From the NCBI GenBank assembly GCA_030680835.1, contig JAUXUD010000001.1:1-64000 (forward strand): a stretch of 64,000 nt of DNA, read 5' to 3'. The notes under the pieces were generated by a model that searched no databases, was not told the origin of the DNA, and saw nothing but the letters and a program-made list of their open reading frames with translations. Positions 1 through 64,000 of the stretch are shown here, piece by piece. This DNA is from Bacteroidota bacterium (GTDB lineage: Bacteria; Bacteroidota; Bacteroidia; UKL13-3). The translations under genes and the position numbers were made by a program. The stretch's first letter is position 1. Every line of letters starts with the position of its first letter.

Positions 1-28
1 ACCATTAACCATTGAACTTTACGATCTT

Positions 29-139
29 CTTGGTGATTTTAGCGACGGTGTCCACCTCTTCCCTTTCCGAACAGAGCAGTTAAGCCCGCCAGCGCAGATG
101 ATACTTGGGTAACACCTGGGAAAGTATGTCATTGCCAAG
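29..139 (+). rRNA. rrf: 5S ribosomal RNA
   Basis: The segment carries the conserved 5S core: the CCACCTCTTCCC block, CCGAACAGAG, the GTTAAGCCC stretch and CAGCGC-GATG. The ends were set by the terminal helix, where positions 29-37 (CTTGGTGAT) pair with 131-139 (ATTGCCAAG) using G-U pairs. The length of about 111 nt is normal for Bacteroidota. It would be the last gene of an rRNA operon whose 23S gene lies left of the window. Confidence 0.93.
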
Positions 140-146
140 TCCTTTA

Positions 147-185
147 AAAATCCTCATAGCTTTGTTGCTGTGGGGATTTTTTGTT
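147..185 (+). terminator. Rho-independent terminator after 5S rRNA
   Basis: Positions 147-160 (AAAATCCTCATAGC) pair with 167-180 (GCTGTGGGGATTTT) across a 6-nt loop, with two G-U pairs, and a T-rich tail follows. It lies eight bases after the 5S end, so it closes the rRNA operon. Confidence 0.85.
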
Positions 186-301
186 TTTGGCCGATAGTTC
201 GTCTTCCCGCCAGTGAAGGTATGGGGAATGGGACAAGTTAAAAATCAAAAAAGTGAGCTATACCTGGGAAAATATTGCTCCTGATGCATTATCCTTGCCG
301 T

Positions 302-3300
302 ATGTTAAAAAATACCAGCTCTGTCCGCCAAAGACTCCGCGTTCAATCACAAGCCTTCCTATATCTCCATCCAATAATAACTCTCGTTCTTGTTGCTAAT
401 CTGTTTGCAGGTAATGCATATTCACAGGTGCCCGTCATTTCATCTTTCAAACCGCTACAAGCTAAATATCACGATCACGATACCATAGTAGGCTTAAACT
501 TTCACACAACCGCCGATAGTAATTTTGTGTCATTTGGAGGCGTCGCTGCGAAAGTTTTATCCGCATCTGCCACCACACTTGTTGTCGAAGTTCCGTTATC
601 CGCTCAATCCGATTATATATATGTAAGCAGGTCAGGCCGGATGGCAATATCCAAAAGGAAGTTTAATGTTGTTTTCGGCGGAGGGAGGTATATCGATCAA
701 AATATATTAAACTATGTAAATGCAATCTCAACATATGGCAATGGCTTGCTTACCCAGGAACAAATTGCGGGCGCCGACTTCAATAATGATAATGCCATTG
801 ATTTTGCAGTGGTCATTTATAACGGACCCTCACGTGTATACGGGAATAACCGATCTTATATAGCATCGGCAACCTCTTTTCCATCCTATATTACGATTAA
901 TGACAGCACCGGTCACAAGATGATGAGGAGGCTTGATATAAACTCAGATGGCAAACAAGATCTCGTCGTTATTAATAAATCAATTCGAAAGGTATACGTA
1001 TTTCGAAACAAATCAACCGATAGCACCATTTCATTTCACACCCCCGACACATTTAGCCTCACAGGTTCACCGAGAGATTTTGACCTGAACGATTTTGATC
1101 TCAATGGCAAAATGGACTTAGCCGTTATTTTCGATACAGTTGCGTGCAATTGCGTGAAGGTATACGGTAACATTAGCCCTGGGTGTGATACAGTGGTCTT
1201 TGGTTCACCAATAAATATTACTGCTTATAGAGGTAAAATGATTACGAGCGGAGACATGACTGGCGATGGTAAACCGGATATCATCGTTTCCCCCCTGGTT
1301 GCCAATGCGTCTAATTCCACGATGCTCTTAAGAAATACTTCAACAAGTAGCTATTTCACATTCACTTACTCTTATACTTTGGGGCAGTTCTCCGATTACA
1401 CCAGTGTTGATATTAGTGACATTAACAGGGATGGAAAGATGGACGTACTTGCTGTAGGGGCAACTAGCCCAACTCTTTTCATTAATACAACAACCAATCC
1501 AACGAATCCGGGGTTTACTACCGGTTCTAGTTATAACGGAACCGTAGCACGGATCGCAGACCTGGATGGTGATAGCTTTCCGGATATCCTAAGTGGAAAT
1601 GCATCCCAGGCTTTAAGCACTTTTTACAGAAATTCATACCAGACACTCAATCCTGAGTTTAACTATGAATACATTCAACTAAGCGGGGTTCTTGTACACC
1701 CAAGCCTTGTATTTGCCGACCTTGATTCGAATCTCACACAAGATATCATTAACTATACAACAGGTGGGGTATCGATAGTTAAGAATGCTTATATAAAGCC
1801 GGAGCCAACCAGTCCGGCTTCGGCAAAAAAGTATATTACGGTAAACGGAGAACGGATCAAGTTTAAGCTGACCAAGGGTAATGGTTCAGAGCGAGTTATA
1901 GTAGCACGTAAGGGCCAGCCCATCATACTCGGACCCGTTGATTACAATATTTACACCGCCAACGACACTTTTGGAAGGGGGACCATGATTGATACCAATG
2001 AATTTGTCCTCTACCGTGGTACAAAAGATACCTTCGACATAAAAGGTTTGCGAAGGAACACGCACTATTATTTTGGCGTTTATGAGGTAAACGGTCCTGG
2101 TTTAGGAAGCAATTATGATAATGGTTATTTCTTTGATACAAGCACTACTTTTGAGGTTTCACAGCCACTAAGCGGCGTTACAATCAGCATGGTAACAGAT
2201 TCTTCGGCCCGGATCAGCTGGACCAAAGGCGATGGCAATAAGCGTTTACTGGTAATGCAGCGAAATGATATAACTGCAGACTGCTCGCCTAAGCCACTTA
2301 AACGGTATGCAGGCTCTGCCTTATACAGGCAGGGTGATACCATTTCAACCAATAATTATGGCAGCTGGGGCCCCGACACTGCTTATTCGCGCTGGTTTGT
2401 TATGTATGCCGATACTGGTTCTTTTTGTGACATGCGCGGTCTTTCATCTGGTGTGGACTATAGATTCAAGGTTTATGAATTTTTAGACACTTTAGGAAGC
2501 GCTTACTATTATTACAACCAGGTTGTCATTTCTATACTATCTACAATATCTCTTCCACCCAGGATAGATTCCATTGTGCCGGGGCGTGCAAAACCCGGAG
2601 ATAAAGTTACAGTGTATGGAGATTATTTTGACTATGATGCAGCAAAAAATAAGGCGAGCTGGATGGGCGGCTACGAAAAAGACATCACAATGGCGGTGAG
2701 CTTTGGTGCGGTAAAGGCCAGCTTTATAAACGTGATCAATAAGCGAAAAATTGAAGTAACCCTGCCTTACGGCAGCAGCAACGATTTTGTGCGTGTTACA
2801 GCAAAATACAGGGGAGATGCCTATTCGGCAAAGAAATTTCAGCCTTATTTCAGCAGTCGCGATACTTTTTGGGCCGGGAGCGTCTCTCTCAATTTTACCA
2901 ACTACTGGGGCTCCGGGTTCGACGCACTCAGTGGATTTAATGGCATCGACATTTCAATGAACGGAAAGCCTGATTATTTTTTCCTTGCAACAGGGGGCGG
3001 TTTGCGTTACCAAGTAAATACTTATGACCAAGGGGCGCAGGTTTCAACCGGATATACTTCGCCACTATGCAACCCGGCATCATTTGAAAGTAATCTCGAT
3101 TTTGACCATAATCTTAGAACAGATGTACTATATAGTTGCGATCAATATTCCCAATTGATCTCTTTAGGTCTTTCTTTATACGGAGGCGCAGGCAGCGGTT
3201 CAACTTTATGCATTCATGATTTCGACCGTAACGGGAATTATGACAGGTTGGTGATCAGCAATTATGCTACCTTTCAACAAGCGATCAGGATCAATACCTC

Positions 3301-6300
3301 CACCTTACTAAGTCTTCCGTTTGGCAATTCAATGCGTGCGGGCACTATTGCTGACCTGAATAATGATCGCCGTGCCGATATTGTATCTGCCAGCTATTCG
3401 AGCGGAAAGATCAGTATTCTTAGGAATATTTATGATACCGGAATGTTTACGCTTAATTCATTTGCACCTGTTATAGAATTGGCAGGCACACCTGGCGCCG
3501 AGTGGATAGAATGCGCGGACGTTGATAAGGACGGACGCGAAGACCTGGTACTTAGTAATAGTTTGAACAACACCTTAAGGATCTACCGCAATATATCAGT
3601 TGGAAGTAGCCTTGATTCAACATCTTTTCAGTTAGTTGCCACTTTTACCTTGCCCGCTAAGCCCCGTAGGTTTAAAGTGCAAGACATCAGTGGCGACGGT
3701 AACCCCGATATCGTTATCAGTGGCAATGCTTCGACAAACGGGACAATGATGTTTCTGGTTAACCGCCTTAACGGAAACCCAATAGATACGACACGTTTTA
3801 AATATGTGGCCGGACCCTCTCATGCATTTGGTGGTGATTTCAGGTTGATTGACGCTAATCTCGACGGCCGGCCCGAGATATTTGCCGGTGGCTATAACAT
3901 GGCCGGATTTTATGTGTATAAAAACAACCTCAAGCTATTTGAAGTTAACAAGATCAATAAAACAAGTTATATACCCGGCGATACCCTTAGTGTTTCGTAC
4001 AATATTTTCGAGCGGATTTTTACCAACGGAAACGTTTCGAAAGTTCAATTGCTCGACTCGTCGGGCAATGTTTTAGTTTATGCAAATATTGGTCAGAAAA
4101 CGACAATCAGGTCAGACACAATCAGCTGTACGATGCCGGCAAACATTCCTTCAGGAATATACCGTTTGCGTGTTATTGCAAGTCTTCCGGCAGACACATC
4201 GGTGAATGCTGATTTTACAATATCTGTTTGCGGCAGCTATATCAAACCTGTTATTACCAGCAATAAAGGATTCAGGATCTGCGGAAGTGATAGCGCGCTT
4301 TTCGATCTGGCAAATAAGCAGCCAGGAGTAGTAAGGTGGTTCAGAAATGATACACTGGCTGCAGAGGTTTCACCTGGACAGGTTTACGTGGGAAAAGCCG
4401 GAACGTATAAGGCTGTTAACATTAGTTCAATCGGATGCGCGCTTATTTCCAACGACACAGTTCTCAGCAAAATTACTTCACCGCTAAATGGAATTGTGTT
4501 CAGCCGTCCGCCGGTTTTTTGCACTGGCGATAGCGCGCTAATTAGTGTAAATGTTACACAAAGTAATGTCTCCTACAGATGGTACAGGAACAATGTGGCT
4601 CTTATTGCCGATACAAGTCTTGACCTGGTTGCCAGGAATAGCGGAAATTATTCTGTAACGGTACACGATTCTATTGGATGCAACTGGGCAGCGGGGCCAG
4701 TTAGTATTAACGCAAATGAGTTTTTTGTTAAGTTAAAAGTAGCAGGATCAACCAGGTTTTGTTCAGGCGACAGCATCCAGCTTCTTGCCGATTCGAACGG
4801 CTTTGGCGGACTTAAATACAGGTGGATGAAAAACGGCAACCTGCTACCCGACTCAAATAAGAGCATCAGTGTTAAAGCATCGGGGATTTATAAGTTTCGG
4901 GCAACCAATAGTAACAACTGTGTGGAGCTTAGTAACGATACAACCTTGACTGCATTGCCTTTACCTGTTGCGTTCTTAATTGCCGATAAGACTCCGGATC
5001 GTGTTTGCTATTATGATTCGATTCAATTGATGGCTCCGGCGGGAAACTATAAATTCAGGTGGATGCATGATGGCACACAGAAGCCAAACGATACATTAAG
5101 CTCGTTAAAAGTAAAGATTCAGGGGATCTATAGTGTAAGGCTTACCGATACTAACAATTGCTCAAAAGCAAGCCCGGACACTATGGTGACGGTTTTGCCT
5201 AAGAAAAATTTGAGTATTCAATTCAACAGACCACCTGCCTTTTGCGAAAATGATAGCACCACTGCAAGCATTGCCGGAAATGCATCCATTCGCAAATACC
5301 AATGGTACAGGAACAATACGGTGCTTGGTAATGACACCCTTGCCGCGATTAAGATTAGGGAACAAGGGTTTTATACCATCCGGGTTGAAGATACTTTAGC
5401 ATGTTTGCACAGCAAAGACACCGTGGTTACTGTGTATAAGATCCCTTCGGTTGCGCTCACATTAGTGGGTTCAGCACGGTTTTGCGATGGCGATAGTGTA
5501 CGAATTATAAGCCAGAGTATAGACACAATCTCTACATATCAGTGGTACAAAAATGGCAATGGCCTGGCGATTACAGGTTCAAACTGTTTTGCAAAACAAA
5601 CGGGAAACTATTCGCTCATCGCAACAAGCAATCATGGGTGCAGGTCAGTTGTTGCAGACACCGTTGTAACAGTAATGCCTTTGCCACAGGTATCCCTTCT
5701 TTCATCGCAGCTGAAGGCATGTATGGGCGACAGCATTATGTTAACAGCCCATTCTGCAGGAAGCTCACTCAGCTATATCTGGAAGATGAATGGTACGCCT
5801 ATCATATCTTCTGTTGATTCGATCGTTGTAGCAACGCAATCGGGAGATTATTCGGTAAATGTGGTGAACGCCGATGGTTGCATTTCGGCTCAGGCCATGG
5901 CAACAATAGTATTCAACCCCATACCATCCGTAGTTCTGAACCATACATTGCCACTTACATTTTGCGTGGGCGACAGCATCCTACTTTACTATACACAGGT
6001 TAACGGCAAGCAATATAACTGGTATAGGAACGATACAGCAGAAACTCAAAATGGATCGACGCGTGTGGTAAGAATTGCAGCCGCATTTAAAGTATTGATA
6101 AGCGATAGCAATAACTGCCGGAGTTATTCGAATCAACTTATTACGTCCTTGAACCCAAAGCCCTTAACGCCATTCATTCAGAAACGCAACGACAGCCTCT
6201 TTTCTTCGTCTGCAGATGGCAATCAATGGCTGCTTAATGACGTGGAGATACAATCTGCTACTCAGTATTTTCATAAACCTTTAAGTAATGGCTATTATAA

Positions 6301-6643
6301 GGTAAGGACCACAAACTCATTTGGTTGCTCCTCTGATACGTCGGAGGCTTATAATTGGCATTATGCAGGAATTGTCCCGGCGGACCCAACGGATTTTTTT
6401 GTTGAAGTTGCACCGAATCCAATGAAAAACGTTCTGAGGATTAGCTATCACGACCTGGGAACCACATGCCAGATTGTTATTTACAATAGCCTGGGAGAAA
6501 GAATATACAATCAATGGGTGAACAATGGTATGATTTCCGAAATAGACTTATCATCACATAGTGCTGGCGTTTATTACCTCTTGTTTTCAAGCGGAGCCCG
6601 TAGTAAATCGTTCAGGATTGTAAAATCAATGGAAGGGGAGTAA
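302..6643 (+). CDS. Giant T9SS-secreted surface protein with TIG, FG-GAP/VCBS and Ig-like repeats
   Basis: About 2,113 residues. A signal peptide ends near residue 41 (NAYS before QVPV). A TIG/IPT-like domain follows, then an FG-GAP/VCBS propeller with Asp-rich DxDxNxxPD-type loops, fibronectin-like modules, a second TIG domain around 755-850 and a second FG-GAP propeller. Next come eight Ig-like repeats, each opening FCxGDS and closing near GC/NC with a central W-Y-R/K-N motif, and one degenerate ninth copy. The tail is a T9SS type A sorting domain (VAPNPMKN, YYLLFSSG). The ATG at 302 gives the best signal peptide; ATG 284 and TTG 275 are in-frame alternatives without better support. Role inferred: surface adhesin or calcium-binding scaffold. 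No enzymatic motif seen. Confidence 0.85.
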   Translation: MLKNTSSVRQRLRVQSQAFLYLHPIITLVLVANLFAGNAYSQVPVISSFKPLQAKYHDHDTIVGLNFHTTADSNFVSFGGVAAKVLSASATTLVVEVPLSAQSDYIYVSRSGRMAISKRKFNVVFGGGRYIDQNILNYVNAISTYGNGLLTQEQIAGADFNNDNAIDFAVVIYNGPSRVYGNNRSYIASATSFPSYITINDSTGHKMMRRLDINSDGKQDLVVINKSIRKVYVFRNKSTDSTISFHTPDTFSLTGSPRDFDLNDFDLNGKMDLAVIFDTVACNCVKVYGNISPGCDTVVFGSPINITAYRGKMITSGDMTGDGKPDIIVSPLVANASNSTMLLRNTSTSSYFTFTYSYTLGQFSDYTSVDISDINRDGKMDVLAVGATSPTLFINTTTNPTNPGFTTGSSYNGTVARIADLDGDSFPDILSGNASQALSTFYRNSYQTLNPEFNYEYIQLSGVLVHPSLVFADLDSNLTQDIINYTTGGVSIVKNAYIKPEPTSPASAKKYITVNGERIKFKLTKGNGSERVIVARKGQPIILGPVDYNIYTANDTFGRGTMIDTNEFVLYRGTKDTFDIKGLRRNTHYYFGVYEVNGPGLGSNYDNGYFFDTSTTFEVSQPLSGVTISMVTDSSARISWTKGDGNKRLLVMQRNDITADCSPKPLKRYAGSALYRQGDTISTNNYGSWGPDTAYSRWFVMYADTGSFCDMRGLSSGVDYRFKVYEFLDTLGSAYYYYNQVVISILSTISLPPRIDSIVPGRAKPGDKVTVYGDYFDYDAAKNKASWMGGYEKDITMAVSFGAVKASFINVINKRKIEVTLPYGSSNDFVRVTAKYRGDAYSAKKFQPYFSSRDTFWAGSVSLNFTNYWGSGFDALSGFNGIDISMNGKPDYFFLATGGGLRYQVNTYDQGAQVSTGYTSPLCNPASFESNLDFDHNLRTDVLYSCDQYSQLISLGLSLYGGAGSGSTLCIHDFDRNGNYDRLVISNYATFQQAIRINTSTLLSLPFGNSMRAGTIADLNNDRRADIVSASYSSGKISILRNIYDTGMFTLNSFAPVIELAGTPGAEWIECADVDKDGREDLVLSNSLNNTLRIYRNISVGSSLDSTSFQLVATFTLPAKPRRFKVQDISGDGNPDIVISGNASTNGTMMFLVNRLNGNPIDTTRFKYVAGPSHAFGGDFRLIDANLDGRPEIFAGGYNMAGFYVYKNNLKLFEVNKINKTSYIPGDTLSVSYNIFERIFTNGNVSKVQLLDSSGNVLVYANIGQKTTIRSDTISCTMPANIPSGIYRLRVIASLPADTSVNADFTISVCGSYIKPVITSNKGFRICGSDSALFDLANKQPGVVRWFRNDTLAAEVSPGQVYVGKAGTYKAVNISSIGCALISNDTVLSKITSPLNGIVFSRPPVFCTGDSALISVNVTQSNVSYRWYRNNVALIADTSLDLVARNSGNYSVTVHDSIGCNWAAGPVSINANEFFVKLKVAGSTRFCSGDSIQLLADSNGFGGLKYRWMKNGNLLPDSNKSISVKASGIYKFRATNSNNCVELSNDTTLTALPLPVAFLIADKTPDRVCYYDSIQLMAPAGNYKFRWMHDGTQKPNDTLSSLKVKIQGIYSVRLTDTNNCSKASPDTMVTVLPKKNLSIQFNRPPAFCENDSTTASIAGNASIRKYQWYRNNTVLGNDTLAAIKIREQGFYTIRVEDTLACLHSKDTVVTVYKIPSVALTLVGSARFCDGDSVRIISQSIDTISTYQWYKNGNGLAITGSNCFAKQTGNYSLIATSNHGCRSVVADTVVTVMPLPQVSLLSSQLKACMGDSIMLTAHSAGSSLSYIWKMNGTPIISSVDSIVVATQSGDYSVNVVNADGCISAQAMATIVFNPIPSVVLNHTLPLTFCVGDSILLYYTQVNGKQYNWYRNDTAETQNGSTRVVRIAAAFKVLISDSNNCRSYSNQLITSLNPKPLTPFIQKRNDSLFSSSADGNQWLLNDVEIQSATQYFHKPLSNGYYKVRTTNSFGCSSDTSEAYNWHYAGIVPADPTDFFVEVAPNPMKNVLRISYHDLGTTCQIVIYNSLGERIYNQWVNNGMISEIDLSSHSAGVYYLLFSSGARSKSFRIVKSMEGE

Positions 6644-6697
6644 AATGTTTCTGATTTGTTGAAATAAGGAAAAGAATTTTAACCGAATAGTAATGAT

Positions 6698-6705
6698 TAC
6701 ATTTG
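6698..6705 (+). promoter_or_regulatory. Bacteroidota -7 element (TACATTTG) of SBBP gene 1
   Basis: TACATTTG fits the Bacteroidota consensus TAnnTTTG and lies 17 nt before the ATG at 6723. The same leader (TTACATTTG, an A/T-rich run, then CTATGAAAAC) precedes the two paralogs at 15715 and 19749. A start at the upstream ATG 6693 would fall inside the promoter, so that start is rejected. No clear -33 element is visible. Confidence 0.55.
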
Positions 6706-6722
6706 AATTCAAATTACCTACT

Positions 6723-9491
6723 ATGAAAACAACATCCCTGTTCATAGCTATTTTATTTTTTAGTGAAATTATTTCTGCAGCGGGTATTAAACAGACTGTT
6801 GCATCTCAATTCGGTTTCATAGAAAACAAAGGCCAGATTATTGACCAAGATAATAAGCCAAACCCGGCTTGCTTGTTTTTATACAACGGCAGTGGCCTGC
6901 ATGTACAGTTGAAGCAGAACAGTTTCAGCTATGAAGTATGGAAGAAGGCAGGAGCAAAGCGTAGAGCAGGAGCGGAGAGCGATGCTTCGACAAAGCCTGT
7001 CCAGAGCGGAATCGAAGGGCTCAGCATGACAAACGACGCTTCATACATTCATCGCGTTGATGTGGCTTTTTTGAATGCCAATAAAAATCCAATTATTGTG
7101 GCAAGTGATATCGCCTCAGATTATATCAACTATTATACCGCGGGGACAACTGAGACTGGTGTGACTCATGTGCGGCATTTCAAAAAAGTTTTGTATCAAA
7201 ATATTTATCCGAATATTGATGTTGAATTTGTATTGAATGATCAAGAACAAAATGGGGCCCCGATAGCTATCGGGGTCAAATACAATTTCATCATTCATCC
7301 AGGCGGTAATCCCAAAGAAATACACATTAAATTTGATGGCGCAACAAACGCTTCATTAAACGCCGAAGGGAATATTCTTATTGAAACTACTTACGGCAAT
7401 ATAGAAGAAAGTATTCCTGAAAGCTATCAAATGGATAACAACAATTCGAAACAAAAAGTTGATGCATCCTATTACTCTTTTCAAGCTTCACCATTCACTT
7501 TTGGTATAAGTGTTGGCAATTACGATGCAAGTAAAATTCTGGTCATTGACCCTTGGGCAACATACTATGGTGGCAGCAATGATGATTATAGTAACGGAAT
7601 TGCTGTTGACGGCAGCGGAAATAGTATTATTACAGGCGGAACTTATTCCACATCCGGAATGGCTGCAAGCGGCGCGTATCAGGTAAGCTATGGGGGAAGT
7701 AAAGATGCTTTTATAGTGAAATTCAATACAGCGGGAGCGCGTCAATGGGCAACCTACTATGGTGGGAATGGGAGTGATGAAGGTAGCGGAATTGCAATTG
7801 ATGGCAGCGGAAATATTGTGATAATAGGCACTACTACTTCCATATCCGGCATCGCCACAAGCGGTGCGTATCAGACAAGTTTTGGCGGAACTGATGACGC
7901 TTTTATAGCGAAATTCAATGCATCTGGAGCCCGTCAATGGGCATCTTACTATGGTGGCAGCGGGTCTGATCAAGGTAACGAAATTGCTGTTGATGGTAGC
8001 GGAAATAGTATTATTACAGGCTTGACTGCTTCCACATCCGGCATTGCCACAAGCGGCGCATATCAGACAAGCTATGGGGGTGGAGGTTGGGATGCTTTTA
8101 TAGCGAAATTCAATGTGTCGGGAGCGCGATTATGGGCAACTTATTATGGTGGCAGCGGGTGGGAGCGTGGTGATGGAATTGCTGTTGACGGCAGCGGAAA
8201 TATTGTTATTACAGGCTATACTACTTCCACATCGGGCATCGCCACAAGCGGTGCGTTTCAGACAAGCCAAGGAGGCGGAAATAATGATGCTTTTATAGCG
8301 AAATTCAATGCATCAGGAGCGCGTGGGTGGGCAACTTACTATGGTGGCAGTGGGGATGAAACAGGTGAAGAAATTGCTATCGACGGTAGCGGAAATAGTA
8401 TTATTGCTGGCCATACTTATTCCACTTCAGGTATTGCCTCAAGCGGCGCATATCAGACAAGCCTTGGAGGAAATTTGGATGCTTTTATAGTTAAATTCGA
8501 TACATCGGGAGTTCGTCAATGGGCAACATATTTTGGTGGCAGCCAGAATGATGTAGGATACGGAATTGCTGTAGACGGCAACGGAAATATTGTTATGACA
8601 GGCTATTCTTATTCCACATCCGGTATTGCCACAATCGGCGCTTATCAGACAAGCTTTGGAGGTGGAAATTATGATGCTTTTATAACAAAATTCAATTCAT
8701 CAGGAGCGCGCGGGTGGGCAACTTACTATGGTGGTAGTGGGGGTGATGGGGGAAACGGAATTGCAGTTGACGGCAGTGGAAATATTGTAATTACAGGCTA
8801 TACTTATTCCACATCCGGAATTGCCACAAGCGGCGCGTATCAGACAAGCTATGGTGGAAATATTGAGGCCTTTGTTGCATCATTTACAGCAGGCGGCGGC
8901 TTGCCGGTGAAATTAATTTCGTTTGATGCAAAATTGCTAAGTAAAAAAGAAGTTTTGCTAAGCTGGCAAACCGCAAGTGAAACAAATAATGATTTTTTTG
9001 AAGTGGAAAGAAAGGTTGACGGTTCACAGTTGAAAGTTGACGGATGGGAAAAAATTGGAAAAGTGAAAGGCAATGGAAATGCAAATTCAGTTCACAATTA
9101 TCAGTTTACAGACAATGGTCTGTCAACCGTGAACCGTCAACCGTCAACTGTATTTTACCGCCTCAAACAAGTAGATTACGACGGCAGCTTTTCTTATTCA
9201 AAAACAGTGGCTGTAAAGCTTGATGAAGCATTGCAGGATGAACCCATCATTTTTCCAAATCCCGGCAATGGCAATTTTATCATCCAAGCCCCATATTCAA
9301 TCAACGAAATAGAGATCTTTGATTTGAATGGAAAATCAATGTTAAAATTAACTGATGTTTCAGCAATTCAACCAAACTTACCTAACGTGAGGCAAGTAAA
9401 CTTATGCAATGATTTGAAAGATGGAATTTATTTTTTGAAAATTATTTCTGATGATGGAATTGTAATCAGGAAGTTTGAAGTGCTGAGGTGA
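6723..9491 (+). CDS. SBBP-repeat beta-propeller protein with T9SS sorting domain (paralog 1 of 3)
   Basis: A signal peptide (MKTTSLFIAILFFSEIISAAG) is followed by an N-terminal domain opening FGFIENKGQI, of the kind found at the front of many SBBP proteins. Exactly seven tandem repeats of about 64 residues follow. Each runs WATYYGGS, GIAVDGSGN, ITG-T-STSGIATSGAYQTS, then DAFIAKFN-SGARQ. Seven copies suggest a closed seven-bladed propeller (inference). A fibronectin-like segment (LISFDAKLL, SWQTASETNND) leads to the T9SS tail (IFPNPGNGNFII, GIYFLKI). Palindromic and heptamer repeats sit in frame at three places and are listed separately. Predicted exported surface protein, ligand unknown. Confidence 0.88.
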   Translation: MKTTSLFIAILFFSEIISAAGIKQTVASQFGFIENKGQIIDQDNKPNPACLFLYNGSGLHVQLKQNSFSYEVWKKAGAKRRAGAESDASTKPVQSGIEGLSMTNDASYIHRVDVAFLNANKNPIIVASDIASDYINYYTAGTTETGVTHVRHFKKVLYQNIYPNIDVEFVLNDQEQNGAPIAIGVKYNFIIHPGGNPKEIHIKFDGATNASLNAEGNILIETTYGNIEESIPESYQMDNNNSKQKVDASYYSFQASPFTFGISVGNYDASKILVIDPWATYYGGSNDDYSNGIAVDGSGNSIITGGTYSTSGMAASGAYQVSYGGSKDAFIVKFNTAGARQWATYYGGNGSDEGSGIAIDGSGNIVIIGTTTSISGIATSGAYQTSFGGTDDAFIAKFNASGARQWASYYGGSGSDQGNEIAVDGSGNSIITGLTASTSGIATSGAYQTSYGGGGWDAFIAKFNVSGARLWATYYGGSGWERGDGIAVDGSGNIVITGYTTSTSGIATSGAFQTSQGGGNNDAFIAKFNASGARGWATYYGGSGDETGEEIAIDGSGNSIIAGHTYSTSGIASSGAYQTSLGGNLDAFIVKFDTSGVRQWATYFGGSQNDVGYGIAVDGNGNIVMTGYSYSTSGIATIGAYQTSFGGGNYDAFITKFNSSGARGWATYYGGSGGDGGNGIAVDGSGNIVITGYTYSTSGIATSGAYQTSYGGNIEAFVASFTAGGGLPVKLISFDAKLLSKKEVLLSWQTASETNNDFFEVERKVDGSQLKVDGWEKIGKVKGNGNANSVHNYQFTDNGLSTVNRQPSTVFYRLKQVDYDGSFSYSKTVAVKLDEALQDEPIIFPNPGNGNFIIQAPYSINEIEIFDLNGKSMLKLTDVSAIQPNLPNVRQVNLCNDLKDGIYFLKIISDDGIVIRKFEVLR
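6986..7016 (+). repeat. In-frame REP-like palindrome, copy in SBBP gene 1 (degenerate)
   Basis: TTCGA at 6986-6990 faces TCGAA at 7012-7016. The segment corresponds to the better-preserved palindrome in the paralog at 15969-15999. It encodes the low-complexity stretch between EVWKKAG and the conserved SYIHRVD block, where the three paralogs differ in length. It looks like an intergenic-type palindrome inserted into coding sequence without breaking the frame. Confidence 0.55.
7258..7275 (+). repeat. Perfect 18-bp palindrome inside SBBP gene 1
   Basis: CCCCGATAGCTATCGGGG is a perfect inverted repeat placed in frame between QEQNG and KYNFIIHPGG. At the same codon position paralog 2 has only a short linker (about 16230) and paralog 3 has a different GC-rich insert (about 20259-20298). 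This points to a permissive insertion site in the N-terminal domain. Confidence 0.75.
9015..9148 (+). repeat. Complementary heptamer arrays inside SBBP gene 1
   Basis: Left array 9015-9042 reads GTTGACG, GTTCACA, GTTGAAA, GTTGACG. Right array 9121-9148 reads TGTCAAC, CGTGAAC, CGTCAAC, CGTCAAC. CGTCAAC is the reverse complement of GTTGACG, so the arrays could pair across 78 nt. Both are read as protein (VDGSQLKVDG and LSTVNRQPST). The sequence type looks like intergenic microsatellite rather than domain-coding sequence. Confidence 0.8.
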
Positions 9492-9504
9492 ATTCAGGAT
9501 ACTG

Positions 9505-9546
9505 GCAATTAGCAGTTAGGCCCCTGGCTTTTAGCCTCTGGCTAAT
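9505..9546. repeat. Degenerate heptamer array at the 3' end of SBBP gene 1
   Basis: Six consecutive 7-mers can be read: GCAATTA, GCAGTTA, GGCCCCT, GGCTTTT, AGCCTCT, GGCTAAT. The GC dinucleotide recurs about every 7 bp. It begins 13 bp after the stop codon. The rest of the 9492-9814 spacer holds no convincing gene, only a candidate promoter at its right end. Confidence 0.6.
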
Positions 9547-9790
9547 ATTGCGGAAACTGTGGGAGAATAGTTATGCTTTAGCTAAAAATTTGCATGGTTG
9601 GAGATTATTAAACTCAAACAAATATGCCAGAAGCGAATGGCCAGGAGCCGGTGGGACGTAAAATTATTTGTTTTGCTTAAGCCATTCATTTTGAGCTTTT
9701 AGTCACTGCGAAGTATCTGCGGGAAAGTACGATCATGATAATGCAATGTATAAATATATTCTCCGGGAGCTTCCCTTTGCATTATTTTTC

Positions 9791-9798
9791 TATCTTCG
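9791..9798 (+). promoter_or_regulatory. Candidate -7 element (TATCTTCG) for the PKD-repeat protein gene
   Basis: TATCTTCG matches TAnnTTTG with one change, the same TTCG variant seen at 15689 and 37047. It ends 16 nt before the ATG at 9815 and lies downstream of the upstream in-frame ATG at 9746, which argues against that longer start. No matching -33 element was found at the usual distance. Confidence 0.4.
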
Positions 9799-9814
9799 TT
9801 TAACATTACCGCCC

Positions 9815-12800
9815 ATGCACCCCTATAAGATTGTTTGCTTGATTTTACTTTTACAGTTGGTAACATTATGCCGCGCTCAGTTGCCATATTTGCATTTGCC
9901 AATGGTTGATGGCTCCGTAAATGCGATCATGCGCAGTGGCGACACAATGTACATAGGAGGTAGATTTAACCATTTATATTACGCTGATAGTGCTGTAAAA
10001 TATGCAACGCAGCTTGATACCATCAAAGGATTGCTGGTGCCTGGAATGCCAAAGTTTAATGGCCCGGTTTATTCAATGCTGGCCGATTCAAATGGCGGAT
10101 ATTTATTGTCGGGCGCTTTTACGAAAGTTGATGATTCAATGCGTATTGGCGTAGTTCATATAGATGACAATTTTAGGGTAACATCGAAATGGGCAGGGGT
10201 AGAATTTTGCGGTGGCCCTGTAGGTGGTTTTCCGGCATTTAAACTGTGGCGTAATAATACCGTTTACCTGTATGCTAACTATGCTTCATTTGGAGGCGGG
10301 ATAAAGAAAAGCAGCGCCGCCTGTATCTCTCCAACAACAAGCAATACCAGCGGTAACATGCCCTTGATTAACAATGCTGTTAATTGTGTAACCGCCGACG
10401 CTCAGGGAACCTTTTATATTGCTGGTTCTTTTACAATGGCCGGAGACAGCGCACGCAAACATCTCGCCCGGGTTGATAATAATGGCAAAGTATATAACTG
10501 GAAGGCCGAAGTTAACGGACCTGTAAGTTTTATCAGACTTTGCAGGAACAAGGTGTTTATTGCAGGGGCGTTTAGTAAAGTTAATGGCTTAAGCCGTAAT
10601 GGATTTGCTGTGCTTGATACAAACGGCAATCTGCAAAGCTGGAACCTAGACCTAGCTGCCGGACAGCAGGTGCTGGTATTGGAGCCGGCGGGAGATACAA
10701 TGTACGTTGGTGGTGAATTTACTTCTATTGGACTGGTTGCTGCAGGTAATTTTGCGGCAATTAATGTAAATACCGGTAGTCTGTACTCCACTGCTATTAG
10801 CCTTAATGCTCGTGTAAATTCGATATGCATTGTAGGTTCGTCGGTTTATCTGGGCGGATGGTTTACAACAATAAACAGCAGCAACCGCAAATATCATGCA
10901 TCTCTAAACCGATTTAGCTGGACACTTAATACCTGGCATCCGTTCCCGTCAAATACCGGGGTGTACGCGCTAGCCTCAGATGGTTTGTGCATTTATATTG
11001 CATATAATTTGTCTGGTAATATTTGCCGCATAGCACAGGTAGATTTGCAAACAAATACTATCTACCCAGGTTTTATCAGCCCGGTTTTTCAATTGTATGC
11101 AAGCATAACTTCAATGCAGGTAATTGGAACTAACATATACCTGCTGGGCACGTTCTGGGAAATAAGTAATTATTATCGGCCACGTTTTGCCGTGATTAAC
11201 AAAAATAATGGTACGGTTCAAAACAACATTCGTGTAGGAGTAAATAAGCAAATAAGCTGTTTAGCGCCGGGGCCTGGAGGCACCTTTTTTGTGGGCAGCC
11301 TGGGTACCAAAATAGGTGGGACTGTAAGGACAGGGCTTGCTGCAATGAATGCAGCTACCGGCAATTTGCTTACTTGGGAGGCCGATATTAACGGACAGGT
11401 TAATGCTTTGAGCAGTTATAGTAATACGATTTTCGCCGGAGGCAATATTACCGATTACGCAGGCTCTAACGCCAATTATCTGTTGAATCTTAATATGAGT
11501 ACAGCGGGGCTGAGCACAACCCACACCTTCAGCACAAACGACATTGTTCGTGATATACAACTAAGCGGTCAGCAAATATTTTTTGGCGGGGGATTTACGT
11601 CCGTAGGGTCTAACGCGTCGCCTTCAGTAACACGAAAATGTGTGGCAAGCTTTAATGTTGTTAATGGCATCGTATCAACGTTAAACAAAAATATAAGCAT
11701 CAATGCATTAACACCAACAGTTACGGCCCTCTTAATCGTTGGGAATATGCTCTATATCGGGGGAGATTTTAACGGAGTTGATGCAACGACGGCTTTAATG
11801 TTTGCAAAGATAAATATAAACACAAATTTACTGTTGAGTTCGTGGAAGCCCATTCCTGCCATATCTTCCTGTGTACCCTCGCGGATGTTGTATAATGAAG
11901 GAAAAATATATATTGTACATTCGCCAAACTGCTGGTCTACGGAAGGCAGAAACTATTTGACCGCCATAGATACTTTAAACGGTAATATGTATCCATGGAA
12001 TCCGGCACCCGATCCCCTATTTAATTATGATGTTTTATTATACAATAAAAAGCTTATCGCTATTGGTGGGTTCAGGTTTATTGGCCTTCCGGTCTTTAGT
12101 TGCCTTGCAGCATTGAATATTCGAACGGGCGCAATCCTCAATTATACACCTTCATTAGCCGGAAACAATGACGAATTACGCAGCATGGACATCCGTAACG
12201 GTAAGCTCTATATAGCGGGCAGTTTTAATAACATTGGCGGGTATATTCGTTATAATATGGCCGAGATAAACACGGCCAATGGAAGCATTACAACATGGTC
12301 TCCATATTCGAATAAAATGATAAAAAACATCAAGGCTGCATCAAAGGTATTTGTATGTGGCGATTTGGATTCGTTGGGAGGCACCAAACGAAACAGGGTG
12401 GGTGCAATCAGGTACGATGGCTCCATTGATCCCTGGAATGCCCGCGTTAACAATGATGTATACGACTTTACCCTAAGTGGAAACAGGATTTATCTGGCAG
12501 GTAATTTTACCCAGGTAGATTTTAACAACCGTTATTATTTTGCCGGTCTCGATACAGTTTTTGGAAATATAGTAAGCGGCTTTGGTACAGCCATGCTGCC
12601 TGCATACAACGGCTCGTATCGCAGAATCAGGGCTGTTGGCCAGCACCTTTATGTAAATGGCGGGTTCAACGGTATCCTTAATACCGCTAAGCCCAACCTT
12701 GGTCGTTTGGACAGAGACAATGCTGCAGTGGGTTCGTTTAATCTCAATGTTAATGCCTATGTTACGCTGGCTTCATTTGATGCAGATAAGCTTTACATAT

Positions 12801-15568
12801 CGGGTGAGCATACCTCAATTTGCGGAGAGAATGTGAGCTCAGGATTAAATGCTGTTGATACTATACGCGGCTCATTGTTCCCCTGGTATCCACGACCCAA
12901 CATGCCAATTGAAGAACTAGTTTCGCTCGACACAATGATTGTAATTGGTGGAGGGTTTGATTCGGTGAGCAACTATTACCGCAAAGGGCTATGTTTTTTG
13001 CCTAAGCCCTACTTTAGGTGCGACAGCCTTAACAAAAATAGTTTTTGCGTTGGCGATAGCATTCATGTGTTTTATTCAGTAGCTGCGAATTTTACGCATG
13101 CCGATACAATATATATTGAGCTCAGCGATTCGGCAGGCAACTTTTTAAACAGTACACGTTGTGGCTATAAATTTGCAGTGGCACATGTTGCAATGGGAAA
13201 GATAAGTGGACGCATTCCTGGCTTTATACTACCGGGAGGCAACTACCGGGCACGCCTACTGAATGCAACTCCGTTTATGCAATCAACCGTATCGGCGCTA
13301 ATTACCATCTTTCCTAAACCAAATCCGCAGATCCATACACAAGATAGCCAGATGTGCTTTTACAACAATAATTTCATATTGGCTGATATTACGGCCATCA
13401 CGCCGGCGTCACGTAAATGGATATTGCAAGATTTATTCACTTCAACAGACTCGGCTTTTGCGCATCATTTCGATTCGGCCCGGGGTTATACCGCTATATT
13501 GGCGGTTACCAACAGCTTTGGTTGCGCTGATACCGCACGCAGAACACTGGAAGTATTTTCAATGCCCCGCGCTATTATTTGGAACGCTGATAGCCAGCTT
13601 TGCGCAGGTAGCAGTTTATTGCTGGCTGACAGCTCCACAATAAGTACGGGGCAACTCACGCGTAAATGGACTTTTGGCGATGGTGATTCGGCAATGAGTG
13701 TTGTGTATAACAAACATTATGGAACTGCCGGAAACTACCTGGTTAAGCTACTTTCGGTTTCGGCACATCAGTGCAAGGATAGCTCATATCGCAATATAAG
13801 AGTGTTTGACAAACCGCAGGCAAAGTTTGCAATGCAGGGCAATGCTACTTGTGCCAACAATAATTTAATTCAATTATACGACAGCACGGTTTTGCAAACA
13901 GGAACTTACACCAGGCTGTGGCATTTTGGCGATCAAACAACAGATACCACCCGCAATCCGGAAAAGAGCTTTAGTACACATGGTATTTATAACATTGCGC
14001 TCACCATAATGGATAATCATCATTGTGCTGATACTTCAAACAAAACGATAGTTATAAGCGCAAAGCCCGGAGCTTTGATTGCTACAAATTATACAACCGC
14101 ATGTCTCAACAATAACCTGTTTATGCTGGATGACACTGCTGCAGTAAACACAGGCGATACCATTAGAAGGCTCTGGATTAGCGGCAATGACAGCACCAGC
14201 GTTAAAAGCCCTGTTTACCATTTTAGTTCAACCGGTATGCATGTTATTAAGCTATTTGTAATGAACCAAAGAGGATGTGCTGATACAGCGGCCACTACAG
14301 TACAGGTGTTTGCTGAGCCACGGGCCCAATTTACAATTAACAAAACTTCGCAGTGTTTAACAGGAAACGCATTTGTGTTTACCGATTCAAGCAATGCCTA
14401 TAGCAGGGATTGGAAAATAAATACGTATGATACAGCAAGCGCAGCATTGATTATTCGTACCTTTAATACAACTGGGAGCATACCCGTGCTGCTATGTGTT
14501 AAAAGTGCAGAGGGTTGCAAAGATTCAATATTACACACTGTGCTTATAAACCCGAATCCAAAAGCGGGCTTTACAGTTAACAATCCAAAGCAATGCCTAA
14601 AGGGCAATGTTTTTTTGCTGAGTGATACAACATCTGTGTCACCGGCATACCAGAGGATATGGGATTTTAATGATGGAGATACATCTTCTGCACCTAACTG
14701 TACAAAGAGCTACCCATTGGTTAATTACTATTACATACAACTTAAGGTAATTACCGTTGCCGGATGCAGCGATTCAATAGGAACCACTGTTCAAACCCTA
14801 AGAACGCCAGAATGGAGTATGCTTGCCGTACCGGCCAATGTGGGTTGTATAGGAGATACTGTAACTTTACACAATGGTAATGGCAATCCTAAAACATCCG
14901 TGCACTTCTGGAGCTTTAATGATGTACCAATAGCTAACCACCCTGATTCCTTCCTGCTTTGCACACAAAGTGGTAACTATCGTTTTATTGTAAGCGACAC
15001 AAACAATTGCACCGATACTTCACAATATTTGACTGTTACTTTTCACGATCCGTCGCCAGTTGGCGTTATTACTGGCGCCTTGAATGTAAATAAAGGTCAG
15101 GTTACAACATATATTGTACCGCAACATAGTCTGTCAACCTATGGCTGGCATGTGGTTAATGGCATTATTATGTCTGGCGATGGAAGTAACACCATAACAG
15201 TGCAATGGGGTAATACAAATGGCGCAGCAAGAGTAGCTGTACTTGAAACAAACAGCTTTGGCTGCCAAAATGATAGTGCATATATAATTGTGCAGGTGTT
15301 ACCAGGGGCTGGTCTGCAACAGTTAGAAGTGCAACAATTTTTGTTGATGCCCAACCCAAGTAACGGACTATTTAAAATTGAAAGCAGTAGCAATATACCA
15401 ATTGAAAGAGTGCGGATGATAGATGCCAGGGGCAGTTATATTCAAACTTTTGAAGTTCATGCTCAGCATGGGCAGATAGATTTACGTGGCCTTGTGCCAG
15501 GCATTTATCTGGCGGAGGTTGTTGCAGGACAAGCGCGCACCACACTAAAGATTGTGATTCGAGATTAG
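9815..15568 (+). CDS. Giant T9SS-secreted protein with propeller-like repeats and PKD domains
   Basis: About 1,917 residues. The signal peptide is MHPYKIVCLILLLQLVTLCRAQ. The first 1,060 or so residues are propeller-type repeats marked by YIGGxF/YLGGWF and a following T-I/V-x-G, with WN/WxP strands between them. About six PKD-like modules follow, the clearest being WTFGDGDS and WHFGD, each closing with xGCxD and a short proline-containing linker. After an Ig-like module comes a T9SS tail (FLLMPNPSNGLFKI, GIYLAEVVAG). The start at 9815 was chosen because 9746 adds 23 residues that disrupt the signal peptide and predates the candidate promoter. Likely a surface adhesin or binding scaffold; no catalytic motif recognised. 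Confidence 0.83.
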   Translation: MHPYKIVCLILLLQLVTLCRAQLPYLHLPMVDGSVNAIMRSGDTMYIGGRFNHLYYADSAVKYATQLDTIKGLLVPGMPKFNGPVYSMLADSNGGYLLSGAFTKVDDSMRIGVVHIDDNFRVTSKWAGVEFCGGPVGGFPAFKLWRNNTVYLYANYASFGGGIKKSSAACISPTTSNTSGNMPLINNAVNCVTADAQGTFYIAGSFTMAGDSARKHLARVDNNGKVYNWKAEVNGPVSFIRLCRNKVFIAGAFSKVNGLSRNGFAVLDTNGNLQSWNLDLAAGQQVLVLEPAGDTMYVGGEFTSIGLVAAGNFAAINVNTGSLYSTAISLNARVNSICIVGSSVYLGGWFTTINSSNRKYHASLNRFSWTLNTWHPFPSNTGVYALASDGLCIYIAYNLSGNICRIAQVDLQTNTIYPGFISPVFQLYASITSMQVIGTNIYLLGTFWEISNYYRPRFAVINKNNGTVQNNIRVGVNKQISCLAPGPGGTFFVGSLGTKIGGTVRTGLAAMNAATGNLLTWEADINGQVNALSSYSNTIFAGGNITDYAGSNANYLLNLNMSTAGLSTTHTFSTNDIVRDIQLSGQQIFFGGGFTSVGSNASPSVTRKCVASFNVVNGIVSTLNKNISINALTPTVTALLIVGNMLYIGGDFNGVDATTALMFAKININTNLLLSSWKPIPAISSCVPSRMLYNEGKIYIVHSPNCWSTEGRNYLTAIDTLNGNMYPWNPAPDPLFNYDVLLYNKKLIAIGGFRFIGLPVFSCLAALNIRTGAILNYTPSLAGNNDELRSMDIRNGKLYIAGSFNNIGGYIRYNMAEINTANGSITTWSPYSNKMIKNIKAASKVFVCGDLDSLGGTKRNRVGAIRYDGSIDPWNARVNNDVYDFTLSGNRIYLAGNFTQVDFNNRYYFAGLDTVFGNIVSGFGTAMLPAYNGSYRRIRAVGQHLYVNGGFNGILNTAKPNLGRLDRDNAAVGSFNLNVNAYVTLASFDADKLYISGEHTSICGENVSSGLNAVDTIRGSLFPWYPRPNMPIEELVSLDTMIVIGGGFDSVSNYYRKGLCFLPKPYFRCDSLNKNSFCVGDSIHVFYSVAANFTHADTIYIELSDSAGNFLNSTRCGYKFAVAHVAMGKISGRIPGFILPGGNYRARLLNATPFMQSTVSALITIFPKPNPQIHTQDSQMCFYNNNFILADITAITPASRKWILQDLFTSTDSAFAHHFDSARGYTAILAVTNSFGCADTARRTLEVFSMPRAIIWNADSQLCAGSSLLLADSSTISTGQLTRKWTFGDGDSAMSVVYNKHYGTAGNYLVKLLSVSAHQCKDSSYRNIRVFDKPQAKFAMQGNATCANNNLIQLYDSTVLQTGTYTRLWHFGDQTTDTTRNPEKSFSTHGIYNIALTIMDNHHCADTSNKTIVISAKPGALIATNYTTACLNNNLFMLDDTAAVNTGDTIRRLWISGNDSTSVKSPVYHFSSTGMHVIKLFVMNQRGCADTAATTVQVFAEPRAQFTINKTSQCLTGNAFVFTDSSNAYSRDWKINTYDTASAALIIRTFNTTGSIPVLLCVKSAEGCKDSILHTVLINPNPKAGFTVNNPKQCLKGNVFLLSDTTSVSPAYQRIWDFNDGDTSSAPNCTKSYPLVNYYYIQLKVITVAGCSDSIGTTVQTLRTPEWSMLAVPANVGCIGDTVTLHNGNGNPKTSVHFWSFNDVPIANHPDSFLLCTQSGNYRFIVSDTNNCTDTSQYLTVTFHDPSPVGVITGALNVNKGQVTTYIVPQHSLSTYGWHVVNGIIMSGDGSNTITVQWGNTNGAARVAVLETNSFGCQNDSAYIIVQVLPGAGLQQLEVQQFLLMPNPSNGLFKIESSSNIPIERVRMIDARGSYIQTFEVHAQHGQIDLRGLVPGIYLAEVVAGQARTTLKIVIRD

Positions 15569-15688
15569 CAGTGCCGAATATTATATATTGGGCAAATTTG
15601 AAATGAATAATTTTCAACTTTATTCGGAAATTAAATTTAGAATAAGTAAAACCTAATCATTATTTGTTTTGCACTATAAAAACATGAT

Positions 15689-15696
15689 TACATTCG
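15689..15696 (+). promoter_or_regulatory. Candidate -7 element (TACATTCG) of SBBP gene 2
   Basis: TACATTCG is the TTCG variant of TAnnTTTG, 18 nt before the ATG at 15715, in the same position as in the two paralogs. TTG triplets lie 17 bp (15669-15671) and 22 bp (15664-15666) upstream, so the -33 assignment is uncertain. Confidence 0.45.
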
Positions 15697-15714
15697 TATC
15701 AAAATTTACCCACT

Positions 15715-18465
15715 ATGAAAACATCCCTGTTCATTGCAATTTTATTTTTCAGTGAAATTATTTCTGCAGCGGGAATTAAACAGCCCGTTTCATCGCAATT
15801 CGGTTTCATCGAAAACAAAGGTCAGATTATTGACCAGAACAACAAGCCAAACCCGGCATGCTTGTTTTTATACAATGGTGGTGGATTGCATATTCAATTG
15901 AAGCAGAACAGTTTCAGTTATGAGATATGGCAGGAGGCAGCGCGTAGAGCGGGAGTGAAGAGCGATGCTTCGACTCAGTCTGTCCTGAGCGGAGTCGAAG
16001 GGCTCAGCATGACAAGCGACACCTCATACATTCATCGCGTTGATGTAAATTTTTTGAATGCCAATAAAAATCCTACTATAATCGCAAGCGATATTGCTTC
16101 GGATTATATCAACTATTATACTACAGGAACACCGGAGACGGGTGTGACCCATGTAAGGCACTTCAAAAAAGTTTTGTATCAAAATATTTATCCGAATATT
16201 GATGTTGAATTTGTATTGAACGATCAGGAACAAAATGGGTGCTTCAAATACAATTTCATCATTCATCCTGGCGGTAACCCCAAAGACATACTTATTGAAT
16301 TTGACGGCGCAACAAACGCTTCGTTAAACGCTGACGGGAATATTCTCATTGAAACCGCTAACGGCAATATAGAAGAAAGCATTCCTGAAAGTTATCAAAT
16401 GGATAACAACAATTCGAAACAAAAAGTAGTTGCATCCTATTACATATTTCAAGCATCACCTTTCACATTTGGAATAAGCCCTGGTAATTATGATGAAAGC
16501 AAAATACTTGTCATTGACCCCTGGGCAACATACTTTGGTGGCAGCGGGTGGGATTTTGGCAATGGAATTGCTGCTGACGGCAACGGAAATATTGCGATTA
16601 CAGGTTATACTGGCTCATCATCCAGTATTGCCACCAGCGGTGCATATCAGACAAGCTATGGTGGAGGTGATGATGCCTTTATAGTGAAATTAAATGCATC
16701 GGGTGGGCTTCAATGGGCAACTTACTATGGTGGCAGCGGGCCTGATGAAGGTTACGGAATTGCTGTTGATAGCATCGGAAATATTGTTATTACAGGCGTT
16801 ACCGTTTCTGCATCCGGCATCGCTACAAGCAGTGCGTATCAAACAAGCTTTGGAGGAAGTGCCGATGCTTTTATAGCGAAATTCAATGCATCGGGAATGC
16901 GTCAATGGGCAACTTACTATGGTGGAAGTAATTGGGATGGAGGTTACGGAATTGCTGTTGACGGCAATGGAAATGTTGTGATTACTGGCGGAACTTATTC
17001 CACATCAAGCATTGCCACAAGCGGCGCGTATCAGACTAGCATTGGAGTAGGGAGTGGTGATGCCTTTATTGCGAAATTCAATATATTGGGGGCTCGTCAA
17101 TGGGCAACTTACTATGGTGCCAACGGGTATGAATGTGGTAAGGGAATTGCTATTGACAACAGTGGAAATATTGTTGTTACTGGCGAAACTAGTTCCACAT
17201 TTGGTATTGTCACAAGTGGTGCGTTTCAGGCAAGCTATGGCGGAAGTACAGATGCTTTTATAGCGAAATTCAATGCGGCGGGAGCACGACTGTGGGCAAC
17301 ATACATAGGTGGCAGCGGAGGTGATAGTGATAATGGAGTTACTACTGACATTAGCGGAAATATTGTAATTACAGGTTATACTGCTTCCACATCGGGCATA
17401 GCAACAAGCGGCGCTTATCAGTCAAGTTTTGGAGGTGGAACTTATGACGCTTATTTAGTGAAATTCAATGCGTCGGGAGCGCGTCAATGGGCAACATATT
17501 TTGGTGGCAGCGGGAATGACAATGGTATAGGAATTGCTGTTGACGGCAACGGAAATATTGTAATGACTGGCTATACTTATTCCACATCTGGTATAGCTAC
17601 AATCGGCGTTTATCAGACAAGCCATGGTGGCGGAAATACTGATGCTTTTATAGCGAAATTCAATGCATCGGGAGTGCGCCAATGGGCTACTTACTTTGGA
17701 GGTAGTGGAGGCGATGAGGGAAAGGGAATTGCAGTTAACGGCATCGGAAATATTATGATTACAGGCAATACTGCTTACTCATCCGGCATTGCCACAAGCG
17801 GTGCGTATCAGACAAGCAATGGAGGAGGTGGTGATGCCTTTGTCGCATCATTTACAAACAGTGGTGGCTTACCGGTGAAATTAATTTCGTTTGATGCTAA
17901 ATTGCTAAGCAATAAAGAAGTTTTGCTAAGCTGGCAAACCGCAAGTGAAACGAATAATGATTTTTTTGAAGTGGAGAGAAGTGTGAATAAGGAATTGCCG
18001 GGGACAACTGGGACACCTGAGGACAATTGGGACAAAGTTGGATCAGTGAAAGGTGCGGGGAATTCAAACTCTATTAGAAATTATCAGTTCATTGATGAAT
18101 GCTCCCCATTCCCATCTCCCATTCTTTATTACCGTCTCAAACAAATAGATTACGACGGAAGTTTTTCTTATTCAAAAGCAGCGGCTGTAAAGCTTGATGA
18201 ATCATTGCAGGATGGACCCATCATTTTTCCAAATCCCGGCAATGGCAATTTTATCATCCAAGCCCCATATCCAATTAATGAAATAGAGATTTTTGATTTG
18301 AATGGAAAATCAATGTTAAAAATAACAGATGTTTCAGCAACTCAACAAACCTTGCCTACAGTAAGGCAGGTAAATTTTAGCAATGATTTAAAAGATGGAA
18401 TTTATTTTTTAAAAATTATTTCTGATTATGGAATTGTGGTCAGGAAGTTTGAGGTGTTGAGGTGA
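15715..18465 (+). CDS. SBBP-repeat beta-propeller protein with T9SS sorting domain (paralog 2 of 3)
   Basis: Same architecture as the gene at 6723: signal peptide (MKTSLFIAILFFSEIISAAG), FGFIENKGQI domain, seven SBBP repeats of about 64 residues, a linker with SFDAKLLSNKEVLL, and a T9SS tail (FPNPGNGNFII). It lacks the insert at the second hotspot, having only QNGCFKYNF there. In the linker the usual heptamer words are replaced by GGGACAA-type and TCCCA-type words, encoding LPGTTGTPEDNWD and ECSPFPSPI. Repeats 4 and 5 are the most divergent (YGANGYE, TYIGGSGGD). Probably a secreted surface protein of unknown ligand. Confidence 0.88.
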   Translation: MKTSLFIAILFFSEIISAAGIKQPVSSQFGFIENKGQIIDQNNKPNPACLFLYNGGGLHIQLKQNSFSYEIWQEAARRAGVKSDASTQSVLSGVEGLSMTSDTSYIHRVDVNFLNANKNPTIIASDIASDYINYYTTGTPETGVTHVRHFKKVLYQNIYPNIDVEFVLNDQEQNGCFKYNFIIHPGGNPKDILIEFDGATNASLNADGNILIETANGNIEESIPESYQMDNNNSKQKVVASYYIFQASPFTFGISPGNYDESKILVIDPWATYFGGSGWDFGNGIAADGNGNIAITGYTGSSSSIATSGAYQTSYGGGDDAFIVKLNASGGLQWATYYGGSGPDEGYGIAVDSIGNIVITGVTVSASGIATSSAYQTSFGGSADAFIAKFNASGMRQWATYYGGSNWDGGYGIAVDGNGNVVITGGTYSTSSIATSGAYQTSIGVGSGDAFIAKFNILGARQWATYYGANGYECGKGIAIDNSGNIVVTGETSSTFGIVTSGAFQASYGGSTDAFIAKFNAAGARLWATYIGGSGGDSDNGVTTDISGNIVITGYTASTSGIATSGAYQSSFGGGTYDAYLVKFNASGARQWATYFGGSGNDNGIGIAVDGNGNIVMTGYTYSTSGIATIGVYQTSHGGGNTDAFIAKFNASGVRQWATYFGGSGGDEGKGIAVNGIGNIMITGNTAYSSGIATSGAYQTSNGGGGDAFVASFTNSGGLPVKLISFDAKLLSNKEVLLSWQTASETNNDFFEVERSVNKELPGTTGTPEDNWDKVGSVKGAGNSNSIRNYQFIDECSPFPSPILYYRLKQIDYDGSFSYSKAAAVKLDESLQDGPIIFPNPGNGNFIIQAPYPINEIEIFDLNGKSMLKITDVSATQQTLPTVRQVNFSNDLKDGIYFLKIISDYGIVVRKFEVLR
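15969..15999 (+). repeat. In-frame REP-like palindrome, best-preserved copy (SBBP gene 2)
   Basis: TTCGACT at 15969-15975 pairs with AGTCGAA at 15993-15999, and the inner CTCAG (15974-15978) faces CTGAG (15985-15989). It encodes the variable stretch just before SYIHRVD. The gene 1 copy (6986) and gene 3 copy (20000) are decayed at different bases of the same stem. Confidence 0.7.
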
Positions 18466-18504
18466 ATTATATGCACTTGAATCCTTTCAGGATTGTGAGT
18501 ATTT

Positions 18505-18532
18505 AAGGGTCTGAATTATAAACTGACCCCTT
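18505..18532 (+). terminator. Possible terminator downstream of SBBP gene 2
   Basis: AAGGGTC at 18505-18511 faces GACCCCTT at 18525-18532 with one bulge and is followed by ATTTT. A small AATCC/GGATT hairpin precedes it near 18480. The rest of the 18466-18750 spacer is AT-rich and shows no gene. Confidence 0.4.
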
Positions 18533-18750
18533 ATTTTGCATTAAAAACCATTAACCTCGGGTTAAATTAAAAAATAAACCCTTAAAATTGATTTTTTTAC
18601 ACTTCGCGGCAAAAGCACGAATAATCGCTATTTCGAGGTCTAAACGCAGCCGGTTTCATCCCTTTTTAATTTATTTCCTTTTTTTTATCAAAAAACATTT
18701 ATTACAATTGTTTATTAAACCTTATATCTCAAACCATTAAATCAAATTTT

Positions 18751-19599
18751 ATGAGAAAATTACACATCAACACCTGCTTCGGCAGACTACTTCCTGTTTG
18801 CCTTACTTTTGCTGTTTTGGCTTCCTGCTCTAAAACCGACATCAACAAAGAGTTCAACCACCAACCGGCCGATCAATCTGCAGTTGCCATGTCTTCAAAC
18901 ACCACTAATCCTTCAAATTCAACGACCTTTTATGGCCCCGTACAGCAAATCGGAAACGGACATATTCGCTCGTTTGGCATGTTGGAAAATCAAACCAATA
19001 AGCCTCTTTATATAGGCTTCAAAATTACAGCCGGAGGCTTACAAAATTTGCCAACAGGTGATCATGCTATTTACCTGGTGCCACTTCATCCGCAGGTAAA
19101 AGCCAATACCATTTTCGATCACCTTGTTGCAGATTGGAATCCTTATGGTCACGAACCGGGTCCATATCTTGCTGCTCACTTTGATTTTCATTTTTATATG
19201 TTAAGTCTCTCTCAAAGACTGGCAATAACATCAAACGACTCCCTTTCCTTAAAGCCGCTTGCTACGGGTTATTTACCGGGTGATTATATAGGACCATTAG
19301 GCCCCGAGCCTCAGATGGGCGGACATTGTGTTGACATTACCTCTCCTGAACTGGGTGTTTTTGCAGCACCAGTTCCGTTTACCCATACTTTTATTTATGG
19401 TGCCTATAATGGTAAGGTTGCATTTTATGAGCCCATGGTTACGCTAAACTATCTGGCAAATAGTACCGGGACTTTCAATATTAAACAACCAACTTATTTC
19501 AGTCAGGCTGGTTTTTATCCTACCAAATACAGCATCCTGAATGAGAACGGAACAAGGTCGGTGGTGCTTTCAGAATTTGTGTATCATACGGCTAATTAA
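18751..19599 (+). CDS. Secreted lipoprotein, possibly DUF5602/TTHB210-like
   Basis: 282 residues. Basic N-terminus, hydrophobic core and a lipobox LASC with Cys at about residue 27, so it should be lipidated and outer-membrane or surface bound. The mature part has HFDFHFYM, GYLPGDYIGPLGPEPQ and MGGHCVDI. The last two with the HFDFHF block resemble a family of Bacteroidota lipoproteins I associate with DUF5602, an assignment from memory and not certain. The His/Asp cluster could bind metal (inference). It stands alone between two SBBP genes with its own terminator. Confidence 0.6.
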   Translation: MRKLHINTCFGRLLPVCLTFAVLASCSKTDINKEFNHQPADQSAVAMSSNTTNPSNSTTFYGPVQQIGNGHIRSFGMLENQTNKPLYIGFKITAGGLQNLPTGDHAIYLVPLHPQVKANTIFDHLVADWNPYGHEPGPYLAAHFDFHFYMLSLSQRLAITSNDSLSLKPLATGYLPGDYIGPLGPEPQMGGHCVDITSPELGVFAAPVPFTHTFIYGAYNGKVAFYEPMVTLNYLANSTGTFNIKQPTYFSQAGFYPTKYSILNENGTRSVVLSEFVYHTAN

Positions 19600-19619
19600 C
19601 ATACATTTTTAATAATGCA

Positions 19620-19646
19620 AAAAGCCATCCGTTGTTGATGGCTTTT
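19620..19646 (+). terminator. Rho-independent terminator
   Basis: AAAAGCCATC (19620-19629) pairs with GATGGCTTTT (19637-19646) around a 7-nt loop, followed by further T residues. It lies 20 bases after the stop of the lipoprotein gene. Confidence 0.85.
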
Positions 19647-19655
19647 TTGCTTTTT

Positions 19656-19696
19656 GGCTGCTGGCCAGGCCAGGAGCTTTTAGCTATTAGTATGAC
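19656..19696. repeat. Degenerate heptamer array before SBBP gene 3
   Basis: A run with roughly 7-bp period. The clearest units are GCTTTTA (19676-19682), GCTATTA (19683-19689) and GTATGAC (19690-19696), preceded by looser GGCTGCT/GGCCAGG words. The words resemble those at 9505 and 22551. Confidence 0.5.
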
Positions 19697-19722
19697 CCCT
19701 TAGTTAATTTGGATGTAATAAT

Positions 19723-19730
19723 TACATTTG
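19723..19730 (+). promoter_or_regulatory. Bacteroidota -7 element (TACATTTG) of SBBP gene 3
   Basis: TACATTTG fits TAnnTTTG, lies 18 nt before the ATG at 19749 and belongs to the leader shared by all three SBBP paralogs. No clear -33 element is seen. Confidence 0.55.
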
Positions 19731-19748
19731 AATTAAAATTTAGCCACT

Positions 19749-22538
19749 ATGAAAACAACATACCTTTTCATCGTTATTTTATTTTTCAGCGAAATAATTT
19801 CTGCAGCGGGAATTAAACAAACTAATTCTTCGCAATTCGGCTTCATCGAAAACAAAGGCCAGATTATTAACCAGGACAACAAACCAAACCCGGCCTGCTT
19901 GTTTTTGTATAACGGTGGAGGCTTGCATGTGCAGTTGAAACAGAACAGTTTCAGCTATGAAGTTTGGCAGAAGACAGAGCGCAGAGCGGAGAGCGATGCT
20001 TCGACTATGCCTGTCCTGAGCGCAGTCGTAGGGCTCAGCATGACCAGCGACACCTCATACATTCATCGCATTGATGTTTCTTTTTTGAATGCAAATAAAA
20101 ATCCAATTATTATAGCAAGTGATATTGCCTCAGATTATATCAATTATTTTACTACAGGAACATCGGAGACGGGTGTGACTCATGTGCGGCATTTCAAAAA
20201 AGTTTTGTATCAAAATATTTATCCGAACATTGATGTTGAATTTGTATTGAATATAGATAATCCTGGGCTTGTCCGCCATAGCTTTAGCGCAGGCGGGGTT
20301 AAATACAATTTCATCATTCATCCGGGCGGCAATCCTAAAGACATACTTATTAAATTTGACGGCGCAACAAACGTTTCGTTAAACGCTGGAAGGAATATTC
20401 TTATTGAAACTGCTTACGGAAATATAGTAGAAAGCATTCCTAAAAGTTATCAAACCGGTAGCGACAATTCGAAACAAAATATAACTGCATCCTATTACAC
20501 TTTTCAAGCTTCACCATTCACTTTTGGAATAATCCCCGGCCATTACGACATAGGCAAAACGCTTATTATTGACCCCTGGGCTACTTATTTTGGTGGCAGC
20601 GGTGATGATTATGGTTACGGAATTGCTGTTGACGGCAGCGGAAATATTGTGATTACAGGTTTCACTACATCCACATCTGGCATTGCCACAAGTGGCGCGT
20701 ATCAGGCAAGCTATGGAGGGGGAACTTATGATGCTTTTATAGCAAAATTTAATGCATCGGGAGCGCGTCAATGGTCGACTTACTATGGTGACAGCGCGGA
20801 TGATAGAGGTTTCGGAATTGCTGTTGACAACAGCGGAAATGTGGTGATTACTGGCCAAACTCATTCTCCATCCGGCATTGTCACAAGCGGAGCGTATCAG
20901 ACAAGCATTGGAGGAACTAATGATGCTTTTATAGCGAAATTCAATGCATCGGGAGTGCTCGGGTGGGCAACTTACTATGGAGGCAGCGGTTGGGATTACG
21001 GTGATGGAATTGCTGTTGACGGCAGCGGAAATATTGTGATTACAGGCCAAACTTATTCCACATCCGGCATCGCCACAAGTGGTGCATATAAGACAAGCAT
21101 TGGTGGAAGTAATGATGCTTTTATAGTGAAATTCAATGCATCGGGAGCGCGTCAATGGGCAACTTATTATGGTGGTAACGGGGGTGATAGGGGTTGGGGA
21201 ATTGCTGCTGATGACAGTGGAAATATTGTGATTACAGGCTATACTTTTTCCACATCCGGCATCGCCACAAGCGGTGCGTATCAAACAAGCTATGGAGGAA
21301 GTTACGATGCTTTTATAGCGAAATTCAATGCATCGGGAGCACTCGGGTGGGCAACATATTATGGTGGCAGCGGGCTTGATTATGGTGACGGAATTGCTGC
21401 TGATGACAGTGGAAATATTGTGATTACAGGCTATACTGCTTCCACATCCGGCATTGCCACAAGCGGCGCGTATCAGACAAGCCCTGGGGGCGGAAGTTAT
21501 GATGCTTTTATAGCGAAATTCAATGCATCGGGAGCGCGTCAATGGGTAACATACTATGGTGGCAGCGGGGATGATTATGGTTATGGAATTGCTGTTGACG
21601 GTAGTGGAAATATTGTGATAACAGGCGAAACTTATTCTACATCCGGCCTGGTAACAAGTGGTGCGTATCAAACAAGCCATGGGGGCGGAACTTTTGATGC
21701 CTTTATTGCTAAATTCAATGCATCCGGAGTTCGCCAATGGTCAACCTACTATGGTGGCAGCGGGATTGACTGGGGTTACGGAATTGTTGCTGATGGCGGC
21801 GGAAATATTGTGATAACAGGCCAAACTGCTTCCACATCAGGCATTGCCACAAGCGGCGCGTATCAAACAAGCTATGGGGGCGGAACTTGGGATGCTTTTG
21901 TTGCCTCATTTACAGCCAGCGGCGGCTTACCAGTGAAATTAATTTCTTTTGATGCCAAATTGTTAAGCAATAAAGAAGTTTTGCTAAGCTGGCAAACCGC
22001 AAGCGAAACGAATAATGATTGTTTTGAAGTGGAGAGAATGGTTGACGGTTCATGGTTGACAATTGATAGTTCACGGTTGACAGTTGACGGATGGGAAAAA
22101 ATTGGAAAAGTGAAAGGCAATGGAAATACAAGTTCAATTCACAATTATCAGTTTACAGACAATGGACTGTCAACCATGAACAGTCAACCGTCAATTGTAT
22201 TTTACCGTCTCAAACAAGTAGATTACGACGGCAGCTATACTTATTCAAATAAAGTAGCTATAAAACTTAATGAAGCATTGCAAGATGAACCCATCATTTT
22301 TCCAAATCCCGGCAATGGCAATTTTATCATCCAAAATACATATCCAATCAATGAAATAGAGATCTTTGATTTGAATGGAAAATCAATTCTAAAAATAACT
22401 GATGTTTCAGTTGCTAAGCAATACTTGCCTACAGTAAGGCAGGTAAATTTTAGCAATGATTTGAAAGATGGAATTTACATTTTGAAAATTATTTCCGATG
22501 ATGGAATTGTATTTAAGAAGTTTGAAGTGCTGAGGTAA
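19749..22538 (+). CDS. SBBP-repeat beta-propeller protein with T9SS sorting domain (paralog 3 of 3)
   Basis: 929 residues with the same order as its paralogs: signal peptide (MKTTYLFIVILFFSEIISAAG), FGFIENKGQI domain, seven SBBP repeats, fibronectin-like linker and T9SS tail (IFPNPGNGNFII, GIYILKI). The repeats are the most uniform of the three, for example GIAVDGSGNIVITG and DDSGNIVITGYT recur almost unchanged, which suggests recent gene conversion or selection for uniform blades. It has its own insert at the second hotspot (IDNPGLVRHSFSAGGV) and a seven-unit heptamer array in the linker. A 408-codon open frame on the opposite strand is a by-product of the repeats. It converges with the AlgJ-like gene. 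Confidence 0.88.
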   Translation: MKTTYLFIVILFFSEIISAAGIKQTNSSQFGFIENKGQIINQDNKPNPACLFLYNGGGLHVQLKQNSFSYEVWQKTERRAESDASTMPVLSAVVGLSMTSDTSYIHRIDVSFLNANKNPIIIASDIASDYINYFTTGTSETGVTHVRHFKKVLYQNIYPNIDVEFVLNIDNPGLVRHSFSAGGVKYNFIIHPGGNPKDILIKFDGATNVSLNAGRNILIETAYGNIVESIPKSYQTGSDNSKQNITASYYTFQASPFTFGIIPGHYDIGKTLIIDPWATYFGGSGDDYGYGIAVDGSGNIVITGFTTSTSGIATSGAYQASYGGGTYDAFIAKFNASGARQWSTYYGDSADDRGFGIAVDNSGNVVITGQTHSPSGIVTSGAYQTSIGGTNDAFIAKFNASGVLGWATYYGGSGWDYGDGIAVDGSGNIVITGQTYSTSGIATSGAYKTSIGGSNDAFIVKFNASGARQWATYYGGNGGDRGWGIAADDSGNIVITGYTFSTSGIATSGAYQTSYGGSYDAFIAKFNASGALGWATYYGGSGLDYGDGIAADDSGNIVITGYTASTSGIATSGAYQTSPGGGSYDAFIAKFNASGARQWVTYYGGSGDDYGYGIAVDGSGNIVITGETYSTSGLVTSGAYQTSHGGGTFDAFIAKFNASGVRQWSTYYGGSGIDWGYGIVADGGGNIVITGQTASTSGIATSGAYQTSYGGGTWDAFVASFTASGGLPVKLISFDAKLLSNKEVLLSWQTASETNNDCFEVERMVDGSWLTIDSSRLTVDGWEKIGKVKGNGNTSSIHNYQFTDNGLSTMNSQPSIVFYRLKQVDYDGSYTYSNKVAIKLNEALQDEPIIFPNPGNGNFIIQNTYPINEIEIFDLNGKSILKITDVSVAKQYLPTVRQVNFSNDLKDGIYILKIISDDGIVFKKFEVLR
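20000..20030 (+). repeat. In-frame REP-like palindrome, copy in SBBP gene 3 (degenerate)
   Basis: TTCGACT at 20000-20006 faces AGTCGTA at 20024-20030, one base off a perfect stem. It sits at the same codon region as the copies at 6986 and 15969 and encodes the stretch before SYIHRID. Confidence 0.6.
22041..22195 (+). repeat. Complementary heptamer arrays inside SBBP gene 3
   Basis: Left array 22041-22089 has seven heptamers: GTTGACG, GTTCATG, GTTGACA, ATTGATA, GTTCACG, GTTGACA, GTTGACG. Right array 22168-22195 has four: TGTCAAC, CATGAAC, AGTCAAC, CGTCAAT. The left array is three heptamers (21 bp) longer than the matching one in gene 1, so the frame is kept and seven residues are added (VDGSWLTIDSSRLTVDG). 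Confidence 0.8.
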
Positions 22539-22550
22539 ATACCTGTAATG

Positions 22551-22585
22551 GCCGTTAACTGTTAGCCTTTAGCCATTAGCTTTTT
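22551..22585. repeat. Heptamer array between convergent genes
   Basis: Five consecutive 7-mers: GCCGTTA, ACTGTTA, GCCTTTA, GCCATTA, GCTTTTT. It fills most of the 67-bp gap between the stop codons of SBBP gene 3 and the AlgJ-like gene. Confidence 0.65.
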
Positions 22586-22605
22586 ACAATATCAGGTTTT
22601 TTGCG

Positions 22606-23757
22606 TTATTTATTATGAAACCGGGATTGGTACTTTAAAACATTCCGGAGGTTTGATTCAAGTATTACCAATAAAACAATATCGGGTTTTTCGTTTTTAA
22701 CGATGCTTTTATTAAGTTTATACTCCCACGAATCAAATATTTTCACACTTCTGCTGAATTGTTCTGACAGAAACAGGAATAAATTGCCTCCAAATGAATC
22801 AGAAATAATTAAAATCCTGGGTTTGTCGGAGCCTTTAATTTCTTTACACATTTCGAATTCCGAAGGATATACAAATCCTTCAGTTACCGGATAGCCAACA
22901 TTTGGAACATCCTGCCCAAGAAAACCCGACTTAGGTTCAAGATGTATCACATCACCTGTAAAAAGGCTGGTATCACCGAACATACTTGCGATATTGCCTC
23001 CATGGGTTTCGGTTTTTGTTATGTTAAATCCAGAAATAGATAATGGAGATACGTTCGGAAAATCTTTATGAATATTTTTCAGAATTTCATTTGCTGCATA
23101 AAGTGCTCCCAAATGGGTCCAATGATTGTCAAGTTTGTAATAGAGTAATTCGTGATCCTTGTTTTTTCTGAAGATATCGTAAATATTAATGGGTTTTATT
23201 TCACTGTTTTTATTCAAATAATCGGTCAGTTGTTCGCCCCATGACGGGGTCTTTAACCGAAGCGAATTAAAAGGTATTTTATCTGAGTATATGTTTGCCT
23301 TAACCGGTGCAATCAGAAAATAAAACTTACAACCTAAAGCATTCAGATATTTTTTCCGGTATTCAAGTTCCTTTTTAAATGCCAATAATTCCTGCGGTTC
23401 AAAGCGGTGTAAACCTTTATATGAATCAAGTTCGTTACCGCTAAGGAATAACCAGCCATCATTGCCAATGATAGCCTGATCGGGAATGGGTGATTTCTTA
23501 AAAAGCTTTATATTTAACAGGTTAAAATATTTCACAAGAATTGACCGTAATGGGAAATGATCGTTATAATATTTTTCATATTTAAGGGGGTAGGGGTCAA
23601 GCAATGCAATATTAAATATGGGTTCAGCCGCCATTTGCCGGTTTTCAAAGCTTGCGATATCTTTTACCCATTTAATCTTATTGTTTATCAATGGAAATGA
23701 TATTATAACAATAAAAACAGCGGTGGTTGTATATATCTTAAAACGAGATTGTGACAT
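22606..23757 (-). CDS. AlgJ/AlgX-like SGNH-fold O-acetyltransferase partner
   Basis: 383 residues with one N-terminal membrane anchor (IYTTTAVFIVIISFPLI) and an extracytoplasmic SGNH-like domain. Typical signatures are YYNDHFPLRS near the front, GNDGWLFLSG, the catalytic D-HW pair in LDNHWTHLGA and the serine block ISDSFGG. AlgJ/AlgX-type proteins transfer acetyl groups to exported polysaccharide, using acetyl delivered across the membrane by an MBOAT partner. The MBOAT gene ends 1 bp upstream, giving an algI-algJ type operon. The start was set at MSQSRFK rather than 14 codons upstream because of that junction. The glycan substrate is not evident. Confidence 0.8.
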   Translation of the reverse strand: MSQSRFKIYTTTAVFIVIISFPLINNKIKWVKDIASFENRQMAAEPIFNIALLDPYPLKYEKYYNDHFPLRSILVKYFNLLNIKLFKKSPIPDQAIIGNDGWLFLSGNELDSYKGLHRFEPQELLAFKKELEYRKKYLNALGCKFYFLIAPVKANIYSDKIPFNSLRLKTPSWGEQLTDYLNKNSEIKPINIYDIFRKNKDHELLYYKLDNHWTHLGALYAANEILKNIHKDFPNVSPLSISGFNITKTETHGGNIASMFGDTSLFTGDVIHLEPKSGFLGQDVPNVGYPVTEGFVYPSEFEMCKEIKGSDKPRILIISDSFGGNLFLFLSEQFSRSVKIFDSWEYKLNKSIVKNEKPDIVLLVILESNLRNVLKYQSRFHNK

Positions 23758-23758
23758 G

Positions 23759-25207
23759 TTAAAATCGGTAATAGATAAAGGGATTATAAGAGCCGGCAAT
23801 CAGATACATTGAGCAAACAATTAAAATGGATACATAAAAAAACAATGAAATTAATTGTAATGTAATTGCAAACATCTTAACTCTAAATAATCCTGAACTG
23901 AATTGATTTTCTATGAATTTGTATAAATAATTATAAAACCCAAATACACCAGGAATTGACACTATAAAAGCAATGCAAAGCTCTTTGTCTATATGCTCCA
24001 AAAACAAAACATATTGCTGATTTGTAAATTGGAAATTTAGCATAGCTTTCCAGTAATAAAATGCAGCATACAATGATTCGGACCGGAATAAAACCCAGGC
24101 AAACATTACAACTAAAATGGTATATATATTGGCAACAGGTTTCCATATCCTATTCAGTAATTTCTCCAGCCCCAGGCGTTCAAGAATCATAAAAAAACCA
24201 TGAAAAAGTCCCCACACCACAAAGCTCCAGCTTGCCCCATGCCAAAAACCTGTGAGAAAAAATACAAATAAAAGATTTAAATAAGTCCGGCTCACTTTAA
24301 CCCGATTGCCACCCAATGGGATATAAACATAATCCCTGAAGAATGATGAAAGTGAAATATGCCATCTTCTCCAAAATTCTTTTACTGATTTTGAAATATA
24401 CGGTAAGTTGAAGTTTTCTAAAAAGTTAAATCCAAACATGCGACCCAAACCGATAGCCATATCTGAATAGCCCGAGAAATCGAGGTAAATCTGCAATGAA
24501 TAGCAAATAATCCCCAACCATGCGTTTGGCGCACTTAAGTCAAAAACATTGCCCGAAAACAAATCATCAGCTACACGGGCAAATACATTTGCCAACAATA
24601 CTTTTTTGCCTAGTCCAATTAAAAAACGTTCAACACCGGATGAAAACAGAGCCAGGGTATGGGTACGTCCTCTTAATTGCAGCCAAATATCACTGTATCT
24701 GATAATAGGGCCTGCAATTAATTGTGAAAACATGCAGATATAAAGCGACAGATCAAAAATATTGCGCTGAGCCAGTGTTTTTTTTCTGTAAATATCAATC
24801 AGGTATGATAAGGAGTGAAAGGTATAAAATGAAATACCTATGGGTAAAATTATATTCGTTTCGGGTATGGAGGGTATGGTAAATAATTCAAAAAGATTAT
24901 TAATGTTTATGATAATAAAATTGGCATATTTAAAAACACATAATATTAATAAATTGGTCGATACTCCTGCAAACAGCCAAAAATACCCTTTCTTTGAATC
25001 TGTATGTTTTTGAATCTTAAGCCCGAAAATATAATTGATAACCAATGATGCCAACAGTATTACAGTATAGCTAACACCGCCCCAGGCAAAGAAGATTAAA
25101 CTGGTAAATAAAAGCCAGTAATTTCTATAATTATTTTTTAACAGATAATATCCTGATAATGTTAATGGCAGAAAAAGGTATAGAAAAATAAGAGAGCTGA
25201 ATAACAT
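23759..25207 (-). CDS. MBOAT-family membrane O-acyltransferase (AlgI/DltB-like)
   Basis: 482 residues, about ten or more predicted membrane segments. The family core is present: WRRWHISLSSFFRDYVYIPL, then GGNRV, and the catalytic-His region GFWHGASWSFVVWG. These proteins move acyl groups across the inner membrane for O-acetylation of exported polymers. Length matches AlgI (about 480-520). It leads a two-gene minus-strand operon with the AlgJ-like gene. A candidate promoter ends only 4 nt before its ATG, so the mRNA may have almost no leader. Confidence 0.88.
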   Translation of the reverse strand: MLFSSLIFLYLFLPLTLSGYYLLKNNYRNYWLLFTSLIFFAWGGVSYTVILLASLVINYIFGLKIQKHTDSKKGYFWLFAGVSTNLLILCVFKYANFIIININNLFELFTIPSIPETNIILPIGISFYTFHSLSYLIDIYRKKTLAQRNIFDLSLYICMFSQLIAGPIIRYSDIWLQLRGRTHTLALFSSGVERFLIGLGKKVLLANVFARVADDLFSGNVFDLSAPNAWLGIICYSLQIYLDFSGYSDMAIGLGRMFGFNFLENFNLPYISKSVKEFWRRWHISLSSFFRDYVYIPLGGNRVKVSRTYLNLLFVFFLTGFWHGASWSFVVWGLFHGFFMILERLGLEKLLNRIWKPVANIYTILVVMFAWVLFRSESLYAAFYYWKAMLNFQFTNQQYVLFLEHIDKELCIAFIVSIPGVFGFYNYLYKFIENQFSSGLFRVKMFAITLQLISLFFYVSILIVCSMYLIAGSYNPFIYYRF

Positions 25208-25211
25208 GTTA

Positions 25212-25242
25212 CAAGTGTATTTAATTTTAAGAGATTAACAAA
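25212..25242 (-). promoter_or_regulatory. Candidate promoter of the MBOAT operon
   Basis: Read on the minus strand: TTTG (25242-25239), 19 bp, then TACACTTG (25219-25212), one base off TAnnTTTG. Its downstream edge is 4 nt from the start codon at 25207, implying a leaderless or near-leaderless transcript. Confidence 0.5.
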
Positions 25243-25270
25243 AATTAGTCAAAAAGAATAAAACTGGTTG

Positions 25271-25336
25271 AACAGTGGAAATATTGTTCTTGCATGTTAT
25301 ACTACATCCACATCCGGGATTGCTACAAGCTACGGA
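25271..25336 (+). pseudogene. Fragment of an SBBP-repeat gene
   Basis: Read in frame from 25271 the 66 bp give NSGNIVLACYTTSTSGIATS followed by YG. This matches the centre of the SBBP repeats upstream (SGNIVITGYTTSTSGIATSG). No start, no further repeat and no stop-bounded open frame surround it. It is a relic of a fourth SBBP gene or a stray recombination product, lying beyond the MBOAT/AlgJ pair. The rest of the 25208-25469 spacer is AT-rich and shows only the two promoter candidates. Confidence 0.8.
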
Positions 25337-25437
25337 AAAGACAATATCCGAAAGTTATTAATAGTTTCATACTTTGAATTTGCTATTTTCGAGTTGAAAT
25401 GAAGTTTAAAAAATGGAGTTCGAATATTTTTTTTAAT

Positions 25438-25445
25438 TAATTTTG
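25438..25445 (+). promoter_or_regulatory. Bacteroidota -7 element (TAATTTTG)
   Basis: TAATTTTG fits TAnnTTTG exactly and ends 24 nt before the ATG at 25470. The in-frame TTG at 25443 overlaps the element and is therefore rejected as a start. No clear -33 element. Confidence 0.5.
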
Positions 25446-25469
25446 TACTTATCCTTTAATTTAACTCAC

Positions 25470-26072
25470 ATGAAATTAATTAAAGTTATTTTTAACCTTT
25501 TATTTTTTTCTGTCCTATTTTGTGCCTGTTCAAAATGTCCGGATGACCCCTATTTATATATTGATCAAACATATAAGGATTTTATTCCTTATAAGGGTAA
25601 AGAACAGCTTAAGTTTTTAAATACCGATAATAACGACACGTTCATAATAAGTGTTCAGGAATATCAAACCAAATATGACAAAATTTACGATTGGGCGGCT
25701 GAAGGACGTTGTGCAAGTGCTCACAACTGCGAGAAATGCAGCCTGGATATGCAAAGTAAGTACGGGAATTTCAGCACTGTACTTTGGTATAATAGTCCAA
25801 ATGGCATTGGTTCATTAATACCCAGCACAATTTCTTATCATTTTTTTGTGAAAGACAGATCCACATCTAACCTGAATTCGGATATGAAATTGACCACAGT
25901 AGGGGGAGTAAAGAAGGCAGAATTAATTACAACCTGTATAGATACAATGACAATTGGTATTAAAGTTTACCATGATGTTTACATGTTAAGCGATTACTGG
26001 TTTTACGATAGGGTATACTTAAATAAAGAATATGGAATTCTACGAATAAATAATTTGATCAAAATAGATTGA
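25470..26072 (+). CDS. Small lipoprotein of unknown function
   Basis: 200 residues. Signal peptide MKLIKVIFNLLFFSVLFCAC with the lipobox Cys at residue 20, so it is predicted to be lipidated. The mature part has four further Cys (CASAHNCEKC plus one near the middle) and ends with a YLNKEYGILRINN strand. That ending resembles the C-termini of the two small lipoproteins at 58137 and 58723, suggesting one fold. I recognise no named family. It converges with aroA, from which it is separated by a heptamer array. Confidence 0.7.
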   Translation: MKLIKVIFNLLFFSVLFCACSKCPDDPYLYIDQTYKDFIPYKGKEQLKFLNTDNNDTFIISVQEYQTKYDKIYDWAAEGRCASAHNCEKCSLDMQSKYGNFSTVLWYNSPNGIGSLIPSTISYHFFVKDRSTSNLNSDMKLTTVGGVKKAELITTCIDTMTIGIKVYHDVYMLSDYWFYDRVYLNKEYGILRINNLIKID

Positions 26073-26103
26073 TTAAAAAAAATGCTAAAACTTTAACAAA
26101 TAT

Positions 26104-26138
26104 ACCAGGAACCAGATCCAATAGCCAGGAACCTAACA
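26104..26138. repeat. Heptamer array at the aroA 3' end
   Basis: Units ACCAGGA, ACCAGAT, CCAATAG, CCAGGAA, CCTAACA; CC recurs at 7, 6, 7 and 7 bp. The array runs into the aroA stop codon (26133-26135). Confidence 0.55.
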
Positions 26139-27416
26139 GCATTCTTCAGCCACAATCCCGAGCTTCCGCACTTCTTCCCAAAACCCGGGAAATGATTTTT
26201 CAACCGAACCCACTTCGCTTAACAGGATGTTTTCTTTTTTTAGGGCTAATAATGCAAAACACATCACCATTCTGTGATCATTTTCTGTTTCTATTAATAT
26301 GGGTTCCGTATTTTTATCACTCTTTATGTGTTCAGCCGTTTTTAAACAATCGCTTTCAGGCTCTTCAATAGTATACCCCAAATTACGGAGCACTTGCTTC
26401 AGGTTCAGCAAACGATTGCTTTCTTTTACTTTTAAACTTGCCAAACCGCTAAACATATAAGGCAAACCTAATGCCGCGGCGGCCGATATCAGCGGGGGGG
26501 CCAAATCAGGGTTGTGAATCAGGTTGATTTCTTTGGGTGCAATACTTAGCGGATCATTGTTTTTTTCGATCAAAATTCCATCTTCCTGCTCTGTGGTGCT
26601 TACTCCCAAATTTAACATCAAATCGGCAATTTTACAGTCGCCCTGCTTTGAATGTTTACTGAGTTTTGGGAGAAAAATATTTGCAGTTTCTGATAATGCA
26701 GCAGCCTCATAAATAAATGCGGCACTGCTCCAGTCGGCTTCAACATTATAGGACAATGGGGAGATTGAAGACTTTTGGGAAAATGTATTATTAATTATAA
26801 TTTGATAATTGGGTTCATTTTGAATGGATATCTGAAAGCCAAATTGCTGCATCATACGATGGGTCATTTCGATATAATCGAATGAACTTATGTGATTATT
26901 AAGGTTTATAATCAGGGGATTCACCATTAAAGGAGCAACCATCATGATTGCACTTGTAAACTGGCTGGTTTCATGGGCTTCCATTGAAATTTCGCCTCCC
27001 GTTAATTTTGACCCTGTAATTTTTATGGGAGGAAAATTTTCCTTTTCAAGATAAACGATATTCGCTCCCAACTGGTTCAAAACATTTACCAAACCTGCAA
27101 TGGGTCTTTCTTTCATTCTGGCATCGCAATTCAAAATAATTTCTGAACCGGGAGTAGCCGCAAAATAAGCTGTTAGAAAGCGCATGCAGGTACCGGCATT
27201 TTTTATATCAATAATACCCTTTGTTTTATCCAAAGCTTCCTGCATAATAATCGTATCATCGGCATCAGACAGGTTTTGAATGACTATGGGTTCAGCATTT
27301 ATTTTTGAAATTATTTTTTGAAGTATTAAAGCCCGGTTGGAGAGACTTTTAGAGCCCGGAAGATTTATTATAGCATCCAGATTCTTTGCAGAAGCTGTTA
27401 TTTTCCAGCTTTTCAT
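26133..27416 (-). CDS. aroA: 3-phosphoshikimate 1-carboxyvinyltransferase (EPSP synthase)
   Basis: 427 residues, the normal length. It joins phosphoenolpyruvate to shikimate-3-phosphate in the sixth step of chorismate synthesis. Motifs in order: LPGSKSLSNRALIL, NAGTCMRFLTA (the NAGTxxR block), ARMKERPIAGL, an E-ADWSSAAF block, NPDLAPPLISAAA and ETENDHRMVMCFALL (DHRM block). It starts 1 bp after the aroB stop, so the two genes are co-transcribed from the aroB side. Bacteroidota EPSP synthases are often divergent like this one. Confidence 0.93.
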   Translation of the reverse strand: MKSWKITASAKNLDAIINLPGSKSLSNRALILQKIISKINAEPIVIQNLSDADDTIIMQEALDKTKGIIDIKNAGTCMRFLTAYFAATPGSEIILNCDARMKERPIAGLVNVLNQLGANIVYLEKENFPPIKITGSKLTGGEISMEAHETSQFTSAIMMVAPLMVNPLIINLNNHISSFDYIEMTHRMMQQFGFQISIQNEPNYQIIINNTFSQKSSISPLSYNVEADWSSAAFIYEAAALSETANIFLPKLSKHSKQGDCKIADLMLNLGVSTTEQEDGILIEKNNDPLSIAPKEINLIHNPDLAPPLISAAAALGLPYMFSGLASLKVKESNRLLNLKQVLRNLGYTIEEPESDCLKTAEHIKSDKNTEPILIETENDHRMVMCFALLALKKENILLSEVGSVEKSFPGFWEEVRKLGIVAEECC

Positions 27417-27417
27417 T

Positions 27418-28473
27418 TTACAAGTTCTGATAATAATTAAGAGACTGCATGATCAGGTCAGAACTGCAAACCTGATCCACTTTGGCCTTACCTATTTTTT
27501 TTAACAGGGTAAAATGAATATTCCCTTCCCGGTTTTTCTTATCGTTGCGCATATAGTTAATCAGTTCTTCGGGGTTAAGCTTTTGTTTGTATTTAGGGAA
27601 CCGTGAGCTAATATATTCTACTATACTTTTGAATTCCTTACCGGATAAATTTTCGATGTTTTTGCTGATGTATGCTTCACAAATTATTCCGATAGCAATG
27701 GCTTCACCGTGTTTGAGCGGTACCTTATCGTTAAGCAGACTGGCTGTTTCAACTGCATGACCAATGGTATGGCCAAAGTTGAGGCATTTACGTAATTCTT
27801 TTTCAAAGGGATCCTTTTTAACAATGCCCACTTTTATTTTAAGCGATGGAAAAATAAAGGTATTGATTTTGCTCCAGTCGTTTAGCGGAATGTCAATTAA
27901 TTTTTCAAATAACTCTTTATCTGCAATTAAAGCGTGCTTGGTAAGCTCTGCCAGGCCATTGCGTTTTTCGTTCTCCTTGAGGGTATTTAAAAAAGGCGGA
28001 TAAATATATATTTCTGCAGGATGTTTAAATACCCCAATCACATTTTTATAGGAAAGCATATCCACCCCCTGTTTTCCGCCAACAGCTGCATCTACCATTG
28101 CCAGCAGGGTTGTTGGAACATTTATAAAATCGATTCCACGTTTATAGGTTGCCGCACAAAACCCACCGATATCGCTCACTACACCCCCGCCCAGGTTAAT
28201 AAGCAAAGCATTCCGGTCGGCAAAATTACTTAGCAGGGTTTCCCAGATGAACTCAGCCTGCTTAATATTTTTGCTTGCCTCTCCTTCAGCGATTACAATC
28301 GGGATAAAATTAACCAGATATGGACTAAATAAAGGCCAGCAATATTTGTGGGTATTGGTATCCATGAGAACAAATATTTTGGAATACTCTTTATTGATAA
28401 GGGTTTCGGCCAGTTTTTCCAGCACATCCTCCCCCAAAAAAATATTAAAATCTTTATTTAAAATTTGTTTCAT
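27418..28473 (-). CDS. aroB: 3-dehydroquinate synthase
   Basis: 351 residues. It converts DAHP to 3-dehydroquinate, step two of the shikimate pathway, using NAD and a divalent metal. Visible motifs: EGEASKN, GGGVVSDIGGFCAATYKRG, PTTLLAMVDAAVGGK, and metal-ligand regions ELTKHALIAD, GHTIGHAVE and KHGEAIAIG. First gene of the aroB-aroA pair and divergent from the putA-like gene, with 82 bp between the starts. Confidence 0.95.
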   Translation of the reverse strand: MKQILNKDFNIFLGEDVLEKLAETLINKEYSKIFVLMDTNTHKYCWPLFSPYLVNFIPIVIAEGEASKNIKQAEFIWETLLSNFADRNALLINLGGGVVSDIGGFCAATYKRGIDFINVPTTLLAMVDAAVGGKQGVDMLSYKNVIGVFKHPAEIYIYPPFLNTLKENEKRNGLAELTKHALIADKELFEKLIDIPLNDWSKINTFIFPSLKIKVGIVKKDPFEKELRKCLNFGHTIGHAVETASLLNDKVPLKHGEAIAIGIICEAYISKNIENLSGKEFKSIVEYISSRFPKYKQKLNPEELINYMRNDKKNREGNIHFTLLKKIGKAKVDQVCSSDLIMQSLNYYQNL

Positions 28474-28491
28474 GAAACTGGCATATAATGA

Positions 28492-28499
28492 TACTTTTG
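28492..28499 (+). promoter_or_regulatory. Bacteroidota -7 element (TACTTTTG) in the aroB/putA intergenic region
   Basis: TACTTTTG fits TAnnTTTG and lies 56 nt before the putA-like ATG. The nearest TTTG upstream (28464) is 24 bp away, wider than usual, so only the -7 part is claimed. Confidence 0.4.
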
Positions 28500-28555
28500 C
28501 GCTGCTAAATTAACTTAAATAACAAGTTCGCAAAATATTAAATTAACAAACCACC

Positions 28556-29734
28556 ATGAGCTTAACTAATCTTGATTTTTCGAACACGGAAATCGCGTTT
28601 AAAACAAAAACAAATGGAGAATTACGCAACTCTTACCTGCTGTTTAAAGCAATCGGTTACAACTGGCTGGTTCAAACCGGACCAAAGGTTATTGAATTCT
28701 GTTTTAACATTAAATTACCGATAAAGGGAATTATTAAAGCAACAGTTTTCAAGCAATTTTGCGGGGGAGAGAATATTGATGAATGCAACAAAACCATAGA
28801 TTTAATGGGTGAATACGGGGTAGGAACCATTTTGGATTACTCGGTTGAGGGGGAGGAAAAAGACGAGATTTTTGATGCAACCGCCGATGAAATTATCAAA
28901 ACTATTTTAAAGGCAACCGTCCATTCAAACGTTCCGTTCAGTGTATTTAAAGTAACTGGTGTGGCCCGGTTGGACTTACTTGCAAAGGTAAATGCCAAAC
29001 AGAGTTTGAGCAAACAGGAGCAGGCCGAATTCGATAGAATAAGGGCAAGAATTAACAGAATTTGCCAAACTGCCTTTAACCAGAATGTTCGGATATTTAT
29101 TGATGCCGAATTAAGTTGGATGCAGGATGTAATTGATAATTTGTGTGATGAGCTGATGTTGTTATACAATAAAGAAAAGCCCATTGTATACAATACCCTT
29201 CAGTTTTACCGCCACGACCGGGTTGAATATTTGAAAAAAGCGATTGCAAAGGCGAAAGACCAGCATTATTTTTACGGGATAAAATTAGTTAGGGGCGCAT
29301 ACCTGGAACGGGAACGGTTAAGGGCCAAGGAAATGGGTTATACTGATCCCATTCAACCCACCAAAGCCGCAACCGATGCAGCCTATGATGAAGGACTCAG
29401 ACTTTGTGTTGAAAATATTGAAATCGTATCGATATGTAATGGCACGCATAATGAAGAAAGTTGCAGGTTGCTTGCAGAATTAATGGAGAAAAAGGGACTG
29501 AAAAACGGTGATGATCGCGTATATTTTTCTCAGTTGTTTGGCATGAGTGATAATTTAAGTTATAACCTGGCCAATGCCGGTTATAAAGTGGCTAAATATT
29601 TGCCTTACGGACCGGTGCGGGCAGTATTGCCATACTTATTCAGAAGGGCGCAGGAAAATACCAGCGTACAGGGCCAGGCTGGAAGGGAACTGAGTTTGAT
29701 TGCAAAAGAATTAAAGCGCAGGAATTTGTTGTAA
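28556..29734 (+). CDS. Proline dehydrogenase family protein
   Basis: 392 residues. It resembles the single-domain FAD-linked proline dehydrogenases of Bacteroidota, which oxidise proline to pyrroline-5-carboxylate. Supporting motifs are GVGTILDYSVEGEE, the KVTGVARLDLL strand, RIFIDAELSWMQ, YNTLQFYRHDRVEYL, GIKLVRGAYLERER and the C-terminal YLPYGPVRAVLPYLFRR-EN block characteristic of the PRODH barrel. There is no fused P5C dehydrogenase domain. Seven bases separate it from tsaE, so the two are probably one transcript. Confidence 0.88.
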   Translation: MSLTNLDFSNTEIAFKTKTNGELRNSYLLFKAIGYNWLVQTGPKVIEFCFNIKLPIKGIIKATVFKQFCGGENIDECNKTIDLMGEYGVGTILDYSVEGEEKDEIFDATADEIIKTILKATVHSNVPFSVFKVTGVARLDLLAKVNAKQSLSKQEQAEFDRIRARINRICQTAFNQNVRIFIDAELSWMQDVIDNLCDELMLLYNKEKPIVYNTLQFYRHDRVEYLKKAIAKAKDQHYFYGIKLVRGAYLERERLRAKEMGYTDPIQPTKAATDAAYDEGLRLCVENIEIVSICNGTHNEESCRLLAELMEKKGLKNGDDRVYFSQLFGMSDNLSYNLANAGYKVAKYLPYGPVRAVLPYLFRRAQENTSVQGQAGRELSLIAKELKRRNLL

Positions 29735-29740
29735 ATCAAA

Positions 29741-30175
29741 ATGCTTCAAACTTCATTTCAATACAATTTAAAATCATTAAAAGACGCGGCTCAATTTGTA
29801 ATTGAGCATGCCGGCAATTCAAAATTGTGGTGCTTTTATGGCCTCATGGGGGCCGGAAAAACAACCTTAATTAAAGAAGTTTGCAAACAACTGGAGTTAA
29901 CAGATGAAGTAAGCAGTCCTACCTTTTCGCTGGTAAATGAATATAAGTTAGGTTCAGGGAAATTAATTTATCATTTTGATTTTTATAGAGTGAACAATAT
30001 CGAAGAAGTATATGATATGGGCTATGAAGATTATTTTTATTCGGATAACCTGTGTTTGATTGAATGGCCCGAAAAGATTGAAGAAATATTGAAAGATGAA
30101 TCTTATATCGAAATAAGTATATCCATGGCAAATGAAGGGCGGCAATTAAAAATTTCACACCAAAAATCAGGGTAA
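29741..30175 (+). CDS. tsaE: tRNA threonylcarbamoyladenosine biosynthesis ATPase TsaE
   Basis: 144 residues. TsaE is the P-loop ATPase that resets the TsaB-TsaD complex making t6A37 in tRNA. Walker A is GLMGAGKTTLIKE. SSPTFSLVNEY, HFDFYRV and LIEWPEKI are the family landmarks. It sits 7 bp after the proline dehydrogenase gene and just upstream of ald, which has its own promoter. Confidence 0.93.
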   Translation: MLQTSFQYNLKSLKDAAQFVIEHAGNSKLWCFYGLMGAGKTTLIKEVCKQLELTDEVSSPTFSLVNEYKLGSGKLIYHFDFYRVNNIEEVYDMGYEDYFYSDNLCLIEWPEKIEEILKDESYIEISISMANEGRQLKISHQKSG

Positions 30176-30177
30176 AT

Positions 30178-30208
30178 TTTGATAACATACAGAAATGGCC
30201 TATTTTTG
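30178..30208 (+). promoter_or_regulatory. Promoter of alanine dehydrogenase
   Basis: TTTG (30178-30181), 19 bp, then TATTTTTG (30201-30208): an exact fit to the Bacteroidota consensus with the expected spacing, ending 22 nt before the ATG. Confidence 0.7.
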
Positions 30209-30230
30209 ATTTCACGCAATCAATTTTTCT

Positions 30231-31457
30231 ATGGCCGAAAACCTTTCGTATGGTTTTAGTGAATTAGCCAAACAGGCTAGTTTACAGCCTAAAGAGGCTC
30301 TTTTAGAAGTTAACAAACCTAACAAAGCCTTGTATATCGGGGTTCCCAAAGAGACCACACTCCAGGAGCATCGGGTACCACTCACTCCATCATCTGTACA
30401 ATTATTGGTAAATAATGGCAATGAAGTTTGGATTGAAACCAATGCGGGTAAGGAAGCAAAATTTTCGGACAAGGAATTTAGCGATGCAGGTGCCAAAATT
30501 TGTTATACCCCGGAAGAAATTTTTAAGGCAGATATTATAGTAAAGGTTGAACCGCCCACTGTTGATGAAATTAACTTGTTGGGTCCAGAAAAGCTGCTAC
30601 TTTCCGCCTTACAGCATGGGGCAAAATCGGAACCTTATATACGCAGTATGATGCAGAAGAAAATCAATGCCATTGCATTTGAATTTTTGAAAGATACGGA
30701 TGGTATTTTTCCGATTGTAAGGTCATTAAGCGAGATTACCGGAATAACCGCTATTTCAGTAGCATCAGAATTATTGAGTTATAATAGAGGCGGTAAAGGA
30801 GAAATGCTTGGCGGGGTATCGGGTATTCCACCTACTGAGGTAGTAATTATTGGAGCTGGAACGGTAGGTGAATATGCCGCAAAGGCTGCAATTGGAATTG
30901 GGGCTACAGTTAAAGTTTTTGATCATTCGTTGGCCCGCTTGCGCAGGCTGCAAAGCAATTTGGGTCAGAATATATTCACCTCTCTCATTCATCCTAAGAT
31001 TTTATATAAAGCCATAGTGATTGCCGATGTGGTTATTGGGTGCATCCGGAGTGATGAAGGCAGAAGTCCGGTTATTGTGAGTGAAGAACTGGTTTCGCAA
31101 ATGAAGCAATCCAGCATTATTTTAGATATCAGCATTGACCAGGGCGGCGTTTTTGAAACTTCAGAAATTACGACCCACGATAAGCCCACCTTTGTAAAAC
31201 ACGGAATTATACATTATTGCGTCCCCAATATTACCAGCAGGGTATGCCGAACAGCCAGCTATGCCTTGAGCAATATTTTAACCCCTTTATTACTGCGTTT
31301 TTCAGAATCGCAAAGCTTTGGAGATTTTTTGTTTGCCAACCCCGAAGTGAGAAACGGAGTTTATATATACCGTGGCAATCTAACCAACAAACATTTAGGC
31401 AAACGCCTGAGCATTTACAATAAGGATATTGATTTGTTGCTGGCAGCACATGCTTAG
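30231..31457 (+). CDS. ald: Alanine dehydrogenase
   Basis: 408 residues, NAD-dependent reversible deamination of alanine to pyruvate. Landmarks: GVPKETTLQEHRVPLTP, the substrate-binding KVEPP and LQHGAK blocks, GGVSGIPP, and the Rossmann motif VIIGAGTVGEYAAKAA. The first 35 residues or so (before ALYIGVPKE) are an N-terminal extension common in Bacteroidota homologs. Own promoter at 30178; an inverted heptamer repeat lies after its stop. Confidence 0.92.
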   Translation: MAENLSYGFSELAKQASLQPKEALLEVNKPNKALYIGVPKETTLQEHRVPLTPSSVQLLVNNGNEVWIETNAGKEAKFSDKEFSDAGAKICYTPEEIFKADIIVKVEPPTVDEINLLGPEKLLLSALQHGAKSEPYIRSMMQKKINAIAFEFLKDTDGIFPIVRSLSEITGITAISVASELLSYNRGGKGEMLGGVSGIPPTEVVIIGAGTVGEYAAKAAIGIGATVKVFDHSLARLRRLQSNLGQNIFTSLIHPKILYKAIVIADVVIGCIRSDEGRSPVIVSEELVSQMKQSSIILDISIDQGGVFETSEITTHDKPTFVKHGIIHYCVPNITSRVCRTASYALSNILTPLLLRFSESQSFGDFLFANPEVRNGVYIYRGNLTNKHLGKRLSIYNKDIDLLLAAHA

Positions 31458-31493
31458 TAAAATTGCTTTCTTTGAATATTTCGTTCCCCTTAG

Positions 31494-31557
31494 TTTCTTT
31501 GTTGCTTTGTAGCATTAGGAATTTTTATAGCTACTAAGAAACAAAGGAACAAAGAAA
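31494..31557. repeat. Inverted heptamer repeat downstream of ald
   Basis: TTTCTTTGTTGCTTTGT (31494-31510) and ACAAAGGAACAAAGAAA (31541-31557) are complementary at 16 of 17 positions, with a nested GTAGC/GCTAC pair inside. Each arm reads as 7-mers (TTAGTTT, CTTTGTT, GCTTTGT; AGAAACA, AAGGAAC, AAAGAAA). It is 36 bp after the ald stop and may act as a terminator or 3'-end stabiliser. The rest of the 31458-31709 spacer shows nothing clear. Confidence 0.75.
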
Positions 31558-31709
31558 ATCTACCAGGATTATTTAAACAGCTTGCAATCACCCCAATAAA
31601 TAATCCACACCCCTGTTGAAAACGGGTGCATTAGTTGCACAAAGGTTTTTCGTTATTTGAAACAGGTAAAATAGGTTTCACGCAACATGAACAAGCGTTC
31701 CACGGAATT

Positions 31710-32390
31710 ATGAAAATCACTTATTACGGACATTCCTGCTTTAGCGTGCAGGTTTCAGGCAAAACCCTTTTGTTTGATCCCTTTATACGTGGGAATGAAT
31801 TGGCCAAAGGTATTGATATCAATGGCATTTTAGCAGATTATATCCTGGTATCCCACGGTCACGATGACCATACCGGCGATTTGGTGTATTTGGCAAACAA
31901 AACGAATGCCATGGTAATTTGCAGCTGGGAAATCATGCTCTGGCTGAATAATCAGGGGGTAAAAAATGTGCATCCTTTGAATGTAGGCGGAAAACATGCA
32001 TTTGATTTTGGCACGGTAAAAATGACTTTTGCTTCTCACAGCAGCAGTATGGGCGATGGAACTTATGCCGGTGTTGCAGGAGGCTTTTTGGTTCAGGCCG
32101 AAAATAAAACCCTTTATTATAGCGGCGATACAGGTTTGAACCAGGAAATGAAATTGATTGGCGAAATGAACCCACCTGATATTGCATTGTTGCCCATTGG
32201 CGATAACTTTACCATGGATGCGGCAGATGCGGCAATGGCTGCAGGATTTATTAACTGCAAACATGTAATTGGTTTGCATTACGATACCTTTGGTTTCATA
32301 AAAATAAACCATCAGGCAGCAACTGAAAAATTTGAAAAAGCAGGTGTAAAATTAACATTATTAAACATAGGCGGACATATCGCCATTTAA
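31710..32390 (+). CDS. UPF0173-type metal-dependent hydrolase (metallo-beta-lactamase fold)
   Basis: 226 residues. The start MKITYYGHSCFSV is where this family begins; a longer frame from TTG 31635 adds 25 unrelated residues. The metal-binding SHGHDDHTGD is the HxHxDH signature, and YYSGDTGL, LLPIGDNFTMD and GLHYDTFG follow in the family order. Substrate unknown; often annotated as YtkL-like. It lies 8 bp before parA and may be in the same operon. Confidence 0.9.
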   Translation: MKITYYGHSCFSVQVSGKTLLFDPFIRGNELAKGIDINGILADYILVSHGHDDHTGDLVYLANKTNAMVICSWEIMLWLNNQGVKNVHPLNVGGKHAFDFGTVKMTFASHSSSMGDGTYAGVAGGFLVQAENKTLYYSGDTGLNQEMKLIGEMNPPDIALLPIGDNFTMDAADAAMAAGFINCKHVIGLHYDTFGFIKINHQAATEKFEKAGVKLTLLNIGGHIAI

Positions 32391-32398
32391 AAAGAATC

Positions 32399-33205
32399 AT
32401 GGGTAAAATAATAGCAATAGTGAACCAAAAGGGAGGGGTAGGCAAAACTACCACCGCCATTAACCTGGCTGCAAGTTTAGCCGTACTGGAGTTCCGTACT
32501 TTAGTAATTGATGGCGATCCGCAGGCCAATACCTCTTCGGGTTTGGGCTTTGATCCAAAAGATGTGCGAACCGGTTTGTACGAAGTGTTGGTAAACGAAG
32601 TTCCGGCAAAAGATGCTATTTTGAGGACTGAATACAGTTACCTCGATATACTGCCATCAAATATCGATCTGGTAGGTGCCGAAATTGAACTGATTAATGT
32701 TCCAAATCGTGAACGCATCATGAAATACGCCATTGATAAGTTAAAAGGGGAATACGATTTTATTATCATCGATTGTTCTCCTTCACTGGGTTTAATCACA
32801 ACCAATTCATTGGTTGCGAGTGATTCGGTTATAATACCGGTTCAATGCGAATATTTTGCATTGGAAGGTTTGGGAAAATTATTAAATACGGTAAAAATTA
32901 TTCAAACCAATTTAAATCCTGAACTGCAGATTGAAGGATTGCTGTTAACCATGTACGATATGCGTTTACGCCTGAGCAACCAGGTGGTTGAGGAAGTAAA
33001 AATGCATTTTCAGGATCTGGTTTTTGATACCATCATTCAGCGCAATACAAAATTAAGCGAAGCCCCCAGTTTTGGTATAGCTGTAATTACTCATGATGCC
33101 GAAAGCAAGGGTGCGATTAATTATTTAAATCTGGCAAAGGAATTGCTGCAAAAGAATGGTTTAACCAAAACCAGCATGATGGAATCGCCACATAAGATGA
33201 ACTAA
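32399..33205 (+). CDS. parA: Chromosome partitioning ATPase ParA (Soj)
   Basis: 268 residues. Deviant Walker A QKGGVGKTTTAINLAASLA, Walker A' DGDPQANTSSGLG and Walker B DFIIIDCSPSLG. With ParB it moves or organises the replication-origin region. Followed after 25 bp by parB, then DUF5683, dapB and lepB, the usual chromosomal order in Bacteroidota, so this is not a plasmid partition locus. Confidence 0.95.
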   Translation: MGKIIAIVNQKGGVGKTTTAINLAASLAVLEFRTLVIDGDPQANTSSGLGFDPKDVRTGLYEVLVNEVPAKDAILRTEYSYLDILPSNIDLVGAEIELINVPNRERIMKYAIDKLKGEYDFIIIDCSPSLGLITTNSLVASDSVIIPVQCEYFALEGLGKLLNTVKIIQTNLNPELQIEGLLLTMYDMRLRLSNQVVEEVKMHFQDLVFDTIIQRNTKLSEAPSFGIAVITHDAESKGAINYLNLAKELLQKNGLTKTSMMESPHKMN

Positions 33206-33230
33206 ATTTAAAATCCGGGAAAAAGAGCGC

Positions 33231-34118
33231 ATGAGCAAAACACAGAGAAATGCATTGGGAAGAGGTTTGAGTGCCTTATTGGAAAATGCAAGTACAGATA
33301 TTACCGCAACAGAATCGAAACCCTTGTATTCGATCAGCGAAATTCCGATTAGTCAGATTCAGGCCAATCCATTTCAGCCACGTGAAGAGTTTGAGGAAAC
33401 CGCATTAAACGAACTGGCTGAGTCCATCAGGATTCACGGAATTATTCAACCTATTACCGTAAGAAAACTGGGCTACGACAGCTTCCAGATTATAAGTGGT
33501 GAGCGCAGAACCCGGGCCGCACGCATTGCAGGCTTAACCAATATCCCGGCATTTATCCGTTTGGCAGATGACCAGGGCATGCTCGAAATGGCGCTGATTG
33601 AAAATATCCAGCGTGAAGAGTTAAACGCCATGGAAATAGCCATCAGCTACAAACGATTGCTTGATGAATGCAGTTTGAACCAGGAGCAATTGGGCGAACG
33701 GGTGGGTAAAAACAGGTCGACGGTTAACAATTATTTGCGCTTGTTAAAGTTACCCGACAATATACAGGTTGCCATCAGGGACAATCAGATTACGATGGGA
33801 CATGCACGCGCAATTATCAATATCGATAATGCCGATGAGCAGCAATATCTTTTCAATAAAATGATGGAAGACGGGCTTTCGGTTCGCGAGGTTGAAAACA
33901 TGGTTAGGATTGCACATGAGCGTAAAGATGAAGTAAAAACAGCCACCCCCTCAAAAAAGAAACATGAACTTCCGCATACTTTTATTGAATTTCAGAAAGC
34001 ATTGAGTGGAAAATTTGATGTTCATGTTAAAATAAGAGCCGATGAGCGTGGACGTGGTAATTTGGTTATTCCTTTCAAATCGCAACAGGATTTAAAACGG
34101 ATTATAGATTTGCTGTGA
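33231..34118 (+). CDS. parB: Chromosome partitioning protein ParB (Spo0J)
   Basis: 295 residues. N-terminal CTPase/nuclease-like domain with NPFQPREEFEE, ESIRIHGIIQPITVR and GERRTRAARIAG; central helix-turn-helix (LGERVGKNRSTVNNYLRLLKL); basic C-terminal dimerisation part. Its stop overlaps the GTG start of the next gene by 4 bp. No full parS site was found in the window. Confidence 0.95.
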   Translation: MSKTQRNALGRGLSALLENASTDITATESKPLYSISEIPISQIQANPFQPREEFEETALNELAESIRIHGIIQPITVRKLGYDSFQIISGERRTRAARIAGLTNIPAFIRLADDQGMLEMALIENIQREELNAMEIAISYKRLLDECSLNQEQLGERVGKNRSTVNNYLRLLKLPDNIQVAIRDNQITMGHARAIINIDNADEQQYLFNKMMEDGLSVREVENMVRIAHERKDEVKTATPSKKKHELPHTFIEFQKALSGKFDVHVKIRADERGRGNLVIPFKSQQDLKRIIDLL

Positions 34119-34669
34119 TATTAAAGCGATTGTTTTTTTTGATGCTTACTTTTTTTTGCATGAACCCATTGTTTGCGCAAAAACTGGTAACAGATACAGT
34201 GGGTGTAAAATTAATTAAAACACCGATGGCTCATCCTAAAAAGGCCGCTTTGTTATCTTTGATTCCGGGTGCAGGCCAGGCATACAATAAAAAATATTGG
34301 AAAATGCCCATTATATATGCAGGGTTTGGGGCATTAACTTACTCGTTTATTTTTTACAGTACAGAGTTCAGCCGGGTTAGAGCGGCCTATAAACAAAAAA
34401 TCAACAATCAGCCTATAAGTGACCCCGAATTTCAAAATGTGCCTGAAGATATGTTGTACCGGGTTCGGGAGAGCTACCGGAAATCGAGAGATTTATCGGC
34501 CATTGGTATGGCCGGACTCTACATATTAAATATTATAGATGCGGCTGTTGATGCGCATTTAAAAGGCTTTGATGTTTCTGACAAATTGAGTTTACGGGTA
34601 TTACCCGATTATAATTATTGGATGGGAAATAGCTATGTTGGTGTAAATTTGAAGTTAAGTATTAAGTAA
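34115..34669 (+). CDS. DUF5683 family membrane protein
   Basis: 184 residues, GTG start overlapping the parB stop. Signal peptide ending at LFAQ, then HPKKAALLSLIPGAGQAYNKKYWK followed by IIYAGFGALTYSFIF, the block that defines the DUF5683 family, and a second hydrophobic segment near AGLYILNIIDAAVDAHL. Function unknown; consistently found after parB in Bacteroidota, which suggests an envelope protein co-expressed with partition genes. Confidence 0.85.
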   Translation: MILKRLFFLMLTFFCMNPLFAQKLVTDTVGVKLIKTPMAHPKKAALLSLIPGAGQAYNKKYWKMPIIYAGFGALTYSFIFYSTEFSRVRAAYKQKINNQPISDPEFQNVPEDMLYRVRESYRKSRDLSAIGMAGLYILNIIDAAVDAHLKGFDVSDKLSLRVLPDYNYWMGNSYVGVNLKLSIK

Positions 34670-34740
34670 TTGAGAAAAATACTCCTCAATCTTTGGTGAT
34701 TTGATAAAAAAAGACTTATTTGAGGCATAATTATCAGGGT

Positions 34741-35502
34741 ATGAAAATTGCTTTATTGGGATACGGCAAAATGGGTATGGCTATTGAAAAAATAGCTGTA
34801 GCGAAAGGTCATGAAATTGTATATAAAGTTAACCATGGAAATTCCTATGATTTTATGCCGGTTAGCCTGTTAAATGTTGATGTAGCCATTGATTTTAGTA
34901 TGCCAACAGCAGCAGTTGAAAACATATTAAAATGCTTTGAATCGCGCGTACCCATTGTAGTTGGCACCACAGGTTGGTACGATCAGTTTGATGAAATAAA
35001 AAGCAAATGTATACACGAAGGCCAGTCGATGGTTTACAGCACCAATTTTAGCATTGGGGTAAATTTGTTTTACAAAATCAATAAAATTCTGGCATCCATG
35101 ATGCATCATTTCGACAGTTACGATGTAATGATAGAAGAAGTGCATCATACTGCCAAAAAAGACCACCCCAGCGGCACTGCACTTTCACTCGCCAAGCAAT
35201 TAATGGATGAGTTTCCGGATAAAACACATATTAAAAGCCGTTTGATTTTTGATAAAAATCAGCCCACACAAAGTACAAAACCCCATGAGTTATTAATTGA
35301 ATCATACAGGGAGGGTGATGTTACCGGAATACATAAAGTTAAATATGAATCGGTAATTGACTCTTTGGAAATTACCCATGATGCCAAATCGAGATACGGT
35401 TTTGCCAAAGGAGCCCTGATGGCAGCCGAGTGGATTATTGGCAAAAAAGGTATTTATACCATGGAAGAAATTTTAAATCTCGACGAAATTATCAAACAAT
35501 AA
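34741..35502 (+). CDS. dapB: 4-hydroxy-tetrahydrodipicolinate reductase
   Basis: 253 residues from MKIALLGYGKMG; the frame reaches back seven codons but the Rossmann fold starts here. Lysine/diaminopimelate pathway enzyme. Motifs: GYGKMGMAIE (NAD(P) binding), VGTTGWYDQ, and the catalytic EVHHTAKKDHPSGTA. Fourth gene of the parAB-DUF5683-dapB-lepB run. Confidence 0.93.
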   Translation: MKIALLGYGKMGMAIEKIAVAKGHEIVYKVNHGNSYDFMPVSLLNVDVAIDFSMPTAAVENILKCFESRVPIVVGTTGWYDQFDEIKSKCIHEGQSMVYSTNFSIGVNLFYKINKILASMMHHFDSYDVMIEEVHHTAKKDHPSGTALSLAKQLMDEFPDKTHIKSRLIFDKNQPTQSTKPHELLIESYREGDVTGIHKVKYESVIDSLEITHDAKSRYGFAKGALMAAEWIIGKKGIYTMEEILNLDEIIKQ

Positions 35503-35593
35503 CCCTTTAAAAAGGTAAACTACCACATACGTAAAAGCGAATCAATATACCATCATATTCTCCTTCTCTTCGCGTTCAATATTAAAAATCTTT

Positions 35594-36967
35594 ATGGAGC
35601 AAAAATCAAGTTTTAACATAAAATCAACTTTCGAATTTTATTATAAGAGCCCAAAACAATTTTCAAAAAAGCAGTGGATTGTAATTTCATTATGGTGCAT
35701 TGGAAATTTATTTGTTGCAATTTTATACATGGGGGCAGGTGCTTCAATCATGATGTCGCTGCTCAATTTTATATATGGCTGTGCACTGATCTGGTTGTAT
35801 TTTACACGCATACTCGCATTTGTTATTTCACCGGTAATATACATTGTTTTATACCTCTTGTCGTTGGTACGCATTGTAGGAAAAACAAATAAAAGAATGG
35901 TATACGAATGGGGTGATGCCCTGTGGTTTGCTACTTTGGCGGCCACGGTGATCCGTTCTTATTTTATAGAAGCCTATACCATACCCACCTCATCCATGGA
36001 AAAATCATTGCTGGTTGGAGATTTTTTATTTGTAAGCAAGTTTCATTATGGTACCCGCTTACCGGTAACCCCGCTTTCATTTCCGTTTTCGCATAATGTT
36101 TTACCGCTTACCGATTCGGTTCCCAGTTATTTAAAGTTTATGCAAATGCCATACAAGCGTTTGCCTTCACTGCAAAGTATTAAAAATAACGATGTAGTTG
36201 TATTTAATTATCCCTTTGAAGATGGCAGACCTTTTGATAAAAAAGAAAATTATATTAAGCGTTGCCTGGCCATTTCGGGCGATTCGATTCAGGTAATTGA
36301 AGGCCAGGTTTATATTAATGGCAAACCAGCTGAAAATCCTGAAAAAATGCAGTTTAAATACGAAGTTAAATTTGATGAATCGGGTTATTGGAATGAGAAA
36401 AAGTTTCAGGGTATGCTGCGCTCTTATGATATCAGTGAAGGAGAAAATTTGCCCCATGGCAACCTCGACTTTGCATTTCCGCTTTCTTATGCCAACAAGC
36501 TAAAAATTGAGCAGGAACAAGGTGTGATGCGGGTTGACTCTTTGTTTTCAGATTATAACGAGTACCAGGATTATATCTTTCCGCATAATCCGAATTTAAA
36601 ATGGAGTGTTGATTATTACGGTCCGTTATACGTGCCGAAAGCGGGAGCTACAGTTAAACTGGATAGCAACACATACAGCATTTATGAAAGAGCCATCCGC
36701 GTTTATGAAAACAATCCGGATTTTGTGATGCAAAATGGAAAATTTTTGTTGAATGGACAGGAGATAAGCAGTTATACTTTTAAATACAATTACTTTTTTA
36801 TGATGGGCGACAACCGCCACAACAGTGCCGATAGCCGGTTTTGGGGATTTGTACCCGAAACCAATATTGTAGGCAAGGCCCTGTTTGTTTGGATGAGCTG
36901 GGACAAAAATGCCACCAAAATTTGGCAACGCGTAAGGTGGAAACGTATTTTTAACGGAATACATTAG
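35594..36967 (+). CDS. lepB: Signal peptidase I
   Basis: 457 residues, much longer than E. coli LepB, as is usual in Bacteroidota. Several N-terminal membrane segments lie within residues 28-92. The catalytic Ser is about residue 134 in IPTSSMEKSLLVGD. The general-base Lys lies in ENYIKRCLAISGD, and MMGDNRHNSADSRFWGFVP is the C-terminal signature box. A large insertion (about 230-380) separates the Lys block from the final box. It cleaves signal peptides of exported proteins, including the T9SS cargo in this window. Confidence 0.93.
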   Translation: MEQKSSFNIKSTFEFYYKSPKQFSKKQWIVISLWCIGNLFVAILYMGAGASIMMSLLNFIYGCALIWLYFTRILAFVISPVIYIVLYLLSLVRIVGKTNKRMVYEWGDALWFATLAATVIRSYFIEAYTIPTSSMEKSLLVGDFLFVSKFHYGTRLPVTPLSFPFSHNVLPLTDSVPSYLKFMQMPYKRLPSLQSIKNNDVVVFNYPFEDGRPFDKKENYIKRCLAISGDSIQVIEGQVYINGKPAENPEKMQFKYEVKFDESGYWNEKKFQGMLRSYDISEGENLPHGNLDFAFPLSYANKLKIEQEQGVMRVDSLFSDYNEYQDYIFPHNPNLKWSVDYYGPLYVPKAGATVKLDSNTYSIYERAIRVYENNPDFVMQNGKFLLNGQEISSYTFKYNYFFMMGDNRHNSADSRFWGFVPETNIVGKALFVWMSWDKNATKIWQRVRWKRIFNGIH

Positions 36968-36997
36968 GAAGGGCATGGGGTTTTGTGGTAATCCATT

Positions 36998-37019
36998 GAG
37001 ACGCGATCAATCGCGTCTC
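36998..37019. repeat. Perfect 10-bp stem palindrome after lepB
   Basis: GAGACGCGAT (36998-37007) and ATCGCGTCTC (37010-37019) are exact reverse complements around CA. It is GC-rich in an AT-rich spacer and 30 bp after the lepB stop. There is no T-run, so it is more like a REP element than a classical terminator. Confidence 0.75.
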
Positions 37020-37023
37020 TACA

Positions 37024-37054
37024 TTTGGATGCCAATAATTAATTACTAAATTCG
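37024..37054 (+). promoter_or_regulatory. Promoter of the PQQ-like lipoprotein gene
   Basis: TTTG (37024-37027), 19 bp, then TAAATTCG (37047-37054), the TTCG variant. The ATG at 37060 follows after 5 nt, so transcription should begin at or beside the start codon. Confidence 0.6.
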
Positions 37055-37059
37055 TTCCT

Positions 37060-38364
37060 ATGAAATGTTTAATGATCACATTTTTGGTATTATTTTGCCT
37101 GACTTTTACTGCCTGTAAAAAAGATAAAAAGAATACCCTTATTGACGAACAGACAACTGTTGTTAATTGTAATCTTACCGATACCACATTTAATGTAGAA
37201 CTTGGTACCGGCGTTCAGTATTATGCAGTGCTTGAAGATGCCGCCAGGAATATAATTGTACTTGGAAATGCAACCATTGCTAAATACGATTATAAAGGAA
37301 ACCTGTTGTGGACAAAAGCACTGACAGGCTCTGGCACGCCGCAACAGATTATACAGGCTAATGGGGACAATTATTTTGTGGTGAGAAGTAACACTGAATT
37401 TGTGCAAAATCCATCGGGGAAATATTTGTTCCTTACCGATTATTATAAGTCGGCAACCAGTTTATACAGGAATTGTAGCATCCCCTATTTTAGGGTAGTT
37501 AAATATATGGGACAAGCACCTGACTCTTTTGATTTTGAACAACTGCCCCCCATAAACAGCAGCAAATGCACACTTAGCAAACTGGATAAAAACGGCAATG
37601 TTTTATGGAATAAAGTATTTGATGGAAATTATTTTAAGGGCAAGGTTATTCGTAGCTCCAACGATGGAAATTTTTACTTGCTCACCCATAAGTTATGCGG
37701 AAAATATGAAAAGTTGCTTTTTAATGAAAACGGTGTTTTCATGGATACTGTTTTCTATCCCTTTGATAAAAATAAAGTAGCTGTTCATAAAATCAACAAG
37801 GACGGAAACATTATATGGTCGCATACTTATAATGGCATCCTCAACAATCCGTCGAATGGTGAAGTGGATGTGCGTCCGGGAATAACAGTATATAAAAATC
37901 AGATACAGGTGCAGACCAGGCATAGCTTGCTAATACTTGATGCAAATGGAATTGAGTTATCACGGTTACGTCCATTTGGAAATGATTGTTCGTTGTGGGC
38001 TTGGGGACTGTCTGCCTCCGCTAACGGACTGTATTCTGTAGGACATTATTACGACTCTTTGGTGCAATACAACAGGACTTACCTGCACAGGGTGAATGAG
38101 TCAGGAGTTACTGTGGGCAGCGTATTCTTACCACGAAATCATGGAGAACCACAGGTTGATGCCTTTGGAGACGCAGTGATCATAAGTGGCAGAAAGGAAT
38201 TGGTAAAATATGATCTCAGCGGAAATACAATTTGGTCTCGAGACTTTTTGTCTAATAATGAGTTTGTGAGCTGCACAACACCGAGCTGCTCGGAAGGAAT
38301 GATTTTTATTTATTCTGCGGGCACCAGGAGCTTCCTGGTTAAAATAAATAAGAACGGGATGTGA
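37060..38364 (+). CDS. Lipoprotein with PQQ-like beta-propeller repeats
   Basis: 434 residues. Signal peptide with a lipobox TFTAC (Cys about residue 19) followed by lysines. The mature part repeats strands of the type AKYDYKGNLLWTKAL, LSKLDKNGNVLWNKVF, VHKINKDGNIIWSHTY and VKYDLSGNTIWSRDF, the pattern of PQQ-like propeller blades. No catalytic residues were identified, so a binding or scaffold role at the outer membrane is inferred. If the mRNA is leaderless, the ATG at 37060 must be used; the next in-frame ATG (37072) is also possible. It precedes the SMC operon by 64 bp with no terminator seen. Confidence 0.75.
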   Translation: MKCLMITFLVLFCLTFTACKKDKKNTLIDEQTTVVNCNLTDTTFNVELGTGVQYYAVLEDAARNIIVLGNATIAKYDYKGNLLWTKALTGSGTPQQIIQANGDNYFVVRSNTEFVQNPSGKYLFLTDYYKSATSLYRNCSIPYFRVVKYMGQAPDSFDFEQLPPINSSKCTLSKLDKNGNVLWNKVFDGNYFKGKVIRSSNDGNFYLLTHKLCGKYEKLLFNENGVFMDTVFYPFDKNKVAVHKINKDGNIIWSHTYNGILNNPSNGEVDVRPGITVYKNQIQVQTRHSLLILDANGIELSRLRPFGNDCSLWAWGLSASANGLYSVGHYYDSLVQYNRTYLHRVNESGVTVGSVFLPRNHGEPQVDAFGDAVIISGRKELVKYDLSGNTIWSRDFLSNNEFVSCTTPSCSEGMIFIYSAGTRSFLVKINKNGM

Positions 38365-38428
38365 ATTATCTGTGGGTTTCTTCTGCATTTTGAACCTTAT
38401 TTTGCAGCATTAAATCTAATCAGGAAGC

Positions 38429-41077
38429 ATGTTAACTTCATTAACCATTCTCAACTCAAAGGTATACGGCAAAGCAGAAATACGGCTTAACGATTGCGAT
38501 AGCCTGCAATTGGTGGGTCCCAATAATATTGGTAAAAGCACCCTCATTTACGCACTTAATTTTTTGTTTATTGTTGATGGAAACAAAATGACATTCAGTG
38601 GTCAGCGGCGTGGCGATAAAGAAACTTTGCATCATTATTTTCCAAATCCAAACCAAAGTTATATCGTATTCGAAATATTTAAGAAATCGTATTACTGCAT
38701 TCTGGTAAAAAGAAACAGTGACAGCGAATTGGAGTATTTTCGGTTCAACAGCGAATACAAAGAATCGTATTTTGTAGACCAGGATAAAAAATTACTGAAG
38801 TTTGATGAAGTACAGGAAACCATGATTGCCCAGGGTATTGAACTTACTCCGTTTAAAGACAAACGCGAGGTGTTTAATATGGTGTACCAGCGGGGCCGCA
38901 GAAATAATGGAGTGGTATGGTTGGATGACAATGTGAAAACTGATGGATTGAGCAATAATTTTTCGCGCATATACCGCTATCTGATAAATACAAAACTTAT
39001 TACGAATAAAAACCTGAAAGAGGCTTTAATTGTTGCTGATAACAGGGAAAATGAAGTGCTGAACTTTTCTCAGAAAAACAAAAAAGACATTATTGATTTA
39101 CGAAAGATTAACAATGAAATCCGCAATTTAAAATCGGTAAAAAACGAGTTTGATGAATTCAGGGAAGTGGTGAGTCATTATAATGCAAAGGCGAGAATTA
39201 TCAACCAATTGTACTATGGCTTCTGTGCCAATTACGAAAGTACTTTACCCACATTACAAAGCCAACTGGTTGAACGCAACCAGAATATTGCCAAAATAAA
39301 TACAGAAATAAACGAAGGCCTGATTCCGCAAAAGGCCGACTACGACCGAAAAATAGGAGGTAAGGAAACGGAGATTCAAAACAAGGCACTCCTGTTAAAT
39401 GAAAAAGAAATTGAATTAAATGTAATCAATTCTTTTGATCCGGTTGAGCTGCTTAATGAGTCGTTGTTAAATTACGACCAAAAGCGAAAAGAAGTGGAAT
39501 CGCGGATTACGATGGTTGAGATTCAAAAATTAAACAGCAAACAAATTGAACACAAAATTGACGTTTTAAAAGATTCTATTGTTCGTTTTGAGAATCAGGT
39601 GAAGAACTATGGAGACTTGCTGATTAATAAAATTTCGGGGAATAAAGAAAACAGGAAACTTTTAAATGCTATTTTAAGCGAGCAGGTAAAGAGTTTGCCG
39701 GGGGAGCAAGTTTTAAAGGCTATTCATGAGGTTTCGGAACGGTTTAAAATATTTGACGGCGAAATAGATTTGTCGGCAAATATTGTTTTGCAGGATTTTA
39801 AATCGGTAGAAGAAATTAAGGAAGAGCTCCTGGAATACAAAGTAGAATTAAAAAACCAGGAAGCCCTTTTGGAAGTTGTAAAAGACATTGAGAAATCTCA
39901 AAATGAACTTTCTCAAATCAATGCTGAAATAGATTCGGTACGGGCAAAAATTCAACGCATTCACACAAAACCTTTTCTGTTAAAAACCATTGAAAAGTTA
40001 AAGTCGGAACTGAATATACTGAACGAAGAAAAGCAAAAACTGGAAGCCGAACAAAACAAGCTCGCGCAAAGTATTGCAAAATGCCAATTGGAAGTTCAGG
40101 ATATAATAAGCGATAAAGACAAACGTGAAAGCCGTATTAAGGTTTTGCAGGAATACAAGCAAACGCTGGATGCATTTGGGTTGGCAGGCGAAGAATTTGA
40201 AACATCAGATGATCTGGACAATCTTTACAAAAAGGTTCAGATTAACATGAGCGACCGGCACGACCTGAAAGCAAACAAAGATAAGTTGTTCGAAAAATTA
40301 CGGGATAAGTTGCAATCTACATTTGCCGATGAGCAGGATTTTATTAAATATGTTGAAGAGGAAATTGCACTGATAGAGGACAAGGAAAGATCGATATCGA
40401 GCTTGCTGGAAAATATTTCGGCTCAGTTTGCAAATCCTGCTTATACTTTGTTGAAGCGCTACGAAGAATTTAAGGAGTTTGTTTATAATAAATTCAATAC
40501 CAAACTTTCGCAGGCCAGAATATCCGACATCGAATCGTTAACCATTGAGTTGATGGATAATAAAAAACTGGTGGAGGAAGTGAAAAAAATCAGCCAGATT
40601 CAACAGGTACGCGGGCAAATGATGTTTGATTTTGATCATTCGGAGAACCTGAAAGTATTGGACAATTACCTGGATAGCGGTAAGAAAATTGAGTTTGATG
40701 ATTTGTTTGATATTACGCTTCATTTAACGCGTAAGGGAGTAACCAAAAATGTAGATTTGGGCGAACAGATCGAATCGGATGGAACCGATAAAATGATTCG
40801 CCTGATTATTATTATGAACATCATTAACCGGCTTGCCATTAATGATGATGAGAACCGAATTGCCCTGTTTATTGATGAGGTTGCAACCATAGATAAACAA
40901 AACCGGCCCGAGTTGGTGCGGTTTTGCAAGGAGCATCATTTCATACCCATTTTTGCAGCACCCGATGCTGTTGCTGGCTTTGGTAAGTATTATTTTATTT
41001 ACCCAAGTGCCGGTAAAATCAATCTAAATGAAAAGGTGAATGCGATGTATGGGGAACGGAATGCAGTTGCCATTTAA
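38429..41077 (+). CDS. SMC-like ATPase of an MksB/JetC type condensin system
   Basis: 882 residues. An N-terminal ATPase half with Walker A GPNNIGKST (30-38) is followed by RRGDKETLHHYF, resembling the early region of MukB/MksB/JetC heads. Heptad-rich coiled coil spans roughly 210-730. The C-terminal half carries Walker B IALFIDEVATID (D816, E817). Where an SGGE/SGGQ signature is expected there is ESDGTDKMIRL (782-792). No zinc-hook CxxC is visible, which argues against Rad50, and the gene is followed by kleisin-like and kite-like genes. Predicted to entrap or extrude DNA. Whether this is a housekeeping condensin or plasmid/phage defence cannot be decided from sequence. Confidence 0.7.
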   Translation: MLTSLTILNSKVYGKAEIRLNDCDSLQLVGPNNIGKSTLIYALNFLFIVDGNKMTFSGQRRGDKETLHHYFPNPNQSYIVFEIFKKSYYCILVKRNSDSELEYFRFNSEYKESYFVDQDKKLLKFDEVQETMIAQGIELTPFKDKREVFNMVYQRGRRNNGVVWLDDNVKTDGLSNNFSRIYRYLINTKLITNKNLKEALIVADNRENEVLNFSQKNKKDIIDLRKINNEIRNLKSVKNEFDEFREVVSHYNAKARIINQLYYGFCANYESTLPTLQSQLVERNQNIAKINTEINEGLIPQKADYDRKIGGKETEIQNKALLLNEKEIELNVINSFDPVELLNESLLNYDQKRKEVESRITMVEIQKLNSKQIEHKIDVLKDSIVRFENQVKNYGDLLINKISGNKENRKLLNAILSEQVKSLPGEQVLKAIHEVSERFKIFDGEIDLSANIVLQDFKSVEEIKEELLEYKVELKNQEALLEVVKDIEKSQNELSQINAEIDSVRAKIQRIHTKPFLLKTIEKLKSELNILNEEKQKLEAEQNKLAQSIAKCQLEVQDIISDKDKRESRIKVLQEYKQTLDAFGLAGEEFETSDDLDNLYKKVQINMSDRHDLKANKDKLFEKLRDKLQSTFADEQDFIKYVEEEIALIEDKERSISSLLENISAQFANPAYTLLKRYEEFKEFVYNKFNTKLSQARISDIESLTIELMDNKKLVEEVKKISQIQQVRGQMMFDFDHSENLKVLDNYLDSGKKIEFDDLFDITLHLTRKGVTKNVDLGEQIESDGTDKMIRLIIIMNIINRLAINDDENRIALFIDEVATIDKQNRPELVRFCKEHHFIPIFAAPDAVAGFGKYYFIYPSAGKINLNEKVNAMYGERNAVAI

Positions 41078-41101
41078 CCGTAATTTAAACGAAAACATTA
41101 C

Positions 41102-42298
41102 ATGTTAAAAGCTGAACCCAAAACGATACTAAACTTTCTTGCCAATCATTACGATAGCATTAAAGATTTATTTGATATTCAAACGACTGACCATATCATT
41201 TTAAAAGAGCGTTTGGCTCAAACCCTGGAAGAAAGAAATGATGCGATTGCCCCCCAACTCCTCGATTATAAAATTCTCAAAAAACTAGGCGAAGATTTTG
41301 AGTTCAGGGATGCTTACTATAAATTATTTGAATTTATTTTAAATGAGTTCAGACCACTCTTGCCCGAAACCATTCAAAAATATGAGCAATCGATTGGCGC
41401 ATTATTTAAAAAAATCAGGGAAGGAATTTCAGGCGATAAGCATATATTAATTCAGCGGATTAATCATTTATACAACGAGATAAAGGAGTTTAGCGAAGCA
41501 GTTGAAAAAAACACCATTAGATTACTGGCCGAAACCCGGGAGCTGAAATCGAATATTGACAAACTGGACTATAAAGAAAAAGTACGGAAAGCCAGTTTTT
41601 GGATTGACTATTATATTACCCCTTTAAATAATATTTTAGACATCAACCATGCCGATTCGATTACCAATAAATTATTTGATATTTCGAATTATGTAAACAT
41701 CAGGAGGCTTAATTTTAATGATGAACAGATTCGTTTGCAATTTGAAAAAACCTATACTTTTTTGGTTCAAACCAATGATGATTTATTAAAACAATCGAAA
41801 TTACTCACCAATGAATTGTTGCCTTTAATTGAACGGATCAGAACCGAATCAATTATACTTACAGGTTGGATAGAATTTTTGAAAGCCCCGAATAAATCGG
41901 TATTGCCCAAAGTGTATAAAATTGACCGTCAATATCCTTATAGCAATGATATGTATTTAAACGCAAAGGAATATGTAGAGCAATTTGCCATTGATGAAAC
42001 CATTATACTGGAAGACCCATATGCATTAAGTGATAAGTGGGTATTTAACAAAGATTATTACAGGGGAAAGTTAATGAAACAATTGCCTATGGATAGTTTT
42101 TTTGAATGGTGTGGTTTGACACTAAAAACAGATTTTAAAAACATTGAAACTGACAAGTTTTTTGCATTGACCACTTTGTTGTTTGATGAAGGCATCAGTA
42201 TTGAAGTGGATATAAACGACGAGCGGCAATTAATTAATACCAGTCAGATGACTTTACGCGTACCAAAAATTAAAATAGCACGATATGGAATTTCCTAG
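41102..42298 (+). CDS. Putative kleisin subunit (MksF/JetA-like) of the condensin trio
   Basis: 398 residues, almost entirely predicted helix. An N-terminal region that may be winged-helix (IILKERLAQTLEERND) is followed by a long helical centre (about 80-290). The C-terminal part contains SMDSFFEWCG-like helices and a beta-rich end (ISIEVDINDERQ, MTLRVPKIKIARYG). Length and position between an SMC-like gene and an MksE-like gene fit the kleisin MksF/JetA, but direct sequence recognition is weak. It starts 24 bp after the SMC gene and overlaps the next gene by 14 bp, so the three are one operon. Confidence 0.5.
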   Translation: MLKAEPKTILNFLANHYDSIKDLFDIQTTDHIILKERLAQTLEERNDAIAPQLLDYKILKKLGEDFEFRDAYYKLFEFILNEFRPLLPETIQKYEQSIGALFKKIREGISGDKHILIQRINHLYNEIKEFSEAVEKNTIRLLAETRELKSNIDKLDYKEKVRKASFWIDYYITPLNNILDINHADSITNKLFDISNYVNIRRLNFNDEQIRLQFEKTYTFLVQTNDDLLKQSKLLTNELLPLIERIRTESIILTGWIEFLKAPNKSVLPKVYKIDRQYPYSNDMYLNAKEYVEQFAIDETIILEDPYALSDKWVFNKDYYRGKLMKQLPMDSFFEWCGLTLKTDFKNIETDKFFALTTLLFDEGISIEVDINDERQLINTSQMTLRVPKIKIARYGIS

Positions 42299-42818
42299 AT
42301 ATCACAGAGAGATTGTAAATGATTTAATGGCCGGAAAATTTATTCTGGCCAGCGATCCCAAGTTTATTTCGTTAAAAGAAAGTTCCGCTTTTTATGAAAA
42401 GTTTTTTAAAGAAAGTTTTGCTTTTGAGCTGGAAATAAAAAGTGATTTTGGTTTTATATTAAGTTATGAAACTGCCGAACAACTGAGCAGGGATATATGC
42501 ATATTTTTTGCAATTTTATGCTATGAACTCGACCGCGATGGCAAGAATTTTTTAGAAGAAATTCAATATGCCGAGTTTGAACACGAAAAGCTGGATGATT
42601 ATTTTGAAAACAGTGTTTATGCCGAACTTATAGCCAATAATAATCAGCTCAAAAGCAGCGAAACCCGCCGCGATTTTATTAAAACCCTGAGCAGAAGAAA
42701 CATCGTTGAACGCATTGGCGACGGTAAATTTACCTTTACCCAGGCCTACAAAGTTTTTATAGATTTTGCAAGTGATTTTGCAAAAGGGAAACTGGCGGTG
42801 GAGAGTGACTCCAACTAG
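42285..42818 (+). CDS. Putative kite/MksE (JetB)-like subunit of the condensin trio
   Basis: 177 residues. The opening YHREIVNDLMAGKFILASDP, followed by a helix ending SAFYEKFFKESFAFELEI and FGFILSY, resembles the MukE/MksE/JetB start (a GK-DP segment, then a winged helix with an F-x-x-x-G-F turn). A second winged helix may lie at 125-165 (RRDFIKTLSRRNIVERIGDGKFTFT). It overlaps the preceding gene by 14 bp. No JetD-type nuclease gene follows; the next gene is aroC. Confidence 0.55.
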   Translation: MEFPRYHREIVNDLMAGKFILASDPKFISLKESSAFYEKFFKESFAFELEIKSDFGFILSYETAEQLSRDICIFFAILCYELDRDGKNFLEEIQYAEFEHEKLDDYFENSVYAELIANNNQLKSSETRRDFIKTLSRRNIVERIGDGKFTFTQAYKVFIDFASDFAKGKLAVESDSN

Positions 42819-42888
42819 TTTATTAAAAAATCATATCACAAAAATATTGTATAAACTTTGTTTCTTTGTCTGGTCAATCTAAATTACT

Positions 42889-43968
42889 ATGACAGGCAAC
42901 ACTTTCGGCAAAATATTTACATTAACTTCATTCGGTGAGAGCCATGGAACAGTCATTGGGGTTGTGATTGACGGGTGTTTGCCCAATATGTTGGTTGATC
43001 TGGAGCTTATAAAAAATGATTTGAACCGCAGAAGGCCGGGACAATCAAATATAACTACTTCGCGGGGTGAACCAGATGAATTTGAAATCATTAGCGGGGT
43101 ATTTGAGGGCAAAACCCTGGGAACACCCATTGCGGTTTTGGTAAAAAATAAGGATCAAAAACCTGAAGATTACAGCGAATTGAAAGACCTTTACCGACCT
43201 TCGCATGCCGATTTTACTTACCAGGAAAAATACGGACATCGGGACTACAGAGGCGGCGGGAGGCAATCGGCCAGGGAAACAATTGCAAGAGTAATAGCAG
43301 GTGCATTTGCAAAAATGATATTAAGCCAGATTGACATTCAGATAAAAGCTTATGTTTCTCAGGTTTACGATATAAAACTCGATATTCCTTACACCCAACT
43401 TGATTTGGATCAGACCGAAAAAAGCATAATACGCTGCCCTGAACCCAAGACGGCTGCATTAATGATAGCAGCCATTGAAAAAGCAAAAGCAGAAGGAGAT
43501 TCGTTAGGTGGAGTGATAACCTGCATTTGCAATGGAGTTCCGATTGGCCTGGGAGAACCTGTTTTTGATAAATTACACGCCGATTTGGGTAAAGCCATGC
43601 TCAGTATTAATGCAGTTAAGGGCTTTGATTTTGGAAGTGGTTTTGCTTCAGTATTAAAAAAAGGGAGTGAACACAATGACCGTTTTATACAAAAAGGTGC
43701 CAAAATGGGAACCGAAACGAATCATAGCGGAGGCATTCAGGGAGGCATTTCAAACGGAGAAGACATATATTTTAATGTGGCTTTTAAGCCTGTGGCTACT
43801 TTGCAGATAGAGCAAGATACCCTAAATGAAAGTCAGCAACCCGTAAAATTCAAAGCCACGGGGCGGCACGATTCTTGTGTTGTACCCCGTGCGGTACCGA
43901 TTGTTGAAGCAATGACAGCCATTGTTTTGGCAGATCATTATTTGAGAAGCCTTGTGTATAAAAAGTAA
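42889..43968 (+). CDS. aroC: Chorismate synthase
   Basis: 359 residues. FMN-dependent final step of the shikimate pathway. The three family signatures are present: GESHGTVIGVVIDG near the start, GHRDYRGGGRQSARETIARV in the middle and RHDSCVVPRAVPIVEAM near the end. The gene is single here, separated from aroA-aroB by 14 kb. A TATAAACTTTG string about 30 nt upstream is close to, but not, a consensus promoter. Confidence 0.95.
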   Translation: MTGNTFGKIFTLTSFGESHGTVIGVVIDGCLPNMLVDLELIKNDLNRRRPGQSNITTSRGEPDEFEIISGVFEGKTLGTPIAVLVKNKDQKPEDYSELKDLYRPSHADFTYQEKYGHRDYRGGGRQSARETIARVIAGAFAKMILSQIDIQIKAYVSQVYDIKLDIPYTQLDLDQTEKSIIRCPEPKTAALMIAAIEKAKAEGDSLGGVITCICNGVPIGLGEPVFDKLHADLGKAMLSINAVKGFDFGSGFASVLKKGSEHNDRFIQKGAKMGTETNHSGGIQGGISNGEDIYFNVAFKPVATLQIEQDTLNESQQPVKFKATGRHDSCVVPRAVPIVEAMTAIVLADHYLRSLVYKK

Positions 43969-43999
43969 AACCGGATAAGATGTTATTCTGAATTTATGT

Positions 44000-44007
44000 T
44001 AACTTTG
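44000..44007 (+). promoter_or_regulatory. Bacteroidota -7 element (TAACTTTG) of the metalloprotease gene
   Basis: TAACTTTG fits TAnnTTTG exactly and ends 5 nt before the ATG at 44013, so transcription would start at about that codon. No clear -33 element. Confidence 0.5.
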
Positions 44008-44012
44008 TATTA

Positions 44013-45854
44013 ATGAAATGCTTGATGAGAAAATTTATTTTGATGGCAGGAATCATTTCCTGCACTACGTGGGTATGGGCGCAACAAATTGTTCCCTGTG
44101 CTACGGATGAGGTTTATGTTGAAATGACACGGAAATTTCCGGAACTGAAGCAGGAAGAAGAAAAAGCAAACCAGATAGCGGCCACTTATGTTAATCTTCA
44201 AAAGAAAGGTGTTATACGGTATTTTCCGGTTGTTTTTCATGTAATCCATAAATGGGGAATGGAAAACATTTCTCAAGCCCAGTTAAATGATGCCATCCGT
44301 GTGTTAAACGAAGATTTCAGGAAAGCAGCGGGTACAAAAGGCGGCTCCAGCACCGACCCTTTATCGATCGATATGGAATACGAATTTCGCCTGGCGCAGT
44401 TTGACCCAAATGGTCAGCCAACAAATGGCGTAAACCGGATATACAGTACCGGTACCGACAATGCTCAGGATCAGCAGAAAGCATTAAGCTATTGGGATTC
44501 AAAAAAGTATTTTAATGTTTGGATTGTAAATACCATTTATAATGGAGGCAGCGGTACTATTTTGGGATATGCACAGTTTCCTTTTCAAATTAATCAATAT
44601 GGCAGTACCGATGGGGTTATGCTCAGAGCCGATCAGGCAGGTGTAATAGATTTAGGATCAACAGGTCAATCGGGTCGTACACTTACGCACGAAGCTGGCC
44701 ATTGGGTTGGTTTGTATCATCCTTTTCAAGGTGGTTGTGTGGGAAATACTCCATCCAACTGTTCGTCCCAAGGTGACCAGGTTTGCGACACCCCTCCGGT
44801 ATCTACCTCAACCAATGGTTGTCCCGGCACCCGCAACTCATGTACTAACGATTCTCCTGATTTACCCGACCAAATCAGAAACTATATGGATTATGCCGAT
44901 GGAAACTGCATGAATATTTATACTCCTGGACAAAAAACCAGATCAAGCTCATTGTTAAACTCTTACAGGTCAATTGCATTTTCAGCGGCAAACCTGAGCG
45001 CAATAGGTCTCAATGCCGATGGAACCTATAAAAATTTAACTGCATCAGCAACCAAAGCTCCTTATTCTTTTGGCTTTAATGTTGCTTCGTTATGGAGTAC
45101 CGGTTGGACTATTGAAAATTACATGAGTCCGGGTGACAGTGGCTGGGCCGTAAATAATCTGGTATCTGTTCAGGGCACAGGTTGTATGAGTGCACAGAAT
45201 ATAAAAAATAACAGGTTAAATATTAGAAATGCATTTATTTCTCCAAATATAGATATCACTACCTTAGCGGCCCCCACACTTAGTTTTTACCTGGCCTATG
45301 CAAAGCGTTTAACTGTTAGTGGCGACCGATTACGGATTTATATCTCAAACAATTACGGTAGAACCGAATTGCTTGTGCGCGAAATACTGGCAGCTGAAAT
45401 GGAAACAGGTACCATGTCGGCGAATGCCTTTACTCCCGGAACAGGTGAATGGAAAAAATTCAATATCGACTTAACCCCTTATAAGTCATATACCAATTGC
45501 AGGATAAAATTTGAACTCAAATCATTAAAAGGCAATAACATTTTTATTGATGAGTTTAGCATAAGCACACCCACCAGCGTAGAGGAACTGTTAAAGCAGA
45601 GCTTACAATTTGCTTTTTATCCGAATCCTGCGCATAACCGGGCAACAGTTTCCATTACGAACTCTGAAGAACAAACATTGGAAATGAGCGTAGCAGATAT
45701 CAGCGGCAGATTGGTAATCCAAATGCCCACACAGAATTTAGAAACAGGTACCCACCAGGTTGAAATTCCTTTGGGAGATTTACAAAGCGGAATGTATTTG
45801 TTACAGGTAAAAACACCTAAGGGTACGTTTAACCACAAGTTTTTAATTAACTAA
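44013..45854 (+). CDS. Secreted M43 (pappalysin-type) zinc metalloprotease with T9SS sorting domain
   Basis: 613 residues. Signal peptide ending at VWAQ, a short propeptide region, then a catalytic domain with the zinc motif HEAGHWVGLYH (HExxHxxGxxH) at about 228-238 and a Met-turn in NYMDYADGNCMN, both typical of the MEROPS M43 family. Cysteines follow the zinc motif as usual. A beta-sandwich region (about 340-520) leads to a T9SS type A tail (FYPNPAHNRATVSI, GMYLLQVKT). Predicted to be exported across both membranes and act extracellularly on protein. Start may be 44013 (MKCLM) or 44025 (MRKFILM); the -7 element lies so close that a leaderless mRNA is likely. Confidence 0.9.
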   Translation: MKCLMRKFILMAGIISCTTWVWAQQIVPCATDEVYVEMTRKFPELKQEEEKANQIAATYVNLQKKGVIRYFPVVFHVIHKWGMENISQAQLNDAIRVLNEDFRKAAGTKGGSSTDPLSIDMEYEFRLAQFDPNGQPTNGVNRIYSTGTDNAQDQQKALSYWDSKKYFNVWIVNTIYNGGSGTILGYAQFPFQINQYGSTDGVMLRADQAGVIDLGSTGQSGRTLTHEAGHWVGLYHPFQGGCVGNTPSNCSSQGDQVCDTPPVSTSTNGCPGTRNSCTNDSPDLPDQIRNYMDYADGNCMNIYTPGQKTRSSSLLNSYRSIAFSAANLSAIGLNADGTYKNLTASATKAPYSFGFNVASLWSTGWTIENYMSPGDSGWAVNNLVSVQGTGCMSAQNIKNNRLNIRNAFISPNIDITTLAAPTLSFYLAYAKRLTVSGDRLRIYISNNYGRTELLVREILAAEMETGTMSANAFTPGTGEWKKFNIDLTPYKSYTNCRIKFELKSLKGNNIFIDEFSISTPTSVEELLKQSLQFAFYPNPAHNRATVSITNSEEQTLEMSVADISGRLVIQMPTQNLETGTHQVEIPLGDLQSGMYLLQVKTPKGTFNHKFLIN

Positions 45855-45871
45855 TTTGGGAAGAAACCGAT

Positions 45872-45908
45872 AAAAAGCCGCCCTTAGCGCGGCTTTTTAT
45901 TTTTTTTA
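45872..45908 (+). terminator. Rho-independent terminator after the metalloprotease gene
   Basis: AAAAAGCCGC (45872-45881) pairs with GCGGCTTTTT (45889-45898), followed by a long T-run to about 45908. Confidence 0.9.
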
Positions 45909-46022
45909 CCGTTTTGATTCTGCATATTGTGCCCACAATTTTGTTTATTGAATGAACAAGGTTTGCTTTGCAGGAATTTTTGGGATGGATTTGGTTATAT
46001 TATTTTATAGAAGAAAGTAAAG

Positions 46023-48392
46023 ATGAGTAAGAATTTAGTAATTGTTGAGTCACCGGCTAAAGCCAAAACCATTGAGAAGTTTTTAGGGAGTGATTATAAG
46101 GTAAAATCGTGCTTTGGACATATACGCGATTTGGCCAAAGGCGATGATGCCATTGATGTAAAAAATAATTTTACCCCGCATTACGAGGTTAGTGATGATA
46201 AAAAAGCAATCGTTGCCGAACTCAAAAAGCTTTCGAAAGAAGCGGATGTGGTTTGGCTGGCTTCTGATGAGGACCGTGAAGGGGAGGCCATTAGCTGGCA
46301 CCTGAGCGAAGTTTTAAATTTGAGTGAATCGAAAACCCGGAGAATTGTTTTTAACGAAATCACCAAACCCGCCATTTTAAAAGCAATTGAAAATCCAAGG
46401 GGGATTGACAAAAATCTTGTTGATGCCCAACAGGCCCGGCGCGTATTAGACCGTTTGGTAGGTTTTGAACTCTCACCGGTATTGTGGAAAAAAGTAAAGG
46501 CAAATCTAAGTGCCGGAAGGGTGCAATCGGTAGCGGTGCGCCTAATTGTTGACCGTGAGCGCGAAATCAATGTGTTCAATTATTCTTCTGCTTTCAGGGT
46601 GGTTGCGCGCTTTAATATTGGCGGCAAACAAATGGAGGCCGAATTGGGCAAACGCTTTGAAACCGAAGACGAAGCCCGGAAATTTCTGGAAAAATGCAAG
46701 GGAGCTGCCTTTACCATCAAAAATTTAGAGGTAAAACCCAGCGAAAAAACGCCTGCACCTCCTTTTACCACTTCAACCCTGCAACAGGAAGCAAGCAGGA
46801 AAATGGGATACGGGGTAAGCGTAACCATGAGCATTGCCCAAAAGCTTTATGAGCAGGGATTTATTACCTATATGCGTACCGATAGTGTGAATCTGGCGGA
46901 ATCAGCAATTGCATCTGCAGAAAAGTATATTACAGGAAATTTTGGTTCCCAGTACAGCCGTCCGATGCGATATACAACCAAAAACGATAGTGCCCAAGAG
47001 GCGCATGAAGCCATAAGACCTACCTATTTTGAAAATGCCGAAATAGAAGGAACACCCCAGGAAAAACGACTTTATGATTTGATATACAAGCGTGCAATTG
47101 CTTCGCAGATGGCAAAGGCCCGGATTGAAAAAACCATTGCAACCATTGGTATTTCGGGTATGCCCGATGCATTGATGGCAACAGGCGAAGTATTGAAATT
47201 TGATGGTTTTTTGAAAGTTTATCTGGAGAGTACCGATGATGACGCCGAAGAGGATACCAGTAAAATGTTGCCGCCGGTTAAGGTGGGTGATGATTTGGCT
47301 TTAATGAATATTACGGCGGCAGAAAAGTTTTCGCGTCCTGCCCCAAGATATACTGAAGCCAGTTTGGTAAAGAAACTTGAAGAATTGGGCATTGGCAGGC
47401 CATCAACATATGCACCTACTATTTCAACCATTCAAAAAAGAGGATATGTGGTTAAAGAAGACCGCGAAGGCAAAGACCGTGACTTTGTAACCCTGGTTTT
47501 GGAAAAAAATGAAATTGGCCGTGAAGTTAAAACAGAAAAATTTGCCAGCGAGAAATCGAAGTTATTTCCAAGCGATATTGGGATGATTGTAACCGATTTT
47601 TTAAATAAACATTTTGATAAAATAATGGATTTTGGTTTCACAGCCAGTGTAGAAGAGGAGTTTGATAAAATTGCAAGGGGGCAACTGGGTTGGAATAAAA
47701 TGATTGAAAAGTTTTACGAACCTTTTCATTTAACCGTTACCAACACGAGCGAAAATGCAGAACGCCAGAACGCAGAACGACTCATTGGCGTTGATCCGGA
47801 ATCGGGCAAAAATGTTTATGTAAAAGTGGGCAGATATGGCCCCTTTGCCCAGATTGGAGAAAACAGTGATGATGAAAAAGAAAAACCCCGTTATGCAAGT
47901 TTAAGGGCGGGTCAGCTTACCGAAACGATTACACTTGAAGAAGCAATAGATCTTTTTAAATTGCCAAGAATAGTTGGTAATTTTGAAGAAAAAGACATCA
48001 AGGCTTCCATAGGCAGATTTGGTCCGTACTTGGTTCATGCCAGTAAGTTTATAAGCATACCCAAGACCGATGATGTTTTTGAAATTACCGAGGATAGAGC
48101 CATAGAGCTGATTGAAGCAAAAAGAATTTCGGATGCCAACAAACTATTGAAGACATTTGAAGAAGATGAAGATGTAAAGATATTAAATGGCCGCTGGGGT
48201 CCATATATAGTTAAAGGAAAAGATAATTACCGATTGGCAAAAACACAGAAGGTGGACGAATTAACCTATCAGATGGTTTTAGATATTATTAAAGCTGAAG
48301 GTAAACCTGCCTCGGGTAAACCGGCAGCCAAAAAAGCGCCTTTTAAGAAAGTTGTTGCCAGGAAAACTGCAGTTAAGAAAGCAAAAAAATAG
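46023..48392 (+). CDS. topA: DNA topoisomerase I
   Basis: 789 residues, type IA. TOPRIM block at the N-terminus (VIVESPAKAKTIEKFLG) with SDEDREGEAISWH, the active-site Tyr in GFITYMRTDSVNL, and LEELGIGRPSTYAPTIS. In place of zinc fingers the C-terminal part has repeats of the form GRFGPYL/GRWGPYIVKG and ends in a Lys/Ala-rich tail, a known form in Bacteroidota. It relaxes negative supercoils. The gene starts 125 bp after the terminator of the protease gene and is followed after 8 bp by the transglutaminase-like gene. Confidence 0.95.
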   Translation: MSKNLVIVESPAKAKTIEKFLGSDYKVKSCFGHIRDLAKGDDAIDVKNNFTPHYEVSDDKKAIVAELKKLSKEADVVWLASDEDREGEAISWHLSEVLNLSESKTRRIVFNEITKPAILKAIENPRGIDKNLVDAQQARRVLDRLVGFELSPVLWKKVKANLSAGRVQSVAVRLIVDREREINVFNYSSAFRVVARFNIGGKQMEAELGKRFETEDEARKFLEKCKGAAFTIKNLEVKPSEKTPAPPFTTSTLQQEASRKMGYGVSVTMSIAQKLYEQGFITYMRTDSVNLAESAIASAEKYITGNFGSQYSRPMRYTTKNDSAQEAHEAIRPTYFENAEIEGTPQEKRLYDLIYKRAIASQMAKARIEKTIATIGISGMPDALMATGEVLKFDGFLKVYLESTDDDAEEDTSKMLPPVKVGDDLALMNITAAEKFSRPAPRYTEASLVKKLEELGIGRPSTYAPTISTIQKRGYVVKEDREGKDRDFVTLVLEKNEIGREVKTEKFASEKSKLFPSDIGMIVTDFLNKHFDKIMDFGFTASVEEEFDKIARGQLGWNKMIEKFYEPFHLTVTNTSENAERQNAERLIGVDPESGKNVYVKVGRYGPFAQIGENSDDEKEKPRYASLRAGQLTETITLEEAIDLFKLPRIVGNFEEKDIKASIGRFGPYLVHASKFISIPKTDDVFEITEDRAIELIEAKRISDANKLLKTFEEDEDVKILNGRWGPYIVKGKDNYRLAKTQKVDELTYQMVLDIIKAEGKPASGKPAAKKAPFKKVVARKTAVKKAKK

Positions 48393-48400
48393 CCTTTGTT

Positions 48401-49339
48401 ATGACCGACCAGGAATTGAGATCGCTTGTTGCTTTGCTGGATGATGATGACCCGGAGGTTTTAAGTCACATCGAAAGCAAAATACTTGAACTCGGCACGC
48501 CTGTGATTCCGTTTTTGGAAAACGAATGGAGTGTGATGAAAGACATTTATCATCAGCAAAAGGTAGAAAATATCATTCACCAGATTCAGTACAATGAGTT
48601 ATATAATTTATTTGTAAAATGGTATAAAGACGAAGCGCATGATTTACTTCAGGGAGTTTACCTGATAGCTAAATACCGTTTCCCGGAGCTTCAGAAACAA
48701 TCCATTGTAAATGCCATAGAAAAATTGCGACTCGACGTTTGGCTGGAGATGAATTACGATTTAAGTGCGTATGAAAAAGTAAGGATAATAAACTATATTA
48801 TATACAAAGTACACGGCTTTAAGGGAAATGTAGAAAATTACCACGACCCCAAGAATTCATTTATCAACGATGTTTTGGAAAGCAAAAAGGGCAATCCGAT
48901 TTTGCTTGCCATAATATACATTTTGGTGGCACAAAAATTAAATATTCCAATTTATGGGGTAAACCTGCCGCAGCATTTTGTATTGGCATATCTGGAAGAG
49001 TTTGGTAAATCGGATTCAAAAATGAAGTATAATGAAATTGATAAGCTTTTGAATCGTAACGAAAAGGTGCTGTTTTATATCAATGCATTTAATCAGGGTG
49101 CGATTTTTTCAAAATTAAATCTCGAGCAGTTTCTAACCCAAATACATATTGAACCCAAGCAGGACTTTTTAAAACCCTGTACTAATCTGGAAATTGTAAA
49201 GCGGGTATTGCGCAATCTGGCTTCTGCATACGAAAAACTGGGTAAGCTCCAAAAACACAAAGAAGTTCAAAAATTATTATATGCCCTGGGCGAGCCCCCA
49301 ATTAATTCGTTTCATGATGTAAATGAATCGGAGGAATAA
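48401..49339 (+). CDS. Transglutaminase-like (SirB1/Transglut_core2) protein
   Basis: 312 residues. The C-terminal two thirds resemble the SirB1 / transglutaminase-like family: YHDPKNSFINDVLESKKGNPILLAIIYILVAQKL, then NIPIYGVNLPQHFVLAY, a variant fold in which the papain-like triad is often incomplete; no Cys is seen at the usual nucleophile position. The N-terminal part (about 1-90) is helical. Role unknown; it shares the topA transcript. The gene ends 1 bp before a heptamer repeat block. Confidence 0.75.
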   Translation: MTDQELRSLVALLDDDDPEVLSHIESKILELGTPVIPFLENEWSVMKDIYHQQKVENIIHQIQYNELYNLFVKWYKDEAHDLLQGVYLIAKYRFPELQKQSIVNAIEKLRLDVWLEMNYDLSAYEKVRIINYIIYKVHGFKGNVENYHDPKNSFINDVLESKKGNPILLAIIYILVAQKLNIPIYGVNLPQHFVLAYLEEFGKSDSKMKYNEIDKLLNRNEKVLFYINAFNQGAIFSKLNLEQFLTQIHIEPKQDFLKPCTNLEIVKRVLRNLASAYEKLGKLQKHKEVQKLLYALGEPPINSFHDVNESEE

Positions 49340-49340
49340 A

Positions 49341-49446
49341 ATGTACAATGTACAATGTACGATGTATGATGTACGATTTACGATGTACGATTTACTAATA
49401 CCTCATACCTCATACCTCATACCTTATACCTTATACCTCATACCTC
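49341..49446. repeat. Two adjoining heptamer arrays between convergent genes
   Basis: Block 1 (49341-49396) has eight 7-mers of the form ATGTACA/ATGTACG/ATTTACG. Block 2 (49398-49446) has seven 7-mers ATACCTC/ATACCTT. The two words are unrelated but the unit length is the same. Block 1 starts one base after the stop of the upstream gene and block 2 ends at the base before the rng stop codon, so the arrays fill the whole spacer. Confidence 0.95.
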
Positions 49447-51003
49447 TTAAATAACCACTTCTTCGCCACCGGCATTCATGAATTTGTAATTAATCAGATG
49501 GAGTGCGTTATTGGGTACTATGGTAATCCATTGTTTGTGTTTAAACCACCATTGCATACGGGGCGATTTGAAAAAGCCACGGGTTAAAAAGGCTGCCAAA
49601 TAAGGGTGAACCTCCAGACTGAAACCTTTTAATTGCAGGTTTTCTACCAGGTATTTTATATGGGCTTCAATATCATCAATAATGCTGACACTCGATTGAA
49701 TTTCGCCGCTACCCATGCAGGTAGGACATTTTTCGGTAGTAACCACAGCCATTTCGGGCCTAACCCGCTGCCGCGTAATTTGTATTAAACCGAAAGGACT
49801 CATGGGCAAAATTTTATGCTTTGCCCGATCGCTGGCCATTACTTCTTTTAACTTTTCATAAACCAGTTTTCGGTTACCTGCAGTTTTCAGATCAATCAAA
49901 TCCAGCACAATGATGCCTCCCATATCGCGCAGGCGCAATTGGCGGGCTATTTCCTCAACGGCTTCAATATTAACCTTCAGCGCATTTTCTTCCTGGTTTT
50001 CGCCCTTGTTGGAAGTATTGCCACTGTTTACATCTATAACATGCAGGGCTTCGGTATGCTCAATAATTAAATACGAACCGCCCGAGAAATTTACTTCCTT
50101 GCCAAAACTGGTTTTAATTTGCTTGTCGATGCCAAAGTGTTCGAAAATGGGCAGTTTTCCGTTATAATGTTTAACAATTTTCTCGAGTTCAGGGGATTTG
50201 TCTTTCAGATAATTCTTGATTTTATTATACAGGAATTGATCGTTCAGATGAATTGAGGTGTAGGAATCGTTCACCAGATCGCGCACCAGGGTTAAGGTTC
50301 TGTCGCTTTCCCCCAGTACTTTTTGAGGAGGCGTTGCATCTTTTAAATGCCGGCACATCTCATCCCATTTATTCATCAGGTCGCGCAGGTCGTTTTGCAG
50401 ATCTTCAATGCTTTCTCCTTCGGCATTGGTTCTTATAATTACCCCAAAATTTTCGGGTTTTATTACACCAACAGCATCTTTTAAACGGCGGCGTTCATCC
50501 TGTTTAACAATTTTTTTTGAGATGCTGATACTGTTATCAAAGGGCATCATTACCAAAAAACGCCCTGCAAGGGATAGTTCGGAAGTTAAACGAGGGCCTT
50601 TATTTGAAATAGGTTCTTTACTTATCTGAACCAGGATTTGCTGATTTCTTTTAAGCAGGTCGGTAACTTTTCCTCCTTTATTGATATCCTGTTCAAGATG
50701 TTCTTTATGGATTCCAAATTCGTTGGGGCGGCTGTTGCGCAGCATCCGGGTAAACTTTAATAATGACTGAAGTTGCGGACCCAGGTCGAGGTAATGCAAA
50801 AAAGCATCTCTTTCATGGCCAACATCAACAAAAGCGGCATTTAATCCGCCCATTATTTTTCCTATAGTACCCAGGTATATGTCGCCAACCAGGAAATTGT
50901 TGTTCAGGCGTTCATGATGAAGCTCGATTAGCTTTTTATCTTTGAGAATGGCTATATCGATCCCTCCCGAAGGGTTTGAATTGATGATTAATTCGTAATT
51001 CAC
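49447..51003 (-). CDS. rng: Ribonuclease G/E family endoribonuclease
   Basis: 518 residues, RNase G size. An N-terminal S1-type domain (LVGDIYLGTIGKIMGGLNAAFVDVG, DAFLH) is followed by the family core VIDVNSGNTSNKG, RQLRLRDMGGIIVLDLIDL with the catalytic Asp pair, and a zinc-link CPTCMGSG. It processes rRNA and decays mRNA. The stop codon abuts the heptamer arrays. Upstream on the same strand are the ribosome-type small protein, a TPR gene and HU. Confidence 0.93.
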   Translation of the reverse strand: MNYELIINSNPSGGIDIAILKDKKLIELHHERLNNNFLVGDIYLGTIGKIMGGLNAAFVDVGHERDAFLHYLDLGPQLQSLLKFTRMLRNSRPNEFGIHKEHLEQDINKGGKVTDLLKRNQQILVQISKEPISNKGPRLTSELSLAGRFLVMMPFDNSISISKKIVKQDERRRLKDAVGVIKPENFGVIIRTNAEGESIEDLQNDLRDLMNKWDEMCRHLKDATPPQKVLGESDRTLTLVRDLVNDSYTSIHLNDQFLYNKIKNYLKDKSPELEKIVKHYNGKLPIFEHFGIDKQIKTSFGKEVNFSGGSYLIIEHTEALHVIDVNSGNTSNKGENQEENALKVNIEAVEEIARQLRLRDMGGIIVLDLIDLKTAGNRKLVYEKLKEVMASDRAKHKILPMSPFGLIQITRQRVRPEMAVVTTEKCPTCMGSGEIQSSVSIIDDIEAHIKYLVENLQLKGFSLEVHPYLAAFLTRGFFKSPRMQWWFKHKQWITIVPNNALHLINYKFMNAGGEEVVI

Positions 51004-51095
51004 TGCAATAATATATTAAGTGCCGTTTTGTTTAAATGGCACAATGTGGGGGAGGGTGGGTTTAATAACTTAAGAGAGTGTAAAAAAGTATTCTG

Positions 51096-51152
51096 TAAGC
51101 AATAATCAGTAATCGGTAATAATTCTGATTACCGATTTCCGATTATTGCTTA
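51096..51152 (-). terminator. Long hairpin built of heptamers, probable terminator of the HU-TPR-small protein operon
   Basis: Arms 51097-51120 and 51128-51151 are complementary at 22 of 24 positions with a 7-nt loop, extendable by one pair. The right arm reads ACCGATT, TCCGATT, ATTGCTT, a 7-bp period. It lies 4 bp after the small-gene stop on the minus strand and is followed, on that strand, by CTTTTTTAC. Confidence 0.7.
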
Positions 51153-51156
51153 TTTT

Positions 51157-51246
51157 TTACTTCTTCTTATGTCTGTTTTTACGAAGACGTTTTTTACGTT
51201 TGTGGGTTGCGATTTTATGGCGCTTTCTCTTTTTACCGCTTGGCAT
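51157..51246 (-). CDS. Small basic ribosome-associated protein (AURKAIP1/COX24-domain type)
   Basis: 29 residues, MPSGKKRKRHKIATHKRKK followed by RLRKNRHKKK. More than half the residues are Lys, Arg or His. I recognise it as the conserved Bacteroidota peptide annotated as AURKAIP1/COX24 domain-containing, related to the mitochondrial small-subunit protein mS38, so probably a ribosomal protein (established family, inferred role). It starts 2 bp after the stop of the TPR gene, so it is translated from the same operon. It is easily missed by length cut-offs. Confidence 0.88.
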   Translation of the reverse strand: MPSGKKRKRHKIATHKRKKRLRKNRHKKK

Positions 51247-51248
51247 AA

Positions 51249-52091
51249 TTATTTAGTGTTTTTAAGTTTATTAATCGTAATATCTATGTTTTTCTTAACT
51301 TCTTCATCCGGAACCAAACCCCTGAAGGTTTCAAATTCCCTGATGGCTTCATTTTTTTTACCGGACTGACTGTATGCTTCACCCAGAAAATAATGATACT
51401 CGGCATTAAAAGGTTGAATGGCCACACATTTTTCAAACCGGGTAATTGCTTTATCCCACTGGCCGCTTCGCATCGAAAGCATGCCTAAAGTATAATGCGC
51501 CTCCACGTTAAATGAATCACGGTTGGTAACATCTTTTAATAATTGGACTGCTTTCATTATATCCGAACTGGTTTGGATATAACAATTGGCCAGTGCATTT
51601 TTTGCTTCCAGATTATTTTCATTCAACATTACTACTTTTTCAAAAGCGAATATTGCCTGATTGGCAGCATAAACCTGCATCGACGTGTCCTGGCAGGTTG
51701 CAGCAAACTCATAGTATTTAAGTCCGGCATTGAACCAGGAGTTTTCGTCGTTTACTCTGGCTGCAAGTTGCGTCAGATAAAATGCCGATACCATCCTGAA
51801 GTGCAATGAATCCCAAGTGTTGGCCAGGTTTAACAGGGTAAATACACCTGCATCCGGGGCTTTCGCTAGTTGGGTTTGTTCCTGAATACGTTGGTTTGCT
51901 TCCGAACTCAAAGAATCTTTCAATCCACTCAAATATTCATTAAAGTCGAATTGTTTTTGCAGGCGCTCACCGCTGGGAGCAACTGCCTGTGCAATGGTGG
52001 ATTCGGGTGTTTTAAAATTGAGATATACCAGAATTACAACCATGCCCAACAATACGGCAATTATGATTATTTGGGCTTTGTTGAAACGCAT
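51249..52091 (-). CDS. Membrane-anchored TPR protein
   Basis: 280 residues. One N-terminal membrane segment (IIIIAVLLGMVVILVYLNF) and a periplasm-facing region with tetratricopeptide repeats, for example LLKDVTNRDSFNVEAHYTLG, MRSGQWDKAITRFEKCVAIQP and NAEYHYFLGEAYSQSGKKNEAIREFE. Its ATG overlaps the HU stop codon by 1 bp, indicating coupled translation. Probably a scaffold; this gene order (HU, TPR, small basic protein, rng) recurs in Bacteroidota as far as I recall. Confidence 0.8.
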   Translation of the reverse strand: MRFNKAQIIIIAVLLGMVVILVYLNFKTPESTIAQAVAPSGERLQKQFDFNEYLSGLKDSLSSEANQRIQEQTQLAKAPDAGVFTLLNLANTWDSLHFRMVSAFYLTQLAARVNDENSWFNAGLKYYEFAATCQDTSMQVYAANQAIFAFEKVVMLNENNLEAKNALANCYIQTSSDIMKAVQLLKDVTNRDSFNVEAHYTLGMLSMRSGQWDKAITRFEKCVAIQPFNAEYHYFLGEAYSQSGKKNEAIREFETFRGLVPDEEVKKNIDITINKLKNTK

Positions 52092-52432
52092 TAAGCTTCT
52101 TTTAATGCCTGTTTGGCTTCAGCTTCTCTTTTGGCAGCCGAAGTTTTTACAACTTCACTTTTCTTAATTTTCTCTACGAAAGTTTTTGCAGGTTTAAAAG
52201 ATGGAATGTAGTGTTCATCGATTACCATTGCCGTGTTTTTAGAAATATTGCGGGCAATTTTCTTTGCACGTCTTTTAATAATGAATGAACCAAATCCACG
52301 GAAGTAAACATTTCTTCCATCGGTCATGTTGTTACGCACTACCTTAAAAAATGATTCTACCACTTCCTGAACCTGGTTTTTTTCTACACCTGTTTTAAGT
52401 GAAATCTCCTGGATAATTTCTGCTTTTGTCAT
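52091..52432 (-). CDS. HU/IHF-family DNA-binding protein
   Basis: 113 residues. MTKAEIIQEISLKTGVEK, then VYFRGFGSFIIKRRAKKIARN and YIPSFKPAKTF are the HU/IHF arm and saddle motifs. A Lys/Ala-rich tail (about 95-113) extends the normal 90-residue fold. The Arg-rich arm is closer to IHF. It bends and compacts DNA. First gene of its operon, divergent from mutY. Confidence 0.92.
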   Translation of the reverse strand: MTKAEIIQEISLKTGVEKNQVQEVVESFFKVVRNNMTDGRNVYFRGFGSFIIKRRAKKIARNISKNTAMVIDEHYIPSFKPAKTFVEKIKKSEVVKTSAAKREAEAKQALKEA

Positions 52433-52575
52433 TGTTTCTCTGTATTATAGTTAAAATGTTTTCCTTAATTGATTGGGAATTTATGTTTCGTAAGGGGTTG
52501 CAAATGTATAAATTAGAAGTGAAAAATGATGTTTTTTTTATAAAAATATTTCATTTTTCTTGCAAACCCTTAATT

Positions 52576-53625
52576 ATGCTACAAAAAGAACTTATAAACT
52601 GGTACCTGCTAAACAAGCGGGAACTTCCCTGGCGAAACACCTCAAACCCCTATATAATATGGTTGTCGGAGATTATTTTGCAACAAACCCGCATTCAGCA
52701 GGGCTTGCCTTATTTCGAAAAATTTCTTAAAAAATTTCCTACAATAAAAAAATTGGCAAGTGCCCAAAATCACGAAATTATGAAACTCTGGCAAGGTTTG
52801 GGGTATTATAGCCGGGCCAGAAATATGCATAAAACCGCTAAAACAATTATAAGCAACCATAAAGGTAAATTTCCTGATAAATATCATGAAATTATAAAGC
52901 TTACGGGAATTGGTCCCTATACGGCTGCCGCTATTGCCAGTTTTGCCTTTAATGAAGCAGTTGCCGTGGTGGACGGTAATGTACACCGTGTACTTTCGAG
53001 ATACTATGCAATAAATGAATCTATAAACACAGCAGTTGGTAAAAAACTTTTTGCTCAGCTGGCAAACGATTTTTTAAACAAGGACGCTCCGGCAACGCAT
53101 AACCAAGCCATGATGGAGTTGGGTGCAGTAATCTGTAAACCGCAAAATCCATTATGTAATAATTGTCCGATAAGTAAAAATTGTCTTGCTTTTTCGTTTA
53201 AACAACAGGAACTGTTTCCTAAAAAGGAAATTAAATTAAAGGTTAAAAACAGGTACCTGCATTATATCTTTTTTTCGTTTAAAGGGAAAACTGCCATCCA
53301 TCAGCGACCTGCCGGAGATATCTGGCAAAACCTTTACGATTTACCCTTAATTGAGTTTGACAGGAAAATTGAAACTGAAGAATTAAGAAATGCCTTAAAA
53401 AATGAAAATTGGTTCAAAGCGGATAAAAAACTTAAGCTATATTTGGCCATGCAGGCAAAACATAAACTTACACACCAAAACTTGTTTGCTACGTTTTGGT
53501 TTATAGCGTTGAACCAAAAACCAAAACTGGAAGTTGCGTTTATCTGGGTTGACAAAACCGATTTAAAAAGCTATGCCATTTCGCGCCTGTTTGAAAAGTT
53601 TTTAATTTCTCAAAATTTAATTTAG
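52576..53625 (+). CDS. mutY: A/G-specific adenine DNA glycosylase MutY
   Basis: 349 residues from MLQKELINWYLLNKRELPWR; the open frame runs 50 codons further upstream but that part is AT-rich and not homologous. It removes adenine opposite 8-oxoguanine. Seen: catalytic Glu in WLSEIILQQTR, helix-hairpin-helix LTGIGPYTAAAIASFAF with the Asp in VDGNVHR, an iron-sulfur loop C-x6-C-x2-C-x5-C (CKPQNPLCNNCPISKNC), and a C-terminal MutY NUDIX-like domain. It is followed after 6 bp by ssb. Confidence 0.93.
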   Translation: MLQKELINWYLLNKRELPWRNTSNPYIIWLSEIILQQTRIQQGLPYFEKFLKKFPTIKKLASAQNHEIMKLWQGLGYYSRARNMHKTAKTIISNHKGKFPDKYHEIIKLTGIGPYTAAAIASFAFNEAVAVVDGNVHRVLSRYYAINESINTAVGKKLFAQLANDFLNKDAPATHNQAMMELGAVICKPQNPLCNNCPISKNCLAFSFKQQELFPKKEIKLKVKNRYLHYIFFSFKGKTAIHQRPAGDIWQNLYDLPLIEFDRKIETEELRNALKNENWFKADKKLKLYLAMQAKHKLTHQNLFATFWFIALNQKPKLEVAFIWVDKTDLKSYAISRLFEKFLISQNLI

Positions 53626-53631
53626 TTTCTG

Positions 53632-54009
53632 ATGAGTTTAAATAAGGTAATGTTGATTGGTTTTCTTGGACAGGATCCTGCTATACGATATCTTGAAAAT
53701 AACAGGATTGTTGCTACTTTTACCCTTGCTACCCACGAAGTTTATAAGGATAAAAACGGGGAAAGAAAAACAGAGACCGAATGGCACCAGATTGAAATGT
53801 GGGATCAGCTGGCAAAAAACATTGATGAATTAAAACTAAAAGGTTTGTTGAAAAAAGGCACCCAGGTTTTTGTGGAAGGGAAAATAAAAACCGAAATTTA
53901 TAAGGATAAAAATGGATTGGAACATAACCGGAAAAAGATAAAAGCAGTTCAATTGTCATTACTCGGGAATATAAAAACAAAGGAAGAAGACCTAAATCCT
54001 AGCTCATAA
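53632..54009 (+). CDS. ssb: Single-stranded DNA-binding protein
   Basis: 125 residues. OB-fold with MSLNKVMLIGFLGQDPAIRY, FTLATHEVYKD, ETEWHQIEMWDQLAKN and KGTQVFVEGKIKTEIY. Shorter than E. coli SSB, and the acidic C-terminal tip that recruits partners is not obvious (it ends LNPSS). It lies between mutY and gldE, a conserved arrangement in gliding Bacteroidota. Confidence 0.9.
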   Translation: MSLNKVMLIGFLGQDPAIRYLENNRIVATFTLATHEVYKDKNGERKTETEWHQIEMWDQLAKNIDELKLKGLLKKGTQVFVEGKIKTEIYKDKNGLEHNRKKIKAVQLSLLGNIKTKEEDLNPSS

Positions 54010-54121
54010 TTGAATTTGTTAAATTTTATATAAAGTTGATATTCAATTATTTAACTTATATTGCAATCGCATATTTGATGATGCAATTTTGCATAATTCT
54101 GTTTTCACACATAAAATTTAA

Positions 54122-54129
54122 TACTTTTG
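54122..54129 (+). promoter_or_regulatory. Bacteroidota -7 element (TACTTTTG) before gldE
   Basis: TACTTTTG fits TAnnTTTG and ends 48 nt before the gldE ATG at 54178. No good -33 element at the usual distance. It suggests gldE-gldD can be transcribed separately from mutY-ssb. Confidence 0.45.
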
Positions 54130-54177
54130 TAACAACCAGGCTGGTATAAATTGCTATTTTGGTGCTTTAAAAAGTAT

Positions 54178-55524
54178 ATGGAAGAACCTCCCCTTAGTCT
54201 TATTTTTTGTCAAATTATCAACCCTGTTTTAAGTTCTGCAGATAGTGTCAGCATACTTCTTGCGATTTTATTTGTAATGGTACTTGTTTTTTTATCAGCC
54301 CTCTATTCAGGATCCGAAAATGCATTTTTCTCCCTGAGCAAAGCACAACTGGAAGAGTTACAGGAAATACCAGGTACAACTGCTTTTGCAATAAATTATT
54401 TATTGCGTTATCCCAAAAAGCTCCTTGCTACCATATTAATTGCCAATACCTTTGTAAACATTGCCATTGTATTGGTAATGACTTACCTGTTTTCAACCAT
54501 TTTTAATTTTGCAGCTTATCCCATACTGAGTTTTTTAATTGAGGTGGTGTTTGTTACCTTTTTAATTGTTTTGTTTGGAGAGGTAATTCCCAAAATATAC
54601 TCATTTAAACACAATGTTAAAGTATCCCGCTTTGTTGCCGTTCCGGTTTATGGATCGTATAAACTTTTTCAGCCACTGGTATATTTATTGGTTAGAAGTA
54701 CCGGAATTATCGATAAACGAATTACTAAAAAAGGCCATATTCTATCGGTAGATGAACTTACGCATGCGATTGATATTACTTCCGAAAAAAATGCACCCAG
54801 GCAGGAAAAGAGTATATTGAAAGGGGTTGTTAATTTTGGAAATACCAATGTCAAACAAATCATGCGCCAGCGACCAGACATTGTTGCCATGGATATGAGT
54901 TTAAATTTTAAGCAGCTTATGCTGCAAATAGTTGATTCGGGTTATTCGCGTGTGCCTGTTTTTGAAAACAATCTTGACAATATTAAAGGAATTCTTTTTA
55001 CCAAGGATTTGCTTCCTCACATTAATGAAAAGGCTGACTTTAACTGGCAAGGTTTATTGCGAAAGCCTTTTTTTGTACCCGAAAGTAAAAAGATAGATGA
55101 TTTACTAAAAGAATTTCAAAGTAAACGTATGCATCTTGCCATTGTGGTTGATGAGTTCGGGGGAACCGAAGGTTTGGTAAGTATGGAGGATATTATTGAA
55201 GAAATATTCGGAGAAATTCAGGATGAATTTGATGAAGACGAACATGTTTATACCAAAATAAATGACCATACTTTTGTGTTTGAAGGTAAAATGATCATTA
55301 ATGATGCCTGTAAATATATGGACATTGACCCTGGGGTATTTGATGAAATCCGCAGTGAAGCGGAAACCCTGGGTGGAATGCTGCTGGAACTCAATTCGCA
55401 TTTGCCCAAAATGGGTCAGGAAATAATTTATAAAAACTTTATTTTTAAAATTGAATCGGTTGATAAACGCAAAATTATGCGAATTAAAGTTTCATTTGAA
55501 CCACAGCCCGATGTTCAGGCGTAA
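54178..55524 (+). CDS. gldE: Gliding motility-associated protein GldE (CNNM/CBS family)
   Basis: 448 residues. A DUF21-type membrane domain with about four segments, including YSGSENAFFSLSKAQLEEL and a FGEVIPKIYSFKHN block, is followed by two CBS domains (MRQRPDIVAMDMS, GYSRVPVFENNLDNIKGILFTKDLL; MHLAIVVDEFGGTEGLVSMEDIIEEIFGEIQDEFDE). A C-terminal CorC/HlyC transporter-associated domain is also present. GldE acts with the lipoprotein GldD, and gldD overlaps its end by 14 bp. ATG 54178 is preferred to TTG 54151. Confidence 0.9.
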   Translation: MEEPPLSLIFCQIINPVLSSADSVSILLAILFVMVLVFLSALYSGSENAFFSLSKAQLEELQEIPGTTAFAINYLLRYPKKLLATILIANTFVNIAIVLVMTYLFSTIFNFAAYPILSFLIEVVFVTFLIVLFGEVIPKIYSFKHNVKVSRFVAVPVYGSYKLFQPLVYLLVRSTGIIDKRITKKGHILSVDELTHAIDITSEKNAPRQEKSILKGVVNFGNTNVKQIMRQRPDIVAMDMSLNFKQLMLQIVDSGYSRVPVFENNLDNIKGILFTKDLLPHINEKADFNWQGLLRKPFFVPESKKIDDLLKEFQSKRMHLAIVVDEFGGTEGLVSMEDIIEEIFGEIQDEFDEDEHVYTKINDHTFVFEGKMIINDACKYMDIDPGVFDEIRSEAETLGGMLLELNSHLPKMGQEIIYKNFIFKIESVDKRKIMRIKVSFEPQPDVQA

Positions 55525-56092
55525 CCATTTATTTTATGTTTTGGTTCCTTTGCTGTTTTTATCATGCGGGGATAAAAGTTTTGTTCCAAAACCCAGAGGA
55601 TTTGAGCGAATAGAATTTCCGGAACACGTATATAAAAAATACTGGTTGGATAACTGCCATTACGGATTTGATTTGCCGGTTTATGCTGAAGTTAAAGCAG
55701 ATCCCTATCCATTGGCCGAAGAATGCTGGAACAATGTAAATTACCTTCCCTTTGGAGCCACACTGCATTTAAGTTACCGCAATGTAAAAAACCGGGATGA
55801 TTTGTTTAAGATGCTAAATGATTCGCGCGAAATGGTTTATAAACATGTAATGCGGGCAGATGAAATTGTAGAAAATTATATATCAGCAAAACAATTTCAC
55901 GGAATTTTTTATGAACTGGATGGAAGTACGGCAACCAATGCACAATTTTATGTTACCGACAGCACACAACATTTCTTAAGGGGTTCATTGTATTTTAACT
56001 CGCGTACCAATCAGGATTCTATTGCACCGGTTTTAAACTTTTTAAAAGTTGATATGTTGCATTTAATTGAATCGCTCGAATGGATGAAGTAA
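55511..56092 (+). CDS. gldD: Gliding motility lipoprotein GldD
   Basis: 193 residues. Lipoprotein signal LLFLSC with Cys about residue 18. KPRGFERIEFPEHVYKKY, the W-N-NVNYLPFGATLHLSYR region and FHGIFYELDGSTATNAQFYVTD are the typical GldD blocks. GldD is required for gliding and T9SS-dependent functions in Flavobacterium johnsoniae. It overlaps gldE, so the two are translationally coupled. The ATG at 55511 gives the lipoprotein signal; a longer in-frame start from 55451 would not. Confidence 0.92.
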   Translation: MFRRNHLFYVLVPLLFLSCGDKSFVPKPRGFERIEFPEHVYKKYWLDNCHYGFDLPVYAEVKADPYPLAEECWNNVNYLPFGATLHLSYRNVKNRDDLFKMLNDSREMVYKHVMRADEIVENYISAKQFHGIFYELDGSTATNAQFYVTDSTQHFLRGSLYFNSRTNQDSIAPVLNFLKVDMLHLIESLEWMK

Positions 56093-56095
56093 GCT

Positions 56096-56872
56096 TTAAC
56101 CCGCAGCAGTCCTTTTTCTGAAAATCCATTCCCCCAAAATCCTTGAAGGCCTGATTCGTTTTCCTTTTTTAAGTCCAAACTTTTCAATGCTGTTTTTTTT
56201 GATGTGTAAAATGGAATCTTCAACCGAATCGGTTATTAACAGATGGTCGAGGTCTGATGCAGAAACCGCTCCTTTTATAACCATATCATCAATTAATTCA
56301 CACAGGTTTTTCCAGTATTCTTTTCCGAAAATAATTACCGGGAAATTCTCAATTTTACCCGTTTGAATCAGGGTAAGGGCTTCAAACAACTCATCCATGG
56401 TGCCCCAGCCGCCGGGCATAATAATAAAAGCATATGAGTATTTTATGAGCAGGGTTTTACGTACAAAAAAATACCGGAAATCAACCCATTTATGTAAATA
56501 GGGATTTTCCTTTTGTTCAAAGGGTAATTGAATATTGCAGCCAATACTTTTCCCGTTATTTTCAAATGCACCCCGGTTGGCAGCTTCCATAATTCCCGGC
56601 CCGCCTCCGGTCATTACGGCAAAACCCAAATCACTCAAACGCGCTCCCATTTTACGGGCTTCCTGGTAATAAAAATGATCTTCTTTAAACCGGGCGCTGC
56701 CAAATACAGTAACGCAGGGACCAATAAAGTGCAATACCCTGTATCCTTTTATAAATTCTCCCCAAACCTTAAATGAAAAAATAAATTCACGCCATCGTTC
56801 ACGCGGACCTTCTAAAAACTCGCGTTCACTCATTTGGTACTTGGCACGCAAGCGATTAATATAGGGTATCAT
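56096..56872 (-). CDS. LOG-family (TIGR00730) protein, putative nucleotide 5'-monophosphate phosphoribohydrolase
   Basis: 258 residues. The Rossmann-like family signatures TGGGPGIMEAANRGA and MPGGWGTMDELFEALTLIQTGKI are complete. The enzymes release the base from cytokinin or nucleoside 5'-monophosphates. Length is slightly above the minimal LOG protein because of an N-terminal helical extension. It converges with gldD with only 3 bp between stops and starts 5 bp after the hppD stop, so it may be the last gene of an hppD operon. Confidence 0.88.
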   Translation of the reverse strand: MIPYINRLRAKYQMSEREFLEGPRERWREFIFSFKVWGEFIKGYRVLHFIGPCVTVFGSARFKEDHFYYQEARKMGARLSDLGFAVMTGGGPGIMEAANRGAFENNGKSIGCNIQLPFEQKENPYLHKWVDFRYFFVRKTLLIKYSYAFIIMPGGWGTMDELFEALTLIQTGKIENFPVIIFGKEYWKNLCELIDDMVIKGAVSASDLDHLLITDSVEDSILHIKKNSIEKFGLKKGKRIRPSRILGEWIFRKRTAAG

Positions 56873-56877
56873 TTATT

Positions 56878-58008
56878 TTACAGGTTTCCTCTTTCTTCCT
56901 GTTCTCTTTCTATGGCTTCAAATAATGCTTTAAAATTTCCTTTGCCAAACGATTTTGCACCTTTACGCTGTATGATTTCGTAAAACATGGTGGGCCGGTC
57001 CTCAACAGGTTTGGTAAACAATTGCAACAAATAGCCCTCATCGTCGCGGTCAACCAAAATGCCCAGCTCTTTTAAAGGTTCAACATCTTCTTCAATGGGC
57101 CCAACCCGGTCGAGCAAATCGTCGTAATAGCTCGAAGGCACTTTTAAAAACTCAACCCCACGTGCCATCAGTTGTTTTACTGTAGAAACAATATCCAGGG
57201 TTGCAATGGCCACATGCTGGGTTCCTTCGCCCTCATAAAATTCCAGGTATTCTTCAACCTGCGATTTTCGTTTACCTACTGCAGGCTCATTTATCGGGAA
57301 TTTTACATAGCCGTTTCCATTGCTCATTACCTTGCTCATTAAAGCAGAGTATTCGGTTGAAATATCTTTATCATCAAACGACAAAATATTTTTGAAACCC
57401 ATAACATTTTCGTAAAAACTTACCCAGGGATTCATCTGGTTCCAGCCTACATTGCCCACGCAATGATCTACATATAACAAACCGGTTGGTTCAGGATTAT
57501 AAGTACTTTCCCATTTTCTGAATCCCGGCATAAATACCCCATTATAATTTTTGCGTTCAACAAAAATATGTACCACTTCGCCGTAAGTATGGATTCCGCT
57601 CAGCCGTACTTCGCCGTCTTTATCTGTTAAAGTTACAGGCTCCATATACGATTTGGCCCCTCGTTTCATGGTTTGTTCGTATGCATCATAGGCATCATCC
57701 ACCCATAAGGCCAGTACTTTTACACCATCGCCATGCTTCTTGTGGTGTTCGGCAATAGGTCCGTCTGAATGTAATGGTGTGGTAAGCATTAGGCGCATTT
57801 TGTTTTGAACCAAAACATAGCTGGCGCGGTCCTTAACTCCGGTTTCCGGTCCGGCATAAGCCAGACTTTGAAAGCCAAAAGCCGTTTTATAAAAATGTGC
57901 GGCCTGTTTGGCATTGCCTACGTATAGCTCTACATAATCGGTTCCTTTTAAAGGGAGGAAATCGGTTGTATTGGGAAGGGTTTCAGTGGTTTTTTCCTGA
58001 GTTTGCAT
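56878..58008 (-). CDS. hppD: 4-hydroxyphenylpyruvate dioxygenase
   Basis: 376 residues. Fe(II) enzyme turning 4-hydroxyphenylpyruvate into homogentisate in tyrosine breakdown. Two vicinal-oxygen-chelate halves: TDYVELYVGNAKQAAHFYKT at the front and a second module with metal ligands in VDHCVGNV, QHVAIATLDIV and MFYEIIQRKG. The C-terminal GFGKGNFKALFEAIE-type segment is present as SFGKGNFKALFEAIE. Its pathway partner hmgA lies 1.8 kb upstream on the same strand, with four small open frames between. Confidence 0.94.
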   Translation of the reverse strand: MQTQEKTTETLPNTTDFLPLKGTDYVELYVGNAKQAAHFYKTAFGFQSLAYAGPETGVKDRASYVLVQNKMRLMLTTPLHSDGPIAEHHKKHGDGVKVLALWVDDAYDAYEQTMKRGAKSYMEPVTLTDKDGEVRLSGIHTYGEVVHIFVERKNYNGVFMPGFRKWESTYNPEPTGLLYVDHCVGNVGWNQMNPWVSFYENVMGFKNILSFDDKDISTEYSALMSKVMSNGNGYVKFPINEPAVGKRKSQVEEYLEFYEGEGTQHVAIATLDIVSTVKQLMARGVEFLKVPSSYYDDLLDRVGPIEEDVEPLKELGILVDRDDEGYLLQLFTKPVEDRPTMFYEIIQRKGAKSFGKGNFKALFEAIEREQEERGNL

Positions 58009-58136
58009 ATGGTAATCGCTTAATTAATATTTCTATCTGATGTAAAATTATAAAATGTCTAATGGCAAATATAATTATTATTCGGAATCTAATATTTTAG
58101 AATTATTGAAGCGGTTAGAAAATTATAATTATATGT

Positions 58137-58745
58137 TTATTTTACTAAATCCCAAATTTCATCAATTGATGGTCGGATTCTGATGATTCCATCTTTATAA
58201 TTTAGCAAAATGTGACAATTAATTGGAAAAAAATCTAAATTATATGATACAGCAATATGAACCGGCCGATAGGTTAAATTATTAATAACCAAAGTGTCAT
58301 ATCTTGGAGTATCGTACATATGATAGCGCATATTTTTGAAATCAATACTAACTGAATAAGCAAGGTAGGTTGTTGCACTATTTCCCATTTTATATAAATC
58401 TAGTGTTATTGAATCGGTTTTCATATCCTTGAATTTGTAATGCATACATTCCATATAAATATCCTTTATTTCAAAATTACCATAATTTCTTTGTTCATGC
58501 AGCGTGTCTTTTCTAATAAAAATTACGATAAATTTTAGTTCCTCTTTGAGTGTTGATTTGTATTTGCTAAAAATAACAGTATCGCCAACATGATAATTAA
58601 ATAAAATTGTATCTGAAGCAGATAGATTGAGATTAACTATTGTTTTTTTTGCTGGAGTAGGTTCAGATATTTTTTTATTACATGCCGTAATATTTAATAA
58701 TACAATAATTATAATGAAATTATTAATATGTTTGAAATATTTCAT
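58137..58745 (-). CDS. Small lipoprotein of unknown function
   Basis: 202 residues from MKYFKHINN, or 204 from an ATG two codons earlier. Signal peptide with lipobox ITAC (Cys about residue 22). The mature part is beta-rich with no recognised family; it ends HILLNYKDGIIRIRPS, like the ends of the lipoproteins at 58723 and 25470. Strongly AT-rich compared with the flanking hppD. Its start overlaps the upstream lipoprotein gene by about 23-29 bp, so the two are co-translated. Confidence 0.6.
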   Translation of the reverse strand: MKYFKHINNFIIIIVLLNITACNKKISEPTPAKKTIVNLNLSASDTILFNYHVGDTVIFSKYKSTLKEELKFIVIFIRKDTLHEQRNYGNFEIKDIYMECMHYKFKDMKTDSITLDLYKMGNSATTYLAYSVSIDFKNMRYHMYDTPRYDTLVINNLTYRPVHIAVSYNLDFFPINCHILLNYKDGIIRIRPSIDEIWDLVK

Positions 58746-59331
58746 TTCCAATTTTGATATAATTTATACCACTTTTGTATCCATAATATAAATACGAAGT
58801 AGTATCGTTCTTAGAATTATTAACTTTATTAATGTAATAAAAAGTGATTCCATTTAAAGTAATTGAGTCCTGATAATTTAATGAGTTTATGTTCCCGATA
58901 AAAACAATTGCAGTTGTAAATTCTTTGTTTTTAATTTTAAAATATAAAGTGGGTCTCCTAGCCGCATTTGTGTAAACCTCTCCGCTGAGCAGTTTAATAG
59001 TTACTTTATTTAAATTGTCTGAATAATTTAAAACATAAGTCTGATCCAAAACTTTTGCACCTGGACAACCAGAAAGTTCTTCATGTTTTATGGGTCTGAC
59101 AGAATCCCCTCTAAAACCACCAGAACCTGATAAATGCAAAGTGTCAATCAAAACTCCATTTACAAAATGCAATAGTGAAATAACTTCATTCCCTTTATAA
59201 AAAAAGGCATCAATTTCAGTTTGAGAAAGAGGATTCCCAGCCACATCACTTTTTTGATCGCATCCTGTTTTTTTACAACTTATTAATAAAGTAGTAAAAC
59301 AAAATATTATTAAATAATTCGCTTTGATCAT
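58723..59331 (-). CDS. Small lipoprotein of unknown function
   Basis: 202 residues. Signal peptide LIIFCFTTLLISC with the lipobox Cys at about residue 19. Further Cys are in KKTGCDQ and LSGCPGAKV. It ends with YYGYKSGINYIKIGNEIF, matching the closing strands of the lipoproteins at 58137 and 25470. No named family recognised. It follows the DUF2442 gene by 9 bp and overlaps the next lipoprotein, so three or more AT-rich genes form one short transcript. Confidence 0.6.
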   Translation of the reverse strand: MIKANYLIIFCFTTLLISCKKTGCDQKSDVAGNPLSQTEIDAFFYKGNEVISLLHFVNGVLIDTLHLSGSGGFRGDSVRPIKHEELSGCPGAKVLDQTYVLNYSDNLNKVTIKLLSGEVYTNAARRPTLYFKIKNKEFTTAIVFIGNINSLNYQDSITLNGITFYYINKVNNSKNDTTSYLYYGYKSGINYIKIGNEIFQTY

Positions 59332-59340
59332 TAAAAAATA

Positions 59341-59643
59341 TTATAAATTTATTGATTGGGAAAGTGATTCATTATAGCCTATTGACCGATCCAAATTATT
59401 AAAATACAAGTCCTCCAAATGAAAAATCATATCCCAATTTTCACCCCAAACAATATTTCCACCATCTAATTTAAATTTTTTAAATTCGGTAAGTTCTAAA
59501 TACTTTGTAATCATTGGATTCTGCCGACTTTTCAAGAATGGTTCAAAATCAACAATCCGATTTGTTCCATCCGAAAAATGCAATTCTAGTTTAAATTCAG
59601 AAATGTAATTAGCATTTTCAAGATTGATAATGATAGATTTCAT
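59341..59643 (-). CDS. DUF2442 domain protein
   Basis: 100 residues. FKLELHFSDGTNRIVDFEPFL followed by a helical stretch (TEFKKFKLDGGNIVWGENWDMIFHLEDLY) follows the DUF2442 pattern, in which a beta hairpin with SDG and a later GG-x-I/V-W strand are conserved. DUF2442 genes often sit beside DUF4160 genes in putative toxin-antitoxin-like pairs; no DUF4160 is seen here. A 33-residue frame overlaps its start. Confidence 0.72.
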   Translation of the reverse strand: MKSIIINLENANYISEFKLELHFSDGTNRIVDFEPFLKSRQNPMITKYLELTEFKKFKLDGGNIVWGENWDMIFHLEDLYFNNLDRSIGYNESLSQSINL

Positions 59644-59719
59644 CGACTAAATGTTTTATGTATCCTTCAATTTCAACTATTGCTTCAAATATGTGAATTA
59701 ATCCCTGCTTATTTTTCAT
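59618..59719 (-). CDS. Tiny open reading frame overlapping the DUF2442 start
   Basis: 33 codons, ATG to TGA, coding for MKNKQGLIHIFEAIVEIEGY followed by IKHLVDEIYHYQS. It overlaps the start of the DUF2442 gene by 26 bp, as a coupled leader peptide or a trimmed partner gene might. No homology recognised and the composition is not decisive, so it may be chance. Confidence 0.22.
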   Translation of the reverse strand: MKNKQGLIHIFEAIVEIEGYIKHLVDEIYHYQS

Positions 59720-59746
59720 AAATAAGTATTTTTTGCTTATTTTTCA

Positions 59747-59774
59747 ACTCTCATTTCCCATATCTCATCTCTTT
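59747..59774. repeat. Heptamer array at the hmgA 3' end
   Basis: Four 7-mers: ACTCTCA, TTTCCCA, TATCTCA, TCTCTTT, ending 4 bp before the hmgA stop codon. A small AATAAG/CTTATT hairpin lies beside it at 59721-59741. Confidence 0.6.
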
Positions 59775-59778
59775 CCTA

Positions 59779-60936
59779 TTACTCCACCCAACTCTTATAA
59801 TAGGATGGGTCTTCCATATCCATTGCAGCCTGGGTAATCTTAAGCGGATGAAACGGGTCAATCATAACTGCCAGTTCTTTGGTTTCGGTTTTGCCAATTG
59901 ATTTTTCGGCCATGCCCGGGTGCGGACCATGCGGAATGCCTTTGGGATGTAAACTGATCATGCCGCGTTCAACATGTTTGCGGCTCATAAAATCACCATC
60001 CACGTAATACAAAACTTCATCACTATCCACATTGCTGTGGTTGTATGGTGCCGGAATAGAAAGCGGGTGGTAATCGTACATGCGGGGAACGAATGAACAG
60101 ATTACAAAATTATGGCCTTCAAAAGTTTGGTGTATCGGAGGCGGCATGTGAATGCGTCCGGTTATGGGTTCATAATTATGTATGCTGAACCCATACGGAT
60201 ACTGGTAACCATCCCAACCCACTGCATCAAAGGGATGCGTGGCATAGGTATATGGATAAATCATATCCTGTTTTTTTATCAGTACTTTAAAGTCGCCGGT
60301 TTCATCGTGCGTTTCCAGGTTTTCGGGCAGTTTGATATCGCGTTCGCAATAGGGCGAATGTTCCAAAAACTGTCCGAATTGGTTCAGGTAACGTTTTGGG
60401 GGCCTGATGGGAGAGAAGCTCTCGGTAATAAACAGGCGGTTATTTTCACTATCAAATTCCATTTGATAAATCACGCCACGGGGTACTACCAGGTAGTCGC
60501 CATATTCGAAATGGATGGTGCCGTATAAGGTTTTGAGTTTGCCGCTGCCTTCATGGATAAAAATAACTTCGTCGGCATCGGCATTTTTATAATAATAATC
60601 TGTCATGCTTTTGCGTGGTGCTGCCGAAATCAGATACACATCATTATTAAAGAGCGTAATCACCCTTGATTTTAAATAATCATCGTTGGGTTCAGTTTTA
60701 AAAGTTAAAAAACTACGATTCTGAAGATTTTTTTCCAAAGCAGCTTTGGGTTCAACAGAATACGCTTCGCCTATTTTTTTCACCAAAGTTGGTGGGTGAC
60801 AGTGGTAAACCAATGAATACAAACTGCTAAATCCTTCCGTAGAAATGAGTTCTTCGGCATACAAACTGCCATCGGGTTTTCTAAACTGGGTATGTCGTTT
60901 TTCGGGTAATTTCCCTGATTTGTGATAAAAAGGCAT
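59779..60936 (-). CDS. hmgA: Homogentisate 1,2-dioxygenase
   Basis: 385 residues. Opens homogentisate to maleylacetoacetate, the step after HppD. The family pattern is clear: YAEELISTEGFSSLYSLVYH, the cupin region DEVIFIHEGSGKLKTLYG, HPFDAVGWDGYQYPYGFSI, and the iron-ligand region with RIHMPPPIHQTFEGHNFVICSF and MYDYHPLSIPAPYNHSN. It is the shorter prokaryotic form. No fumarylacetoacetase or maleylacetoacetate isomerase is in the window. Confidence 0.9.
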   Translation of the reverse strand: MPFYHKSGKLPEKRHTQFRKPDGSLYAEELISTEGFSSLYSLVYHCHPPTLVKKIGEAYSVEPKAALEKNLQNRSFLTFKTEPNDDYLKSRVITLFNNDVYLISAAPRKSMTDYYYKNADADEVIFIHEGSGKLKTLYGTIHFEYGDYLVVPRGVIYQMEFDSENNRLFITESFSPIRPPKRYLNQFGQFLEHSPYCERDIKLPENLETHDETGDFKVLIKKQDMIYPYTYATHPFDAVGWDGYQYPYGFSIHNYEPITGRIHMPPPIHQTFEGHNFVICSFVPRMYDYHPLSIPAPYNHSNVDSDEVLYYVDGDFMSRKHVERGMISLHPKGIPHGPHPGMAEKSIGKTETKELAVMIDPFHPLKITQAAMDMEDPSYYKSWVE

Positions 60937-61072
60937 ATTTCTGTTTAATTATTGTTTTAAGTTTGAAAAATAATTGGTTCAATGCAATTTGTTTTCTTTT
61001 TATTGTGACTATTAATTATCCACCAAAGTGAAAACAGCGCAGATCCCTTTTTTAAAATTCAAAAATAATCAA

Positions 61073-62092
61073 ATGCAATTGAATACATTCACAAAACCGC
61101 TAATTTTTATCAGTCTGATCTTGATCCTTGTAAGTTGCAATGATGTAAATAACACAAAAACCAATGATTCAAAAAGTGACAGCATTCTGAAAACAGAGCG
61201 TTTAAAAGACCTGAGCGGACAAATTGAACGCAATCCAGAGAATGCGGAGTTATTGTATCAGCGGGCACAGATTTACTTTAATGATAAGTATTTAAATAAG
61301 GCTGAAGCTGATATGGAGACAGCTATTCAGACTGATTCCATGAATCCCATCTATCATTTCAACCTGGCGCGCATTCAATACGCAATGAACAAAACCATAC
61401 TTGCAGCCCAACATTATGAAAAGGCAATTGCGTTAAAACCCGATTACCAGGATGCCAAATTAAAACTTGCCGATTTATATTTTGTGGTTAAGGAGCATCA
61501 AAAATCGGTTCAGCTTTTAAATAACGCACTAACTGCCGACAAGAGCAATTCGTATATTTATCACATGCTGGGAATGAATTTTAAAGAAACCGGCGATACG
61601 GCCAGAGCCATTTATCATTTTCAAACAGCGGTAGAAAACGATCCTGCCGATTATGAATCAACTTTATATATTGCCAACTTATACGCAGCACAAGGCAGAA
61701 AAATTGCGTTTGAATATTATAATGCGGCATTAAAATTAAGGACGAAAGGTACCGATGCCTTGTTTGCAAGAGCTGTTTTTGCCCAAAAGTGTAAAATGTA
61801 TAAACAGGCTCTTATGGATTATCGCAGGGTGATTGATATTGAACCCGGAAATTATCTGGCATACTATAATGTTGGGTATATTAATTTTGAGAATAAAATG
61901 TTTGATGAAGCATTGCGAAACTGGGATATCTGTATCCGGATGAATCCCAATTACGGGAACGCTTTTTATATGAAGGGTTTGACCTGCGAAATATTGAATA
62001 ATAATACAGAGGCATTAATTAACTATAAAAAGGCTATTGAATTAGAGCCCGAAAATAATTTATTTAATGAGGGTTTAATGAGAATAAAATAG
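61073..62092 (+). CDS. TPR-repeat lipoprotein
   Basis: 339 residues from MQLNTFTKP, giving a lipoprotein signal LILVSC with Cys about residue 22; a GTG 15 codons earlier is in frame but adds no signal. About eight TPR units follow (for example NPENAELLYQRAQIYFNDKYLNKAEADME, NPIYHFNLARIQYAMNKTILAAQHYEKAIALKP, NAFYMKGLTCEILNNNTEALINYKKAIELEP), ending right at the C-terminus. Likely an outer-membrane-facing scaffold. It ends in a strong shared terminator. Confidence 0.85.
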   Translation: MQLNTFTKPLIFISLILILVSCNDVNNTKTNDSKSDSILKTERLKDLSGQIERNPENAELLYQRAQIYFNDKYLNKAEADMETAIQTDSMNPIYHFNLARIQYAMNKTILAAQHYEKAIALKPDYQDAKLKLADLYFVVKEHQKSVQLLNNALTADKSNSYIYHMLGMNFKETGDTARAIYHFQTAVENDPADYESTLYIANLYAAQGRKIAFEYYNAALKLRTKGTDALFARAVFAQKCKMYKQALMDYRRVIDIEPGNYLAYYNVGYINFENKMFDEALRNWDICIRMNPNYGNAFYMKGLTCEILNNNTEALINYKKAIELEPENNLFNEGLMRIK

Positions 62093-62121
62093 TTAGCGCT
62101 GAAAAATAAAAATTTTAAAAT

Positions 62122-62159
62122 AAAAAAGCCTCTCCGGAATGATCGGGAGAGGCTTTTTT
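62122..62159. terminator. Bidirectional Rho-independent terminator
   Basis: AAAAAAGCCTCTCC (62122-62135) pairs exactly with GGAGAGGCTTTTTT (62146-62159), 10-nt loop, with A/T tracts on both sides. It separates the convergent TPR lipoprotein and barrel genes. Confidence 0.92.
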
Positions 62160-62162
62160 ATT

Positions 62163-62861
62163 TTAATTTTTATTATTGTTTTTTCCTATATAGTAAAACA
62201 ATCCCAGAGTGGGTGTCATTGTATTGATGTTGATTCCAATATCACTTGTTGTAGTTTTAGTTGTAGTAGGGCCTGCAGTTGTTTCTGAACTCATACTGTT
62301 GTAACCAATAAAATTGGCCAATGCGAAGTCTATTCCCCACTTTTCTGATGGGAAAAAAGTGAATCCGGGGGTAATATTGAAGCCTATAAGTGTAGCCTTT
62401 TGGTCAGGTATTGCAATAAGTGCAGGTGGTGTTCCTGTTACATAAAAATCCGATATAGTCATGGATCCATAATTAAAAGCACCTTGACCCCACATCTTAA
62501 ATTTATCAGAAACATCCATATATTTCCTTGCAAACAGAATAATATCAAAGCCCGAAGTCTTGGTATCCCATTTAAAGGAACCAGAAGAATTTGGAGATGT
62601 ACTACTTCCATAATCAACGCCCAGCCCAACAGCAAGTCCGTCCATAATAAAATACCCACCAATAACTTGAAACATCATGGTGGAAGATTTCACGTCGGCA
62701 GGAGTAACTGCAGGAGGTACCGGAGCGGGAGTAATCTTCTTACTTGTGGTAGTAGAAGTATACCCAATATTACCACCTAACATAATTGAACCAGCACCCG
62801 TTTGTGCGTTAGCAAAAGTTCCAACCATTGCCGTTGCAAGAATTAAAAATGTTTTTTTCAT
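62163..62861 (-). CDS. Outer-membrane beta-barrel protein
   Basis: 232 residues. Signal peptide MKKTFLILATAMVGTFANAQ, then alternating strands typical of a small barrel (SIMLGGNIGYTS, MMFQVIGGYFI, AVGLGVDYGS, MWGQGAFNYGS, LGLFYYIGK at the end). Two Thr/Pro/Ser-rich loops (SKKITPAPVPPAVTPADV, ETTAGPTTTKTTTS) would be surface exposed. General OmpW/OprF-like barrels look similar; no specific substrate inferred. It has a good promoter at 62895-62926. Confidence 0.78.
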   Translation of the reverse strand: MKKTFLILATAMVGTFANAQTGAGSIMLGGNIGYTSTTTSKKITPAPVPPAVTPADVKSSTMMFQVIGGYFIMDGLAVGLGVDYGSSTSPNSSGSFKWDTKTSGFDIILFARKYMDVSDKFKMWGQGAFNYGSMTISDFYVTGTPPALIAIPDQKATLIGFNITPGFTFFPSEKWGIDFALANFIGYNSMSSETTAGPTTTKTTTSDIGININTMTPTLGLFYYIGKNNNKN

Positions 62862-62894
62862 AATAATTAAGTTTGGTTTTATTTTTTACCATTT

Positions 62895-62926
62895 CAAATA
62901 TATACGGTGTTTTTTTAATTGACAAA
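62895..62926 (-). promoter_or_regulatory. Promoter of the beta-barrel gene
   Basis: On the minus strand: TTTG (62926-62923), 20 bp, TATATTTG (62902-62895), an exact consensus fit, with a leader of about 30 nt before the ATG at 62861. The rest of the spacer up to 63063 is AT-rich and shows no gene. Confidence 0.7.
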
Positions 62927-63063
62927 GGATTTTAAGTGAAATTATTTTAACTATATTTTAACATTAATTTGTTAATTTTTTATTAATAGTAGAATAAGAG
63001 CAAAAAATATTTATTTGATAATGTTGGTGTTAATGCATATTATTTAAATGTTTGACCGAAGTA

Positions 63064-63096
63064 TTGGTTTTCTTTATCATTATGTCGTACCCTTTG
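63064..63096 (+). promoter_or_regulatory. Candidate promoter of the second barrel gene
   Basis: TTG at 63064-63066, 21 bp, then TACCCTTTG (63088-63096), which is the -7 consensus with one extra base between TA and TTTG. It ends 18 nt before the ATG at 63115. Confidence 0.35.
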
Positions 63097-63114
63097 CCAA
63101 ACCAAAACAAATCT

Positions 63115-63738
63115 ATGAAAAACATCATTAAAAAAACATTGGGGGCAACAATCCTTTCAATTTTTAGTCTTATGAGTGCAAATGCACAAACACACGACAT
63201 TAGCCTTAATCTGGCTCCGATTGCATTTAGCAATTACAGTGGTAACTATTTTTTTAACCTAACCGACAAAACCGCAGTGGGTGGAGTAATTGGTTATCAA
63301 AATCTGGAAATGACATCAACAAGTTCATTTTCTACTACACCCTTAAAGTACACTTATGGTGGATTTTACCTTGCTCCTGAAGGCAGGTATTATTTCAATC
63401 CATCGGATGCAAACGACGGATACTTTATTGGTGGTTATTTAAAATTCCGCAGTATGGGTACATCAGGCAATGCATTGTCAGGCCTTGATATTGATGGTAC
63501 CTATAAAGAGTACGATTCAAGAAACACTGGAATTTCATTAGGTCTTACATCGGGAAGAATGTTCGTTACTGATTTTGGTCTAACTATTTCTACCTGGGCA
63601 GGTATTGGATATTATTTGTATGACAAAGAGACTTTTACCAACAACTTTAAACCAGACCCAACATTCTCATTAGATACAAATCTTCCTTCACTTGATTTTC
63701 GTGTAGGTATAAATGTTGGTTACAGAATAGGTATGTAA
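63115..63738 (+). CDS. Outer-membrane beta-barrel protein (DUF3575-like)
   Basis: 207 residues. Signal peptide MKNIIKKTLGATILSIFSLMSANAQ, preceded by an unlikely in-frame extension from 63052. The mature protein starts DISLNLAPIAFSNYSGNYFF and shows barrel strands (GGVIGYQNLEM, GGFYLAPEGRYYF, GYFIGGYLKFRSM, GVGI-like closing strand FRVGINVGYRIGM). It resembles DUF3575-type barrels, an uncertain assignment. Own promoter and strong terminator. Confidence 0.75.
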   Translation: MKNIIKKTLGATILSIFSLMSANAQTHDISLNLAPIAFSNYSGNYFFNLTDKTAVGGVIGYQNLEMTSTSSFSTTPLKYTYGGFYLAPEGRYYFNPSDANDGYFIGGYLKFRSMGTSGNALSGLDIDGTYKEYDSRNTGISLGLTSGRMFVTDFGLTISTWAGIGYYLYDKETFTNNFKPDPTFSLDTNLPSLDFRVGINVGYRIGM

Positions 63739-63760
63739 TTTATCCGGTAAACAACTTATA

Positions 63761-63800
63761 AAAAAGAGACCGCTCCAAAAAATTGGAGCGGTCTCTTTTT
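63761..63800 (+). terminator. Rho-independent terminator (probably bidirectional)
   Basis: AAAAAGAGACCGCTCCAA (63761-63778) pairs with TTGGAGCGGTCTCTTTTT (63783-63800) around AAAA, an 18-bp stem with T/A tracts on both ends. It serves the barrel gene and, from the other side, the PorX-like gene ending at 63822. Confidence 0.93.
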
Positions 63801-63821
63801 TATAGTATTAATACCAAATGA

Positions 63822-64000
63822 TTATTTCGTTTCCAAAACAACAAAAGGAACAATCATTTCTTCCAAACTGATACCTCCATGCTGAAATGAATTGGTGTAC
63901 ATATTTACATGGTAATTGTAATTATTGGGATAAGCCATAAAATCTTCACCTGTGGCAAATACATAACTGGTGCTTACATTTTGTTTAGGTAAAAATATGT
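63822..64000 (-). CDS. porX: C-terminus of a PglZ-domain response regulator, PorX-like (partial, runs off the window)
   Basis: Only the last 58-59 codons are inside the window. They read PKQNVSTSYVFATGEDFMAY, then PNNYNYHVNMYTNSFQHGGI, then SLEEMIVPFVVLETK and stop. The SFQHGGISLEEMIVP block is the closing metal-site region of the PglZ alkaline-phosphatase-like domain. In Bacteroidota this ending is typical of PorX, the response regulator with a PglZ domain that controls T9SS genes (PorX/PorY). The receiver domain is outside the window, so a different PglZ protein is possible. Confidence 0.7.
   Translation of the reverse strand, partial: IFLPKQNVSTSYVFATGEDFMAYPNNYNYHVNMYTNSFQHGGISLEEMIVPFVVLETK

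Follow-up and report, generated by a model that had tools for sequence, protein, structure and literature searches.

The window, the 64,000-nucleotide stretch of freshwater Bacteroidota DNA analysed here, carries a trio of co-oriented genes (Table 1) encoding an MksBEF complex with permuted gene order. The last 14 bp of mksF also form the start of mksE; a lipoprotein-like ORF lies upstream of the trio and aroC lies downstream. A first-pass annotation, made from the sequence alone, had reported the three ORFs with these lengths, gap and overlap, as well as these neighbours, and the coordinates bear it out in full. The wider surroundings (parA-parB-dapB-lepB and aroC-topA) are kept within the window's genus only, and in other genera the trio has other neighbours.

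Table 1. Features of the mksB-mksF-mksE locus, in window coordinates
Feature	Position	Strand	Basis or remark
mksB-like gene, SMC/MukB-type ATPase	38429..41077	+	882 aa; Walker A and B motifs, layout of the AlphaFold2 model, Foldseek matches to MukB; conserved family
Spacer, 24 bp	41078..41101	no strand	Slot that holds a JetD/MksG-like Toprim nuclease gene in relatives
mksF-like gene, MukF/JetA-type kleisin	41102..42298	+	398 aa; AlphaFold2 model and Foldseek matches; conserved family
mksE-like gene, KITE subunit	42285..42818	+	177 aa; Pfam PF21980; conserved family

The SMC protein has a Walker A motif (GPNNIGKST) at residues 30-38 and a Walker B motif (LFIDE) at residues 813-817, where the first-pass annotation had placed them, along with a signature-like ESDGTDK at residues 782-788; nearly all of these positions are invariant in an alignment of 18 homologues. 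Searched by sequence against solved structures, the SMC, kleisin and KITE proteins returned coiled-coil or chance matches only, with no credible match for the kleisin, so a comparison of folds was needed. The AlphaFold2 model of the SMC protein (mean pLDDT 66, heads poorly modelled) has an SMC layout, with a head at either end and, between the heads, two long helices on either side of a small middle domain, which is a putative dimer hinge. Its top Foldseek matches are MukB structures (9gm9, 9gm6 and 7nyw, E=2e-15 to 4e-14), followed by Rad50, JetC of Wadjet-II and Wadjet-I, and Smc5/6. The kleisin model, which is of moderate confidence (mean pLDDT 71.5), matches MukF best (9gm7_C, E=6.3e-5, prob 1.00), then MukF 7nyw_C, JetA 8q72_E (5.7e-3), MukF 3rpu_B and MukF 1t98_A, such that the first five matches are all MukF/JetA-type kleisins. 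TM-scores are low for both SMC and kleisin, as is expected when models are of moderate quality and coiled coils are long and flexible, and the fold match therefore rests on ranking and E-values. The smallest protein is a member of Pfam family PF21980, MksE (69.8 bits against a cut-off of 27, E=4.5e-19, residues 6-161).

The composition of the trio is thus MukB/MksB plus MukF/MksF plus MksE. No Jet or Wadjet model of PADLOC matches it, and NCBIfam does not recognise it either. The proposal that the locus encodes an atypical MksBEF of Bacteroidota or a nuclease-less relative of Wadjet holds in both halves, and the kleisin and KITE identities on which it depended are those returned by the structure model and by Pfam.

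A scan of genome contigs recovered 32 loci of the SMC family, all of them in Bacteroidota. The SMC gene is present in 52 of the 64 genomes of the window's order, including 38 of the 45 of good quality; in a phylum-wide sample the family was found only in the window's genome and in one other (G186). SMC, kleisin and KITE genes are kept together wherever the contig flank suffices, down to ~37% identity, and no SMC homologue lacking its partners was seen among such loci. A divergent SMC version at ~37% identity occurs in five genomes (g141). A quick tree of the SMC proteins, which came with warnings on long branches, largely groups them by genus. Between close relatives the trio has pN of 0.07-0.15 and pS of 0.7-0.9, pointing to strong purifying selection; because pN is well under pS and the genes stay together to ~37% identity, the trio is not a chance association. 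In one Flavobacteriales MAG (L023, 10637-11907), ~1.25 kb separate the SMC and kleisin genes, with an apparent opposite-strand gene inside.

Profile searches detected no ScpA in any of the 64 genomes of the window's order; the same search found ScpA in 247 of 296 genomes of a phylum-wide sample. The SMC hinge (PF06470) was likewise found in 0 of the 64, using a profile that had no positive control within the phylum and missed Caulobacter, so the evidence for the absence of SMC comes mainly from ScpA and from the list of SMC_N matches in the window's genome. The strongest of these are RecF and RecN; the five best matches that were read are RecF, RecN, PstB, an SbcC-like protein and an OLD-type protein, and the sole long frame among the matches (1245 aa) has an SbcC-type CxxC motif. 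The relative G357, assembled as a single 3.2-Mb contig, shows the same pattern of a trio without SMC-ScpAB. With neither ScpA nor an SMC hinge found in the order, no SMC-kleisin complex other than the trio was detected in it.

Seven good-quality genomes of the order (G307, G325, G334, G335, G337, G338 and G347) have neither the trio's SMC gene nor ScpA nor the SMC hinge, and the trio has therefore either been dispensable over evolution or been missed in these genomes, which are possibly condensin-free lineages. Across the phylum sample, many ScpA-less Bacteroidia are also without the trio's SMC family, so loss of SMC-ScpAB does not require the trio. Many genomes of the same class (family f5 and others) are without ScpA, MksE and this SMC family. 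Some gut Bacteroidota are reported to be without a recognisable condensin, none of the known ones having been found in Bacteroides caecimuris or Muribaculum intestinale (PMC10197239).

Only the short spacer separates the SMC and kleisin genes in the window, in agreement with the earlier observation that the locus shows no visible JetD. The accompanying suggestion that an effector is encoded elsewhere is not borne out, as neither JetD_C nor the SMC family's own nuclease profile has a match in the window's 99.84%-complete genome. Some of the relatives' loci do carry the nuclease, either whole or decayed to a relic. Five relatives have an intact JetD/MksG-like Toprim gene in precisely this position, after the SMC gene and before the kleisin gene; three of them belong to different genera of the order (G299, G345 and G326) and two to other families (G186 and G543). 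In the first four of these (G299, G345, G326, G186) the slot spans ~780-840 bp and holds an intact nuclease gene of 261-279 aa; in G543 the nuclease gene abuts or overlaps its neighbours, in the order SMC-nuclease-kleisin-KITE (A-D-B-C). G299 belongs to the window's genus and has the same flanks, and its 265-aa slot gene matches JetD_C above cut-off and PADLOC JetD1 at 1.4e-6. The Toprim glutamate (E143) and DxD motif (DYD, 186-188) are invariant in the four nucleases that were aligned. Other genomes of the order yielded four strong JetD_C matches, all on contigs other than the trio's; these belong to something else.

In one further relative (G339, locus L007) the slot contains a 54-codon ORF that corresponds to the C-terminal fifth of the nuclease, the catalytic part being gone. 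This relic scores 38.7 bits, whereas none of 2000 shuffles exceeded 9.7, and is 58% identical to the intact nuclease of G345, from a neighbouring genus; nuclease loss is therefore shown in that lineage. That the relic joins both ends of the nuclease was considered and rejected, since the alignment covers the C-terminal fifth only.

The nuclease does not track the condensin core. Pairwise nuclease identity is flat, at 30-38.5%, while core identity spans 30-78%; nuclease GC is below core GC in the three nuclease-bearing members of the order; and two genomes with near-identical cores (G345 and G346) differ in that one has the nuclease and the other does not. The nuclease thus looks like an exchangeable cassette, its sequences pointing either to very fast evolution or to exchange between lineages. 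The flat identity and lower GC suggest that several insertions, and not loss from one ancestor, may lie behind its distribution, and they weaken an account of its mosaic presence as simple repeated loss: loss applies to one lineage, and cassette turnover to the whole. G186, which has the nuclease form, also carries ScpA and has a congener without any copy, fitting the expectation for an accessory defence system.

The first-pass annotation had also remarked that the SMC gene comes first, unlike the usual orders, and B-F-E is the order in every family locus read. Known mks operons run F-E-B(-G) (PMC10123090), and the other JetD/DUF7281-bearing operons we opened run kleisin-KITE-SMC-nuclease; the SMC-nuclease-kleisin-KITE order of the nuclease-bearing relatives (B-G-F-E) is a cyclic permutation of F-E-B-G. 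MksBEF of Pseudomonas aeruginosa likewise consists of SMC, kleisin and MksE without a nuclease, and is a known case of such a complex with a chromosome role; that complex coexists with SMC-ScpAB, whereas no SMC-ScpAB was detected in the window's order. MksBEFG and Wadjet (JetABCD) have the same three subunits, and the window's relatives add a JetD/MksG-like Toprim nuclease to them, but the window has no nuclease, the slot in its relatives separates SMC from kleisin, and the PADLOC Wadjet models do not match. Enterobacterial MukBEF provides the top structural match for both SMC and kleisin, and took over from SMC-ScpAB in its own lineage (PMC10586767); MukB is ~1470 aa long, compared with an SMC of ~60% that length in the window, and the phylum is an independent one. 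Plasmid operons of Polaromonas (pPNAP02) and Salinibacter (pSR76) encode SMCs of similar size to the window's (~880-946 aa), and the former also MksE (PF21980), but they are on plasmids, run F-E-B-G and both include a JetD-like DUF7281 protein.

Several other operons were seen in the course of these comparisons. The plasmid-borne MksBEF-like operons with a DUF7281 nuclease-like gene are at L162 2986-8817 (pSR76) and L163 850-6525 (pPNAP02). MksE matches elsewhere in Bacteroidota, as far as they were opened, belong mostly to canonical-order SMC operons with SMCs of 1056-1137 aa, not to the trio's family. A second Bacteroidota family, kleisin-MksE-SMC (~1230 aa)-DUF7281, occurs at L158 2442-8765, L159, L160 and L161, has weak PADLOC matches, and is possibly an undescribed Wadjet-like type. 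G543 has two different SMC-kleisin-KITE-nuclease operons (L156 6925-16497 and L161 4015-14622); beside each lie an sbcD-sbcC pair, very similar in the two cases, and a regulator-like gene of 299 aa.

We consider it likely that the trio is an MksBEF that acts on the host chromosome as a condensin, in place of the missing SMC-ScpAB; for a near-core, conserved and nuclease-free complex in genomes without SMC-ScpAB, the role of chromosome condensin would be the simplest. By homology to MukBEF and JetABC, the SMC would dimerise, be closed off by the kleisin together with a KITE dimer, and use ATP to entrap DNA and reel it in, making the trio an ATP-driven, DNA-entrapping and probably loop-extruding condensin on the host chromosome. 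In Wadjet, reeling leads up to the cutting of circular DNA by JetD; a machine that lacks this nuclease would keep only its DNA-organising activity, still loading on and reeling DNA but unable to cut it. The trio is related to four-subunit MksBEFG/Wadjet-type operons with a JetD/MksG-like nuclease between mksB and mksF, and the window's copy may have had a nuclease-bearing ancestor.

The trio might instead still serve in plasmid or phage defence, recognising small circular DNA and compacting or trapping it while a nuclease acts in trans, or silencing it without cutting. Operons of close relatives do hold the JetD/MksG-like nuclease, one of them beside recombinase and sbcDC genes, and Wadjet and MksBEF have a common motor (PMC10586767). 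We nevertheless regard this as unlikely, given a genome in which neither JetD_C nor the family nuclease is found anywhere, and a near-core, mostly vertical distribution that is unlike the patchy spread of defence operons. A search of 72,556 plasmids also gave no copy of the kleisin and, for SMC, weak partial matches only.

An improbable further possibility is a dual role, in which a sole condensin keeps or swaps its nuclease cassette and with it polices plasmids, the nuclease-free form being the condensin-only state of a flip-flopping system. The three nuclease-bearing genera of the order, which are still without ScpA and SMC-ScpAB, are as such a role would have them, as are the nuclease's independent divergence, its lower GC and the G345/G346 pair. 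Against this, the nuclease is missing from most copies, the relic represents decay in one lineage, and exchange of the cassette is suggested by sequence comparison rather than observed directly. It is hardly probable that the trio is a minor auxiliary repair or segregation factor in bacteria that manage without a classical condensin, as the seven good genomes without its SMC gene, the ScpA-less relatives in other families and the two species with no known condensin might suggest, since it is strongly conserved and retained as a trio.

The best reading of the comparison as a whole is that a plasmid-defence machine, MksBEF(G), may live on here as a chromosomal condensin, in parallel to enterobacterial MukBEF. 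More tentatively, and with slightly more doubt than conviction, we suggest that SMC-ScpAB would here have given way for a second time, independently, to a MukBEF-like sole condensin, whose nuclease would be a removable cassette that switches the machine between organising chromosomes and killing plasmids. In the open-access literature searched, no paper was found that reports a Bacteroidota lineage with MksBEF as its only condensin. New here are the operon's permuted arrangement, its occurrence throughout the order alongside a lack of SMC-ScpAB, and a nuclease slot that is found filled, reduced to a relic, or empty.

MukBEF and MksBEF have been proposed to be former defence systems (PMC10586767), by a route that has so far been hypothetical. 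The window's order offers living intermediates, in cores with the nuclease, with its relic and without it, in genomes without detectable SMC-ScpAB. For this order only, the trio is a candidate answer to the puzzle of condensin-less Bacteroidota (PMC10197239). A defence machine appears to have been turned into the cell's chromosome organiser, and whether removing one subunit turns a plasmid-cutting SMC into such an organiser can now be tested.
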